This document shows, piece by piece, positions 1-64,000 of a DNA stretch of 64,000 bases. Numbering within the stretch: position 1 is the stretch's first letter; each line of letters opens with the position of its first letter. The translations under genes and the position numbers were made by a program. The stretch is taken from positions 248,001 to 312,000 of the forward strand of contig JAMAHW010000030.1 of the NCBI GenBank assembly GCA_023627715.1, read 5' to 3'. Under the pieces are notes generated by a model. That model saw nothing but the letters and a program-made list of their open reading frames with translations. It searched no databases and was not told where the DNA came from. Origin of the DNA: Periconia sp. R9002 (Eukaryota > Ascomycota > Dothideomycetes > Pleosporales > Periconiaceae).

Positions 1-1201
1 GTCGGATCGCTTTTCTCCTTCACCGCGACGTCTAGCCTAGCCCAGCCCAGCCCACCCGCGTCCAGCCACACCCAACATTACATTACATCCTTCTTTGATA
101 CTCGTCATCGCCATACCTAGGTATACCTAGCAATCCCGCGCCACTCCTGGCTCATCCCACCTCGTCTGCCTGCCTGTCCACGTTCATCGAGCAGGCAATC
201 AATCAATAACTCAATCAATCAAACCCCATCCAAGGTCAGTCAATCAGATTCATCCATCCATTCCATCCTTGAAGCTTGTTTGTTGCGCGCGCGCGGTCAT
301 CGTATGTGTGGGTGGGTGTGTGTGTGTGGCTGCTAAGTGTTCCGCCAATCCGCCTAGCCCGCCGCCCGCTCAGCTCAGCCTCACTGCCACACACGCTCTC
401 TCTCGCTCTACTCTACTCTGCTCTACTGCTGTACCGTCTCTCGTCCTAACCTCGTGCCCTTGTCCTTCCCTTTCCTTCCCTGCCCTGCCCTGCCCTGCCC
501 TGCCCTGCTGAACCGCCGCAGTGCCTCCCATCCAACAAACACGCACACACAAACCCGGCCCGCTGGTCTCTCGCCCGCCCGTCCATCTGTCAACCATCCC
601 ATTGACCCATTGACCCTCCCCCATCGCCTGCCACTGCCACTGCCACTGCCACTTTCCACGGCCACGGCCACTGCCACCCGACGCAAGCTCGACTTTCGTC
701 TCGTTCGCTCTCGCCTTGTCGCATCCCATCCCATCCCATCCATCCACCCATCGTCACTTCGCGACTCCCATTGCCACTCCACTCCTCCTCTGCAGCCTCT
801 GTCCGCCCTTCTCGACTCGCCTCTTCACCACTGCTGCCCGCATCCAATCCCATCCGCTTCCCATCGCATTGCATTGCACTGCACCGTCTGGGCGCGCATA
901 CTTGCAGCCTGCCTCGAGTACGCTACCTTCCCGAATCACCGCTGCCCGCCAACACGCCCATGAGAACAGCCATCCACCTACATCATCGTCGTCATCGTCT
1001 CTCGTGCGCACCCGATCCCCCAACACCCAAATAGGTATGTTGGTCCAATGCGCATCTCGACGTGCACAGCGACTCAATCCACTATCCAAACCATCGTGCC
1101 CCTCTCAACTCACGCGTGACACTCGTACCCGTCCGAACAAGAAAACATGCTGATACCCATGCAAAGATTGAACTTCCACCAACCCGCTGAACACCCTTCT
1201 G
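1..1201 (+). other. Pyrimidine-rich leader/promoter of the C2H2 gene with simple repeats
   Basis: No gene is seen here. The stretch is strongly C/T-rich and G-poor on the plus strand, as is common for 5' leaders of ascomycete regulatory genes. It holds several short tandem runs: a TGCCC run at about 478-507, a CCACTG run at about 629-655 and a CATCC run at about 720-745. The ORFs that cross it on both strands encode low-complexity Pro/Ser/Thr or Gly/Arg sequence and are by-products of this composition. The long leader upstream of 1202 probably contains the transcription start and possibly upstream ORFs. Confidence 0.5.
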
Positions 1202-3172
1202 ATGGCTGCATCGGCTCGAGCCATCACGCCCACCCATACTGGCCCTTTTCCCGCGCCGAATAGAGCGACGACGCCAAACGCACATGCAGGCGCGACCTTT
1301 GGGGCTCACCTCACCAAGTCCCCTCGCGGCCTCTCGCCGAGGCAGTCGCCTCAACCCTTCACCGGGGCCGCCGCCCTCGAGGACGAGAGGCAGAGGCAGC
1401 AGCAGCTCTCGCGCCAGACGACACCCAACCCAGCCATCACCGTCGTTCAGAGCTTGATCGGCGCAAACGGCCAATCTGCCGCGTCAAAGCCTCCCAACGC
1501 GCCCCCGGAGCCCTCCCAGATGAGTGCGCCGCTCGAACAGGTCGCCAGGGCCTTGGTCATTCCTGAGCAAACGGGCGTGACGGGTGATGCCATGCAAACG
1601 AGTCCCGTTAGCCTTTCCAGCTTTGGTTCCGCCGATTCCACCACGGCCCCGACCGCGACCGCGATGCAGCCAACGGCCGGACCTGGCTCCATAAAAGTAG
1701 ACTCTCAAGAAGGCGCGCTCCAGCCACAGCAACAACAGCAGCCGCCTTCATCACAACCACACCAAGGCCAGCCACCGCAACAAAATACCCAGCTCCAGCC
1801 TCCGCCACAGCAAAACCCGCAACAGCAACAGCCTCAGCAGCTTGCTCCGCAAATGCAGCACCAGCCCATTGCCCCGAATCCGGGCGAAAATCCTGGGAAT
1901 CGCGCATTCACCTTCCCCGGACCCCTCCCACCGGAGCATGATCCCCGCGCCCCCACGCGCCAGATGAGCTTGCCTGGTTACCAAAACAGCCCCAAGTCCC
2001 CATCGACCAAGCGCCACAAGTGCCCTTACTGCTCCACCGACTTCACTCGACACCACAACCTCAAGAGCCATCTTTTGACACACAGCCAGGAAAAGCCGTA
2101 CGAGTGCCCGACGTGCCAGGCCCGCTTCCGCCGCTTGCACGATCTCAAACGTCATACCAAGTTGCACACAGGCGAGCGTCCGCACACCTGCCCCAAATGC
2201 GGCCGCAAGTTTGCGCGTGGAGATGCTCTTGCCCGCCACAACAAGGGCCAGGGCGGTTGTGCTGGCCGTCGCTCCAGCTTTGGCTTGGACGAAGAAATGG
2301 GCGATGTGCGGGGTGACGAGGGCATGGACGGCCTTGTCTACCACAACGAGCACGATGGAGAGGGAGATGAGGACGAGGAAGGAGGTCGACGTGTCAGTGA
2401 ACCCGCGCGTAAGAGGCAAAACACCGGAAACTCTACGCAAGGTCCGTACCGCCAACACTCCAGCACGTACCCGCCCCTTGGTGTCAACCGATCACAATTG
2501 GGTCAGTCTGATTTTCAATCGCCATATCCTCCTGCTCCCGGACCCTACGGTCCCTCCGTCAATCATCACCCCGCTAACACTTCGCCAAAACTAGCCCCCG
2601 GTAGCCTGTCGTCGTTGCACTACACGGCCAACCAGGCCAACATGTTCAGCCAGGGTGGCATGACGGAGAGCCCCAAACCCATTTCCCCAGGTCAGCAAGA
2701 TCAGCATCGTCTCGGTGGGTCAGAAGCCAATCTTCCTCGCTCGCCCAACATGCACGCAAACTACAATCGAGGCATCGGTCGTGGTTCGCCCCCGATGACT
2801 ATGGCACCCCCGCTGGCGAATGCACCTCAGCTTCCCACGCTTCCGGGCCTCAATCCGTCCATGATGAGCAAACAGGGCTCCCAGGGCGGCAAAGCAAACG
2901 GCCCCAGCCTGCTCCAGCACCAACAGGTGCCTGGTTCGGCAGCCTCGTCGCAGCCCGGCAGCATGTCAAGTCACGGTGGCGGCAGTGCTGGTAGCATGCG
3001 CGAAGTCATGGGTCAGGGAGCCCCCGACATGTGGCAGTACGTCCGCGAGGTGGAGCAGCGCATGGCACGCATGGAGAAGGACCACGAGAGTCAAATGACG
3101 ACGCTTCAAACCGAAATCACCACTCTCCGTGCACAACTTGCGCAGCAACACGCGCACAACACTCAGCAATGA
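1202..3172 (+). CDS. C2H2 zinc-finger transcription factor (Crz1/Azf1-like)
   Basis: A single-exon protein of 656 residues, predicted to be a nuclear DNA-binding regulator. Residues about 272-355 hold two clear Krueppel-type C2H2 fingers (CPYC...H..H and CPTC...H..H, joined by a SQEKP linker). A third finger (CPKC...H) has a degenerate last ligand and runs into a basic GRRSS tail. The same layout occurs in fungal Crz1/Azf1-type factors. The rest is low complexity: a Gln/Pro-rich N-terminal half (about 165-230) that resembles an activation region, an acidic patch after the fingers, and a C-terminal coiled coil (about 605-650, heptad-like with TTLQTEITTLRAQLAQ). The start is the first ATG after the long pyrimidine-rich leader. 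No intron is needed. Family membership is secure; orthology to Crz1 or Azf1 is not. Confidence 0.9.
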   Translation: MAASARAITPTHTGPFPAPNRATTPNAHAGATFGAHLTKSPRGLSPRQSPQPFTGAAALEDERQRQQQLSRQTTPNPAITVVQSLIGANGQSAASKPPNAPPEPSQMSAPLEQVARALVIPEQTGVTGDAMQTSPVSLSSFGSADSTTAPTATAMQPTAGPGSIKVDSQEGALQPQQQQQPPSSQPHQGQPPQQNTQLQPPPQQNPQQQQPQQLAPQMQHQPIAPNPGENPGNRAFTFPGPLPPEHDPRAPTRQMSLPGYQNSPKSPSTKRHKCPYCSTDFTRHHNLKSHLLTHSQEKPYECPTCQARFRRLHDLKRHTKLHTGERPHTCPKCGRKFARGDALARHNKGQGGCAGRRSSFGLDEEMGDVRGDEGMDGLVYHNEHDGEGDEDEEGGRRVSEPARKRQNTGNSTQGPYRQHSSTYPPLGVNRSQLGQSDFQSPYPPAPGPYGPSVNHHPANTSPKLAPGSLSSLHYTANQANMFSQGGMTESPKPISPGQQDQHRLGGSEANLPRSPNMHANYNRGIGRGSPPMTMAPPLANAPQLPTLPGLNPSMMSKQGSQGGKANGPSLLQHQQVPGSAASSQPGSMSSHGGGSAGSMREVMGQGAPDMWQYVREVEQRMARMEKDHESQMTTLQTEITTLRAQLAQQHAHNTQQ

Positions 3173-5457
3173 CCGACCGAGTTCGATTTGGCTGTGCGTC
3201 GTGGGCCCGGCCCTGTAACCATATGAGCATTACGAACCTCCACGTGGGGCGTGGTTTTCTTTTTCCTTTTTTTTTACATTCTATGATACCTCGGGTACGG
3301 GAATTCGTCATGTTTTTTGTGGGAGATATAATTCAAACAAAGTGGGAGGGGAAATGGAACTCAGACTTTTTTTTATTTTCAAAAACCTTGCAAGTACCAC
3401 TGCATCAAAGCGATACGGAGTCGGTTGGCGTTGCATTCAATTGCTTTGCTTTGCACGGCGGCGGCAGAAAGGTCTCTGCATCGGACTCTGCTCCGTGTTT
3501 TTGCTTCTTTTTTTTCTTTCGCTCGTTCTAAAAGTTGGGGACGAGAGTGAACGACAAAGAGGGAAGGGAAAGGAGAGGAAAGGAAAGGAGGCAAGTGTTT
3601 TTTTATTTTCTCTATCATACCGGGATCTGTTTTGCAAAGGCGAGAATGACGTGCTGCTTTTGTTTTGGGGGGTGGCTTTTGATATCTTTTCCCCTCCTCC
3701 CCCTCTATCTCTTGATCGCTCGTATGTGGAAATGGGTCCGTTTTTTTGGGATGTTTGTACTTTTTGCTGTTTAGGCTGGCGGGTTTTATATAGGATCGTT
3801 CGCTCGCACTCCCCTTTTTTTCGTTTCGTTTCTCTCTTTTCTTCCAGTGGGGAGAAGGGGGAACAGAAATGGAAGGGAAAGTGGAAAGGTGAGGGGTGGT
3901 ATAGACGGATGGAGAGTTGGGAGATGTGTGTGTGTGGGAAAGAAACAAAGCGAGAGAGAAAGAGAGAGGAAGCAAAGTACGTCTTTTTGAGGGGGATCGG
4001 ATCTTATATACCGTTAAAGGATAGGTAAGGGAAGGAAGGGGCTGGCTGGCTGGGATTTTTGTTAGATAGTAACGTCGGTTTCACAACAACAACTACAACT
4101 ACATTAAGTCTTCTAGATTCTTTTCGTGTGTATGTGTGGCTGAGTTAGGTGAAGTGAGGAAGGTTAAGAACACTATATGTTATGTATGTTGATTAAATAA
4201 GTAAAGATTCATCGTACCCAAGTACATAGGTAAGTAGGAATATACAGATACTTTCCTCTTCTTCTTGTCGAGTCTTGTTTTTGTCGAGTCTTCTATCGCC
4301 ATCCCATCCATCCTACCCTTCAAAACCCCAATCCTTTCGTCTCGTTCCCTTATCTCATACTCAATAAACCCTTTCAAACAAAAAAAAAACAAAAAAAAAT
4401 ATATACCAACACCACCACCACCACCATCGCCCTTCACCCTCACCCCTCCCTTCCTCTCTCCTCTACCCAAGCAAAACGCACGCCGATCTACCTTCTCTAC
4501 GTATCTCTTCCTAAGGTTGCCAAACTACGTACCTAACCCACCTAGTCTCCCTCCCACGTCTCCCTTCTTCCTCTTTCATGTATACATTACGGGGTTTGGC
4601 TGGGGTGGGGTAAAAGGCTATCAATCGCACATTCTACTTCAAAGTACTATTAAACAAATCTCTCAACGTAACTTTCTACATACTGTTAAACAGTGTGTGT
4701 GTGTCAGAATATGGAAAAGCTGTCAATGCCCTCCTGTTTCCACACCCCACCCCAGCCAAAACCCCCATAATGTATCTTTCCTCTTTCCCCCCTCCCACAA
4801 CTCCCAGTCCAGTCCAGTCTGTACTCTACTTCTCTGTATAGAACGTAAAACATAAAACATGTCTAACATGACGCATATAAAACACAACGTACTGTATGTA
4901 TACTTCTACTTCTCCTTCTTCTTCTTCTGCCCCCCAACCGTTTTGGGAAGGATGGATGGGCTGTATGATGTACATGAGTGTGAGATGAGAGGACTTGAGT
5001 ATGGTCACACTGTAAAATTTAAACATTCTTTTACAAAGGAAGAAAAGGGGGAAAGAGGGGGGGGAGATGGGATGGGATGACGTGTATGTGTATGAATCAC
5101 AAGTTGTCACGTTCGATGGTAACCTCGATGTAATCCTATCTTGTGGAAGACGGATTTTTAAAAGTCATCTTTCTCTTTTGGTTTTGAGGGGGGGAAAAAA
5201 ACAGGTGGAAGTTTTGGCGTGTTTGTGTTCGTATTTTTTCTTCTTTCTTACTAGAGTTATATAGAGTAATTAGAAAGAAGGCAAGTCAAAGACATGACAT
5301 GATATATATATTTCTATATATTTCTATAAGCCAGAGAGGCTATGCTTTGCTGCTCATAAAACCAGTGACATACTGGGATAACTGGGTTCGTTTTGTTCCA
5401 GTACCCCTTTTCTCTCCCTCTCTTCTACATCCGCTACACTCCCTTCCCCTCCCACAC
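3173..5457. other. Convergent 3' intergenic region, no gene seen
   Basis: This lies between the 3' ends of the C2H2 gene and the phosphomannomutase gene. It is rich in homopolymer runs (T runs near 3264 and 3368, A runs near 4379) and purine/pyrimidine-skewed stretches such as GGGAAAGGAGAGG near 3560-3590. The open frames crossing it are low complexity and lack motifs. It probably contains both 3' UTRs. Confidence 0.5.
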
Positions 5458-6436
5458 CTACGAAAAAAACAACTCCTTCAACTGCCTATACGTATCATCC
5501 GGATCCTCAACCGTATGCCCCACCGTCCTGCTATCCACAAAAATCTCCCTATCATTCCCCCCCTCAAACGTCTTATCCCCAAAGAAGTGAATCGTCGTAT
5601 ACTCGACACCATCCTCCAACTCCTTATCCGCCTCGATGTGGCGCAGGCAGTACGTCTTATCCCAGCCGGTGGGGAACACGTCGAACGAGATTTGCCCGCC
5701 GACGCTGTACGTGAGGCCGATGTCCGGGAAGGCCTCCTTGAGCGCGGCGATCATCGTGTGTCGGATGTTGTGCTGCTTGTCGTAGGCTTCGTAGTCGTTA
5801 CGTTCTTGCGAGGAGGCGTTGCGGCCGATGGGGGAGACGTTGATCATGCCGTTGCGGAATTCGATGAAGGTGCCGCGTTTGATGGGGATGTCGAGGTCGG
5901 CTATGTAGTGGAGGATCCTGGGGAGTGTGTTAGTCACCGTTTGCTCTTCTCTTTCTCTCTCTTGAAGTGTTCCACCCAGACTCAGAATAGATGGTAGGTA
6001 TGGGTGAGACAGAGGAATTGAGCGATGTAACGTACCACTTGACAAGCTGCTTGTACTTGTCCTCCCCAATCCACCCAATGAAGCTCGTGCTTGCCAGCTC
6101 CTTGCCCAACCGGTACGCTGTGAGTCCGTTCTCCGAGAAGCAAAAGTCGAACAGCGTCGTCACGTCCACGTCGCCGCCCAGCTGCTCCTGCTGCTTCACC
6201 AGGTTGGAGCCTCCCACGAAGCCAATGGCGACCTTGTGGCGCAGCTCAGAGAGCAGTTGGAGCATTTCGGGCTTGACGAACTGTTGGAGTTTAGATTCTT
6301 GCTGCGCATGAGGGGGCTAAAGTGGGAGACTTACCTTGCGGGCTTTGGTGAGCGTCTCGTCGACGTCGAAGAGCACGACTGTGTTCTTGATGGGGCGGTC
6401 CCGTAGAGGGGGGTAGATTGCAGAAGCGGCAGCCAT
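5458..6436 (-). CDS. SEC53: Phosphomannomutase
   Basis: Converts mannose-6-phosphate to mannose-1-phosphate in the cytosol, supplying GDP-mannose for N- and O-glycosylation and GPI anchors. There are three exons on the minus strand: 6436-6335, 6280-6036 and 5917-5458. The introns are 54 and 118 bp with GTAAGT and GTACGT donors. They close to 268 residues, the usual eukaryotic PMM length. The HAD-superfamily nucleophile motif FDVDETLT is at residues 23-30 (Asp24 and Asp26 as nucleophile and acid/base). Later PMM signatures include [29 protein letters not shown] and a C-terminal [17 protein letters not shown]. The start is the ATG preceding the conserved [11 protein letters not shown] stretch. 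It is convergent with the C2H2 gene. Confidence 0.95.
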
Positions 6437-7167
6437 CTTGCCGGTAGACAGTTAATTATCGAAGTCGGGACGAAAACGCTTTGAGAAAGGGTCAATTGAA
6501 GAGACCCTTGGTATTGCAAGACGGTGGTTGCTTTTCAAACTTGCGAAAGAAAGTCGGGGTGGGGAAGGGGGAGATGTGGACAAAATAGTCCCAAGGGTCC
6601 TTTGGAGGGGTACACACAACACAACAGTAGGGAGACGCAGGGGTGCTTCCTCAGCAGCCAGCTCACCGCCGCCTGCTGCACGTGGGGTACGGCTGACGGA
6701 TATCTAGCTGTATCGGGCAAGTGTGGAACCCTGAGTGTGCCCGTGAACGGTTCATCATTTCACGGATTCGAAAGGTGATGACTTGTCGTTTTACGGGATT
6801 GATACTTGGGTCAATTGCCCTCCCATTTGTGTCAACAGCATCTCTTGAAAGGCTAAAACAAATATTCACATTCTGAGTGTTGCACGAAAAGGTTGGGAAT
6901 GGTCAGATGCGCCATTATCTCTAATTACTGAGCCCTCCGTTCTTCATTATTAAGGGGATGCAATGTCAAACGTGCCGTCATACCATGTAAGATGCTGTGA
7001 TACCGATGAAAAAACGTACAAAGCTTGACTATCGTGAAAAGGAAGCTGCAATGCGTGCAGCGTTGGTCTAGTGCGGGAAAATCTAGATATAGTCTGGGGG
7101 AGTGTATTTCGGAGCTCTGCTCAAGTGAATCGAGGTGAGACCGGGATGGACTTGTGACACTCTGCAT
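6437..7167. other. Intergenic: PMM promoter side and 3' flank of the methyltransferase gene
   Basis: No gene recognised. The open frames here are short and of mixed composition without motifs. The part next to 6436 should contain the phosphomannomutase promoter. Confidence 0.4.
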
Positions 7168-8859
7168 TTACAAGCCAGTGATGCCCTTCTTCTTGCTCCA
7201 CTCAAGGGCGGCAGACAGACCGAATTGAGTCTCAATGCCCTCAATACGGTGAGTCGCGTTCAGGTTCTTGACGAGGACAATCTGGAAGCAGGTGGCGGTA
7301 CCCTGGCGCGAGGCAATCGTCGAAATGGCCAGGAAGTACTCCCAGATACGGTACCAGCGCTTGCCATACTTGGCAATGACCTTGTCCTTGTTGCCAATCC
7401 AGTTGCGGTACCACCTCCAGAGAGTGGCCGAGTAGTGTACACCAATGGTATCAATGCCCTTGACTTCGAAGCCAGCGCCCTCCAGCTTGTCGACGACCCA
7501 TCCGAGAGGGGTGGAGGCATCGGCACCGGGGAAGACGTACTTGTTCATGAACAGACCCCAGGTCAAATCCTCAAACTGCCATGCCTTGCGAAGACCAGCA
7601 ATCTGGAGGAAGAAGACACCATCGTCATCGAGCATGTCGTAGACTTGACGGCAAAAGGCAGGGAAGTGACGGACACCGACGTGTTCAGCCATCTCGAGAC
7701 AGGTGATTTTGTTGTAGCCTCCAGCCGGCACGGGGATATCACGGTAATCCATGCAGAGAATGTTGGACTGGTCCTCACCGATGCCGTTCCTGCGCAGACC
7801 ACTGTTTCCCCATGCAGTCTGGTTGCGGCCAAGAGTAACGCCGGTAACATGAGCGCCATGCTTGACTGAGGCAAATTTGGTCAAAGTGCCCCAGCCGCAG
7901 CCAATGTCAAGCATTTTCTCGCCCTTCTTGAGGCCAATCTTCTCGCAGACAATAGCAAGCTTGTTATCCTGGAGCTGTTCGAGGGACTCCTCAACGTTGA
8001 TGTCGGAGATGATACCAGAGGTGTAGATCATGCGAGGGCCCAGGAACCAGCCGTAGAAGTCGTCGCCGCGGTCGTAGTGGTCACGCACTTGCTCCTCATC
8101 TGCGATGGTCAGCTATGAAGAAGGAATTGGGGGTGGGAAGAAGAAGAATTGCTCACCTTGGGACCTGGTGTGCATGATCAGCTCGGGAATCATGCCAAAC
8201 AAAAAGTGCTTGATCAAGCCGAAGGTGAAGCGGAACTTGGCCCAGTCGTGGCGCATCTCGAGAACCTCGAGACAGTCGCCCTTGAAGTCGACATCACCGT
8301 CAAAGTACATTTCCTGGAAAGTCTCGAGGGGAATCTTGTTCTTTCCATAGTAGTTGTCACGGTCCTCGGCCTTGTGGAACTGGAGATAGTGCTCGATAGG
8401 TTTACCGGGAAGCTTAGCCTTCTCGTTTTTGCGGGGTGCAATCTCTGAAGTGATGATCCAGAAGGCAGCGAGAATTGGAAGGTCCAAGATCAGAGCGAAG
8501 AAGAGCCATGTCTTGAAACCCCCTCCCAAGCTATAGGTGAGGTAGCCTGGGACGAGGGTGAGGAGCGAGATGAGGAGAGTGTTGGAAAAGTGCTCAGCGC
8601 TGGGTCCTTCAGCTGGAAGGGGGGCGTTGGCAATGGCCGGATACTGTTGTGGGCAAACTATCAGCCTCTGATCTTGTGGTTGGGGGGTTCAATGGCTGGC
8701 GGGGCATTTGGGGATGGATAGCTTCGCGAGGAGAATGAGGGGAAACAAACATACTGAAGTGGTCCTGACACCGCAATCGAATTTGGGGGTTGCGGGCGAG
8801 GGCGCCGGAGGCGTCTCGATCCACTCGAAGTTCTCTTCCGACGTCGTTGAGCTGCTCAT
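7168..8859 (-). CDS. Sphingolipid C9-methyltransferase
   Basis: SAM-dependent enzyme that adds the C9 methyl branch to the sphingoid base of fungal glucosylceramides; a membrane-associated step of filamentous-fungal sphingolipid synthesis. There are three exons: 8859-8755, 8643-8157 and 8099-7168, with phases closing to 507 residues, the normal family size. Two hydrophobic segments lie at about residues 45-100 (around FSNTLLISLLTLVPGYL and TWLFFALILDLPILAAF). The C-terminal catalytic domain resembles cyclopropane-fatty-acid synthases: DHYDRGDDFYGWFLGPRMIY, SAM motif I DIGCGWGT (262-269), CMDYRDIP and CLEMAEHVG. The start is ATG 8859, giving MSSSTTSEENFEW. The family is well known from filamentous ascomycetes and is absent from Saccharomyces. 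Confidence 0.95.
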
Positions 8860-9238
8860 TTTTGCTCTCTTTGTGGGAGAATTTTGGACAAAGGAGAGGT
8901 TCGAAACGTGCGTGGGTGGGTGGATATGCAGGCCAAACTTCCGCCAAGCGGGAACGGTGTAGCGCACGACGCAGGCACGGACACGTAGCGAAATCGCAAG
9001 GGCCCCCTCCAATTGGACACTAGCCCGCTGCCCCTCTGTCTGGTATCAGACTGTTATCTCTCTTGAGTTGGGCGGAGTGGTTGTTGAAGTAAAATGTGTG
9101 TGCATGTAGAGATTGATCAGTAGTACATCATGTATATGTACGGCATGACGAGAATGATGGCATTGGCAGGGTTTACGAAAGGACAAGCGACATGGCGTTA
9201 GACGCAGGGTGGTCTGCAGATTCATCTCACTCTAGAGT
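8860..9238. other. Promoter of the methyltransferase gene and 3' flank of the phosphatase gene
   Basis: No gene seen. It contains the 5' side of the minus-strand methyltransferase gene and, nearer 9239, the probable 3' UTR of the phosphatase. Confidence 0.4.
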
Positions 9239-10271
9239 CTACACCCCATCACCAGCCTGGAGATTTTTTCTAACTCGAACTAGCATCTCTTCCGTCACTC
9301 CAGTCGACAGCAAATACGCCTCCACTCCCCCGTACTTAGTCTCTATGTGCGTCTGCACCTTTTTGACGAGTTCTGGGGGGCAGCATGCGAACTGTTCCGA
9401 CAGCCCAATGCTGGCAATCTCTTTGACCCGCTCCGGCTTCTCAGCCTCTAGCTCTGGCTCTGATAACAGATAGTCTTTTTCAATAGCTTCGACATCGATC
9501 TTGAGCAGAAACAAAAGCAGCATGACAATCAATCCCGTGCGATCTTTTCCCTGTGTACAATGCACTAACACTGGCCAATTGTCTTCATCAGCCAGAACAT
9601 CAAAAGCCTGCTTGACTTCCTTAGTGCACACATTTAGAGATTCAATAGCCAGTCCGACGAGGCCCATCTCTTCCATGTGAGGAGCCAGGATCTTGATTGC
9701 ATCGAGACGATACCCAAACACCATCAAGCCCACCAGTCGGAAGAACTCCATCCACGTTAATTTGGATATGAGCATGCGCGAAAAGGACGAGCCATTGAAG
9801 TTGATCTCATGGTATGTGATGTTCGGGATTTTCAAGGGCTCTGCCACGTCTTCATTTGACTGAGGAACCGCCGCCGAGGCTTTGATTTTCGCATCGCGTT
9901 TCTGAGCCTGCTCAATATGTTCTGTTCTGCGAGGAATAAGCAACATCCTCTTCGACTAGAACATTGACATACTTCGTTCGCAAGTCGATGATGCTTTTCA
10001 GGCCATAGTCTTGGAGTAACCTCTGCCTATCCTGATAAGATGCCTCATCTGCTATTGTTAGACAATCTTCTGTAAACCTTGGCAAGCTATGTACCTGGCC
10101 GAGCACCACGGTACAAACGACCGATCCTCAGTTGCCTGTCCCTTGGTTAGTGTACCGTACAATTCTTCATTGCTTAATAGCGTGGGTGGGCAAGTACTGT
10201 GAGCCCGTCGTCTCATTAACGAATGCACCAACATCTCGGAAATTTGGGATAGATTGCAATGGCGAATGCAT
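9239..10271 (-). CDS. Protein tyrosine/serine phosphatase of the CX5R family (Y_phosphatase3 type)
   Basis: Predicted cysteine phosphatase of 294 residues. There are four exons: 10271-10198, 10141-10095, 10048-9973 and 9926-9239; three introns of 46-56 bp close in phase. The N-terminus carries the family's NFRDVG motif (residues 9-14), followed by a LYRGARPDEAS segment and IIDLRTK. The P-loop HCTQGKDRTG holds Cys189 and Arg195, so the catalytic residues are intact. The start was chosen because ATG 10271 lies eight codons before NFRDVG and no in-frame upstream alternative extends the homology. The usual bacterial and fungal members act on phosphotyrosine or phosphoinositides; the substrate here is unknown. 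Confidence 0.85.
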
Positions 10272-10544
10272 ATTGCACGTTTTTCCTGCAAGTGCACATG
10301 CAGACCATTGACCTCTATAAATAACTCTTGCTGTTGTTTACTGGGAAAGCTGGTGGAAGAGGGTTGCTGCAATCCATTCTTCGGATGAAACCCGATGATT
10401 GTACAGGCACTAGCCTACTTTTGAGCCATAGGTCCCGCCGCAAAGAAAGGTGAAGTGCCAAGTTCTGATCTCCCGCCCTGACGTCACGTCCAAAGAGGAA
10501 ATGCACCAAAGCGATGCGTATCAGGAGTCTGCTCTGGAGAACAA

Positions 10545-11065
10545 TTATTGCAGTACCACAAAGTACAAAAGAAAAGAAACTATTGATATTTGGCCTCTGC
10601 TATGACTTATGATGTTGCCAATACGTATTCCCAATGCAAGGTTGTTGTCCCACGGCTGGGGAAACCCCCGGGTATCTCCACCGACATGAGAACAGGGCCT
10701 GTTGCTCTTGATTCCAGTTTCGGGAGAACACTTGGTGAACATGTCCGTATCCAGGATGCACAACGATGCACAAACCTTCAGGTTTCCTAATCCACATCCA
10801 ATAGCAGGGGCATCTGGCGCGTCCGCGATCCCCATGTCGATCACCGACCTGAGCAAGGGTGAGATAGATGGCGGGGTGATGTCATGGGGGGCCGGGTAAT
10901 CCTCAATATACCTACCAACGCCATCATTATTAGCCAGCCATGCCTCCTCAAGACGTGATATTCCACGCTCTCTGTCCTCCCTTGCAATATCATCGTTTCC
11001 ACTGATTGAAATCACTATATCACGAATCCGGAGCCAGGCATATCCTGTTCCTGCACAAAACGCTT
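10545..11065 (-). CDS. Possible orphan coding exon, divergent from EIS1
   Basis: A frame stays open from about 11065 to 10545 and reads as ordinary, non-repetitive protein (for example RLEEAWLANNDGVGRYIEDY and CGLGNLKVCASL). It has no ATG near its upstream end; the first in-frame ATG is internal. A GTGCAG acceptor-like site sits just before GAACAGG at its upstream edge. A second possible intron lies inside it (GTATATT to TTGCTCAG). It could be an exon of a small gene with an unseen first exon, or a decayed gene. I recognise no family. Confidence 0.25.
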
Positions 11066-11103
11066 ATTGAAGCATCCCACAAGACGATCAAGGTCAGCCA
11101 GTT

Positions 11104-13758
11104 ATGGCTACTAAAACAGAGGCGCAGCCGCCCGAGTCAAATACTCATACCGTGACTTTTGAGGATAGTAAGATGGAACCCCCGGAACCGCCAGCCACCG
11201 GCATGCACTGCCCAGATCCCTCTGCACATAACAAGACAAAGGATGCAGCACTCCAAAACCAGGCCTCGGCAGCAGCCTTGTACAGCACCAACCCCACCGG
11301 AGCAAACAAACCGAGCGTTCTGGGACCTGACGGAAAGCTGTCGTCTGCAAGTGAGTTGATCTCTTCGTTCACTCTTCACTTTGCAACATCCTTAACATAA
11401 TAGGCGCCGCGACAAGCCTCAAGCACGCCCAGGCCCACACCCTTCCGAGCTTCCCCGTCGTAGGGATCGACACACGAACTTCGGCTGGAGCGGCAGCAAA
11501 GCTCGCCAATACAAATACAAAGAGCCCTGAGTGGTGGAAACCCGAGTTGTCGAGCGCTGCTGGCAAGGCTGCGCTACTAGCCAACGATTACAAGATGCAG
11601 CCGCTATGGAAACCGGAAGCCAGCGCCGCAGGTTCCAAAGCAGCATTACTGGCTCACAAAGAGGCTGGGAAGTCGAGTCTATGGACGCCCCAGGCCAGCG
11701 CTGAAGGGAACTCTGCAGCGACTATTGCCATGGGTAAGAAGGACCTTTCACCAAATGTTGTTCTCGGCAGCAATGAGGATCAAAGGAGAAAAGCATTGCT
11801 GGCAGCTACTGGAGCAGTATCGTCTTCAGGACGCAAACGAGCACAATCCACTCCTGCATCACCACCGCTGTATCCAGATGCTGGGAACTCGGCTAGGAAC
11901 GCCCTCAGTGCTGCGACTATAGCACACAGTCCATCTATGAAGGCAACAAACTCTCCATTGTCCGGCTCCATCACGGATTCTAACCGATTAGAATCTCCCG
12001 CTATGCAGGCAGCACGCATCCAACACTCAAAGGTTTCACGAGAAATGTACACAGATCAACCTCCTGTGGCATTGGAGGTGGAGGAAAAGAAACGCCAAGA
12101 TGCACTTAGGGCCTCAGCCGTTTCCATGGCAAAGAAGATGTACGACGTGCAGCAGCATCATATCGATCAGGCTTCCGGCCGTTCATCGCACGCCCAGACA
12201 GGTGCAACCACGGCACATGCCCAAAAGCCGCAATCGCCCGACGACGACATCAAGCAGCAAGCAATGCGCTACATTAGTATTCAGGAAGCTGCTCAGAAAC
12301 TGGCAAAAGAGCGGCTCGCAAAGATCGGGATGGATGAGAGTGCCATGTATCGAAGCTACTATGGGTATGAAAAACCCAGTCGCAACAGGCTTTCCATCCG
12401 GCGCGGTCGGAATCGAGCCTCTAGTAACCCAGAGCCCGCCGACTCGGACGATGATGAACTACAGTCTCGACGAATCCGCTCACAGATGTCCCAATTCAAC
12501 AAATCACTCGCAGAGATAGACAAGCAGAAACAAGAGAGGGACCGCAGATCTCTGCATGCTGCGGCAGAGCGCAAAGTGCAGGCTCAGATGTTGGGTATAG
12601 ACAAGAAAATCTTTGACGAGACGGGGAAGATGTCGCCGGCGATGCTGGAGGAGTGGGATGCAAAAGCCCGGGCAAAAGCTGCCGCCAACAGTGAACAACG
12701 CATGGAGAATTATGACAAGGTGCACATTGGTCATGGCAAGTACATGGATCAAGCCGATATCGATGCCGTGGCCCGGGCTAGAGTCCAGCCCACGCTGGAT
12801 GAGATCACGGAGAAGACGGAGAAGAGACGCGCAGAGGAAGAAGAGCGGCGATTGGAGGAAGCGGAGAGGAAACGCCAGGCTCAGATTGAAAAGGAGCGCG
12901 CCGATGAATTGAAAGCGGATGAGAAGCGTGGACTTGGTAAGTGGACCAATTTCTCTACACCAACCCCGAATCACATTTGATACTACGTTCAATGCTGCTT
13001 ACACATTTACAGAGGAAGAGAAGAAAGCTTTAAAAGCAAAGACGGAAGCAGAAAAGGCCGCAGCCAAACAGGAAAAGGAAGCCGAAAAGGAGAGAAAAGC
13101 AGAGGAGAAGAGACTCGCAAAGGAAGAAAAGCGAAAGACAAAGGATGCTACTGGTACAACCCGCAGTCAACATGTTTCCCGCGAACTTACCGCCGTCGAG
13201 CCACGATCAGAACCGGAGCACGAAGTAACAAGTCCAACCTCCCCGACCTCACCGTCCTCCCCAACCAAGAGCGACTCCAAAGGCATCAAATCCTTCCTTA
13301 ACAAACTGAAGCGCCGCTCTAAGCAACCCAATCCATCCACAGAAACATCAGTCGAAGCAAACCACCAAGGTTTCAACGGCGGCGCCGCGCTCCGCAACTC
13401 AGAATCTCAATCCCACCCCCAATCTCGCCGCAACTCCGTCCCAACTAGCGTCCATAGCGGTCCTGGTAGCGCAGGCATCACACAACAAAACACCTCCTCG
13501 AATCGCCGCTACTCAGATATATCCTCGTCATCGGCCTCGAGCGTGCAAAGTATCACTCGAGGCCGCTCGCCCAAACGTACGGATATCACCGGGAACGAGA
13601 GCCCTGAGGCGCTTTCGCCTACCGGCCTGTCGGAGTACGAGGAGGCGAGGGATACGTTCAATGAGAGTTTGGCCCCTCCACCGGTTTTTACGTCGGATGC
13701 GAGCTCTGGGCATCGCGGCAGCCCGAATCGAGATTCGAAGTTCATCGAGGCGCTGTAG
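11104..13758 (+). CDS. EIS1: Eisosome protein 1
   Basis: Peripheral component of eisosomes, the BAR-protein scaffolds under plasma-membrane furrows. There are three exons: 11104-11350, 11404-12936 and 13013-13758. The introns of 53 and 76 bp use GTGAGT and GTAAGT donors, and the phases close to 841 residues. The family hallmark is the set of short repeats at residues about 124-190, each with W(K/T)P followed by Ser/Gly-Ala-rich segments (PEWWKPELSSAAGKAALLA, PLWKPEASAAG, SLWTPQASAEG). A long charged helical region follows (about 420-620, Lys/Glu/Arg-rich, coiled-coil-like, EEEERRLEEAERKRQAQIE), then a Ser/Pro-rich tail. It is divergently placed to the uncertain minus-strand ORF ending near 11065. 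Confidence 0.9.
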
Positions 13759-15123
13759 TGGGGAGTTGTGGGCTTGAGTAGTTAGTATGTGGTTACGCGG
13801 AACGTAACGTCTATCCTGTGTACGAGTTAATGATTTCCTGTGTAACATAAATTGGGAAAGGGAGCTTCGGAAGGGTGGTCAGGGAGGCGCATTTGCTTTT
13901 TCCTCTCTTTTCTTTTCCCTTTTTCTCTGTCAGCACCTGTCCTTCTCGTTTCCTCCTTTTCCTTCCCTCTTGACGTAAAAACGTCAGTGAGACAATTATA
14001 TTGTATATTGTATATTGTATACATAATGGAACCAGCCAGAGAATACTAGCTTGGGGTATGACGAATCATGTCAATTGTGGAGGTATATTCTTAATTTGGG
14101 CGACTTTCTTTTGGGAGTGTTCTCGGCGCAGAGACAGGAAATCTAATGAACCGAGGTCCATTGTGGTTGTATCTCGTTTTAATCAAGCATCTTCCCGGTG
14201 GAACTGATAGAGTCACGTTGATCGGGTTTACTTTTGTTATGTCATTAGTGCTGGGTGGAGACCTGATGGCGGTGAGGAGGAGATGGAACTTTGAATGGAT
14301 TTCCTCAAGAAGAGAACAGAAACAATCGAAAAATACCAGCAAGATTCATTTGCAAGGAATGAGTGAAGATGTATGCGTATGCGAGCAATATACCGATGGC
14401 ATGCTCATTGGGTCGTTACTAAGGATGGGGAGGGGACTTGGTTGGATTCGAGTACACGTCAACGTGCACAGAAAAGGCGACCGACCCCAAGCAAGTTACC
14501 GCCGAGAAGAGAGACAGCACAGCGCATCGATCAACCCACCCACAGCCCACTCCGCTTCGAAACGACCAGCACATTCACCGCACCACCACTCCACACACAT
14601 CCGCAACTATACCGAAGACGCCCAACCTTTTTGCCTCCGTCGTCCGTTGCTCACCCACTACCGTCTGCTAGTTACCCTGCGATCCATACTGCCCAGGCTG
14701 CCTACATCCCACGCTACCATACTCCATCACACCCACTTCGCTGTGCTGTCCGCCAGCACCTCCTCACATCCCAGCATCGCCCTCTACAGTGTCCAAATGG
14801 GTCACCGTCTGCCACGCTGATAGGCTCTCATTCCACTGCGTACTTCCCCTCCCTCGTTCGCCCTTCGAGAAACCCCGATCGGTCCAATCGCACGTCCTGT
14901 TAGCCGCGCTTGTGCCAGGTCAAGCACCCACAACTCGAGTTCCGTTCTGCCTTTGCATTTCACTTGCATTGTCTGGTTTTGCTTGCTTTCTTGCTTGACG
15001 CTTGCCTGCTACTTGCTCTGGCGTAGTTGTCCTACGTCGCCGTCGCTACCAACCCACCTTCCCGTCCACGCTATTCACCCTGCGCCGCCCGCTTAGGGTC
15101 CGCCGCCAGGGACCACCGCTACG
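13759..15123. other. Intergenic with long pyrimidine/Ser-Pro-type leader
   Basis: This lies between EIS1 and the 900-residue gene. The last 700 bp are C-rich and G-poor, as upstream of other genes here, and look like a long 5' leader. A short TATTGTATA direct repeat lies at about 13999-14020. The open frames from 14146 to 14998 encode Ser/His/Pro-rich low complexity and are judged composition artefacts. Confidence 0.4.
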
Positions 15124-17826
15124 ATGTTGGGCTCAACGTCGGAGAGCCGCCGCCGCAAAAAAGACAAGGACCCCGACAGAGACCGCGAACGATCCAGTCC
15201 CAAATCAAAAGACAAGGATCGTCATAAGAGTAGCAAGTCATCTCGCTCCTCGGGCACTGCCCGCAAGACTCGATCGTCAACTTCCAAAGAAGACGACGCA
15301 GACCGCGACCACCGCAGGGAAGACACATCACGAGAGCGCATGCGATCCTCGTCCTCAGTTACCTCAGCTGCCAAAAATCTCTCCGTCGTGCCAGAAATGG
15401 ATAGGAGAGGATCTTTAGGTATGGGCTCAGCGAACAACTCTCGGTCCAGTCTGTCATACCCCACCCTATCGAAGACGCACGCCAAGGAGAATATATATTC
15501 ACGCGCCGCCCCAGATCCGGTAGAGAGGAAACGTTCACCATTCACTCCGGAGGCTACTGATGTTGGTGACGAGGCCAACGATCAAGACAAGGAGAAGACT
15601 TCCCCGCCAGCTCCTTCGAGGGCACCGCCTAGTCCACCACTCACAGCTACCACCGGGGCAGATTTGCGCAAGACTGCTAGTGCGAACAGCATGCGGCGAA
15701 ACACCGAGGCAATTCAGAAAGAGATGGAGGCGGGTAGACGGAGTGTAGAAAGTGGCACAAGATTGACTCCAGAGCCTCGGGGAGGCGCAGCATCGCGGTC
15801 GAGTGTGAGAGACGGTGAAGTGGACGGAACGGACATGACTTCAACGACTAGTAGTCAACCCACCGTGCGCGCGAAATCCCCAAAGGCTGCCCCCGCCAGG
15901 ACGCATGCCGCCAGCACATCGACCGCTCGCACTTCAAGAAGATCAACACCTGTCAAGGTGAAATCGCGGCAGGCTTCTGTAGTCACACAATCCACTAGTT
16001 CTGATGCAACCTCCGTCCCTCCACAGTACCAACCTTCTCGCAAAGTGGACCCTTCGCCTACCAATTCCGAAGTCTCACCTCCGTCAATCGTCGATTCTTC
16101 TCCTCGCACTCCTACCCAGCATTCCGTTCTTCCTTCCGTGATATCCGCCCAAAAAGTGCCTAGACCGCCTACGGTGGAAATCGTTTCAGATCCTATGTCG
16201 CGTACTCAGTCCGCAGACTCAGCGTATACCCAGAATTCTTACAACCACAATACCTCTACTCCGCCACCTCCACCACCTCCGCCCGCACTGGGACTGGTAG
16301 ATCCACCGAGAGTCGACTATCTTCTGCAAAATGGAGGTTTGCCGCGACCAGTGCCACGCACTTTACTTGCTGCTATGGAGGGCACGCCCGTTGCTGGCTA
16401 CAATCACTACATGTCGCCTCGAGTCGCTGGACCTCAGGCACATGATGCCCGTGCTTTCTTTAACCCCTTACAGAAGCTGCTCGATGACTACAATCACGTC
16501 ATGGACACCAACGGTTCATTAGCGGTTGCTACCGGTTACCGATCTGTTGCACGTCGTCTGCTAGACCGGTTAGAGGCTGTTTTTGCCCGCAACATTTCCT
16601 CAGAGCACTGTCAATGTATCATGTGCTTGGATCAGCCAATCCACGAAGATTCCGCAGGTGTGAACTGGGGTGAGATCTTGGAACTGGTATCAGGACGTTG
16701 CGATTTACCTAGTTGGCCACCTCTTGATCAAAATGCTAAAGGGTTAGGCATTGCTGATCTCGAGGATCCTTGCCAACGCATCGACGTCGATGTGCCGGAG
16801 CAATATCGCGAGCATTATGCTCAGCAATCCCGCAAAACCAAGGTCGCTGTACAATCATGGCTATCCAGCCAACAGGAGGGTGTGCCCGAGGACGCTGATG
16901 ACGAAACACTTACCTTTGCTATGTTGACTCGCCTCGAACAAAACCAGCGTCCACTCTTTTATGCCCTCATGTATGGTCTACACGAACTTCCCAATCCTCG
17001 ATATAAACCCGATAACACGGTTCAACCGCCGTACTTGGCCAAAGCAGGCCTCGCCCTGCAACGACTTTACCGTCTATACTCACCTCCCCGCAACCAGCTC
17101 ATCATCATGTATCTCATCCGAAACCCTGACATGCACAACACACTCGCTACTCTCTCCGCCGTAACAAAACACGAATGGGAGATTCTCGTATCTGGCCGCT
17201 TCGACGGGTTCCTCTGGTCTGGCGCCGAAACAGTTCCTGGCGAGATCCCACCCACCGACGGGCCTCAACGCTTCTCCTCACCCTTCGGCGGGCAAACCCC
17301 CTACACCCCGTTCAGCCCCGGCCCATCACCGCGACCAGGCTCGGCTCGACCAGGCTCGACACGTCCAGGTTCGACGCGCCCAGGCGGTCCAGCTCCCGTC
17401 CAGATCGACGAAGACACTGAGGTCGCCGTCCTCGCCGAAGTTGAGCGCGAAATCTACCTCGGCATGGAAGCCATGGAAGACGCCTTCGAAGCCCTCCATC
17501 TCGCCGCCGAAAACGTCCGTCGTCGACTCCGCGAGCGCGGTGCCGCCCTATCCATGGTCGCCCAGGCGCGTGGAGGTGCACACATGGGCGGTATCGAGGT
17601 TAGGACCGATACACCTGCGTCCATGCGCGGGGATGCGGATGAAGGACTCGAGGATCTCAGGAGCGAGATTGGACCTGATGATAGCGCCAGCAATGTTTCG
17701 CATAATCGGAAGAGGAGGGGACATCGGGCGAGGGAGAGGCGGACGCCGGCGCCCGAAAGGGTCGAAGAGGTTGATGAGACGCACGGTGGGAGTACGCTGG
17801 CGGAGAGGGTGAGGAGGAAGTATTAG
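15124..17826 (+). CDS. Conserved fungal protein of unknown function (Ser-rich N-terminus, conserved C-terminal half)
   Basis: A single-exon protein of 900 residues. Residues 1-400 are disordered, rich in Ser/Arg/Lys/Pro and clearly phosphorylatable. The C-terminal half (about 440-680) is an ordered, conserved-looking domain: FNPLQKLLDDYNHVMDTNGS, AVATGYRSVARRLLDRLEAV, a Cys cluster at about 493-500 (CQCIMC), then LVSGRCDLPSWPPL and WEILVSGRFDGFLW. From about 760 a helical segment (EVERE...AFEALHLAAENVRRRLRER) precedes a basic tail. From memory, Aspergillus relatives are often labelled 5-methylcytosine G/T mismatch-specific DNA glycosylase. I see no HhH-GPD motif or glycosylase active site, so that label should not be trusted. 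Confidence 0.85.
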   Translation: MLGSTSESRRRKKDKDPDRDRERSSPKSKDKDRHKSSKSSRSSGTARKTRSSTSKEDDADRDHRREDTSRERMRSSSSVTSAAKNLSVVPEMDRRGSLGMGSANNSRSSLSYPTLSKTHAKENIYSRAAPDPVERKRSPFTPEATDVGDEANDQDKEKTSPPAPSRAPPSPPLTATTGADLRKTASANSMRRNTEAIQKEMEAGRRSVESGTRLTPEPRGGAASRSSVRDGEVDGTDMTSTTSSQPTVRAKSPKAAPARTHAASTSTARTSRRSTPVKVKSRQASVVTQSTSSDATSVPPQYQPSRKVDPSPTNSEVSPPSIVDSSPRTPTQHSVLPSVISAQKVPRPPTVEIVSDPMSRTQSADSAYTQNSYNHNTSTPPPPPPPPALGLVDPPRVDYLLQNGGLPRPVPRTLLAAMEGTPVAGYNHYMSPRVAGPQAHDARAFFNPLQKLLDDYNHVMDTNGSLAVATGYRSVARRLLDRLEAVFARNISSEHCQCIMCLDQPIHEDSAGVNWGEILELVSGRCDLPSWPPLDQNAKGLGIADLEDPCQRIDVDVPEQYREHYAQQSRKTKVAVQSWLSSQQEGVPEDADDETLTFAMLTRLEQNQRPLFYALMYGLHELPNPRYKPDNTVQPPYLAKAGLALQRLYRLYSPPRNQLIIMYLIRNPDMHNTLATLSAVTKHEWEILVSGRFDGFLWSGAETVPGEIPPTDGPQRFSSPFGGQTPYTPFSPGPSPRPGSARPGSTRPGSTRPGGPAPVQIDEDTEVAVLAEVEREIYLGMEAMEDAFEALHLAAENVRRRLRERGAALSMVAQARGGAHMGGIEVRTDTPASMRGDADEGLEDLRSEIGPDDSASNVSHNRKRRGHRARERRTPAPERVEEVDETHGGSTLAERVRRKY

Positions 17827-20151
17827 CATACGCGGGTTCTTTCTTTCTACGAAAAAAGAGAAGGGTTTGTTGGTGGACGTCTTTTTTTCTCTCTCCTTGA
17901 TGGAGTCATTGTGGCTAGGGATATGAACGGGATGATGGATCGAGTGAATGACACGAACATGTTTATGATATGGCAACGGGTTTGATTTGGGATCGGGTGC
18001 ATGGAACTGTGTGTTTGTCCGCATACCTGGAGTTTCACCACTCTCTCGTTTTTCCATCATTTAGTTTTTTGGCTGTTCATCTTTCGTTTCTTTTTTCTCT
18101 ATTTCTGTTGGCAGTCGGCCACGCAAACCTGGTTCTCAGAGTGAGTGAGCCGTCACGTCATGTACGCAGTTTTATATGGATACCCCCTCCTTGCTTCCTT
18201 ATTCTGCTTTTCATTTTCTCTTTATTACTCTTGATGCTTTTCGCTGGACATGTAGTCTTTCGAAACATCTTTTTAACGTATTCTACTTGGGGTAGCCAAT
18301 TGCTCAGATACTGTTTATCTCGTAGTAACAGAATGCAAGGAATACAAAGGTAGCATTCTCCTCATTAGTTAGAGATCCTAAAAACGTGGATGAAATGATA
18401 ACGTAAAATCTAAGCCCAATCAGCGCAATATCTCGTTAACCAAAGACTCGTTCGCGTCTTACATGTCTCACCCACCAAACCCATCATCCGTTCACCCACA
18501 ACGAATCATCCCCTCGCCCCCAGCCCAACACGAAACAAGCCTAGCCTCGTGTCTCGCCATCCCCGTTCACGTACAGAGCCCAAAACAATTAAGTCGATCA
18601 AATACTTGAATGAATGACGAGAGAGATTTTACCCCACCCCCGCCCAAGATCGTGCCTTGCCCATGAGTAAGTTGGTGGTTCCTGGGGTATTTCTAGGAGG
18701 TTTTTGGTAAGGGTCAGGGGTGGTAGGAACGCGCTGAATGACTTGTTTGTTTGGGGAATTTGAGCGATGTATGTCTAGGTAGTAGGCTCCAGCCTTGTGA
18801 ACATGGGGCTTTCCTTTCGTCAGTGGTTAATGAGTAAATGGATGGATTGACCCCGGCAGAGCTGGAGGGGAGCCATTGATTGTTGCATTGTGCTGTGCCG
18901 CCTCCGTTCCTTTGTTTACAAGGGCAGATACGGATATACTCGCTTCCTGTAAGCAGATTGGGCCGTTTAGGATGTTTATTTATTTACTGTTTCCTTTTCG
19001 CGAACGCGTGAGTGCGAGGATCAATTAGTACGATAGATTATTATCTAGGATGTTAGTACGAGACACGGCATTGAATCTAATCACGGCCCAATTCACGCGT
19101 CTGGGGAAGGCAGAAAGCGCCGCGGCAGGAAAAAAATAGACAGAACCCGAAAAGCCCCTCCAATCCGACTAGGTAAAACGCCCCCCCTCAGCCCAATCAA
19201 TCAATCAAAGCCCACGTCAACGTATCTAGTGAAATCCATCCCGACTTCTTGGTCGAGAACCTTACCTTAGTTACGTCTTTAAGTTTAATAGCACGCTGCA
19301 TGTAGACGGCACACACACATACACATACATACACGCTTGCCTGCTGCCTTGTTGCCTGTTCTCCGCGCTTGCGGATGCCCCCAGTCTGTCGGACTGGTTG
19401 CGTTGACGTTGCGTTGCTCCCCCGGATCTTTGTTTACGACAACACCACCTGGAATCCCACCACCGCCGCCTCTCAACCCTAACGACGAGGACTACAACCA
19501 CTGCCACCACGAACCGACGGCTTTCTAGATTTGCCCTGTTCTATCTGTGTATTTTCGTGCCATTCCTACACGTGCGCGCAGCTACAGTCTCGGCTTCCGC
19601 GCCCGCGCGCTGCTGCTTGGAGAACGAGTCTTTTCTCTCTCCCATTGGAGTGTTTTCACTACGCGCCTACCACCAGACGGACCGGGGAAAAAATAGAGGG
19701 AGGGTTGAATTACAGTTTCGAAACCTCGCCAACGGGTTGAAAGGTACAGTCAATCACACATACTCTGCAAATGAGTGGGGGAAAGTGCGTTTGACCGAGG
19801 TGCTGATTCCGTTCCAAGCAGTGACATTCGCTGCATTATTCGACTTGCCCCGTTACTACGACAATCGGCACTTCAACCGCCACCGAGTACTTTTTTCCCG
19901 CTCGCGAAATATTGTCTCACGATTTCCACTTTTCAATCAACTCAACCCGCTTTCCTTGAGACGTACAACCGTCGTGATTTAAACGTGTGGCACGTTTACC
20001 GGTTATAATCACACCGCTACGACAACGATACCGAGTCGATACAAGCATTCCGCTCTTTCGATTACGTCGTGATCGCTCGGTCTTTTGAAACGCATACCAC
20101 CATCTACGATCGCCTGCGCTACGACTTGACACGAAACAAGAGTTCGGAGGT
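17827..20151. other. Intergenic, long 5' region of the Ste20-type kinase
   Basis: About 2.3 kb without a recognisable gene. The first part probably holds the 3' UTR of the upstream gene. The part from about 19280 is C-rich and probably transcribed leader for the kinase that starts at 20152. No RNA gene or repeat family is seen. Confidence 0.4.
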
Positions 20152-22539
20152 ATGGCAGAGGGACTTGGTCTCAGCGGGTCCGTGGACCCCACCACACTCT
20201 ACACAAAGCAACAATGCATAGGTGGCGGTAGTTTTGGAAAAGTATACAAAGGGTGCGTACCATGTGAATTGCAAAAGTACTGAGTAGTCTATGTTGGGCA
20301 GAGAATGCTAATGTGTTGCGTGCAGAATCGACCGGCGGACGGGTCAATTGGTCGCTATCAAGGTCATTGATGTGGAGAATGCCGAGGACGAGGTCGACGA
20401 TATCATCACAGAGATTGCCATCCTGTCCGGCATGAACTCACCATATGTTACAAAGTACTACGGCTCATATTTACATGGCTCGGATCTGTGGATTGTCATG
20501 GAGTTCTGCTCGGGAGGTAGCTGTGCGGACCTTATGAAGCCTGGTCCTGTTGGTGAGACGGAGATTGCGGTCGTGCTCAAGGAATTGTTGATGGGCTTGA
20601 CGTATCTTCATGACGATCACAAGTTGCATCGGGACATTAAAGGTAGGTCTCCACTTCAACATCAAGGTGGGATTAAGCTGATGTATGTGTAGCTGCGAAC
20701 ATCCTTGTCGGCGCAAATGGCCAGGTCAAACTTGCAGACTTTGGTGTTTCAGGACAATTATCAGCGACCATGACGAAAAAGAATACGTTTGTTGGAACGC
20801 CGTTCTGGATGGCTCCAGAGGTTATCAAACAGTCCGGATACGATCACAAAGCGGACATCTGGTCTCTGGGAATTACTGCCTTGGAGTTAGCACATGGGGA
20901 ACCCCCATACGCGGATATCCATCCCATGAAGGTGCTTTTCCTGATCCCAAAGAATCCGTCACCACAACTATCTGGCAACTTCTCGCGGCATTTCAAAGAG
21001 TTTGTTGAGCTTTGTTTGCAAAAGGATCCCCGTCAACGCCCGTCTGCGAAGCAACTTCTTCAGACAGACTTCATTCGGAAGGCTGGCAAACCTGCGCGTC
21101 TGCAGGAGCTGATTGTGAGATATCAGGAATGGCAGTTGCGACATCCCAAGCAGGATGATTCATCTGACGAGGCTACACCGCAAAAGAAGAGGGCTCCGGT
21201 CAATGAAGAGTTATGGGATTTCGGAACCGTTCGCCCTGCGAACAATTCACGACCCCCGGCGTTAAGACCGATGAACGAGGCTGGGGCGAATGCACGAAAT
21301 TCCTCACCGCAGCGGAAGCAGGTCCCAGGCCAGCCTTCAGGGGCAAATGATGAGAACGGTGGTGGAGTAGACGACACAATCCGAGTCACCAGCCCACCGG
21401 CATCCCCCACAAAACGCCTCGCGAAGCTGGACATTCCTAACTCACCTATGAGTTCTTTGAAGACGGCAGTCAAGGTCCCACTCCCGCCTTCGCCAGAGAA
21501 AAAGTCGATACCGCCGCTGGCACCACCCACTCAAGAGCCAATTCGAAAATCGCCAGTTCCAGCAGTCTTCTCACCTCACCCAGGGAGTCGAGGATTGGTG
21601 ACACCTACGAAGCCCGCCCAGCAACAACCACGAAGGCAGACACCTCTGGCACGGGACTATGATGACTACATCCAGCGGTCTATCGCTGCGGATATGGCAG
21701 GGTTGGAAGTGACGCCGCAGCGTAACCCAACGCCCACACGAGCGTCCGTACTTCCTACTATGACCATTCCAGAAATACCCCCATTCCGAGGGCCTTCTGC
21801 TAATATGCAAGACAGCAATGCTCCATCCGTTGCTGAGCCAAACCCGCTTGGTAGTCCCATTCGGACCCAGCAATCTCAACCCTCAGCTCAATACTGTCTA
21901 CCTCAACCCGTCCCACCGCTGGTCCCTTCACACACATCACTGCCTGCCACCCAGCAACCACTGCCAACCTTCAACCCAACCTCAGCTCAACGTCCCGATT
22001 CATCATCCTCTTCATCCTCCTCAAACGACCCATTTGGCGGCTCCCACGTCACTGACTGGGCCTCACGCACCAACCCTCCCGCTGCTGCCACACCCACAAC
22101 TCCCTTCTCACACGTAAACCTGACCCCCAACCGTCCCTCCCCCATGGGCCGCGGCTCCTTCGGACGCCCCAAACCCTCTCCTAACCCCGGAACCCCCGGC
22201 TCTCCCACCCAAACCAGCGAAATCACGGCCCTTTCGGGCGTTGTGGTGCCCGCGCTCGAAGCCGCACTCAGCCGTCGCTCCTACAATCTCAACCTACGCA
22301 ACAAGCAAGATGCTTCGTCGGCCCTCGGACGCGATCCCCAGCGCGCGCTCGAACGCCGTCGCCAGCGGAACGAGTGCCACGACCAGGTTAAGCGGCTCGT
22401 GGGCGAGTTGACGGAGCGGTTCAAGGAGATTGATGAGTGGGACGAGCGCGGGGAGGTGGGCATGGGCGGAGAGGTGGCCGGGTTCCTGGAGGGATTCTTG
22501 GAGGAGATACTTGTTAGGATAGAACCGGCTGATGATTGA
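20152..22539 (+). CDS. Ste20-family germinal-centre kinase (GCK-III/Nak1-Kic1-like)
   Basis: Ser/Thr kinase of 754 residues, expected in polarity or septation signalling (MOR/SIN type). There are three exons: 20152-20252, 20326-20642 and 20693-22539, with phases closing. The kinase domain starts at residue about 18: Gly loop [12 protein letters not shown] (23-34), catalytic lysine in VAIKVID, HRDIKAANIL (the junction of exons 2 and 3 falls inside this motif), DFGVSGQL, and the Ste20 signature [26 protein letters not shown]. After the kinase domain comes a long Pro/Ser-rich linker, then a conserved C-terminal helical segment (about 640-745). The domain is closest by eye to MST3/4-like GCK-III kinases. 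Whether it is the Kic1/Nak1/POD-6 or the MST-1/Sid1 orthologue cannot be settled by motifs alone. Confidence 0.9.
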
Positions 22540-23094
22540 GCGAGGTTCGGATTGACGGTGGTGGAGATGGTTCGAGGACATGTCGTGTGGGGACGTGGTG
22601 TTCAGGATGGTCATAAGTGGATGTTGTCGCGATATGGATGGATGCCCCTGTGTATGATGTGATGACTCTCTATTCCCCCCTTCTACCTGTTCTTCCCTTT
22701 TATGTTTTCCACATGTGTGTGTTGCTCTTCATGGCGTGGCGTGGCATGGCATGGCACGGCGTGTGTGTATGTTGTGTCTGGGTTAGAAAGGAGGGGAATT
22801 TTGTCATATGTTTACACCCCCACTGTGGTTCCTTGTCTTCCTTCCCCGTCCCCTGATGTTTTTTCTGTCCAGCGTAGGCCGGCGTTTAACGTTCAAAGAG
22901 AGTCAGTCTGTCTGTCTGTCTATCATGTGTGTGTAATGGATGGATGGATGAATGGATTGGTGGTGTTTTGTAGGCGTTTTTCCTCCCCCTCTCCCCAAGG
23001 TTCGAGGGAGAGGATGGGTTTGTTGTTGTTGATACCTAACGGAGTTTATATGCATGACTGTTTTTGTGTCCCTCTTCTGCCTCTTCGTGTAGTT

Positions 23095-23154
<60 letters not shown>

Positions 23155-23506
23155 TATGTTTATGGAGACGTGTCTTTGTCTCTCTTTTCCGGTCTTTCCT
23201 CTGTAGAATGAGAGTGAGAGTGAGAAGGAGAGGAGTTGGTTAGGTGTGTAAGTCTGCTGAAGGAAAAGGACAGATCAATGTGGATTGAATCGTTTCCTTC
23301 GTTTGCATATGTACTTCTGTATTTGTCTACCTGAGAAGTAATATAAGATACGTCTGTTAATCAACTAGAAGAAAAGAGGGGAAGTGTAGGAAAGGGAAAG
23401 CACAATTGACTGGTAAACGTTGATAAAGGGCTCCGTTCTCTGTGTGGGCAGATGGTTGGATTAGTCTGGCAATTGTCCTTAGAAAGGTGTATGTATGTAA
23501 GCATCT
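22540..23506. other. 3' flank of the Ste20-type kinase gene
   Basis: No gene. It contains T/G-rich low complexity and the dinucleotide run annotated separately. It ends where the 32-nt repeat array begins. Confidence 0.4.
23101..23148. repeat. (TG)n microsatellite
   Basis: An uninterrupted TG dinucleotide run of about 48 bp, followed by CGTGTTTATG. It lies in the 3' flank of the kinase gene and is a candidate polymorphic marker. Confidence 0.95.
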
Positions 23507-24939
23507 CTTCCCCTGGGCTAAAGATTGCAGTGAATCCGGGGTTGACCGGTTGATTAAACTTGCATGAACTTGCTGCATGTCTTACTCACTTACAGTACGC
23601 AACTCCCTCGCGGGGACTAAAGATTGCAGTGAAATGGGGGGCCTGTTATGTTAGGGTATACACCCATGAGATCCACACCCTAACATGTTATTGGGGGCCG
23701 CCTCAATTTCACTGCAATCTTTAGCCCCCGCGAGGGAGTTGCGTAAGTAAGTACCTAAGCAAGCCACGCAGAACTTTTCCCTGTAGAGAGAAGATTGCCG
23801 TGAAGCTAATTAGAGCCGGTGAGATACTACAAAGATACTGTGCTGCTCTGAGGTACATAGTGGTGGTTCATACGAGGATGTTTTTCAAGATTTTTTCTGA
23901 GTGTGGATGATATCGTGAGTGGTTCTTTGCATATTCACGAGGAAGGTTTTGCTGGTTTTATTGAAGGGTGAATTTGATGGGGGATAGGTAGATGTTGTGA
24001 TTCAGAAGATAGATAATATAGAAGGTGGTGAGGTATGGAGTGGGTGAACTACCAGAGTAGAGCTGCTCACTTGGGCTGAAGATTGCAGTGAGGCAGGTTA
24101 TCAAACTGGTGAACTACTACAAAAGTACAGCTGCTCGCGCGGGCTAAAGATTGCAGTGAAAGTGACATGGTATGCATCGGAAGGCCCCCACAGACTCGCA
24201 AAAACTGCGGTCTGGGGCCCAGAAATGCCAAAAACCGGTGAAGTACTCGTAGAAGTTTACAAGGTACTATCGCCTCCTCTTCTCGCGAATGAAAACGTTA
24301 AATGCCTAGACACAATCATTGAAAGTAGTTGCGAGACTAGAAAACCGGTCAATCGCTGGAAACATCTCGTACTTCTCACCCGAACTAAAGATTGCAGTGA
24401 ATTTGTGGATACCAAGTGGGAGACGCGGTCCGACAGATAAGGTGTTGAGACAAAAACCGGTCAATGGCTACTTGCTGTGAGGGAAAGCAAACTCCTCCCC
24501 GGCACCAAAGATTGCAGTGAAGTGCCACGCCGCATACAAACTAGGCAATAGTGCAAGTAGCCTTCAACTTACATGTACGAACTCCTCCCCAGGGCTGAAA
24601 ATTGCAGTGAAACTCGTACTAGATCACACCTATGACCATCGAAAACCAGCTTCTGACACCCATATGTGCGAACTCCTCCCTGGGGCCAAAGATTGCAGTG
24701 GAATCAATAGAAATGCATGAACAAGAAACAGAGCCAATCACCATACACGACGCATCACCTTAACCTACAAACCTCTGCGGTGGTCTACCTATCAGGTCCT
24801 ACACATCCAGCATATCCCTACCTCTACTCCAACTCCTCCCCGGGGCTAAACATTGCAGTGAAAGTGGCGCGCAGGATACCAATTCAACTGAACCCTACCT
24901 CAACTACAACTCCTCCCCGGGGCTAAAGGTTGAAGTGAA
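23507..24939 (+). repeat. Array of a 32-nt repeat with unique spacers (at least 12 copies)
   Basis: The consensus has two joined blocks, AACTCCTCCCCGGGG and then CTAAAGATTGCAGTGAA. Copies by eye: 23507-23534, 23601-23634, 23707-23740 (inverted), 23783-23804 (weak), 24062-24091, 24130-24160, 24371-24401, 24490-24521, 24580-24611, 24671-24703, 24831-24862 and 24908-24939. The right block is nearly invariant. The left block is best conserved in the last five copies. Spacers of about 38-260 nt are mostly unrelated, but some carry a secondary motif, CCGGT(C/G)AA, and a CTACTAC/GTAC stretch. No continuous reading frame explains the repeats: the same block falls in different frames. No cas-like genes are present, so it is not a CRISPR locus. 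Confidence 0.9.
23595..23754. repeat. Long inverted repeat (hairpin) inside the 32-nt repeat array
   Basis: The left arm begins GTACGCAACTCCCTCGCGGGG and continues through the 32-nt repeat, ATGGGGGG.CC and TGTTATGTTAGGGT to about 23657. The right arm (about 23677-23754) is its near-complete reverse complement, ending GCGTAAGTAAGTAC. Arms of about 60 nt enclose a loop of about 20 nt. The arms differ by a few substitutions and small indels. It could be a miniature inverted-repeat element, a transcribed hairpin RNA, or the product of an inverted duplication of one repeat unit. Confidence 0.85.
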
Positions 24940-25530
24940 CTGTACGCCGTAAGCGCCTTGGAAAAGGGTATACATATTACCGCTTGCACATGCTACATTG
25001 GAGTGATTAGGTAGGTAGGTAGTAGATGTCGGCCTGCCTGTCTCTCTCTCTCAGACACAAGCCTTACGTCCGTTCAAAGAAACGTAGATAAGCAGACACG
25101 TAGTTGGGTAGTTAGATGTGTAAGTTGATTCTACGAGCTACATACATACTGCGTTCTATGGGACACAAAATCGATGTAAGATGTAAAGATAACCTTTTCG
25201 CGATGACCTTTTTTGAGGAAAAGCGGAGTTTCTTTTTTGTCTTCCTATTGATTGAAAAAAGAAAGGAAAAGAAAAAAGAATTCTAACACTCTAAAAGACG
25301 TGAGGGAGAAAAGCAAGAGAATAAAAACGCCATGGGATAAAATAAGTGAACATTTGTTTTCCTCCCTTCGTCCAGATCTGTATTCTTACATGGTTGCCCG
25401 AGGATACATGTGTTGTACTTGTGCTCCTCCATCTCTCCACGTTTGCACGCATCTCTCGTTTTCGAATCCCAGGGAACAGCTAGGAGAAAAGGGTATAACT
25501 AGCTTCCCGGAGACTGATCCTTCAACTCCC
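24940..25530. other. Intergenic, 3' flank of the CDK7/Kin28-like gene
   Basis: No gene recognised. The stretch at 25250-25330 is purine-rich with A runs. The plus-strand frame at 25252-25764 overlaps the kinase gene antisense and is not believed. Confidence 0.4.
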
Positions 25531-26763
25531 CTATTTAGCCCCAAAATCCAACTTCCGAGCCACTTTATCCGTCCTCCCCGAGTCCAAATCCCCACCTCTC
25601 CTTTTCAAATCCTCAATAGCCTTCTGCTTCTCAGCGTCCGCGTCGCCGCGCTGGGGAAGATTCTCCTTCTTCGTCGGGCGCGGCAAGTTGGTCCAGTAAG
25701 GGTGCTTGAGGACGTCTCTCGCGGTGAGGCGTTTGCTAGGGTTCATTGTCATCATGGCGCGTAGGAGGTCGATGCCGTCGTCGCCCATGAGCGGTAAGCG
25801 TGAGCGCCAGTGACTGAGGGGCTGTGGACGTTTCGGCGGCGCGGACCCAAAGGCGACTTCCCAGTGGCGCAGCTTTGTAACTCCTGGCCAGTCTGCTTCT
25901 GTGGGGATACCGAAGAGGTCTGCAATGACGGCGAGATGTTGAATGTCGGTTTCAGAGACGAGGAAGAAGTTACGGATTGCTAGCTCGGCCATGACGCATG
26001 CGGTGCTCCATACGTCGACGCACCCGCCGTAGTGTGTCGCGCCGAGGAGTAGCTCTGGAGGGCGGTAGAAGCGTGTGATGACGTTGCAGGTCATGGGGCG
26101 ACCAGGCTCAGAGAAGCTGCGGGCGAGACCGAAATCGGCGAGTCGGAGTGTGTTGTCGGCGGCGATGAGGACGTTGTTGCTCTTGATGTCGCGATGGAGG
26201 ACAAAGTTTTCGTGACAGAACCAGACGGCCTGGCAGATCATGGCGGACCAGGCTTTGATGTCTTCGCGTCCGTAGGAGATGGAGGAGTCGCGCCATAGCT
26301 TTTCGAGGTCGCCTTTGGGCAGGTGCTCGAGAACGAGGTTGAGATTCTGGTCCTTGGAGGTGAAGACGGCGTGGAGGCGGACGATGTTGGGGTGCAAGGT
26401 GAGTTCTTGCAGGAACTTCATCTCGCGGTATGAGTCCATGGTGATGCCGTCTTTGTAGTCGGTGAGGATCCTCATCTTCTTGATGGCGACGAGCTTGGTA
26501 GGGTCGGCGCGGAAGTGGCCAGCGTAGACGGTGGCGTAGGTTCCTGAGCCGAGGAACTTGCCCTCGACGAACTGCTCTCGTACGTCCTTGTTCATCATCT
26601 CTGCGAGGTCGGCAGTACCCTCTCCCGGCGTAGTCGCCCTACTGAGACCGTCTGGGGTAGGTATCGACCGACTGTTGTTGAGGATTGCGAGCGTCTTTGC
26701 GCTGGGGGGAGCTTTTGCGCCCGGCACCATAAGGTGCGGACTAACGGCAGGAGAGACACCCAT
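25531..26763 (-). CDS. KIN28: Cyclin-dependent kinase of the CDK7/Kin28 type
   Basis: Predicted catalytic subunit of the TFIIH/CAK kinase that phosphorylates the RNA polymerase II CTD. A single exon of 410 residues. An N-terminal 65-residue Ser/Pro/Ala-rich extension precedes the kinase domain: Gly loop LGSGTYATVY (71-80), VAIKKMRI with catalytic Lys95, a CDK7-like YKDGITMDSYREMKFLQEL segment in place of PSTAIRE, catalytic loop HRDIKSNN (190-197), DFGLAR (210-215), and a T-loop in which Thr225 aligns with the activating Thr of CDK7. RFYRPPELLLGATHYGG follows. The HRDIKSNN loop departs from the usual HRDLKPNN but keeps the catalytic Asp192 and Asn197. The Kin28 assignment rests on overall pattern; another CMGC kinase is possible. 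Confidence 0.8.
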   Translation of the reverse strand: MGVSPAVSPHLMVPGAKAPPSAKTLAILNNSRSIPTPDGLSRATTPGEGTADLAEMMNKDVREQFVEGKFLGSGTYATVYAGHFRADPTKLVAIKKMRILTDYKDGITMDSYREMKFLQELTLHPNIVRLHAVFTSKDQNLNLVLEHLPKGDLEKLWRDSSISYGREDIKAWSAMICQAVWFCHENFVLHRDIKSNNVLIAADNTLRLADFGLARSFSEPGRPMTCNVITRFYRPPELLLGATHYGGCVDVWSTACVMAELAIRNFFLVSETDIQHLAVIADLFGIPTEADWPGVTKLRHWEVAFGSAPPKRPQPLSHWRSRLPLMGDDGIDLLRAMMTMNPSKRLTARDVLKHPYWTNLPRPTKKENLPQRGDADAEKQKAIEDLKRRGGDLDSGRTDKVARKLDFGAK

Positions 26764-27264
26764 TTTGGTGAGGTTGGAAAGCGGACAAATGAAAGGGAGG
26801 TGATACAGAGGTAGCGAGCGGGACGGAGTAGTTGACGGAGGACGAGAGGGCTTGGAGCTATCTATGGGTTCGGTCTGTGCCTCTGGGTGTTACGGGGTCG
26901 GTGTGGTACTGCCATGTAGTGAATGGCGTTTCAATGCATAATTTCTTGTCTTTCAATTGTTCCGCTGGCGAAAGCGTGGCCGGTAGTAGTGTCCTGAACG
27001 AGATCAGTCGAACGGAAGAACAATGGTGGTGGCCAAAGAACTGTAGCTAGCATTGATAGCAGTAGAGGAGCCAGCCAGTAGGGCTGCAGATCCCGCCGCA
27101 CAATGCCATGATCGTTGACTGACCAAAGCGTTTTGCGGGGAGCAAGCGCGTCCGTCACCACCACCACCACCAGCATCGCCGAGCAACACTACACCCACGA
27201 TACGCCGAACCATCCCACCCAACCTCCACCATCACTTGCCAATTCTCCGGCTGATAATTGCAGC
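26764..27264. other. Divergent promoter region between the CDK7-like and U2B''-like genes
   Basis: About 500 bp separate two divergently transcribed, probably constitutive genes of the transcription and splicing machinery. No TATA box is obvious. A CACCAC run lies near 27158-27170. Confidence 0.45.
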
Positions 27265-27956
27265 ATGGCCGCTCCACCTCCGGGTGTTCCTGCTAAGCCT
27301 CCTGGCCCAGCTCCAAACGAAACGTTCGTTCCCCTGTCACTTCATTTTTTTTCTCACTGACAATGTCGATAGACTCTACGTCCGCAATCTTAACGACCAG
27401 CTCCAGAAGTCCGATCTCAAGCGTATGCTGTACATGCTGTTCGCGAGCTATGGGGTTATTCTTGACATTGTTGCCTTGAAGACGGAGAAGATGCGTGGCC
27501 AGGCGCACATTGTGTTCCGCGACATTGATTCGGCAACACAGGCAATGCGCGCCTTGGATGGCTTCAGCCTTTGCGGAAAGGAGATGGTGTGTCTCCCCAA
27601 CCTCCAATATTGTATTATTCCAACGACGATTAACTTCCGACTAGACCATCTCGTATGCAAAAGGCAGATCCAAAGTCTTCGCCAAGCTACAGGGCACCGT
27701 CTACGCATCTGAAAAGGGCGAAAAGAGCCTCGTACTAGCCGGAGCGACCGACCAGTCCAAAGCATCTGCCGCAGCGTTCGGAGCTGCTCCCGCCAAAGCT
27801 GTCCCTGTCAACGAACAAGATCGCGCCAAGGGTGTCAAGAGGGCTCGCGAAGACGACGAGGAGGAGGAGGAGGCCGAGAAGAACAAGAAAGAAAACAATG
27901 ACGAATCAGATGAGTCGGAGGCCGAAATGCAGATAAGCGATGAGGACAGTGACTAG
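27265..27956 (+). CDS. U2 snRNP B''/U1A-type RRM protein
   Basis: Spliceosomal RNA-binding protein of 194 residues. There are three exons: 27265-27323, 27373-27586 and 27645-27956. The introns are 49 and 58 bp, with donors GTTCGT and GTGTGT, and phases close. One RRM occupies residues about 20-98: RNP2 LYVRNL (21-26) and RNP1 RGQAHIVF (61-68), followed by the family-typical ISYAKGRSKVFAKLQGT. The human U1A/U2B'' second RRM is absent, as in short fungal Msl1-like forms. Instead there is an acidic, Lys-rich tail (about 145-194) with EEEEEAEKNKKENN and a DEDSD end. The start is the first ATG, four codons before a Pro-rich N-terminus. Confidence 0.9.
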
Positions 27957-28652
27957 AATGAATTGCGATACCCCCAAAAAGGAACGACCGGAATCTGCAG
28001 AGGACGTCGTTACGCTGCCGCTCAGTCCAACGAGTGAACGACTGAGCAACATGACAAGAGATATAGAAAGCTTGAATTTATCACGTTTGAGACATATGTC
28101 TGTGGCCAGGGTCTTTATGTGGCAAAGGAGCTCATGGCTGACGTTGGACAGGATGTGATTTTATCAACGCACGAAGGAGACTTGAACTCCAGGATATCGC
28201 GTAACACACACCTCGAACGTGAGGATGGCGTGCTCGTACACTCGGCTGCGACTTGGTTTTTGATAAAATAATTGCCAATAGTTGCTACGCGCCCCAGGAC
28301 AATTGTACCGATTAGGCTTGAATGGGCTTGTTTCGCCATTGACATAGTCTTTCGGGCCCGCTTCGCATTTTACATACCATACCATCAGCCTGCATCTTCC
28401 TCTACCATTCTACGTCGTCCATTCTTCTGTTGCTTTGACTTTTGTGATATCACCGGAACCCACATATCCAACGAACGTAACTTACCCAATGACGCTTCAT
28501 GTAGTAACTTGAAGAACAGTGAAGATAGCACGATGCCACATAAGCAAATCCCACCCCTTAGAGCAGCCCACCTAGCCAACCTCCACGAATCCGCTCACAC
28601 ACACCCAAACTCCATCTATCCTCCCCTCTCCTACCACCCCTCCCTCCTCACC
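27957..28652. other. Intergenic, no convincing gene
   Basis: 3' flanks of two converging genes. A minus-strand frame at 28164-28385 (73 codons from an ATG) has no recognisable motif. A tRNA T-arm-like stretch lies at about 28155-28185 (minus) but no complete cloverleaf could be folded. Confidence 0.4.
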
Positions 28653-28971
28653 TCAACACTTCCTCCCGTTCCCCTTCCCCACCACCCCACCAAGCACACC
28701 AGCATTATGCGCATCATCCGGCACCGCCCCTTCCCTCTTCATATCCTTGGACCGCACGCTCCACGCCCGCCCCCGTTTCCGCCACCACCAGTACCCAGAT
28801 AACCCCAGGAGGAGGGGAACTCCGACGGAGAAGACTACGATGAGGACGATGTTGCGCATACGTTTGTCGGTGGGTTGGCCGTTTGAGGGGCTGTGTGGGT
28901 TCGGGTACTTGGGTTAGATGGAGGAATAGGGAAGAGAGGAGGGGGGGGGCGTACCGGTCGTAGTATACCAT
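28653..28971 (-). CDS. Small single-pass membrane protein, unknown function
   Basis: Two exons, 28971-28955 and 28890-28653, close to an 84-residue protein. The first exon encodes only MVYYDR up to the split codon; the 64-bp intron has a GTACGC donor and a CACACAG acceptor. After a polar N-terminus (PSNGQPTDKRMRN) there is one hydrophobic segment at about residues 20-41 (IVLIVVFSVGVPLLLGLSGY), followed by WWWRKRGR, so the positive-inside rule predicts a cytosolic C-terminus. The tail is polar and Gly-rich. The splice closure and the clean membrane-plus-basic-anchor layout support a real gene; I do not recognise the family. Confidence 0.65.
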
Positions 28972-29929
28972 TGTTTTGTGGAGGGTTTTTGGGTAAATTG
29001 GTGAGATGTGTGATGATATGGGAGGATCACGCCTCTCTCAGTGCTGTGTGTGATCTTATAGCTGAGATCTGTCTTAACCACGGCCTCCCTATGATTTTTT
29101 CACGCGCTCTTTCCCCCCGTCCTATAAAATCCTATCCAACGCCAATCACAACGATAATCAAGGCACCGCCCCGTCTAAACACTGAATTTCTTGTCTTTCT
29201 TCGTTGTTCCTTACTCTTGAAAACAATCGCGTAATTCTGAAGGAAGAAAAAAAAGTCTGGGCGGAAACACAACGCAGCTTTATATCCCACCACATATCTA
29301 ACAGCTAGTCTACCTTTATACCCAGACCCACCACGAGTAACAGTCCTCTCGGTAACGGCCGTAAATAAACAAGGAATCAACTCAGCCTACGTGAATCAGC
29401 CCACGATTCAGGCCCCGCCCAGGCTTTTGAACGGTTTTGATTGGTCGTGGTCGCGGGAAGGAAGGTGGGTGAGGCTTGGAAAAGGCTTGGTGTTCTGGAT
29501 TGGGATGGTGACAACTTTTTGGGGGCGATGTACATACATATGTGGGTGTAGGTAGATCAATTGATAGCAGTTGTGGAACATGGGGCGGTGATCGGAGAGT
29601 GGGAGGGACTGCTACTGATTTGTGCGTTTTGCACGGTTGATGGTGGGTGTGTAGAGAAAGGATTAGGGCAGCTGTGTGTATGTTTCGTGCGAAAGGAGTA
29701 CATTGATTTGTTTTGTCCTGTGTAGCGTGGGTATGTTGAATGGTATGTAATCGTTATTGTAACGTCTCGCTGTATAGCATTTCAACATACCACCTCCCTA
29801 CACATTTCTATACATTACATCCACACATCTACCCTCTCTTACCCTCCGTAGTACCACCACCACCACCCTACCCAATCCGTCTTAGCCCCCCATAAACCCC
29901 AAAAAGCAAAAAGAAAACGTTAAAGCCCA

Positions 29930-30135
29930 CAGTACAATTCGAACCCACCACCCCCAGCACCTCCCCCAAATCCACAAAAAAAGTAATTTGTGGTATTTGC
30001 CCGGCTTGGCAGGCCGGGCGTGTGCTTGAAAGGAAGGGGAAAGTGTGAATTAACTTACTCTTAATGAAGAGGAGTCTTTTTGACAGACTCTGATGTTTTG
30101 GATGGGAAAGTGGTGGGTTAAGTGGTATATATAGT
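29930..30135 (-). ncRNA. Putative Pol III-type RNA element, copy 1
   Basis: Read on the minus strand: TATATATA at 30133-30126; a hairpin GAGTC/GACTC (30090-30072); a strong 7-bp hairpin GCCCGGC with loop CTGCCAA (30019-29999); a T-run near 29980-29974; and a B-box-like GGGTTCGAA at 29946-29938, about 188 nt from the TATA. Copy 2 has the same order of parts. It does not fold as a tRNA, because the T-stem cannot be formed around TTCGAA. Transcription is inferred from architecture only. Confidence 0.3.
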
Positions 30136-30834
30136 ATGATTTAAAAAGGGAGGGGGGAAGGGTATAGGGAGAGGGAGAAGGCTTGGTGTGGGTAAGGGGA
30201 CGTTGTTGGGTGGGTAACATGGAAAGTGAGATACGTGGGTAGCTTGGGAGTCTAGGGAAGGTGCGTTGGATGGGATGGTGGCACGGTACTATGCTATGCT
30301 ATTTACAGGGGGCTACGTATGTTAGGGATTTGCCACGGATGGAGAGGCAGAAAAGAGAGATGTCTATGTATTTTCTTTGTTGCTCACTGGTCTGTGAGCC
30401 TTCATGTATCTGGGATGGACGGGTGGAGGCTATGTAGGTTTTGATGCTCTGTGTGTGGTGATACAGTGCTAGCCCGAGAATGCCCAGGGCACGCATGCAC
30501 GTATTGTGTACGTAGCTCGTGAAGATGCATGATTAGCAGAGCTGCAATACATCTTGATGCATTCTATCTATAAGAAACCTTGGATATGTATGTACTCATG
30601 CCTCAAGTAAGCTCCTTCACGGATGCCTGCCTACATATGTAGGTACACATCAAATCTGTACCACCAACCTACACCGCAACTCACCCCACACCACACACGC
30701 AGTCAACTCTCTTACTTGCCTAGCCCCGTGCTCTCATCCCACGTGCCATCTCCTTAGTGCTCCATCCCTAACGTAAAACCCAAAAAAGCAAAAGCTCCAA
30801 AAAAACAAAAAGAAATAAACTCAAACAGCCCAGC

Positions 30835-31033
30835 CCGTAGTTCGAACCACCCACCCCCTTTCCTTCCCCCAAAACAGCTCAAAAAAACTCCAAAAAAGAA
30901 CTTGAACTCGCGGCTTGGCAGGCCGCTTTGTGCTGGGGGAGGAATGGAGGGCTTAACCAACCTTTTCACTGGCGACTTTTGTAGTCGTGGGATTTTTTGA
31001 TGGAAGTGTTTGGGGTTTTAAAATATATATACT
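30835..31033 (-). ncRNA. Putative Pol III-type RNA element, copy 2
   Basis: Read on the minus strand: TATATATA at 31031-31024; a hairpin CGACT/AGTCG (30987-30973); an A-box-like GGTTGGTTAAGCC near 30961-30949; a hairpin GCGGC with the same CTGCCAA loop (30926-30910); T-runs near 30899-30880; and a B-box-like GGTTCGAAC at 30848-30840, about 183 nt from the TATA. The layout and spacing match copy 1 although most of the sequence differs. Confidence 0.3.
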
Positions 31034-31654
31034 ATTGAAAAGAATGTGGGTGGATAGAAAAAAAAGAAAGGGGAGAGGGATGGCGGTACCACGTGTCTGA
31101 GAGGTGTGGCGGCCAAGTGATGTGTAAAGTAAGTGAGGAAGGAAGGCACTCGGACCCATCTGGTTCTGTATGTGGCAGTCGTGATACGCAGAGGCGTACA
31201 TGTACCTAAATAAACACGTACCCATGAGAAAGGGAATGATGTGTGTACGTCTTGGCTGAGGATGTCATTGTGATACTCTACTGCGTCGATACTGTGAGTA
31301 TTAGCTTTGCATGATCCGTTTTTCGTTTGAGAAAGGAAAGTCACGTAGAGGCACTATGTGTAAGTACTGTATTGTTTCATGTTAATGTGAGTTTCTATTC
31401 TGAAGACATGACTGTCTTTGATGAAACTACACTACCTATGATGGTATATATGTGTAGAGTGCTGTCTATGTATATACAGGGGAATGGTATGGCAATGGTA
31501 TGGGAATGTACAAGTTAGGAAACAGGATAAAATGCATACAGAAGGAAACAGAGAAAGCCGACCGTTCGTATCGCATGAGACTCGTCCGCCGTGAAATAAG
31601 AAAAAGACCTAGCAACCGATAGAAAGAGATGAAATCCAGAGAAAAAGGAAATGA

Positions 31655-32767
31655 TCAGGCTGTGCTTGACTCCTTCAACCCAGCCTGCACCAAGATCTTC
31701 TCATCTGGCAGCTTCGTGAGATCCGCGTTCTCCACATCCTCCGTCAAGTCGCCATTCTTGTCAAGCATCATCCCTTTCCTCCGCAGCATCGCCAGAATCA
31801 TCGGCTGAAGCTCGCTGAAGTCCTGCACGCAAGGAATCCCGTACCTCTCACACACAATGTGCACATTTCCGCCCTTCCAAAACCTCTTGTCGCAGCACAC
31901 CACCACCTTGCCGCTGTGCGCCCACAGGCCCAACTCGCACATAGTCACGGGACTCATCGTAGCGTGATCGAAGAAGAAACAGATGACGCTCGCCTCGTGC
32001 AGCGCGTTGAGCTCCCACTCCACCTGTGCGCGGAAATCGGCGTCTCGAGCCTCGGGGGTGATCTTGTGGTTCCATTGGCCGCGGCGGGGGTTGAAGACGC
32101 TGATGGGGAGGTGTTGAAGGAGTTGCGCCATGCGTGGTTGCCATTGGACGGCTTTGCCCATCTCGATGCTGCCGGCGAGGAAGACGGAGAATTTGAAGGG
32201 ACGGAGAGGTGTGGGGGGTAGTTCATGGTGGAAGTCTGGATGTTGTGTGGGAAGGTTTGAAGGCGCAGGTCCGAGTTGGTTGTAGATGTCTTCGATGTCG
32301 CCGTCGATGTCGATGAGGTCTTTGGAGGTCTGTTTGGCGGGTGGATCGAGTTGTTTGTGGCAGTCCGGACAGGAAGAAGGGCGCTTGCAGAATTTACAGG
32401 CGTTTAATGCCGGCGTTGTGTTTGTTTTGCTTTGCTCCATGATGTTGTTGTTATTGTCGTGAGAATTACTGAGCTGAGCACGTGTATCTGCCGGCTCCTG
32501 CGCCACAGTGGATGACAGGGTGTTGGATCGCGATAGATGGCCGCGCAGTTGCTGGACTCGTTCTACTGCCGAAATTACGCTGTCGAAAGTGGAGCTCCGA
32601 GATAGAGACGGCGTGGAGTTATGTAGAGACTCGTGGAGATTTCTGCACAATGATGCAAGTATGTGTTAGTGGGAGGTGATGTTGTGGGGAAGGGTTGAAC
32701 GGTAGTCTAGCGGCTGCAGATGGGGGCTTTAAGAGAACATTGAATTAGGCACATACGTGGAGAACAT
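31655..32767 (-). CDS. Nucleoside 2-deoxyribosyltransferase-like protein
   Basis: Predicted soluble protein of 332 residues with a C-terminal nucleoside 2-deoxyribosyltransferase-like domain. Two exons: 32767-32757 (only 11 nt, MFS plus a split Thr codon) and 32642-31655. The 114-bp intron has a GTATGT donor and a GTGCAG acceptor. The first 90 residues are Ser/Asn-rich; a Cys-rich spot CKFCKRPSSCPDC lies near 88-100. The domain (about 150-290) shows FLAGSIEMGKAVQW, FNPRRGQWN, a VEWELNALHEASVICFFF segment with the conserved Glu, and SPVTMCELGLWA. These are the phosphate- and ribose-binding and nucleophile regions of the family. The in vivo substrate is unknown; related fungal and phage proteins are often uncharacterised. 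Confidence 0.8.
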
Positions 32768-33660
32768 GACTACTAACTGTGACTGTAGAATGCGTTGGTA
32801 AGGGTGTCGGCACGGACTTTGGACGCAGATGGATAATTGGTACGAATAAGGTGCTGATACCTATCCGTGTAGGGCAAAGGAATTGCTGATGTATGAGCTG
32901 GCGATTTGGTCGTGTGAGTGAATGGAAGAGGCTCTGGAATGATGAAGCCGACAAGTACTTCTGCGCGGTTATTTATCAAGTTCCATCGCTAGGCAGCACA
33001 TATTGTTCACGATAGGCTGCCGGAGGCGCGGTTACTGGCAAGTCTTCACGCGATACGCTGGTGAGGCGCAGTGTCCTCAGGCACTGTTGGACGTGGCTGA
33101 AGCCCTTTAGCAATCGTTCGCTTAAACATACATTTTCCCTCTAACTCATACTGTACAATGGTTCACACCGACATTCTCTTCATTATCTGCGGGGCAATAT
33201 CATAATCACATTGTCGGGACCTGCCGACGTGGCTGAAGCCATTGCAATCACCGCACGAACTCTGGGTGGGCGTAACGCTAAGGTTGAATGCTGAGCGGTC
33301 CAGTGGGTCGGGGCAAGGGGCGGTACATCAAAGCACCGACATGACAGACCTGACTGACCTGAACATGCGCCCTTGGTTTCAACTGTGTCATCACGCCCTG
33401 GCTCGCTAGACTTCGTTGGACTCAAAGAGTCGGGACATATGTGTGGTTCAGATGTCGTTGTTTCCACGTCTACCGCCCTTTCCAAAAAATAGTAGTATGT
33501 TCAGGTAGCCACCTCGTGAGGCTCCTGGAGCAGGTTCCCAGTTGATCAGAAGACCTTTTTGCCCCAACTTTGCTACCACCCTTTCGCATTGTACTAGTAT
33601 CGTTCTTTCTCTGTTTTCAAATTCTCATCAGCAAACCTGAAACCCTATACCTCCAGGCGC
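32768..33660. other. Intergenic, possible coding remnant
   Basis: No firm gene. A minus-strand frame at about 33485-33340 reads like ordinary protein (RAVDVETTTSEPHICPDSL, SSEPGRDDTVETKG) but has an in-frame stop just upstream and no ATG. It may be an exon or remnant. The rest shows nothing. Confidence 0.35.
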
Positions 33661-34680
33661 CTAATTATACTTACTTGCTTCGTGTGCCAGCCGGCGCTCC
33701 TCCAAGATATCCTCTGGCCTGACGGGGCTGCCATGCAGCGGATTTGTATGCCTCACAGTTCGGATGGTCAGTTCTGCCGTTCCGTGACCACGAGCCTTGA
33801 GCTCGGGTGTGGTGGAGAACCAGCTTTTCCTCGCCTTCTTTCCGGACCGGACTTGGCTACGCTGTGTTGGGGGGCCAGTGACCTGGAAGCGCAGCGTCCT
33901 ATCGCCAATGGCATGGCCGCAGGTGCATTCGAAACCGCTGAAGTCGACGGCTGCGAAATCTGCCTGCTTTCCTTTCTCAGGGGGTGTAACGATGCGTTTG
34001 CTGCCGCCTCCAAGGGACAGTGAAGACCTCACTCGCCTCAGCTTCCCACCCTCCGAGCTCAAACCAGCGAGGCGCTTCTGATGATGTTGAGCCATTGAGA
34101 AACTAGGCATCTTCGACAGATATTTCGAGTGCCGTCGCAGCTCCCTCGCACGCCACGAAAGACCACAGCAAGGACACACTATTCCGAACCAGATTTCGTT
34201 GTTCTCAGCAGAAACGGGGACGATGGCGGGCTCATCCATGGGCTCGAAGGGCCTCACGATGCCAGAGACGGTGCATTCCTCGCAGGGTTTATGGGGGCAG
34301 TCGCAGGTGAGGGCGCCGATGATGTGCTCGCCATTGAAAATGTGAATGGGCCGGCCGCGCGAGCAGTGGCAGCAGTACCATTTGGCGCGCTCGTCTTCTG
34401 GGACATTGTCGTCCTCGTCCTCGGAATCCGTGTAACTGCTACAGCTTGAGGAAGGCTTGATATGGAAGGTAGGTGGTGGTTGGCATGCAGGAATACGCGG
34501 CGACCTCGCGGGTGTAGAGGGCGTAGAAGGTAAGGGCACCAGATATGGGGACGGCGGGACCGACTCATCTGGAGGAGGGAGACTAGAAGCACGAGATGAG
34601 CTGGAGGAGGAAGGTATGCTGCCATAGATGGCAAAGCGCCGACTGGGCTCTCGTGGAATGCGCGGGCCTTGCCTCTCCAT
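33661..34680 (-). CDS. Putative double zinc-ribbon protein (fungal), Ser/Pro-rich
   Basis: A single-exon protein of 339 residues. ATG 34680 was chosen because it sits in a good context (ACCATGG); the upstream extension in the same frame begins with GTG, not ATG. The N-terminal 90 residues are Ser/Pro-rich with an acidic stretch EDEDDNVPEDE. Then come Cys/His pairs: YCCHCSRG near 102-108, LTCDCPHKPCEECT near 124-137 and VCPCCGLSWRARELRRH near 165-180. Further on, FECTCGH appears near 250. These suggest two zinc ribbons. The architecture resembles proteins labelled probable double zinc ribbon in Dothideomycetes. No catalytic domain is visible. A divergent relative lies at 37771-38403. Confidence 0.75.
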   Translation of the reverse strand: MERQGPRIPREPSRRFAIYGSIPSSSSSSRASSLPPPDESVPPSPYLVPLPSTPSTPARSPRIPACQPPPTFHIKPSSSCSSYTDSEDEDDNVPEDERAKWYCCHCSRGRPIHIFNGEHIIGALTCDCPHKPCEECTVSGIVRPFEPMDEPAIVPVSAENNEIWFGIVCPCCGLSWRARELRRHSKYLSKMPSFSMAQHHQKRLAGLSSEGGKLRRVRSSLSLGGGSKRIVTPPEKGKQADFAAVDFSGFECTCGHAIGDRTLRFQVTGPPTQRSQVRSGKKARKSWFSTTPELKARGHGTAELTIRTVRHTNPLHGSPVRPEDILEERRLAHEASKYN

Positions 34681-34827
34681 GGTTGCCGCTGGTGGAGGGT
34701 GGAGCGTTGTGTTTGTTGGTTGAGTGGAAGGTGGAGTGAGGTGAGTTGAAATACCCAACGCGGTCGCTCGTTGTGCGTGCACGTCGCGCAGTCGCGTTTA
34801 GAAATGGAGTCAGTTCTCAGAAAAATA

Positions 34828-35115
34828 TTATTGGTTACCACGGATCGATACTAATCTGAGCCACTCACGCGTTTGCTCAAACGTTGTTCTACAATGTGCA
34901 GTTTCTGGCATCGCGTTGTAAAGCGGCCGGGCCACTGGCGAGCTATGCTCCTCCATCCACCCAGGTAGACAACAAACTGCCGAATGTAGCAAGTGACGGC
35001 AGTGCTCTGTAACGGGCATTACTGTCCATGATCCATAATGAGATACATTTCTACGAAAGAGCACAAGTCCCCTCTCTGCCTTGCCAACATGTGCAGTCTG
35101 TTGGCCTTCATGCAC
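34828..35115 (-). pseudogene. Degenerate RING-like fragment
   Basis: This open frame has no ATG at its upstream end (it begins GTG). It contains EHCRHLLHSAVC, close to the C-x-H-x2-H-x2-C core of a RING-H2 finger but with one extra residue. WMEEH and, 25 residues on, TAHCRTTF follow, where the last Cys pair has lost a member. Upstream Cys pairs are missing. It lies just upstream of the zinc-ribbon gene on the same strand. It could be a relic of a RING gene, or an exon of an intron-containing gene I cannot reconstruct. Confidence 0.25.
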
Positions 35116-35531
35116 TCCGTCATTTCAAGCCTTCTACCGCAAAACTTGACAAAGAGAAATTAGGATATTAAGATTTATTTTGATCTTTTCATGCCTATGC
35201 TTCCAATCTGATATTTTAGTAGCATCACCCGTTTCACATAGGGCACTATAAGTGAGAATTTGGATGTCATTGGTATACGTTATATTGGTTTATATTGGTT
35301 CACTACTGTGCGGAATTTCAGAACATTGCGAAGACCCTTTGTATACTGAGCACCTCATGGTAGAAGGAGCCGGGTCGTCATGTAGATTCTGCTCTGACAA
35401 AAGTGTCGCAGCGAAAATATAGAACATCCAGCAGTGCTAGATAATTTCATCCTGCCGTTAACGGTTGTAAGTTGCAGATAAATGCAGGCGTTGATATCAT
35501 TCATCTCATCATATCTTTCGTGATCATTTGA
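35116..35531. other. AT-richer intergenic stretch
   Basis: No gene. It contains the tandem-like pair TATATTGGTT TATATTGGTT at about 35280-35300. Confidence 0.4.
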
Positions 35532-36143
35532 TCACATAGGTCCGCTCCTCGTGTCCTTTGCAGGTATGTAGATGCGACCCCAACGCTTCATCTTCTCCAC
35601 TCGTTTAGCCCGCTTCTTCATCTCATCTGGATCATCTTGTCGGTGGTAGACGTTGGAGATATCCGCGTGGAAGAACACATCCCTCGACAAAGTAGCTCCA
35701 GAATAGTTGGCCTCACTGAGCGTGGGAGTAGGCACGGAAGAAAGGCTAAGAGGCTGCGAATCCTCGTCGAGAAATTTTTGAGCAACATCCCAGTCTTTCT
35801 TGATGGAGACAAAGCCATCGTCATCTGCCTGCTCCTCATCTTCCTTTGGAGTTGTAGGCTGTGGTGCGGATGGGAGTTCTTTCCACTTTGACGAGAGCGG
35901 GACGGATTCGGTCTTGCGGGATTTCGGCTTGGAGAGGTGGACCAGCTTTGGTCTACCCACTCGAGCTACCTGAGCTGTGTGAGTAGTTGGATCTGGGAAC
36001 ATGAGCTCGGGGCTACCTACTCGGACTTCCTGAGCTTCGTGTACAGTTGCCTCTGTAGACACGAGCTTTGGTGGCAGTCCTCGAGGTGCTTGAGCTTCAC
36101 GATTGGCTGACTTGGTAGACATCTTTGCAGTTGTTCCAGTCAT
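35532..36143 (-). CDS. Orphan protein with three tandem 20-residue repeats
   Basis: A single-exon protein of 203 residues from ATG 36143. Residues 15-34, 35-54 and 55-74 form three repeats built on (H/R)xAQxxRxGxPxL: REAQAPRGLPPKL, HEAQEVRVGSPEL and HTAQVARVGRPKL. The middle is Pro/Glu-rich; the C-terminal part (about 140-203) looks ordered (DVFFHADISNVYHRQ, then a basic helix MKKRAKRVEKMKRWGRIYIP). No signal peptide or membrane segment is present. Function unknown. It sits in the AT-richer 33-39 kb stretch with other lineage-restricted-looking genes. Confidence 0.55.
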   Translation of the reverse strand: MTGTTAKMSTKSANREAQAPRGLPPKLVSTEATVHEAQEVRVGSPELMFPDPTTHTAQVARVGRPKLVHLSKPKSRKTESVPLSSKWKELPSAPQPTTPKEDEEQADDDGFVSIKKDWDVAQKFLDEDSQPLSLSSVPTPTLSEANYSGATLSRDVFFHADISNVYHRQDDPDEMKKRAKRVEKMKRWGRIYIPAKDTRSGPM

Positions 36144-36648
36144 GGTTTTGAGAAGTGGGAATTGATAAAATGGCGATGATCTGTTCAGCAGGAGAAAGAG
36201 GTGTGTCTGAGAGAGGAGATTGATATAGGAAGTGGAGTACCCTCTGTGGTCAGGTGCGTCGTGTATACACAGTGCGCGCTAGTGAAAACAAAGCAGGAAG
36301 GAGCTGCCCGTGCTACTTCTCCCACCGTCCTGATGCACTACTGGCCAGTTAAGACGTCATTTCAAGATCAAGATGACTGTTCGAAGCTAATGTAGAATCT
36401 TAACCGCTCAGAATATCAAAGTGAATACACCGTTCTATGCAGGCAGAATTGATTGCGTGGTTCACCTGACATGCTATGCTCGTACCTAAAGTGTCCCCAT
36501 TCCCGCTACACAATGTCGAGCAATGCTTAGACAATGCCATTGTCTTTGTTCCCAACATTGTACATTTACAGTACATTATTTTGGTGTCAAGCCATTCCAG
36601 TTGCTTATATAGCCTTAAAGTACCCATCCTCTCATCGTACCTAAACAG
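36144..36648. other. Divergent intergenic region between two orphan genes
   Basis: No gene recognised. It lies between the minus-strand 203-residue gene and the plus-strand 36649 gene and should hold both promoters. Confidence 0.4.
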
Positions 36649-37104
36649 ATGGATCTTCAACCACAACCCACCAACATCCAAACCACCTACTTTTATTTTG
36701 ATAAAATTCTCCAACCACCTCCTAGCCCTACAGTCATCATGAAGGTCAAATCGTTTGTCAAGAAGATCGTTGACCGCATCTTCGACACAGAAACCGAAGC
36801 ACCTCCACGTCGAACATTGTCTGTCGTGCTACGCCAGAACAATGTTGTTTGGCCCTATCAACGTCAAATACTGAACCGCGTCGCCCCCCTATCTCCCATT
36901 GTTACTAAGACTCCTATTCCGCGGCTCGTCGTCTCTCCTCCTACTCCTACCGTTGAGCAAGTGTTGGCTGGTTTCACGCTTGATAATGCTGTTATTGAGA
37001 CGCACGAGGGAATTGAATTCGGATATTACCCGGATGATGAGTCTCGGGGAGGCATGATTCCACAGCGGATCAACCCCTCGCTGCGCCATGGAGATCGGTG
37101 GTAA
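36649..37104 (+). CDS. Orphan protein, unknown function
   Basis: Open frame of 151 codons from ATG 36649. A second ATG at 36739 begins MKVKSFVKKIVDRIFDTE, an amphipathic basic helix, and may be the real start (121 residues). The middle is Pro/Val/Thr-rich; the C-terminal part (TLDNAVIETHEGIEFGYYPDDESRGGMIPQ) looks ordered. No known motif, signal peptide or membrane segment. Codon use is comparable to neighbouring genes. Function unknown. Confidence 0.45.
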   Translation: MDLQPQPTNIQTTYFYFDKILQPPPSPTVIMKVKSFVKKIVDRIFDTETEAPPRRTLSVVLRQNNVVWPYQRQILNRVAPLSPIVTKTPIPRLVVSPPTPTVEQVLAGFTLDNAVIETHEGIEFGYYPDDESRGGMIPQRINPSLRHGDRW

Positions 37105-37770
37105 TGGTCGAAATGTCATGAAATGGCATGAGATGGTGTGGAATGTTGGGGTTGATTTTCTTTTGTTTTCAGATTTTCTTTCTGCTGCATTTTGTTCGGG
37201 TTTGGCGTTCTCGATATGTCTATTGGTTCATGTTTTTTTCATACGCGTTGGTTTCTGGGAGCATTTCTGTTGGATTTTGGAGTTGATTGCATATTTTTCT
37301 GGATCGTCTTTACACAGTTCAATTTCTGATAGGGGTTTTTGTTTTGGGTATTTAGCGTACAAAAAAGTTACAGCAGGCTGTAATTCGGCGTCAAGGCGCA
37401 AAATGTGGGCTGTTACATAGTTTTAATAACGAAATTAGCCGTTAAAGGTATTATTTTGTGTATTTTGCTCTAAAACTTTGTTCATTACGCATTCTGATAC
37501 ATCTCCGTGCTCTTTTTAATGTCTACACAAAGTCTTGTACCAACACCAAAATTCGTAAAGTCTTGCTACTACAACCTCTATAAAAAACAGAGGACTCTCT
37601 CCGAAGCGGTTTAACGCATTGTGCATACAAATTGCTGCATTGTTGGACAACAATACGTAACTAATGCAAGATGCTCTACCTACATAAATCGAAATTATTC
37701 TCTTCCCTTGTCATCCCTTCAGATTCCATTCAAAACATCATAAAACACACATTAACGCAACGCAAATTTC
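37105..37770. other. AT-rich intergenic stretch
   Basis: No gene supported. The 37088-37420 frame encodes a hydrophobic, Phe-rich string out of keeping with neighbouring genes and is not believed. Confidence 0.4.
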
Positions 37771-38403
37771 ATGCATTTAGAATCGTTAGAATACGACCAG
37801 GAGTCGTTCTCCCACCTGGCGAAATGGGTTTGCCCAACCTGCGACCATCGCCAAATCACCCGGACTCGACGGGGTAATCACCCATTCGGCCGAGTAATAT
37901 GCGAGAATTGCAACTTGGTCCCCGCCGTCGAACCCGACGACGATCAAGACCAGTTGATACAAATGTACGGACTCGATAGCCTCCCAGGGCGAGAGTACAA
38001 AGTCTCCCTCCCTCCAGGTGTCCCTGTTCCCCTGACGAAGTTTGTCTGGATTTGCTGCCATTGCGGTATATCTCACCGCGATATACCGAAGGCGGCAAAA
38101 AATTACCAGTCAGGCCCATCACCGTCTTCCTCTAGTAAGAGCTGGCTCGACCGAGTCGACTCGTTTCGGAAGTCTTATGGGAAGGGAAAGGAGTATCCAC
38201 TTCCTGTAGTTGATCCGAGCAGCAGTGAGCGCAAAGTCTACCGGCTGAAGTTTCACCACAAGTGCACCGTTGAGTGCAAGCATCGCTCTTGCGAGACTTG
38301 TTATCGTGGTGCTTTCAAGGTAGAGAATGAGTGGCTCGTTCGAGTGTACCATGATGAAGACATTGCGAAAGCCAAATTGAAGCACGGCATTCATCATCAT
38401 TGA
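37771..38403 (+). CDS. Putative zinc-ribbon protein
   Basis: A single-exon protein of 210 residues from ATG 37771. Cys pairs occur in order: WVCPTCDHRQ (residues about 19-28), VICENCN (about 44-50), FVWICCHCGISHRD (about 91-104), then KCTVECKHRSCETCYRG (about 169-185). The arrangement of two ribbon-like pairs, CCHC and a final HxxC-type cluster parallels the larger protein at 33661-34680. The linker (SSSSKSWLDRVDSFRKSYGKGKEY) is polar. It ends in HGIHHH. A nucleic-acid- or protein-binding role is only an inference from the zinc-binding look. Confidence 0.65.
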   Translation: MHLESLEYDQESFSHLAKWVCPTCDHRQITRTRRGNHPFGRVICENCNLVPAVEPDDDQDQLIQMYGLDSLPGREYKVSLPPGVPVPLTKFVWICCHCGISHRDIPKAAKNYQSGPSPSSSSKSWLDRVDSFRKSYGKGKEYPLPVVDPSSSERKVYRLKFHHKCTVECKHRSCETCYRGAFKVENEWLVRVYHDEDIAKAKLKHGIHHH

Positions 38404-39228
38404 TCTGATAGCGTTCGATAGCGTTTGTAGCGTTCGATAGCTTTTCGGCTTGATTTGAGAGTACCGCATAGTTTTTTCAGGCGTTCTCGTTAAGAAGAAT
38501 CGTTCTTTCATCAAGCGTTCTCGTTACTCAAATTCGTCTTTCGTTAATAATTTGATTTCAGTAATTTACAGTACATCCTGCACAAATAAGCCGTACAAAA
38601 TGAGTTGCAATGTGTTGACCTCAGAGTGAGTTTTTTTAATTCAGTGTTACAGACGAAAGAGTATTCCAGGTACTCAATCCCAGTTACATACAACAATATT
38701 TATCCAATGTCTTAGTAGTCATCAATCTCAAGGCTCAAACACTTGTTTTATTCTGGCACGCGAGCTGCATTTTCACGGGTGAATTGCCGTAGTGCTATGT
38801 TCTGCACATTGTACATTCACAAAGAGTTCATCTAATTACAGCAGTACCCAGAGAATGTAAAACCATAGTGTCGCAGCAAATCTAGCACTAATTGCATAAA
38901 TTAGCTCAAACCACTAAAACTATACTAGAATTAGTATTACATTTTACCTAGTAGTATTTCTTTTATATATAAACCCTTTTATATATATAGTTAGTTAGAT
39001 AGTGAAATTAATCCTTATTTTGCTCAGGTATCTGATTCTTATTTCCGCATATTTTTCGACACATAGTATTTACTTTTTATGTACAGCTGTCATAACACGT
39101 CGAATGTTTAAGCAGACAGAAAGCGTCCAATTCCCGGAAGTGTTTTTGAACTTGTCTACAAGCACACGAATCAGATGCAAAACAGACAGGCATTGAACTA
39201 AAAGGGTAACTATCCACCATTTACTGTC
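38404..39228. other. AT-rich intergenic stretch with short direct repeats
   Basis: No gene. TAGCGTTCGATAGC-type repeats lie at about 38409-38445. GCGTTCTCGTTA occurs twice, at about 38480 and 38514. The 38880-39000 part is very AT-rich (TATATATA runs). Confidence 0.45.
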
Positions 39229-40239
39229 TCACATATACGCATCGTTGACGGGATAAACAAACATTCTCTCCCCCAACCTCTCCAACCACCTCCCCAAAAC
39301 CCAATACACCCTCTCCACCTCCGCAAAAACCCCAACCTCATCCAAAAACGCCTCAAAAAAGCCCACATACGCTACGACCGCAGCAAAAGCACGCCACCCC
39401 CATCCCTCATCAATAAGCTTCTTCCCCGTAAGCACAACAAGCCTTACCTTGCCTAGCAGAAACTCTATCGCAGCCGTGTCCGTTCTCGAGTCATTCTCCG
39501 GGTTGAAATACAACCATGACCGGCTCAGGGAAAGTAGTAGTATCACAAAGCCGCCGATTTGTAAGGCTGTGAGCGGTAGGTACTGTGCTATTGTCAGGAT
39601 TGCAGCTATGACTTTCCGCGGGATGCCTAGGAGGATGGTCCAGATGAGGAATTTTAAGGTGCGGAGGATACAGTAGGCGACGATGTTCAAGGTGAGGTAG
39701 ATAGTGTAAAAGACAAAAAAGAGAAATGCCACGACGGAATCGAAGACAAATCTCCCGACGTAATCGAAGCAGTCAACCACGAGGAGTGGGAAGTACAAAA
39801 AGCGGTTCGCGGTTCTATGTCGTCGAGGAATGGATTGTTTTGCTGTTGTTTTGGGGTCTGTATTCGAGTCTAATTCTTGTTCTAGCAAAGGCTCTTGATC
39901 TGAATCCGACTCGTCGCTGTGGCGGGATGATCTACGGGTTCTTCCCATCCTGCTGTTCCGGAGGTGTTTGAGAGCCGTCAGTGCGCGATCAATTTCGCGG
40001 CGGGATATTCGATCAGAATCTTGGACTCGTCTGCTTCTGCTTCGGATCCAGGGGTTTCGACGTGATGCGCCCTCGATGTGAACGTCATCGTGGTGATGAC
40101 GAGTCGCAGTAGGAGCGTCTTGGGGGAATGAGCGGGCTAAAGAGTCTTCAATGGCGGACGTGTCACGAGAGAGGGTGGTTTGGTCTTGGGTGCTGTTGGA
40201 CGTGGTGTCTGACGTTATGTCGAAATCTGGCTCCGCCAT
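39229..40239 (-). CDS. Membrane protein of unknown function
   Basis: A single-exon protein of 336 residues from ATG 40239. The N-terminal 125 residues are polar, Arg/Ser/Asp-rich and probably cytosolic (RRNPWIRSRSRR, SDESDSDQEPLLEQE). They are followed by hydrophobic segments at about 148-200 (FLYFPLLVVDCF, FDSVVAFLFFVFYTIYLTLNIVAYCIL, FLIWTILLGIP) and 210-240 (ILTIAQYLPLTALQIGGFVILLLSL). A weaker one follows near 285-300 (AFAAVVAYVGFF). The double-Leu-type acidic motif EPLLEQE may be a sorting signal. I do not recognise the family. Confidence 0.7.
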   Translation of the reverse strand: MAEPDFDITSDTTSNSTQDQTTLSRDTSAIEDSLARSFPQDAPTATRHHHDDVHIEGASRRNPWIRSRSRRVQDSDRISRREIDRALTALKHLRNSRMGRTRRSSRHSDESDSDQEPLLEQELDSNTDPKTTAKQSIPRRHRTANRFLYFPLLVVDCFDYVGRFVFDSVVAFLFFVFYTIYLTLNIVAYCILRTLKFLIWTILLGIPRKVIAAILTIAQYLPLTALQIGGFVILLLSLSRSWLYFNPENDSRTDTAAIEFLLGKVRLVVLTGKKLIDEGWGWRAFAAVVAYVGFFEAFLDEVGVFAEVERVYWVLGRWLERLGERMFVYPVNDAYM

Positions 40240-40603
40240 GGCGATACACGGTGATGCAGAAGTAGAGATTGATATATGGATTCTTGGACGGCAAGGTGAG
40301 TGAAGTAGGTCTCGAATGAGAGATGGCTAGAATGTGGGCTCGAAATCGGTTTAAGCAACAAAGGAATTAAAACAAGGATCTGGTGAAGTGATATTTCGAT
40401 TGTGTAAAAGAGGTGGTGTGTACCTTTGTCTAACCTGATGCAAGATGCCTACCCGTCCAAATCCGCATCCAGACCATCAAGACAAAGAATGCAATCCTGC
40501 GGGAGTTGCAGATGCTTCTCCTCGTTGACAAGTCCTAGATATAATCCCAATTCGGCAAAGGAATCATGCTAAGGTGATGATTAACCTTGTTCCTGAGCTT
40601 GAT

Positions 40604-40832
40604 TCATCGCACCGGATGTCGACCCTTGTTCTTCAGCAGCTTCTCGTGATATTCAATGATCAACTCCTTTGCGCCCTCCAACTCCTCTTGCTCTAGCCAA
40701 TCACTGTTTTCGTATCCCTCCCACTTGACCAGATAATATTTTATACCGCTGTCGAAGTTGTGGTCCAAGATTGTTTCCACGACATACTCTTCTGCTTCGT
40801 CCCCCCTTTCGTCGTCATCCCCTTCCTCATCG

Positions 40833-40865
<33 letters not shown>

Positions 40866-42336
40866 CTTATCTCGATGTGATAAGATGGTTTTGTACGGTG
40901 TTTCTGTTTCATAACGGAACGACGTGCTGGAGTGGTATCTTTGATGCTCATGTTCTTGGAATGATGCGCCGAACGACTAGAGCGAGCATTTTTACGTCCA
41001 GTGGATTTGTTTTTTGCTTTAGGCGGAACATAAACCGTGATAGGGTCCTCTGAGGTATCACTAGAACCGGAATCGCTTTGGGAATCGCTTTCGGATTCTC
41101 TTTCAGATTCTAGCACTATGGTTTTCGCGGGGAGTTCTTTCTTGACGTAGGAATCAAGAGGGCCTTTCGACTGGGTAAGGAGGGGAAGCTCTATCGAATG
41201 GCGGTGTTTCATTCGTTTTCTGGCATGACGCCGATCGCCATCACTGCTGTCCTTTTCGAATTCCGGGGAGTAACGCTCGTACCGCTCAGTTTGCAATTGT
41301 GCGGCCGCACTTGACAGTGAGTGAGCGCGACTGCCTGTGGACTCCTCTTCATCTGAAAATTCTCGCATGATCTCCATGGGCCGTGGTGGTTGGTGACTGG
41401 CGATCGGAGAGATAGGTAGCGCACTGTTTGCGACAAAGGACGAACGCGCGAGGTCGGGCGACGGTAATTTGATGTTGTCTTCCTCCGAAGAACTCTCCTC
41501 CGACTCTGCGATTATGCGCTGCATCATATCGTCTTGATCCTCATCCAAGTTTTCGTTTTCCAGAGGAGCCGGGTCAACATCGACATCCATCATTTCTTCC
41601 TCTACGCTTTCCTGGGGCACCATGGTAGACCCTCCTCTTCCACGCCAGTTCCCTCGTCCGCGTCCTCGCCCTCTGCCTCGTGGTCGTCCACGCCCTCTCC
41701 TGTCACCCAAAGACTCGGTTTCCAGGTTCAAGCCAAGCCCATTTAATATTCGATTCCCACGGCCTCTCCCTGCTCCAGATCCGCGCGCGTTCTTCTCCAG
41801 GCGGTGACGTGCGAGCTCTTCTGCTTCAGCACGTTGAGCAGCGGCTTCCGCCTCAGCTTCCGCGCGACTCTCTGCCATTTCATATCGCTCTAATTCCCTG
41901 AGTGACACGTAATTGTCGATTTGGCTGACATCTACCTCCAAAACCTCCTCCTTCTGCTCGCGTGTGTCTTCGTCCGTCGCGTCATATGTGACCCGTACAG
42001 TATAAAAGTTCCGGCATAGTCCATCATCTGTCTGCTGGCGCCGAACAATGCGCGATTGCGCGTGTGGTATGGGACATTTATCCGGGAGCGCGTGGACGAC
42101 CCTCGGGGGTGCTCGGCGAATGTGAAAGAGGGAATCGTAGACCTCGGGGCCAGGTTTATAGGACTCCCATTCCCACTGGATCGATAAGTTTTAGTCATAC
42201 TGAATAAATAAGAATAAGGATAGGGAAGTGAGCATACCATCATTGTTTTCCCTCGACCACGTCCCCGCCCACGACTGGCGCCGCCGCGGCCGCGGCCGCG
42301 CGTGGTATTCCCGTTATCATTCCCTCGCGCCGACAT
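40604..42336 (-). CDS. Chromodomain protein with acidic and RGG-rich regions
   Basis: Predicted chromatin protein of 556 residues. Two exons: 42336-42238 and 42175-40604; the 62-bp intron has a GTATGC donor and the frame is closed. Exon 1 is Arg/Gly-rich (RGRGRGGASRGRGRGRG), and a second GR-rich run lies near residue 180. An ordered N-terminal part (WEWESYKPGPEVYDSLFHIRR...CRNFYTVRVTYDA) follows the first run. Long Ser/Glu/Asp-rich disorder with a poly-Asp run, encoded by a TCA/ATC trinucleotide repeat at about 40820-40865, precedes a C-terminal chromodomain. That domain reads EEYVVETILDHNFDSGIKYYL followed by VKWEGYENSDWLEQEEL, with the aromatic cage positions present. It resembles fungal HP1-like or Chp-type proteins but has no visible chromoshadow domain. 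Confidence 0.8.
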
Positions 42337-42649
42337 TATGTGACAGGATCACGCCGTATGGTTCGGTGTGCGCAAAGACATTGAGGAGGGAGAAGCCCAA
42401 ACTTAAAAGTGGAAAGAGCCATGGTGAGAGACGTGTACTGTTTGATGGGAACTAGGTGACGACCAGACTTGGGAGTCTGGAAATGCTTACGTAATGCCAT
42501 TCTTTTATTGATATTTACCACGCCGCTATTCTTTGTAAATCACTTTTTACTTGTTGTTACGATGGAGGAGTGTTGAGTTTGAAATGTTAGATTTATTTGA
42601 ATTTAACTTAATTTAGTGGGGTATCATAATACTATTCGTCCTCCTCGGA

Positions 42650-44977
42650 TCACGCAAATCCTTCCTTGTGTATATCCACTTTCCTCTCCCTCCTCCCTTT
42701 CGCGAACTCTAGGTTCATCATCGCGACGCTTCTGCTTGCTTGCTCCACAACCCCACGATTCGAACAAACGGCGACCATCGTTTTTGCTGCGCAAGTTTGA
42801 GGCACCGCTATACCAAGTATGGAGCTGACATCCGGTCGCATTCCATACGACTTTGTTATAAAGTAGGGCAACGTCTTCTTCCTCTCTTTTCTTTCTTGCA
42901 CTCGCAGCAATGCGCAAGAGCAAGTTTCTTTGCTCTGGGGAGATATCTTGGTGAACTGGGGTCGCGAAAATCGGAGCGACGGCATTCGTGTCCAGCATGA
43001 TGTGTCCAACTCTTCTATTGTAGAATCCAAGTCTGAGAACAAGGACGCATCATCCTCCTCTTCCTCCTCATCGATCAACGTTGAAGACACATATGTCTCA
43101 CAGCTAGACCGGCCGTCGTCCATCTCGCTGACATGTGGTTCAACATGCTGGAGCTCCATCTCATTGTCACCATGCTCGTCCCTCCAGTCTCCCGGATTAT
43201 CAGGGTTCCGTATGCGGAGCGGTCGTCGATTGGCGAAGTATTTCTGGCGAGGCTGTCGTAGATGCGCAAAAGGGTCATACTCGCGCATTTCCTGCACGGT
43301 GACTATGTCTCTGGAGTCTGAGCATGTGTAGTAGAATTCTGCTTCCACTTTGACGTTTGAATCCCTCAGTAGAGTACTATGCTTGATAAGAAGATCCTTC
43401 ACCATGTTCTCGAAGTGTGGCTCGATATGACGGTTGGTCCAGATGAACCGGATATGCTCAGCACGGAAGTCTGTATGCCCATCGAAGCACAGTTGCTCCA
43501 GATAGTCCAGGATTGACAGTATGAACGAGACACCCGTGGAAGATGCTAATAGAATTATATTCTCGTAAGTCTCCCAAGCTGGCGGGTTTCCATAGGGGCC
43601 GTCTATATATGCTGTGAGCGAAGACGGCTCTTTGCTTGCGTTAGGGCAAGGTGCAGAGAGCCATTCAGCATGATAGTCCCGAAGACGTTTTGTAAGACCT
43701 GAATGTTCTTTGATCATGAGCACCATTTCATTCGCAGGAGGAACGTAGTCGCGATTGAGGAGGCCGTTGAACTCAGCGTCACTGGATTTATTAGGCGGTG
43801 GCGGTGTAGAGGATAAATCGGCGCACGTCGCAGGCGTGAAAGGATGCGGTTCGAGTGCTCCTAGTTTTGGAATGATCAGTCTGATATGCTGTCCGGGTTT
43901 CCATGTGAATGGCAAATTCGAAAGGCGAACAATGGTGGTCGATTCGTGAGCGGCCACGTTGCCAGTGCGGGTCACGGGTGTCGTCATCTTCATGGCATGT
44001 CCCATTGCAAGCACCTGCCGGCTTGTCCCCTTCCTCAAGTTGTATGTTTTCCTTTTGACTGTCCGGATACTTATATTGTTGAGGATCAGTCTGTATCCCA
44101 ATAGAGCCTTATCCAGCGCGACCAGCGCAAATGAAGCGTGGATAGGTAATCGCGCGAATGTGGGGACATGTTTCGCGACAATGATGAGAAAGATGAGCGT
44201 GCAAAGCCAATGGTTGAGATAGAACAGCCGATAGCTATACTTTCGTAGTGGAAGTATGCTTGAAACCGCGATCCATGTTAGAGTAGCATAGGCGCCCATT
44301 CCGTAGCGCACCACGGACATTCCCTGTTCATGCGAACTGATCAAGTCTCCAATCGAGATTGAAGACATCATGATAGCCACATGAGTCGTAGCGCACATAA
44401 ATAGTGTCCGTCCGATCCACCGATGTAACCAATTGATCTTTTCGTAGCTTAATCCGGCCAGGAATTGAAGTGGGCCGCGCTTGGTGGCAAGGAAATATAC
44501 GAGAGGGACCTGGGTAAGGGTAATCCAAGCTGCGCGGAATGCTACATCGTCGATGAAATGCTGGCTCAGGGCGGGCGCATTCACAGATAGAAGTAGAGAG
44601 GCGATTGCGCTCATGTAAAGGAAAGGAATGACGACTCGCCCGAGCGGTATGCTGAAAGGACCACATGAAAGAGGCAGCGCAGAGAGTACATCCAGATACG
44701 CAGCCCAGCGCACAGCGCGGGATTCAGATGGCGCGTCATCCTGTCCGGTCCGGAGTTTACGGTTTCTGGCATCTCAGTCAGAAATATGTCCGATTCCAAA
44801 GCGTCGTTGAGTTTACCTTCGTCGATGCCAGCACAAAAAGATTCTTTGGACCGTTCGAGCTAGTACAATGCTGCCTACCGCACACCACACAGAAGCCGCA
44901 AGACGATGGTTGAGCCGCCCTCGATGTCTTTGGTGATGCTCCCACCGCACATCATCCAATGCCTCGCCTTGCACCAT
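42650..44977 (-). CDS. Ferric-reductase-family metalloreductase (FRE type)
   Basis: Predicted plasma-membrane haem- and flavin-dependent reductase of 758 residues. Two exons: 44977-44817 and 44765-42650, with a 51-bp intron (GTAAAC donor). The transmembrane ferric-reductase domain covers about 30-290, with histidines in WLHRWIGRTLF, TTHVAIMM and LNHWLCTLIF. The FAD-binding motif HPFTPAT follows. The NADPH part shows GPYGN, ASSTGVSF and a C-terminal VAVCSNRGVV segment where related enzymes have a CG(P) motif. A long acidic insert (DEEEEEDDASLFSDLDS) lies within the NADPH domain. Iron or copper reduction is the family role; the exact substrate is not known. Confidence 0.85.
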
Positions 44978-45114
44978 ATTTCAGACTATGAAAAAGTCCC
45001 GAGGCAAATATCCTTCTCTTTCAATGTTGTGTATGCTCAAACTCTCCATAGAGAGTGAGCTCGCGTAGATGAACTGTCGAGAACGGGCCAGCCGGGGCGC
45101 AAGTTGCAAATATA

Positions 45115-45411
45115 TCATGAAGGGTTCCAGAGGAACGGCAGAGCGCAGACATGGTGGGGGAGAACGCATCCCTCATTAAGGGTGCGCAACATTTTGGGAA
45201 CGATGCCTGGTGTATCAGGTGTGTAGAACGTCTCAGGACAATCATGTAACATGGCGGCAAAGGCAGAATGGTGGATGGTTTGACACATCTGAGGCATAGT
45301 GTGGGTCTTGGTAGGGAAGCTATAGCCGGCCGGCGCTTTCCCAAAAATAGCCCTGATTGGCGCCAGGGTTCGGACGTCAACTTTCCTCTGACCGACTTCA
45401 TGTTTGCCCAT
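45115..45411 (-). CDS. Possible small orphan gene
   Basis: A 98-codon frame from ATG 45411 to a TGA. Third positions are C/G-biased, like the real genes here (GTC, AAG, ACC, CTC). The product is non-repetitive (MGKHEVGQRKVDVRTLAPI, QMCQTIHHSAFAAMLHDC) with Cys/His residues scattered. No family recognised, no signal peptide. It is upstream of the metalloreductase gene on the same strand. It may also be an exon of a longer gene. Confidence 0.3.
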   Translation of the reverse strand: MGKHEVGQRKVDVRTLAPIRAIFGKAPAGYSFPTKTHTMPQMCQTIHHSAFAAMLHDCPETFYTPDTPGIVPKMLRTLNEGCVLPHHVCALPFLWNPS

Positions 45412-46018
45412 TCACGTCCACATCACGGTGACAATTAGAATGCCTGCATCAATTCTCATGCTATCTATGCACATATACAATACATGCTCATACTTGTTCT
45501 GTGTGGTCCCGTGAAATCGCCACCAACGCAAAGTGGGGCTTCGCTGCCGAAACATAACGGTACAGTCGTGACAGGTTTCATCAGCCGAGTAACAGCAGAT
45601 GCAACACCTTATGCGATTTTGTCAGTAAATTTTACCCAGAAACAATATAGCTTCCAGTATTTGTGCCTAGGAAACATGTTCGAACCGCCTCCGGTATTCC
45701 GTTTTTGGCATGATTCAGTTCTCAGTCGTGATATAAACGTAAAGTGCCAAACCATCCGTGATGAGTCGATACTGATTCAATAGTTTTCAAATTGACTACT
45801 CCATTTTACTGCCTTCAGAATTTATAGTGAATTCCCAGCGATGATAATCCGACGAAGTCGTCAGCAGGACGTCGGTCTTTTGACGCCAATGTACATCCAG
45901 ATGTCCTTCAGCAACTCGCTAAATACAGCCCACCTACTTAGTTGTCTGGACGAAGATGCAAGACCAATTCAACCTGTATCTTCTCAAAAAGAACCCTTTG
46001 AATCAGACCTTTTCGAAC

Positions 46019-46144
46019 CAGAACTCTCTTGATCAATTCCTCCCATAAAAACCGTCGCAATCAGAACTCCTTCGTTAAATTCCCCCCCATGAATACCGTT
46101 TCGAGCAGAATTTTTCCGATCAAATTCTCCCAATGAGAACTCTA
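46019..46144. repeat. Degenerate tandem repeat, about 43-nt period, three units
   Basis: Units begin at about 46019, 46062 and 46106. The shared core is CAGAACTC, then (C)TTCGATCAAATTC, then CTCCCATGAAAACCGT with substitutions. It lies just beyond the 3' end of the rhodopsin-like gene. Confidence 0.65.
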
Positions 46145-46172
46145 AAAACCGGAAACATGCCCAGGAACTTTT

Positions 46173-47081
46173 CTAGGAGCTTGGGTTGCTGTCCGAAGGG
46201 AGTCGCTCCAACTGGATATCATCCCAGGGCGTGCCTCGGCGTCGTGGCACCGACTTCGTCGGCCAGAACTTCGCCCAGAACTTCATGACCGTATGTTTCA
46301 ACGTGACCGCACTTCCTGCCATAATTCCCCAGCCGAGTTCGAATACGGAGCAGAAGAATAGTCCAAGCCTTGACTCAGGTCCCGACCGTCTGATACCCGG
46401 CAGGAACGGAATCCGAGCAATGTTCGCAACGATTGCAATACCGCCCATCATCAGCAGGATTATCAGGGCCCTCTTCTCTTCCTTGTCTCGCTGAAGGTGG
46501 CGGAGGATGAAAAGTGGCATCATTAGGATGGCCGTGTCCTCGACTGCCGATGCTGCGGAGAAGACAAAGATCATGACGCGGAGCATGCCGATGCTGTTGC
46601 GGACGCGAGGTCGTTCGAATTGGGTCTGGATTTCGGTAGCCATGGTGACGAGCGTGACTCCGGTGAGCAAAGCGGTGATCGCCATTATCCAAAGAGTGAC
46701 ATAGAGGACGACGCGGTGCCAGTGGGTCCGGGTAATACGAATGAGGGTGAAGCCGATGCTGAAGCGGATCATGACAGTGGCAAGCGTGTATGTGACCTGA
46801 GCGAGGTAGTAGTAGAGGCCGGCTTTGCCCCGCTCGTTGGGGGTCCAGTCCGAGGCATCGATTGGGGACAGAATGTAGTTATCTATGGCGCAGTAGATGT
46901 ATACACCAAATATGGTAAAGAGCATCACACCGGCAACCATGAGGTAGTCATCTCGGTATAGCGCCTTTCCCATAAAGCGAATTCGAAGTCGTGCGAGGAC
47001 AACAATCCAGCATAGAGTCATGAGCGCGCAGGTCACAACGAGAAGGGCGTTGCGGCTTCCTGTATACTTTTCGTCATGCAT
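46173..47081 (-). CDS. Fungal rhodopsin-domain-like integral membrane protein
   Basis: A single-exon protein of 302 residues from ATG 47081. Seven hydrophobic segments can be traced from residue about 10 to 270 (ALLVVTCALMTLCWIVVLARL, YLMVAGVMLFTIFGVYIY, YYYLAQVTYTLATVMIRFSI, VVLYVTLWIMAITALLTGVTL and three more). The pattern YYLAQVTYTLATVMIRFSIGFTLIRI resembles the third and fourth helices of the fungal PTH11-related/rhodopsin-like family. It has no N-terminal cysteine-rich CFEM domain. The segment where relatives usually carry QC.P after helix 4 is replaced by EIQTQFERPRVR. Ligand unknown. Confidence 0.75.
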   Translation of the reverse strand: MHDEKYTGSRNALLVVTCALMTLCWIVVLARLRIRFMGKALYRDDYLMVAGVMLFTIFGVYIYCAIDNYILSPIDASDWTPNERGKAGLYYYLAQVTYTLATVMIRFSIGFTLIRITRTHWHRVVLYVTLWIMAITALLTGVTLVTMATEIQTQFERPRVRNSIGMLRVMIFVFSAASAVEDTAILMMPLFILRHLQRDKEEKRALIILLMMGGIAIVANIARIPFLPGIRRSGPESRLGLFFCSVFELGWGIMAGSAVTLKHTVMKFWAKFWPTKSVPRRRGTPWDDIQLERLPSDSNPSS

Positions 47082-48898
47082 TTTGGCGTACAGGCGATGC
47101 TACCAGTTATGGACTTGAAAATGAGACGAGGTGCTATGATGCGGAGGGGTTTGCTGTGCGGTTTGACGAGGTGGTTGAATTGCGTATGGGTGGGTGCGCG
47201 AGCGTGAGTTTGTAAACACCGTCTTGGCAGTCCATGACGGAGCCACGAGTTTGCTGCTAAGTAAACAAGCTAGAGGAACGTCGCTGTGACTACAGTTTTC
47301 TTGGGTACATGAACAAGCAAGTTTGTCCCCACCCAGATCACAAGTGTGGACATGTACGATGCATATATGCACTTGGCAATACTTCAATGATATATAATAG
47401 ACAGAGCGAAGGAATGTTGCTTTCGGGGAATGGACACATAGAATTTTCGTTTGATATTGTGCCGTTTGCCCTTCACTCACTGGCAACCACTTCAGACGTG
47501 GACTTAGCGGTTTGCCAGCCACAAAGAAGCTACGCACAACAATCCGACGTACTTCAAGCGAAAACATTGCAAGTTTGCTATGTAATCTTGTCCAAAGACT
47601 TGAAGCGTCTAATAACTAGTGTAACTGCCCTGCAGTGTGTATTTGCTGCCATCCACACGTCAGTGTTGCGACCTCGCTGCTGTACGTTCTCTCCATCATC
47701 AATACTACCTTTTTACTGCAGCGGCACAACAGGCATGACAGACAGCCCTTATTAACTTGTAGATACAGACAATGGCGGCATCTGAACGCTAGTCGTAAGC
47801 TTGAGTTCTCCCACTTGCACTGTTTTGTAAGGATAATGCACTGTTGCCCCAGCCACACAATTCTCGTAGCTTCCATGACCATTGTTTGCCTCCATGACAG
47901 GCAGGCGAGAAAGCCACTGAAGTGCCTATGACGTTATAGCGCACCTAGAATAGTGATCTCCCTCACCTTTGTGCCCACCTAACCTGTGCCCTGTGGCTTA
48001 GACTGCTGCCTCAGTCCCACGTGCTATTGTCCCTCACCCAGACTTTGATTTTGGATGTACTATATATATTTTAGAATCTGGACCTACTTTCACCCAAGGT
48101 AACCAGGCCTTGGGGGTCAAAGGTTCAGGCCTTTGGCGGAGTGGAAGAACACATTATACAATCTGAAAAGGTAAGCAATCCCCCCATTTCTTTTTTGCCA
48201 TTTTTTTTTTAGATTTTTGAGGGGCGCAAGTTCGATACCTGGTCTGGGCAAGATGAACTTTAATTTTTGCGATTCTTTGTGGGTGTGGTTTGGGCGACGC
48301 TTTTACTTTGTGGCTACTTGGGTGTAGGAAGCTCACTGAGTTACATTCGACAAGTACAATTTCAAACTTATATCTGTGTGTACGCCAAAAGCAAGAATGT
48401 TTTGATATAACTGTGATGCTTTTGTTTGACGGGATTGGTTGAATCATAGGAGGCATAGAAAGATGGCGCGCTCCGAGTAACTAAATTGGCTATGTTTCTC
48501 GCCGCAGTTACAGCCTGGACGTCTTAGTGACCACCTCCCTGTGTCGATATCGCAAGCGAATTTGATTGTAATGCAACGTGAATTCTGATACGATGATGTC
48601 GTTCTTCGTGTTTATGCACGGCACAATAAATTTAAAAAGGAAAATAGGCGAACAGTCACATCTGATACAGATCCAAGATGTAATCATCACTAATTTGAAT
48701 GAATAAAGTCAAGTTTTTCTAGATGCTCGCACCAAAGTACAATTTATTTTGCATGAATGAATATATACAAAGGCAACAGCAAGTAACGAATGATATGCTT
48801 AACAGCCAAATCAAGATTCTCCAATTCACGTGTGCCACGAGACGATGCTTCCAAGCTCATAGTACGATTGCGCACCTGTTCTTTTTTTCGCAGCTCGC
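47082..48898. other. Intergenic, no protein gene seen
   Basis: It holds the promoter side of the rhodopsin-like gene, the putative RNA element at 48058-48245, and the 3' flank of the GH7 gene. Open frames at 47309-47755 and 47616-47882 are in conflict and have no motifs. Confidence 0.4.
48058..48245 (+). ncRNA. Putative Pol III-type RNA element, copy 3
   Basis: Plus strand: TATATATAT at 48061-48069; a hairpin CCCAAGG/CCTTGGG near 48093-48114; a second, AAAGG/CCTTT, near 48119-48134; an A-box-like TTGGCGGAGTGG at 48133-48144; T-runs at about 48191-48210; and a B-box-like AGTTCGATA at 48229-48237, 168 nt from the TATA. The order and spacing match the elements at 29930-30135 and 30835-31033. 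A GTAAGC...TTTTTTAG pair inside could also be read as an intron. Transcription is not shown. Confidence 0.3.
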
Positions 48899-50361
48899 TT
48901 AACCGAAAGTAGAGTTGATAGGGCCAACCTTGATGTTGGAGTAGATGACTGACGCACCAGGGCTGTTCTTCTCAACATCAGCGGGTACACCAGATGTAGT
49001 CTCGCATTCGCCACGGCCGATACCCGGAGTGCTGGCGTCTTTGTCGGTAGGGTAGCTAGAATCGAGCCACAGCATGTTGGCCGCATGATCATCCCACAGA
49101 GACATAACCAAAACCATACCGCCGGTGAGAGCCTTGGACATGCCGGCCTGGCCACCCTTGTCCTGGTACGAAGTACGGTCGCCGAAGGCCTTCTTTTGCG
49201 CATCGCAGAATGCGGAGGTGATGGAGTTGCCAGTGACGCCCGCGATCTGGGACTGAGAGTTGGGGATGACTTTGCCGCCCTGAACGTAGAAGCGCTTGAT
49301 TTCGAGGCTGGCACCAGAGCCGATGAATTGGGTAACGACGGTGAACTTCTTGGAGGTATCAACTGTCTTCCCCTTTCCGTAGAAGGTCTTGTCTCCCATG
49401 CGGTAGGAGTTAAAATCGCAACCATCGGCATCGCACACTCCGCTGTAACGGTCGCTGGAGTAGGTTCCACCGCAGGAGTCGCCTTCGCATCGGCTTTGTC
49501 CAATGGTGGTGCAAGCGTGGGGGGTAACGGCGGATGACACAGAGTTGGCTTCCCAGACTGTTGAAGGGTAAGCCTACGATATTAAAGAATCGACTGAAGA
49601 GAAATACTCACTATCCATCTCGGAGCAGCAAGACCCGTAATTCCCAAGCCCGGCATTCTGATCGTTATCCGAAGGCTTCCACCCCTCGATGTTGCCCTGT
49701 GGGTAGTCAGCTTAAGCTGGCGATGTCAACTTTTGATATCGCTTACTTCGCCGTTAATGAACTTAAGATCACGCGGGCATTGGGCATCACAGTATCCGGT
49801 TCCATATTTAGCGCCAGCTTTGTTGGTGGAGTACTTCTTGAGACCTCCATCGGCATCCATGGATACAAAGTACAAAGCACCGTTGAGGCCGCAAGGAAGG
49901 TTGGAAAGGTCCACATCAAAGGTGAACTCTCGGTCGGGGGCAAGCGTGAACATCTCGTAAGTGGAGTCATCCTTCATGAGGTAGGTTCGGGAGCCGATGT
50001 TGGTGGAGTATGATCCCTTGGTGACGAACTTCAACGTCAAGGCGTTTCCACTAGCAGTAATGCCGTAGGTACCACTGTAGTCAGCTCCATCAAGAGCACA
50101 CTTAGAAGCGCATGACTTGTTGTCTTTGCAGATTTTGTCAACCCATTTGTTTCCGTCATAGCAGTTGTCGGTGCCTGATGTCGAGTGAAGCCAGCGCCAG
50201 TTGGAGTCGAGGACAATCTTGCCGCTCTTCTGGGTGCAGCTTCCCTTGGCTGTACATTGCTGCCATGACATGCTAGGGTGAGTCTCAGATGTTTGAGTTC
50301 CGACCTGCTGGCCATTGGCCAAAGCAAGGAGAGAGGCGGCGATTGTAAGTGCGCGGTACAT
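48899..50361 (-). CDS. GH7 cellobiohydrolase (secreted, no cellulose-binding module)
   Basis: Reducing-end-acting cellulase predicted to be secreted and to release cellobiose from crystalline cellulose. Three exons: 50361-49747, 49696-49612 and 49557-48899. The introns are 50 and 54 bp, and 452 residues close in phase. A signal peptide, [17 protein letters not shown], is followed by [19 protein letters not shown], typical of CBH I. The catalytic motif EMDIWE spans the last splice site: Glu231 (nucleophile), Asp233 and Glu236 (acid/base), all intact. Many paired Cys fit the usual disulfides. The protein stops after the catalytic domain, with no linker or CBM1. A TATAAAG box lies about 60 bp upstream of the ATG. 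Confidence 0.95.
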
Positions 50362-50419
50362 GGTGGAATCTGAATGACGAGCTGAATGGTCACCTAGCAC
50401 ATCATCCGGGCAACCCAGA

Positions 50420-50426
50420 CTTTATA
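50420..50426 (-). promoter_or_regulatory. TATA box of the GH7 gene
   Basis: TATAAAG on the minus strand, 59-65 bp upstream of the ATG at 50361. The spacing is typical for strongly induced fungal secreted-enzyme genes. Confidence 0.6.
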
Positions 50427-53400
50427 CTGCAGATTTTTGCAAAGGGGCGAATGTCGGAGCCGCTTCCTTTCTCAGCACGGCGGCAGCCAAGCCTATCGCA
50501 GCAGGGTTGCCCAAATGGTTCTATGGAATGACGGGAAGCAGAGCGCGGTATTCATTGGAGTAAATTTTGATGCAACAAAAGTTCGAGGTCAGGACGTGGG
50601 CGAATTAATTGCAGATAGATATCCACGCCCAGTCTTGTAACGCGATAACAATCTGTGTAAAATTTCTAGCGTGAAAGAGTCTTAACTCTATCCAATCAAC
50701 CAGAGAATCATAGATGAGTGAAAAGAAGAGTCGAAGGAGCAGACCAAGGCGATCATCCGGGGTAGGGTAATTGGAGTGCCGACGCGCAGTCGGGAAATCC
50801 ACGCTGTGGATGTGTGTGATCGATATGATTGGAGTAAAACATAGAGCTGACATGGAATGTATATTATCAGAATGTGGAGGCGCGAGGCTCAGATCCTCCA
50901 AAATATCGCATGATACAATAAGATCGGGCCCCGTGACATACACTATTACATGGTAGCATTAGCATATCTTTCGAAACAGGCTAAGAGAGGCAGAGCCATG
51001 ATTTGATAGTTGTTCTATCGATACATGAGTGAGCGTGTCTCGGATGTCTTACAGGCTACTTTCCCAATTGGCGGAGTTCTATCAAGAAGATCCAGTATTG
51101 CTGTTGCTTTTACGTATCCTTCCAACGTGCTTCGTATGGCCTTTTTACATAGACATAGTATATATAATGTGCCAAAGGAGGTCCAATATGGTTCGCTATG
51201 CAGGACCTGGCTTCTATTCATGCCCACACATAATCGTTGTTGAGCTTGGGGTTGTTGGGGAATTGAACGTGACGGCGTGGGAGTTGTTCTGGAAGCGCTC
51301 GTAGATTAAAAGAGACTGTTTAATCATTAGAGAATTTCTGTTTGGTTGCGCAATAAGACGGATGTAGAAGAGATGACTTCAATAGGCAGTTCACGAAGTT
51401 TGGAAGGCCACACGAGTGCTTCGGCTAATTTGTGTAGATGAGGATAGTTCATTTAAACTCACCTGCGTTGGTCTTACCCCACAATCGCGGGGTCAAGGGG
51501 TTCTCCACATCCCACATGAAATCGCTCACTAGAATGGTGTCCCCCGAGGAGTGAGATCTCCAGTGTGCTGGTGATTCAGTACCGCAGGTTCCAAACGGCA
51601 GCTGGTGGTTCGGCTTATGCACCGCGACTCTACAGAGGCGTAACCGGGTAGTTGATTGGCGAGTGTCTCTCCTGTCGCAGTATGTTCGACCAGAGTGATT
51701 GTATAGGCAGAATACATTCTTAGATTGTTTCTTCGCAGGGAAGGCATTCTATACGACAGTTTTCTCGTTCCAGGGGGAAGTGGATGCTGAATCAACTTGA
51801 AAAGCGGCGCATGCAAGGTCGCACCATTTCCGCGGTATCAACGAACCTAACGCTATGAGTGAGGGCGGAGATTGAGATCTTGGGATCGAAGGATATGAAG
51901 ATATACGATAGGGCTATGCGCTGGAAAGGCCCCCGTTGATGAGTTGAGATCTGGAGTATGTGCGTAATATTGTAGGATAACTTGGGTGACAATTCTCCGA
52001 TAATGCAGTTGTACAGCCGGGTTTCGCTCGAGGTAACGGATCTGGTTCGAATCGGAGGAGCTTGAAGCGGCTGAAGACTCCTGCAGTTAGGGTGTTGGAG
52101 CGACGAAGAACCTTAAGTAAGTACCTCCAGAGAAGCTGCCACATGGAAACCTTGGCCTCTCTGACAACCTGAGGCGGGTAAAATTGTGTCAAGAGACGAA
52201 CAAGCAGCTCTTTCTTCTTTGCATGGATATACCAAGACGCTTGAATCTCGAAAATCGCGGGCAGAGTGCGCAGAATACATGAATCAAAGTACTTGGTGAA
52301 CCTTATATGCCAAGTGTACCATGTTGATAGTCACGGCCCGACATAACCATACACATGAGTCGGTGCAGCTTATTACGCTGCAGAGACAAACCAAGCAGAA
52401 AACAAGCTCCCAGGCCTGAGTTAGCCCGTCTTGGTAATTTAAACGGTATGCCATAGGTGAATTTAGCTGGAAACCTGCGTATGAGACCGTAATGTCACAA
52501 TCCGTGAAGGAATTGACGCGTAATCCCTTGTATTGTAATGGGATCTGCAAAAAGCGAACTGAACAGGAAATATGCATAATTTGAGGATTCGAGGTTTATG
52601 AACGATCTGCGCAATATGGAAGGACAGTATGGAGTGGTGGGTTTGGTACCGGTGCTTGAATCAGCTCAAGGTGTGTTTCAAGGCTGCACGCCACGGGATC
52701 AATAGAGTGGTAAGGAGAACACCATACAGAGGCTCAAAGGCGGAGAGACTGGGCAACGGTTAGCACTATGAGACTCATCGAAACTATGGGATACTCACTT
52801 TGAAAGCCGAAAACCGCCCAGCGCAAGCCGGGTAAATGGGCGCATTCATCTGGCATGCGGGCCGAAAAGCAAGGAAGGAAACGTGCTTGCTATTCACTAT
52901 GCTCTTCGACCAAAAGTCAGCAAAAGCGTAGGACTGCACGCAAGGTTGGGGCGCACAGCAACATACTTGTCGTAAACAGCGCCCAAATCAATAAGGGAAT
53001 TGTGAGAAGTTGGATTGATGTTCAACCAGGTGTCACAGCCACCGCCACAGCCACAGTCAGCCACAGAAAAGTCGCTAGTGATAAGGTCTTGATTCAAGCA
53101 ACACCCATGTTAACTACTACAGGAACGTGTACTGAACCCTCATGTTCGTCGGTTCAGTAAATCGCCAGAAAGTTGAGCTGAGAATGTGGTTATGAACGAG
53201 AGCATTCCTCTACAAAGTTTAAAAATTAGTATTCAATGGCATGCAATTTTCTGATCAATACATACCTCAAGTGCTGATTGACGTTTGCTTGCGCGTTAAC
53301 AGCTTGCGCAGGCGTCGCGCTGGGACTTTAAGGATATAATCTTGATGGTTTTCTTGCCGCATGGCTTGCGACAGTACACCCTATCGTCTTGAAGTCGCGT

Positions 53401-53595
53401 CTGTTGATAGTTACTGAGTGAAGGTCTGCACATCGTCGAAAAAGGTACAGTGGCTGACAAAGAACTCGGACTTGCCGCTCTGACCCGGCCCCAGCTCCGA
53501 AAGCACTTTGGGGTTCCCCCCCTTACCGCGCCTTTGAACACATCTCCATCGCCATCTCCGTCTTGTCCGACCAGAAATAATATCTTTATACCGTC
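50427..53595. other. 3.2-kb stretch without a supportable gene
   Basis: It separates the GH7 gene from the Zn2Cys6 gene. Several short minus-strand frames (51529-52577) and a plus frame (52855-53160, from an ATG) exist, but none has a motif or a convincing splice model. It has no transposase or reverse-transcriptase motif visible to me. It may hide small or decayed genes. Confidence 0.35.
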
Positions 53596-56107
53596 ATGTC
53601 TACCAAAAGTGCCGAGTCACGCGATAATTCACCAAGTGGGCCCGAGGGCTCCTCGGAGAAGCGCTTGAGTAAGAAGCGGAAGGTGTTGTCCTGTTATGCG
53701 TGTCGCAGTCGAAAGATGAAATGCGACCGCGTTTTTCCTGTTTGCGGTCGATGCCAAAAGACAGGAAGAGCGGATCAGTGTACTTATGATCCAAGATTGA
53801 TCGAAGAAGTACCGGCAACTGGTGACGGGCACGTGGATAACACCCCATCCTTTGGGCCATCGGACCAGACAGCGACCACCGGTTTATCGACGGAAACTTT
53901 GCAGTGGAGACTGAGACTGCAAGAACGCCGTGTGCAAGCATTGGAGAAAAAACTCTCTTCAATTGAAAATCCCAAGCAAGATCTTTCCGGCGTTTCCTCA
54001 CTACAATTTTACGACCCTTCGCAAGAAGAGCCTCAGCTGGGCGAGGAAATAATGTTCCGAGGCAAATCCTTCAAGACCCAGTTCACTGGTACTACCAGTC
54101 ATTTAAGTGCCGCCGGCCAAGTACGTTTTCTCTCTCCACATTCACATTCATTGACGGTCCGAGCTAATAATACATTAGTTTCCTGAGTTGCAAGCCTTTA
54201 CCAGACAGGCCTTAGCTACGGAGGGAAGTAATATGCATCGGGTACAACACGACTTCAAAGCCTTCAGAGAACGGAAAAAGATACTTCGCCAGGGCCAGCC
54301 GAGTATTACGAGTGACTTAGACGCTGAAATATTTGGCCTATTGCCCGAGAAGACGATTGTTGACCAGCAAATGACTCAGTACTTTCGGGCTTGGGAGACT
54401 TCATATCGCATACTCCACGAACCAACTTTTTGGAAAGATTATCAAAAATTTTGGGAAAGGTCCTCCAACGACCAATTTGCAACGATGTTCGCGGTCATGA
54501 TTCTCTACATTGGAGCTATCACGAAATGCGACACTCCTAATGATATGAATGTCTTTGTAGGGGACAGCTCTGCAGACCGCGATGATGCTTCTAACATAGT
54601 GGCCTCCTGCGATACATGGCTGGCGCTTCAGCCTCGGAAACGATTCACCCTCGCTTTCTTCCAACTTCAATGTCTGTCTGTTCTCGCCAAACGGGTGAAT
54701 TGCCTTAGACTTAAACAAGACTGGGTCAGCACAGGGGAGGTCATGCGTCTTGCTTTGGCGACCGGTTTGCATCGCAACCCATCCTTGATAGCATGCGGAA
54801 GGATATCTGAGTACGAGAAGGAAATGCGAAGAAGACTGTGGGTAACAATTGCCGAACTGGAGGTACAATCCTCCATCGACAGTGGCCTGCAATCATCTTT
54901 ATGTGGTCTTTACTTCGATGCACAACCTCCTGCGAATTTACCAGATGATGTATTCTCACCCGATATGTCTCAAATACCTGCCGGTCGCCCCACAGAGCAT
55001 TTCACATCTGCGTCTTATCTCAGCATCACTTTGAAATCTCTACCTCTTCGTGTCCATCTACTACAACTCCTGAATAACCCTACCAACAACCTGCAGTACT
55101 CGGATGTACTGCATTACGATAGCCAGATTGCTTCGTTCCTGTCATCTATACCTACCTGGGAAGACTTGCGGTCTTTGATTGCTTCGACATTGTTAAGCCT
55201 TCAATTGAGACAATTCTTGCTGATTCTGCACCGTCCGTACGCCAGACTTGCCTCGAAACACCAGCAGTATAGTTACTCTATGACAGTTTGTGTGGACGCC
55301 TCAAGTGCTATAATTGCAGCTTACGAGACTCTGATCTCGAAAGGTCTCCTAGCACTCAACCATGGCCGGAATGATATACTGAGGGCTGGTATCACACTTT
55401 CTCAAGTTGTGTATTACAACTGCGTCGTCCAGACAAATCCTCATCCAGATTCAGAATCGCCTGAATCAAATCGGCCACCTCATGCGATGGATCTTGGTAG
55501 CGCAGCTATGGGCAAAGTGCCATTCCAGTCCAAGATCGAAGTGAGAATTCCCCACCTTCCCAAGCACAATCACTTTGCGACAATCCTTTGCACCACCGCC
55601 CTGGAACTTTTAGATAAAGTACGTGACCTTTTCGAAGCCAAACTTCTCCGCCTAGGAACTGGATATGTTGAATATTGGCTGCTTTGTGCGGCGATTGCTT
55701 TCATGCCTTCCTCCAACCGAACAAGGGCACCTGAGGTTTCCAGTGCAGAAAACGAGTCGGAAGATATTCGTGTGCGCTCTCGCAATGCAATGGAACGTGT
55801 TGTATCGCTCTGTTTTCGTATTCTCGCATTACAAAAAGATCCACAGAATGGATTTGCGACTGCATTGCGCAGTTCCGTAATAACGCCCTCACCTTCCGAG
55901 CCAACATCCGCAGCAACAACGAGCTACGCACCTGCAAATAGCAGCTCGATAATTTCAAACATTCCAGGAGCTTCGGGCATAGCTGCAGCGATGGCTGACG
56001 AGCAAATTCCTGCTACTTTCTTCAACAATCTACAAGAGGTGCCGTTCGATCCTTCAGGATGGGAGTTTACAAACTTTTGGGATTTCGATATGGACGGGAT
56101 GTATTAA
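53596..56107 (+). CDS. Zn2Cys6 fungal transcription factor with a Fungal_trans middle domain
   Basis: Predicted nuclear regulator of 817 residues. Two exons: 53596-54120 and 54179-56107; the 58-bp intron has a GTACGT donor. The binuclear cluster is complete: Cys33, 36, 43, 50, 53 and 62 (CYACRSRKMKCDRVFPVCGRC, spacing 2-6-6-2-8). It is preceded by a basic KRLSKKRK stretch. A short coiled coil follows (about 100-122, LQWRLRLQERRVQALEKKL). The middle domain (about 225-520) shows the family's YFRAWETSYRILHEPTFWKDY start and a MRLALATGLHRNPS segment. A Ser/Ala-rich C-terminus ends in an acidic WDFDMDGMY. It is 3.2 kb from the GH7 gene; a regulatory link is only a guess. Confidence 0.9.
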
Positions 56108-56228
56108 GAATCTCAAATTGATGTTAAGAATCTACTTAAATGTTACGAATCGTTTACTTATACCCAAGAAATGAAATCCATCTCACCGAATCTATTTGTA
56201 AGATTTGACATCATGGTCTGCAATCCCA

Positions 56229-56742
56229 TTATTTGTGCACCCCTGTTTGGTTATGCGCATTCTTCAAGCCAGAACAGTCTGTGCAGTTGGTGCAGCTACA
56301 CAATACTGTCAGGTCTTGCATTTCGTTCGCTCACGAGGAACTTACTTTATACAATCGACACAATCGGTACAATTCTGGCACCCTTCGCACCCCGTACAGT
56401 CCGTACCTAAACGTGTGCAGTCAGCTTTCCACCAAAAACACCACAAGAACCTCGCGGCCCTTGACACTCAATCTTACAATTTTCGCATGCGGAGCAAGAG
56501 TCACAGCCGGTGCAGTTCTTGCAATCCGTACAGTCTGTCGTATTACCTATTGGTGATTGCTACGTTTTTGGAGGCATGGCTTGCGGTACCTCGGCAGTTG
56601 GTGCAATTTTGGCAACCTTTAAAGACTCAGTAAACATTCCTGGCGGCTGCTTCTGGAGAAATAAACCTTTGCAATTTGTGCAATCAGTATTGTTCCCTCC
56701 CCCAGTTTTTTCTATCGCGGGCGTGGACGCGCTATTTCCCAT
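56229..56742 (-). CDS. Putative N-myristoylated Cys-every-third-residue repeat protein
   Basis: Five-exon model: 56742-56667, 56616-56590, 56534-56478, 56406-56346 and 56295-56229. The introns are 50, 55, 71 and 50 bp, all GT-AG, with phases closing to a 95-residue protein ending TAA at 56229. The N-terminus MGNSASTPAIEK fits an N-myristoylation site (Gly2, Ser6). From Cys21 to Cys81 there is Cys at exactly every third residue, 21 times without a break: DCTNCKGCQNC early, DCKNCTGCDSCSAC in the middle, DCVDCINCTNCTDC late. The tail is SGLKNAHNQTGVHK. Alternative sites (acceptor 56547/56546, donor 56451/56450) also keep the frame but insert GNTT and KIECQGPRG-type breaks. I do not recognise the family. 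A metal-binding or beta-solenoid fold is inference. It converges with the Zn2Cys6 gene. Confidence 0.7.
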
Positions 56743-58329
56743 AATAAATTTCACGAAAACGCAGGGGCGGACACAACAGATAGATTGTGCTTAGACACAA
56801 CAAAATCTAGTCAAATTTGACGATTTATCGAAATACAACTTCCACGGCCATCTCCATATAGTGGAGGAATATGCAGTCGCTACGTCATTGTCATTACCAT
56901 TTGAGAAGGCAAATGGGGGCCGAGATAGGGCATACAGCTTTTTAGTTTAGCGGATGTTGGATGCATGGGTAGCGCGCGATTTTACGAGCTTATATTGACC
57001 GATGACCGTAGCTACGTGTACTTTCGAGAGGGTGTAGCACTTATCAGTGGATGTTGAGGGCGCTTGAATACGGGTTTCGTCATGCTTGCTTGTCGCTATT
57101 GTGGGATATATGGTTGATAAATGGAATGAGAAGGGAATCTAATGTTGAACGTTGCGCGGAGTTCGTAAGACCATCTTTGTAGAATAAGAAATAGTGTATT
57201 GAATTATCTTTTTACACAGTTCTTCTTATTGTTGCTGAGCCTTGGGTTATCAAAATGCAGCATCCTAGTCGAGTAGAGTATGTGACGAGACGTAGGCAAG
57301 GCTGTACAGCTACGTATATGGACCAACAAAAGTGCGATGTACAACGGCAAGGACGAACTGCCTGGCCCCACAGCATGACATGAAAAGCAGAATATGTCAT
57401 CATTGCGATCGAGCCATTGCGAAGCCAACATCCAACTAGTTTTATTGCCAACTCTTCCCTCCCGCTCATGTGTATTGATGTAAGGCCGTCAACGGCAGGA
57501 TAGATGCGCCTGAGCGAAGCGAAGACGTCGTAGAAGCTTGACTATAAATTCGCGGTAGTGTGAACTGCTACGAAAAAGGATAAAAGGGTCGTGTGGGCAG
57601 TGCGGATCGATTCGATAGAATAGTCGTGAGTTGTGAAATTCCGCAAACATCAGAAGTGAAAGCGATCTGTGGAAGTGAGCGAGACCATCCGATAGATACG
57701 AAGTAGCAGAGGCATACTTCGGGACAGACATTAATGACATATTATGAAAAAGTCAATAGGGGAAACCCAGGCTCACTGAAACGGAGGAACAAGTGGCGTC
57801 CTGCACGTCAACCGTAAGGTGAAGGCGATTCTTGCAAAGACGAAGTGCGAAAGACTACTGAGGTGAAGGCAAACCGACGAATCTATAGCCTTCAATGCCC
57901 AATCAGGGTGAGAGAAGCTACCAGGTGAAGACCTTTACCAGTACACGTGACTTGTGCCCATAGCAACGGCTGCCTTAGCAGCGAGCGGCGGACGCCCCAC
58001 TTTTTTTTCTGCTATAACTTACGCACTCTCTGCCCTTCCACCCTCCTTCTTCCTACCTTACACTCCCAAGAAATCTCTTCTACCATCCTCTCATCCTCAA
58101 TCTTTATTCACACATTTGGACACTGCTCTCTACAATCACATTCTCACGGCTGCTTTCTTTTCCTGCCTTCCTACAACCTCTTCAGTTGACCGTCGACTGG
58201 CTGCCTTCCCTCAATCACTTCACTTGAGCGATCGCTACCTGCCTTCCTTCGGTCTCTCCACTTGAACAATCACTGTCTACCTTCTGTCAATTTCGTCACT
58301 CGACCGATCGCTGTCTGTCAATATCAGCT
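56743..58329. other. Intergenic, promoter side of the Cys-repeat gene
   Basis: No firm gene. An 83-codon minus frame from ATG 57740 to 57489 (MSLMSVPKYASATSYLSDG) has plausible codon use but no motif. The last 300 bp before 58330 are pyrimidine-rich, like the leaders of other genes here. Confidence 0.35.
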
Positions 58330-58825
58330 ATGTCGGCATCGTGTGTCTTGAGCGGATCCGCCCACCAATCCAAGATTGCAATTGCCAGCAATACAGTCGT
58401 GCAATTCGGAAAAGCTGTACAGGTTCGTAGCTCAGCACGATATTTCCGGAACTATCTTTTACTGACCATGCTAGATGCTGCCTGCTCAAGATGAAGGCAT
58501 CCGCCTGTTTCCAGAAAAGATCAAGCTGGCAGTTTGCGTCCCAGCCCAGAAGCAGCGAGCGCTTCCCGTCGATTGGGGTGGCGTGAACCGTACCGTGGAA
58601 GACTTCGCCTCACTCAGAAAAGCATCGAAGACTTCCTCACACCGGCATCTCAGCGCAGTCAAAGCACATGTTCCTGTGAGTCAATGGATCTGAATCAACG
58701 ATGTCCTAAACAATGCTAACATTCTACCTCAAAGACACGTTCAGGATGCTACAGCCGAGTGCCTCACCAAACTCTTCAACAGGTAATTTTCGCCGGCGGG
58801 CGTGGAAAGAGGGGGAAGACGCAAT
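58330..58825 (+). CDS. Possible orphan gene with two introns
   Basis: Model: exon 1 58330-58422 (MSASCVLSGSAHQSKIAIAS...), intron with donor GTTCGT and acceptor GCTAG, exon 2 58475-58675, intron with donor GTGAGT, branch GCTAAC and acceptor AAAG, exon 3 58735-58825 ending TAA. It predicts about 128 residues with no signal peptide or known motif (LFPEKIKLAVCVPAQKQ, PVDWGGVNRTVEDF). Good splice consensus and a pyrimidine-rich leader upstream support it. In exon 3 another frame (DATAECLTKLFN) looks more protein-like, so the 3' end is doubtful. The model's last codons run into the repeat patch that follows. Confidence 0.35.
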
Positions 58826-59062
58826 AACGAGATAGCGGTCGAGAGGGTGGGTGTTTTCTTCACCCGCTCCCTCAACCGCTACCTCGTTAGTAGTTGGGCG
58901 AGGGGGTGGGTAACAATCCCTCCCTCAACCGCTACCTCGTTATTGGCTGGGCGAGGGGGTGTGGGTGATCAATTCACCCACTCCCTCGGCCGCTATCTCG
59001 TTATTGCGTCGGGACTGGGGGTTAGGTGGAAAGTTGGTCACCACCCGACCGCTACCTCGTTA
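58821..59062. repeat. Direct and inverted repeat patch around CCGCTACCTCGTTA
   Basis: Four direct copies of a 19-nt unit (consensus CTCAACCGCTACCTCGTTA) lie at 58871-58889, 58924-58942, 58985-59003 and 59044-59062, spaced 53-61 nt. GGGCGAGGGGGTGGGT-type G-rich spacers lie between them. An inverted copy at 58821-58846 (GCAATAACGAGATAGCGG...) pairs with 58984-59007 over about 24 nt. It lies at the 3' end of the uncertain 58330 gene. Confidence 0.85.
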
Positions 59063-59385
59063 TTCATGGAGCGGAGGGCGTGGGGTGATATTCATTTGAT
59101 AGGGGCAGAGCGACATTCAGAAGGACGGATGCAAGTTAGGCACCCATGGAGGACGATAATGTCAACGAGGAGCAAACTTCTGTGATCGCTGGGGGTACTC
59201 ACGACGGAACTCTACCTTTGAAGTCGGGCGAAATCTGGTTAGGTTAATGGAATGGTATGGACGGGATTCTGTTTCAGAGAATAATAACTTTGAATGAAGC
59301 TTTCATCTACAACCTTTGTAGAGTGAATTGACAATAACAAGTCCCATGACCAAACCATTGATGCGATTCTGAAAAAAAACCAACT
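59063..59385. other. 3' flank of the SET gene, nothing seen
   Basis: Short intergenic stretch without motif. Confidence 0.4.
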
Positions 59386-61793
59386 TTACACTTTCATGAA
59401 CTCATCAAAGCCTTGCTCAGCGCCAGTGATCGTCAAATACCAAGACCTCGCAAGACTCAATGCCTGATTCTGAAGCCCCCTCTCCTCTTTATACCCGTAG
59501 CCCTCGCTCATGTACTTCAACGCACGAACAGTCTCAATATTGATCATCCCGGCATTGCTAACTACCTCCAATTTTCCCTCATCAGCGGTCACGATTATGC
59601 CAAAATTGCGAAGCAGTTTGAACGCAGAATCCATCATCCTATCATGGTTCTTCACCCCTCGCCACGCTTCCGTAAGGAACAAGGTCGGATGCACAAGCGC
59701 CAGACGAGGAAGCTCCGCATAAGGGTCCGGTTCACCTTCACCGTTCGGGGTATACAGCGCCTCGAGCTCCCGTACTCCGCGAGCAATTTTTTTAATCGCA
59801 GTCACCGTCGTGCCCTTCCCACCAAACTTCATAACCATCCCCTTAAGCTCTTCAAACTGCCTCAGCCGTTCCTGCTTGATATCTTTGCTGAGCTTGCTTT
59901 CCACCTCGCAGAGCTCACATGTACATTTAAAACCCCACGTGTTGCGAAATGCTTCCTGTCGCACGTTGTAGTCGATGTCGGGGGAGACGTATTGCGTCGT
60001 GATTTCCTCTCCGGGCGCGATGTCGCGGACCGCACGCATGAAGCGGATGTCGCCCATGAAGGTGCGCACCGCATTTGGGAGGCACGAGTGATTGATGTAG
60101 GAGGAGTGGATCCAAAAGCCGTTACGAAGTTCGGGGTTAGCGTTGGGCGGTTGATTGATGAGATCTGCGGAGCGGGTTGGGGCGGAGAAGGAGTTGTAAC
60201 GGCGGATGAACTCTACGCGGAAACTATTTTTAGTCGCATTAGCAGGACAGTGAGGGGAGTGGTGATATGGTCGACGAAGGGGAGAACGTGGGCTGAACCT
60301 ACACGTCTACTGGGATTTCCTCGTTATCAGGGACCTCCCAACCACATTCCTTCCAGTAACCGCCGTCATCCAAGCTGAAGAACTCTTTCCTCAAACTTGG
60401 GTTCCACCGCAGCTTCTGCACCAGTTCCTTGAATAACCATGCTCCCGGACGTGGGGCGGCAGTCTCATCTTGCAAGCTGTAGAGAAGACAGTCACTACTT
60501 TTGTCCTGTATGAAGTACCCGGGCAACACGAATGCCTTTTCAACGCTGACCAACTCATTGGCCTCGAATGCTCGCTTCGCGTACAGTCCTCTCCCTCGCG
60601 ACGAGGTGGTCTTAACTTCAGTGTCGCATGTGTAATTGGCTACGTCAACATGAAGCGATAAAGGCCCAACATATGACGAGATGAGTGCAATATTGTAATC
60701 CGCGCTTGGCTGCTGGATCCCGAGATCGAACTTGATGCGTGCAGCAAGTTCCCTTAATGCCCGTGGTATCTTTGATGCGATGTCAAGAGGATCTTGGTTA
60801 CTGCCGTCGTGCAGCCACGAATGAATTGTGGGAATATCTCCGAGTTGGGAGGTTGAGAGGTCTGATGAAGATTTTGCGTGTATCGATATCGCTTTTGATA
60901 GATCATTTGCGGCATCATCTAGGCGGAGAAGGACGATGTTGACTCCGCAACGCTTTCGATAAAGGTCAATCTCGGCTACTGGCTCCGAAGCTTTCGATAG
61001 GGCTGATAATCCTTGATTATATCTAGAAACTTTAGCATTGTGATAGCGCGTTGTCGATTATTAACAAGGCCATCAGACTTACAAATCGAGTGCACGGCGA
61101 AACTTTTTTTTCAAAAACATCATGTCTCCATCTTTCTTCCACTGAGTTGCATCTTTAGACGTATCCACTTGGTTCTTTCGTTTCCATGGTTGGGGAACCA
61201 GGGGATCTTCCGGCTCGAGGAGTACTAGATCTGAGGGGTGATCAACTCTGATGTGGTAATCACCATCGCCGAGCCTACTCCAGCATGGCTGCTTAACCGC
61301 AATAATGGAGTTTTCAGTGAGAATGGGATCAACTGGACCGTCTTCAAGGTTTCCCACTGTCAGCTTGGCCACATCACCATTCTCATCTTCCACAATAGTC
61401 ACAGTGGAAGAATAAACATAAGGGACCGCCACAGTGCGGAACAACGCGATCGCTTCAGGGTTCCTTTTGTTCACTGTGACATCTTTGAGCTGTATCTGTG
61501 GCTGGGGTAAGCGGCACACTGCCACTGCAATAGATTACTGGACTCACCTTTTCGAAAGCAGAGTTTTCTAGATTCACACGCGAAGGTGGATAAGGCCGCG
61601 GTAGAATGATATTTCTGATCGGCACATTGCCCTCGGCTAGTAACTTCAGGTTCTCATCATGGGATTTTAGTAGAGCGTCTCTTTGAGGAAGCGACTTTGG
61701 TGTCTGGCCAGTCTCGTCGGGTCCATTCTTGATAAGGTCAACCAACCGCTCTGCAGCAACTTCGTACGTGTTTTGGGGTGTTCTGGTGGTCAT
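59386..61793 (-). CDS. TPR and SET domain protein (SMYD-like)
   Basis: Predicted lysine methyltransferase-like protein of 738 residues. Four exons: 61793-61548, 61495-61083, 61022-60303 and 60223-59386. The introns are 52, 60 and 79 bp with donors GTGAGT, GTAAGT and GTAGGT. Residues about 195-260 are helical and TPR-like (WKKDGDMMFLKKKFRRALDLYNQGLSALSKA). The SET domain starts near 385 (SSRGRGLYAKRAFEANELV) and holds INHSCLPNAVRTF near 503-513 (the SAM-binding NHS motif), GEEITTQY, and a post-SET cysteine cluster CTCELC. No MYND zinc finger is seen between the SET halves. The start is ATG 61793; the codon before it in frame is GTG. Fungal TPR-SET proteins of this layout are common; the substrate is unknown. 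Confidence 0.85.
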
Positions 61794-63412
61794 CACAACG
61801 TGATATCATAGGTTGGATAGTAGGATGATTGGACCTGATCACGGTTGATCGACAGGGTTGATTGCACGAGTGTTTGAACCGAGGCAGCTGTCGCCAGCGC
61901 TCTTGCATGCACCGCTAGTATACAGACGATAAGAATTCGTGATACCGAAATGGTGTAATTGCAGCCATTATGGAATGATGTGGGTTTTGTGGCCTTTGGT
62001 TGCGATTGGGAAAGGTGGCCTCGAACGGCTAAATTGATCCCCAATGTATTATCCACGTGGACCCCGGGTACTGATAACAAGCTACCCCACTGAGTCCCCG
62101 GGGTTTTTAATCCCTGATCAATCCCTGGCTTGATACATTAAACAACGCGTATCTTATATGGAGCAGACGTGCCTTGAATAAATGATTCAATATGTGCAAA
62201 TTTTATACGAGGATCTGACTAGAGAGGCCTGGATGAGAAGTGTAAGCAAGAACTGGATCACACATATTTGTGCAAATCAGGTGTGTTGTACATATTACCT
62301 TTGTCGAAATGTTTTGTTCTTGCAGTCCAGACAGCCTTCTAGAATTGCATGCAACCCCAAACAAGGGTGCAGTACCGATCGCTTCATTTGGCGAGAGATG
62401 TTCGATGAGAAGGATCTGTAGCTTCGCCTGGAGATTTTTTTTTTACCGGCATGAAGGACGCCACCGCAGTATCGAATAAACTTCGAGAGTACATAGTAAT
62501 TTTATCACACTGACTAAAAGTTATTAAAAGAAACATCGAAAATCACACGGGTCATGTAATATACTAAGACCTGGTGGCGGACCTGGAAATCGAAGTAGGT
62601 TATGTTGCAGGGTCAAATAGGTACATGGTACCAATGTTTAAGAGCGAACGTGGACGTAAGGATCGTGGAAAGTCAACATCAGGACGGAAAGTGAATGACA
62701 GGGCTAGTGAAAAGCGCGACAGGAAGCTGAGTAGAGAATTTAATATGAAATAGATGATCGATTGGGATAAAAACCCGGTGTAGGAAGGCCGGTCCGCAAG
62801 CGAGGTTGGCCTTTTCCTGGCTGGAGCAGCCCCAAACAGAATCCTGTGTCAATTTCGCGACCGGGCGGACGGCGCCAAGCGCTCGGGTTGGCGTTCCAAC
62901 TCAATTCAAACGTCACTTCATCCTATCAGTCACATGGCCCAGCATGGTACTTCAACGCCTCACGGCTGAAATCGCAGACCGTATCTAAAAATATAGCTGC
63001 GATGGTTGAATCCAGTGACATTGAGAAATTGAAGTGTCGGTGCCGTCACCCATCTCTCACTCGTTTGCAGCCGGTGGCTCAGTTCCTTCCTGCAACCACA
63101 AGCGCCTCATGCTACTTCCATATTGGCAAAATTAGGCATTCTACCGAATTAGGTATTAGCTATTCACAATGGGATCAATGACCTCTCGAATCGGGTAACA
63201 GATGGAACACTTGACGGGAGAATGAATCTGCGGCACGCCGACGAAATTACTGCGTGGTCGGTGGACAGGATCCCAGCGCTGACTGCAAGAATGTTCTCGC
63301 CAGTTTCAGTCCTATTTTTAAATGCGGCCATGACTGCCAAGTATAAAGAGTTGATCATATCGCATCAGAACCATGCAGAGATCGTCACGCTATCCTAATT
63401 CTTTCAATCATC
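61794..63412. other. Intergenic between the SET gene and the xylanase gene
   Basis: No gene supported; open frames at 62182-62479 and 62806-63181 have no motif. The stretch near the xylanase is its promoter; I see no GGCTAA (XlnR/Xyr1-type) hexamer in the last 300 bp. Confidence 0.4.
63342..63347 (+). promoter_or_regulatory. TATA box of the GH10 xylanase gene
   Basis: TATAAA at 66-71 bp upstream of the ATG at 63413, a spacing similar to that in front of the GH7 gene. Confidence 0.6.
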
Positions 63413-64000
63413 ATGTTTTCTAACGCGGTTACTTTCCTGCTGGCTGCCGCCGGTGTGGTCGCGTCGCCTTTTGAGTATGACTTATCACATGATTTTCAAA
63501 TACATACTGATGGAAATGTAGGCGACGTGCTGGTGATGGCTTGAACACTCGTGCTGTTGCTGCCGGTAAACAGTATTTTGGGAGTGCCGTTGATAGTACT
63601 GGCCAAAATGATGGCTCATATATGAACATTCTCAGTAACACTGGTGATTTTGGTTCAATTACTCCTGCGAACGCGATGAAGGTACATAGCGCAATCGTTT
63701 GCTTTGATACAAACGCTGATAAGAGTAGTGGGATACTGTCGAGCCATCACGCAACTCTTTCAACTTTGCTCCTGGAGATTCCGTTGTAAATATCGCAGCA
63801 AGAAACGGCCAGCAGCTCAGGTGCCATAATCTGGTCTGGCACTCCCAACTCCCCAACTGGGTCGGCAGCAGTGGCTTCAATAATGCCACTTTGATCGATG
63901 TCATGAAGAATCACATCACAAAGACTGTCACTCACTGGAAGGGTAAATGCACGCACTGGGATGTGGTGAATGAGGCCCTCAACGAGGACGGATCATACCG
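63413..64000 (+). CDS. GH10 endo-1,4-beta-xylanase, 5' part (cut by window end)
   Basis: Secreted xylan-degrading enzyme. Exons so far: 63413-63474, 63522-63681 and 63729 to beyond 64000; two 47-bp introns, with donors GTATGA and GTACAT. The signal peptide [18 protein letters not shown] is followed by a propeptide-like PFERRAGDG. The catalytic domain starts at once (no CBM1 at the N-terminus): [46 protein letters not shown] and [20 protein letters not shown]. The Glu in WDVVNEAL is the acid/base; the nucleophile Glu lies beyond the window. About 165 of the usual 325-400 residues are visible. Confidence 0.95.

What the first reader, a model, noticed from the sequence alone, without database searches (positions are those of the whole stretch)
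56229..56742. Hidden five-exon gene for a (Cys-x-x)21 protein with an N-myristoylation-like start
Seen directly: after removing four GT-AG introns of 50-71 bp, the frame gives Cys at exactly every third position from residue 21 to 81, with no gap in 21 triplets. The second and third positions are mostly T/K/Q/E/D followed by N/D/G/S/A. No single frame shows this, so ORF-based annotation would miss it. The periodicity is preserved across all four splice junctions, which is hard to get by chance. The MGNSAS start suggests membrane anchoring. Known Cys-rich fungal proteins (metallothioneins, CFEM effectors, hydrophobins) have other spacings and usually a signal peptide. Inference: a thiol-dense, cytosolic, membrane-tethered metal or redox scaffold, or a three-residue-per-step solenoid.
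Basis: partly seen in the sequence, partly recalled or inferred. Interest (0 to 1): 0.88.

Follow-up and report, generated by a model that had tools for sequence, protein, structure and literature searches.

The report
Hidden fungal cysteine-core solenoid gene
A small fungal gene, cut by four introns and missed by frame-based reading, encodes a protein with a cysteine at every third position; relatives in other fungi suggest that the cysteines line the inside of a tiny spiral rod rather than serving mainly to bind metal.

Summary
On the minus strand (56742 down to 56229) four GT-AG introns (50, 55, 71, 50 bp) join into a 95-residue protein with 21 cysteines exactly three apart, residues 21-81. 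The same intron-permitting parse scores 43.5 here and 8.5 at the best start elsewhere in the window. The gene is real: nine database proteins named from Diaporthe, Phaeosphaeria, Lophiotrema, Alternaria, Friedmanniomyces and Teratosphaeriaceae all end the repeat in CxxCSGL. No Pfam or NCBIfam family matches the window protein.

New here: a 12-residue (four-triplet) period lies over the triplets. In six named relatives some triplet cysteines become L/M/V or S; large residues fall only on even steps (15 of 15), small ones only on odd steps (14 of 14). This is the in-out-out pattern of the 12-residue beetle antifreeze turn. Best reading: an intracellular cysteine-core beta-solenoid, perhaps membrane-anchored in some members. 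The metal/redox idea is weakened, not excluded. AlphaFold2 gave one confident and one failed model, and its known solenoid bias applies. Cellular role unknown; no transcript evidence.

The parts
56667..56742 (-). exon 1 (76 nt): start codon, MGNSAS motif, first Cys triplets
56617..56666 (-). intron 1 (50 bp, GT-AG)
56590..56616 (-). exon 2 (27 nt)
56535..56589 (-). intron 2 (55 bp, GT-AG); a nearer TAG acceptor 12 nt upstream would break the register
56478..56534 (-). exon 3 (57 nt)
56407..56477 (-). intron 3 (71 bp, GTAAG...TTTAG, CTGAC near the 3' end)
56346..56406 (-). exon 4 (61 nt)
56296..56345 (-). intron 4 (50 bp, GTAAGT...TGTAG, CTGAC near the 3' end)
56229..56295 (-). exon 5 (67 nt) with stop codon
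56268..56682 (-). span of the 21 Cys-x-x triplets (introns included): five 12-residue units plus one triplet
56725..56742 (-). N-terminal MGNSAS, myristoylation-like
   Evidence: MGxxxS in 6 of 136 returned proteins
56229..56273 (-). conserved C-terminal segment SGLKNAHNQTGVHK plus stop

Best explanation
The locus encodes a small protein, probably intracellular, of an undescribed fungal family. SHOWN by sequence: exact triplets whose first residue is Cys (L, M, V or S at some steps in relatives), a 12-residue (four-triplet) superperiod, conserved end segments. INFERRED: each 12 residues make one turn of a narrow beta-helix with every third residue pointing in, so the window protein has about five turns with four inward Cys each, and Cys is chiefly a small, semi-hydrophobic core filler; the GL-x-N tail caps the last turn. 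Also INFERRED, less firmly: in members that start MGxxxS, N-myristoylation (plus palmitoylation where the start is MGC) tethers the rod to a membrane, where its N/D/T/G/K-rich faces bind partners; PPxY motifs in several relatives, not in the window protein, suggest WW-domain partners.
Confidence: 0.6

Rival explanations
1. Metal or redox scaffold: four inward Cys per turn form stacked tetrathiolate sites for Zn, Cu(I) or Fe-S, a metallothionein-like store that may be tethered to a membrane.
For: 21 of 21 inward positions are Cys in the window protein and 22 of 22 in the longest intact stretch of P0021; four per inferred turn.
Against: Named relatives keep the register but replace Cys by L/M/V/S; no Pfam family match, so no metallothionein match.
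Confidence: 0.18
2. Disordered low-complexity protein; the solenoid is an AlphaFold2 artefact of a near-perfect repeat.
For: Published bias; failed second model.
Against: 12-residue superperiod and parity-restricted core substitutions in diverged relatives; conserved ends.
Confidence: 0.14
3. Disulfide-filled beta-helix of the beetle type, oxidised in a compartment or on stress.
For: Same 12-residue in-out grammar.
Against: No signal peptide by eye (no predictor was run); in D. australafricana turns 2 and 3 no two facing core positions are both Cys (string, four steps per turn assumed).
Confidence: 0.06
4. Precursor of a thiazole/oxazole-modified peptide, like the Bacillus Cys-Xaa-Xaa bacteriocins.
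For: Cys-Xaa-Xaa repeats in those precursors.
Against: No YcaO (PF02624) match in this genome in six frames, control positive in 5 of 14 genomes; conserved non-Cys tail.
Confidence: 0.01
5. Not a gene: introns picked to fit.
For: No transcript data; one ambiguous acceptor.
Against: Control scan and independent relatives.
Confidence: 0.01

Closest known systems
Beetle hyperactive antifreeze protein (TmAFP, PDB 1ezg/1l1i; Pfam PF02420)
   Same: 12-residue turn, one inward residue in three, Cys in the core, similar size (84-residue chain)
   Different: TmAFP core is C-S-C-A with C2-C8 disulfides and TCT ice-binding ranks, from beetle haemolymph; here up to four Cys per turn, no signal peptide by eye, N-C-T rather than T-C-T, a conserved GL-x-N tail. 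The window protein has no Pfam match; relative P0002 matches PF02420 only at E 3.3, far under its cut-off, and P0117 carries a precomputed PF02420 label
phrog_15341 and Cys-x-x proteins of phages and metagenomes
   Same: Cys-x-[DNG]-type triplets, and in some DxNGNxNC starts and C-x-GL ends
   Different: Other flanking domains; common descent not shown; phrog_15341 is listed as of unknown function
RP2 / tubulin cofactor C beta-helix (2bx6, 5cya)
   Different: Not among the four PDB sequence matches; turn length not compared
Bacillus heterocycloanthracin-type precursors (Haft 2009, PMC2674419, part 1 of 2 read)
   Same: Cys-Xaa-Xaa repeat unit
   Different: Bacterial leader-peptide bacteriocin precursors with modification enzymes; no YcaO found here
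Fungal metallothioneins
   Same: Small and Cys-rich
   Different: Other Cys spacing (recalled); no family match

Membership tests
Beetle antifreeze protein family (PF02420) | 12-residue repeat with an inward-type residue every third position | tested here: met
   against the published pattern; p 0.020 for the window protein alone, stronger in several relatives, absent in four
Beetle antifreeze protein family (PF02420) | Match to the family profile | tested here: not met
   no Pfam match for the window protein up to E 10
Beetle antifreeze protein family (PF02420) | TCT ranks for ice binding | tested here: not met
   window units read N-C-T in five of five
Beetle antifreeze protein family (PF02420) | Right-handed beta-helix fold | tested here: inconclusive
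   model of a relative only; second model failed
phrog_15341 | Profile match | tested here: inconclusive
   E 4.8e-9 over residues 20-88, a match in the Cys repeat, so homology is not shown
Metallothionein | Match to a metallothionein profile | tested here: not met
   0 Pfam families up to E 10
Metallothionein | Metal-thiolate binding | not testable with these tools
   needs expressed protein
Thiazole/oxazole-modified peptide precursor | YcaO cyclodehydratase in the genome | tested here: not met
   0 matches; control positive in 5 of 14 genomes
N-myristoylated proteins | MGxxx[ST] start, and an N-myristoyltransferase in the genome | tested here: met
   MGNSAS; NMT E 9.1e-75 (its 14 control genomes gave no match)
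N-myristoylated proteins | Acylation of the product | not testable with these tools
   needs labelling or a G2A localisation test

The most novel reading that the evidence does not exclude
The window protein is a reduced, membrane-tethered beta-helix with four inward thiols on each of about five turns, which together form a continuous internal thiol column that holds a chain of metal ions or iron-sulfur clusters; relatives with L/M/S in the core are the emptied form of the same rod.
Probability: 0.1. Interest if true: 0.9.

Novelty: new variant of a known kind. Interest (0 to 1): 0.6.

Why it matters
If right, fungi carry a short cysteine-core solenoid family that gene models break or misframe (P0022, for example, appears to read its first triplets in another frame; by inspection). 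It shows the 12-residue in-out-out turn, which a 2021 paper (PMC8038014, passages) says is not identified in antifreeze proteins of fungi, in a different setting. And it gives a natural series in which core Cys are exchanged for Leu, Met, Val and Ser, a ready test of what thiols do inside a beta-helix. Like-built proteins in viral contigs and metagenomes, two of them joined to U-box domains, point to a wider unnamed class.

Tried and rejected
Own-genome paralogue: apart from the locus itself, the only match (contig C150, E 0.047) is a Lys/Asp/Gly low-complexity repeat; that search ignores introns, so diverged paralogues could be missed. Phage records: tblastn of P0010 found nothing, and the search for related loci with P0010 confirmed no relative in viral contigs. 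Of the open frames then extracted, 46 of 120 from viral contigs (37 of 111 loci) but only 4 of 112 from genome contigs (4 of 108 loci) have seven or more distinct triplets in their longest run; most of the rest look like simple repeats. 18 loci had matches with a stop inside. So wide spread in bacteria is not claimed. BFVD fold search: two matches at E <= 0.001, a Mimiviridae 'TNFR-Cys' protein and a Campylobacter phage 'Caib/baif' protein; names as listed, not tested.

Literature: searches listed no paper that I recognised as being about this fungal family; I saw listings only, some capped (20 of 41, 8 of 11, 8 of 21), of open-licence papers only. Read: PMC2674419 part 1 of 2; PMC13288671, on disulfide caps of fungal ice-nucleating solenoids, part 1 of 4; PMC11795689 abstract and one section; PMC8038014 passages.

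Neighbours: the convergent Zn2Cys6/Fungal_trans gene is unrelated. Four of the 20 proteins on my eukaryote list dropped out by its length or Cys filter (P0020, P0022, P0074, P0128); P0022 and P0074 were tested. Of 117 others, 94 passed the filter.

Full report
The claim was tested on the raw sequence first. The minus strand carries, from 56742 to 56229, an ATG followed by five exons (76, 27, 57, 61, 67 nt) and four GT-AG introns (50, 55, 71, 50 bp); joined they give 95 residues, MGNSAS...SGLKNAHNQTGVHK, with 21 cysteines at residues 21 to 81, every gap exactly three. The ATG is the first in its frame after an upstream stop. A scan with the same intron-permitting scoring from 2,282 ATGs of both strands gave 43.5 here and 8.5 at the best start that does not lie in or just upstream of the locus. 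One junction is uncertain: intron 2 has a nearer acceptor that would add GNTT and break the register.

Relatives show that it is a gene. A protein search with the spliced product finds Diaporthe australafricana (E 6.4e-11, 44% identity over 78%); profile searches add D. citri, Phaeosphaeria sp., Teratosphaeriaceae sp. (two proteins), Friedmanniomyces simplex and F. endolithicus, Lophiotrema nucula and Alternaria alternata, besides many unnamed proteins. All nine named fungal models hold CxxCSGL at the end of the repeat, and ten chosen sequences share C75 N77 C78 C81 L84 N89 V93 without exception. Several database models carry stretches that look like read-through introns inside the repeat (P0001, P0018, P0019, P0021; by inspection), which is how such genes escape notice. 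The window protein matches no Pfam family up to E 10 and no NCBIfam model up to E 1; of the relatives scanned, P0074, P0078, P0082, P0099, P0076, P0080 and P0128 match no Pfam family up to E 0.1, while P0001, P0002 and P0106 have only chance-level matches under the cut-offs. In its own genome it appears single in a search that ignores introns.

Written four triplets to a line, the window protein's third column always ends in N and its fourth always begins C-T. A permutation test of like residues at each triplet lag over 16 eukaryote-type proteins gives the best lag at 4 or 8 in 15 of 16 (the exception is D. citri), mean z 2.22 and 2.07, and no other lag above 0.13. I drew up that list after noticing the pattern, only the window and four of the 16 carry a fungal name, and some are close relatives. 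Single-protein tests at period 4: window p 0.020, Alternaria 0.0002, D. australafricana 0.001, F. simplex 0.001, Lophiotrema 0.0016, P0021 0.0004, P0076 0.0014, P0080 0.0038; not significant in D. citri, Phaeosphaeria, F. endolithicus and P0087 (seven periods were tried for each protein). Among 94 other proteins the signal is weak: 28 of 94 are best at lag 4, mean z 0.44. The 36-nt units of the window gene are 50 to 69% identical, so its period is not a recent duplication; DNA of the relatives was not available.

The substitutions point the same way. At the triplet position D. australafricana has 12 Cys of 18 over two intact segments, F. simplex 10 of 15, Alternaria 13 of 22, D. citri 8 of 13, Lophiotrema 15 of 17, F. 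endolithicus 7 of 9; the rest are L, M, V or S, and no Cys occurs at any of 230 other positions in eight segments, the window's included. Counting steps along each segment, all 15 large residues fall on even steps and all 14 small ones on odd steps in these six proteins. The exact chance is 0.005 for Alternaria alone and 0.04 for D. australafricana over 14 steps; the proteins are related, so these do not multiply. Three unnamed proteins break the rule, P0031, P0096 and P0087 each having a small residue on an even step. With four steps per turn the rule means that large residues occupy only two facing sides of a narrow core.

Membrane anchoring: MGxxxS occurs in the window protein and in 6 of 136 returned proteins, at the start of P0020, P0048 and P0106 and at internal Mets of P0021, P0031 and P0082. 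The genome encodes N-myristoyltransferase. Diaporthe, Friedmanniomyces and Teratosphaeriaceae models start otherwise, so the anchor is not a family trait. PPxY motifs stand in P0002, P0020, P0078, P0082 and P0099 (in P0020 the listed one lies in an intron-like stretch, and a second stands in its tail), not in the window protein. The partner-binding role is inference.

Some viral-contig and metagenome proteins share the triplet grammar, DxNGNxNC starts and C-x-GL ends. Whether they are kin or alike by convergence is open; repeats this simple inflate scores.

Verdict: a real fungal family that the family libraries searched here do not hold, most likely a cysteine-core 12-residue-turn beta-solenoid; function unknown, metal binding possible but not favoured.

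Noticed in passing
P0121 and P0102 (proteins of unnamed source): U-box domain (E 6.5e-20 and 7.3e-13) followed by a Cys-x-x repeat at the C-terminus.
   Followed up: partly
P0075, P0076, P0080, P0084, P0087, P0098: Cys-x-x repeat with a related GL end behind an Arg/Ser-rich N-terminus that looks like a mitochondrial presequence (by eye; no predictor run).
   Followed up: no
L018, L086 (viral contigs): Cys-x-x proteins with DENGN[IV][DN]C ahead of the repeat, like the start of the Diaporthe proteins.
   Followed up: partly
window 53596-56107, + strand: Zn2Cys6 and Fungal_trans frames, probably one transcription-factor gene, converging on the finding, 121 bp between stops (stops).
   Followed up: no
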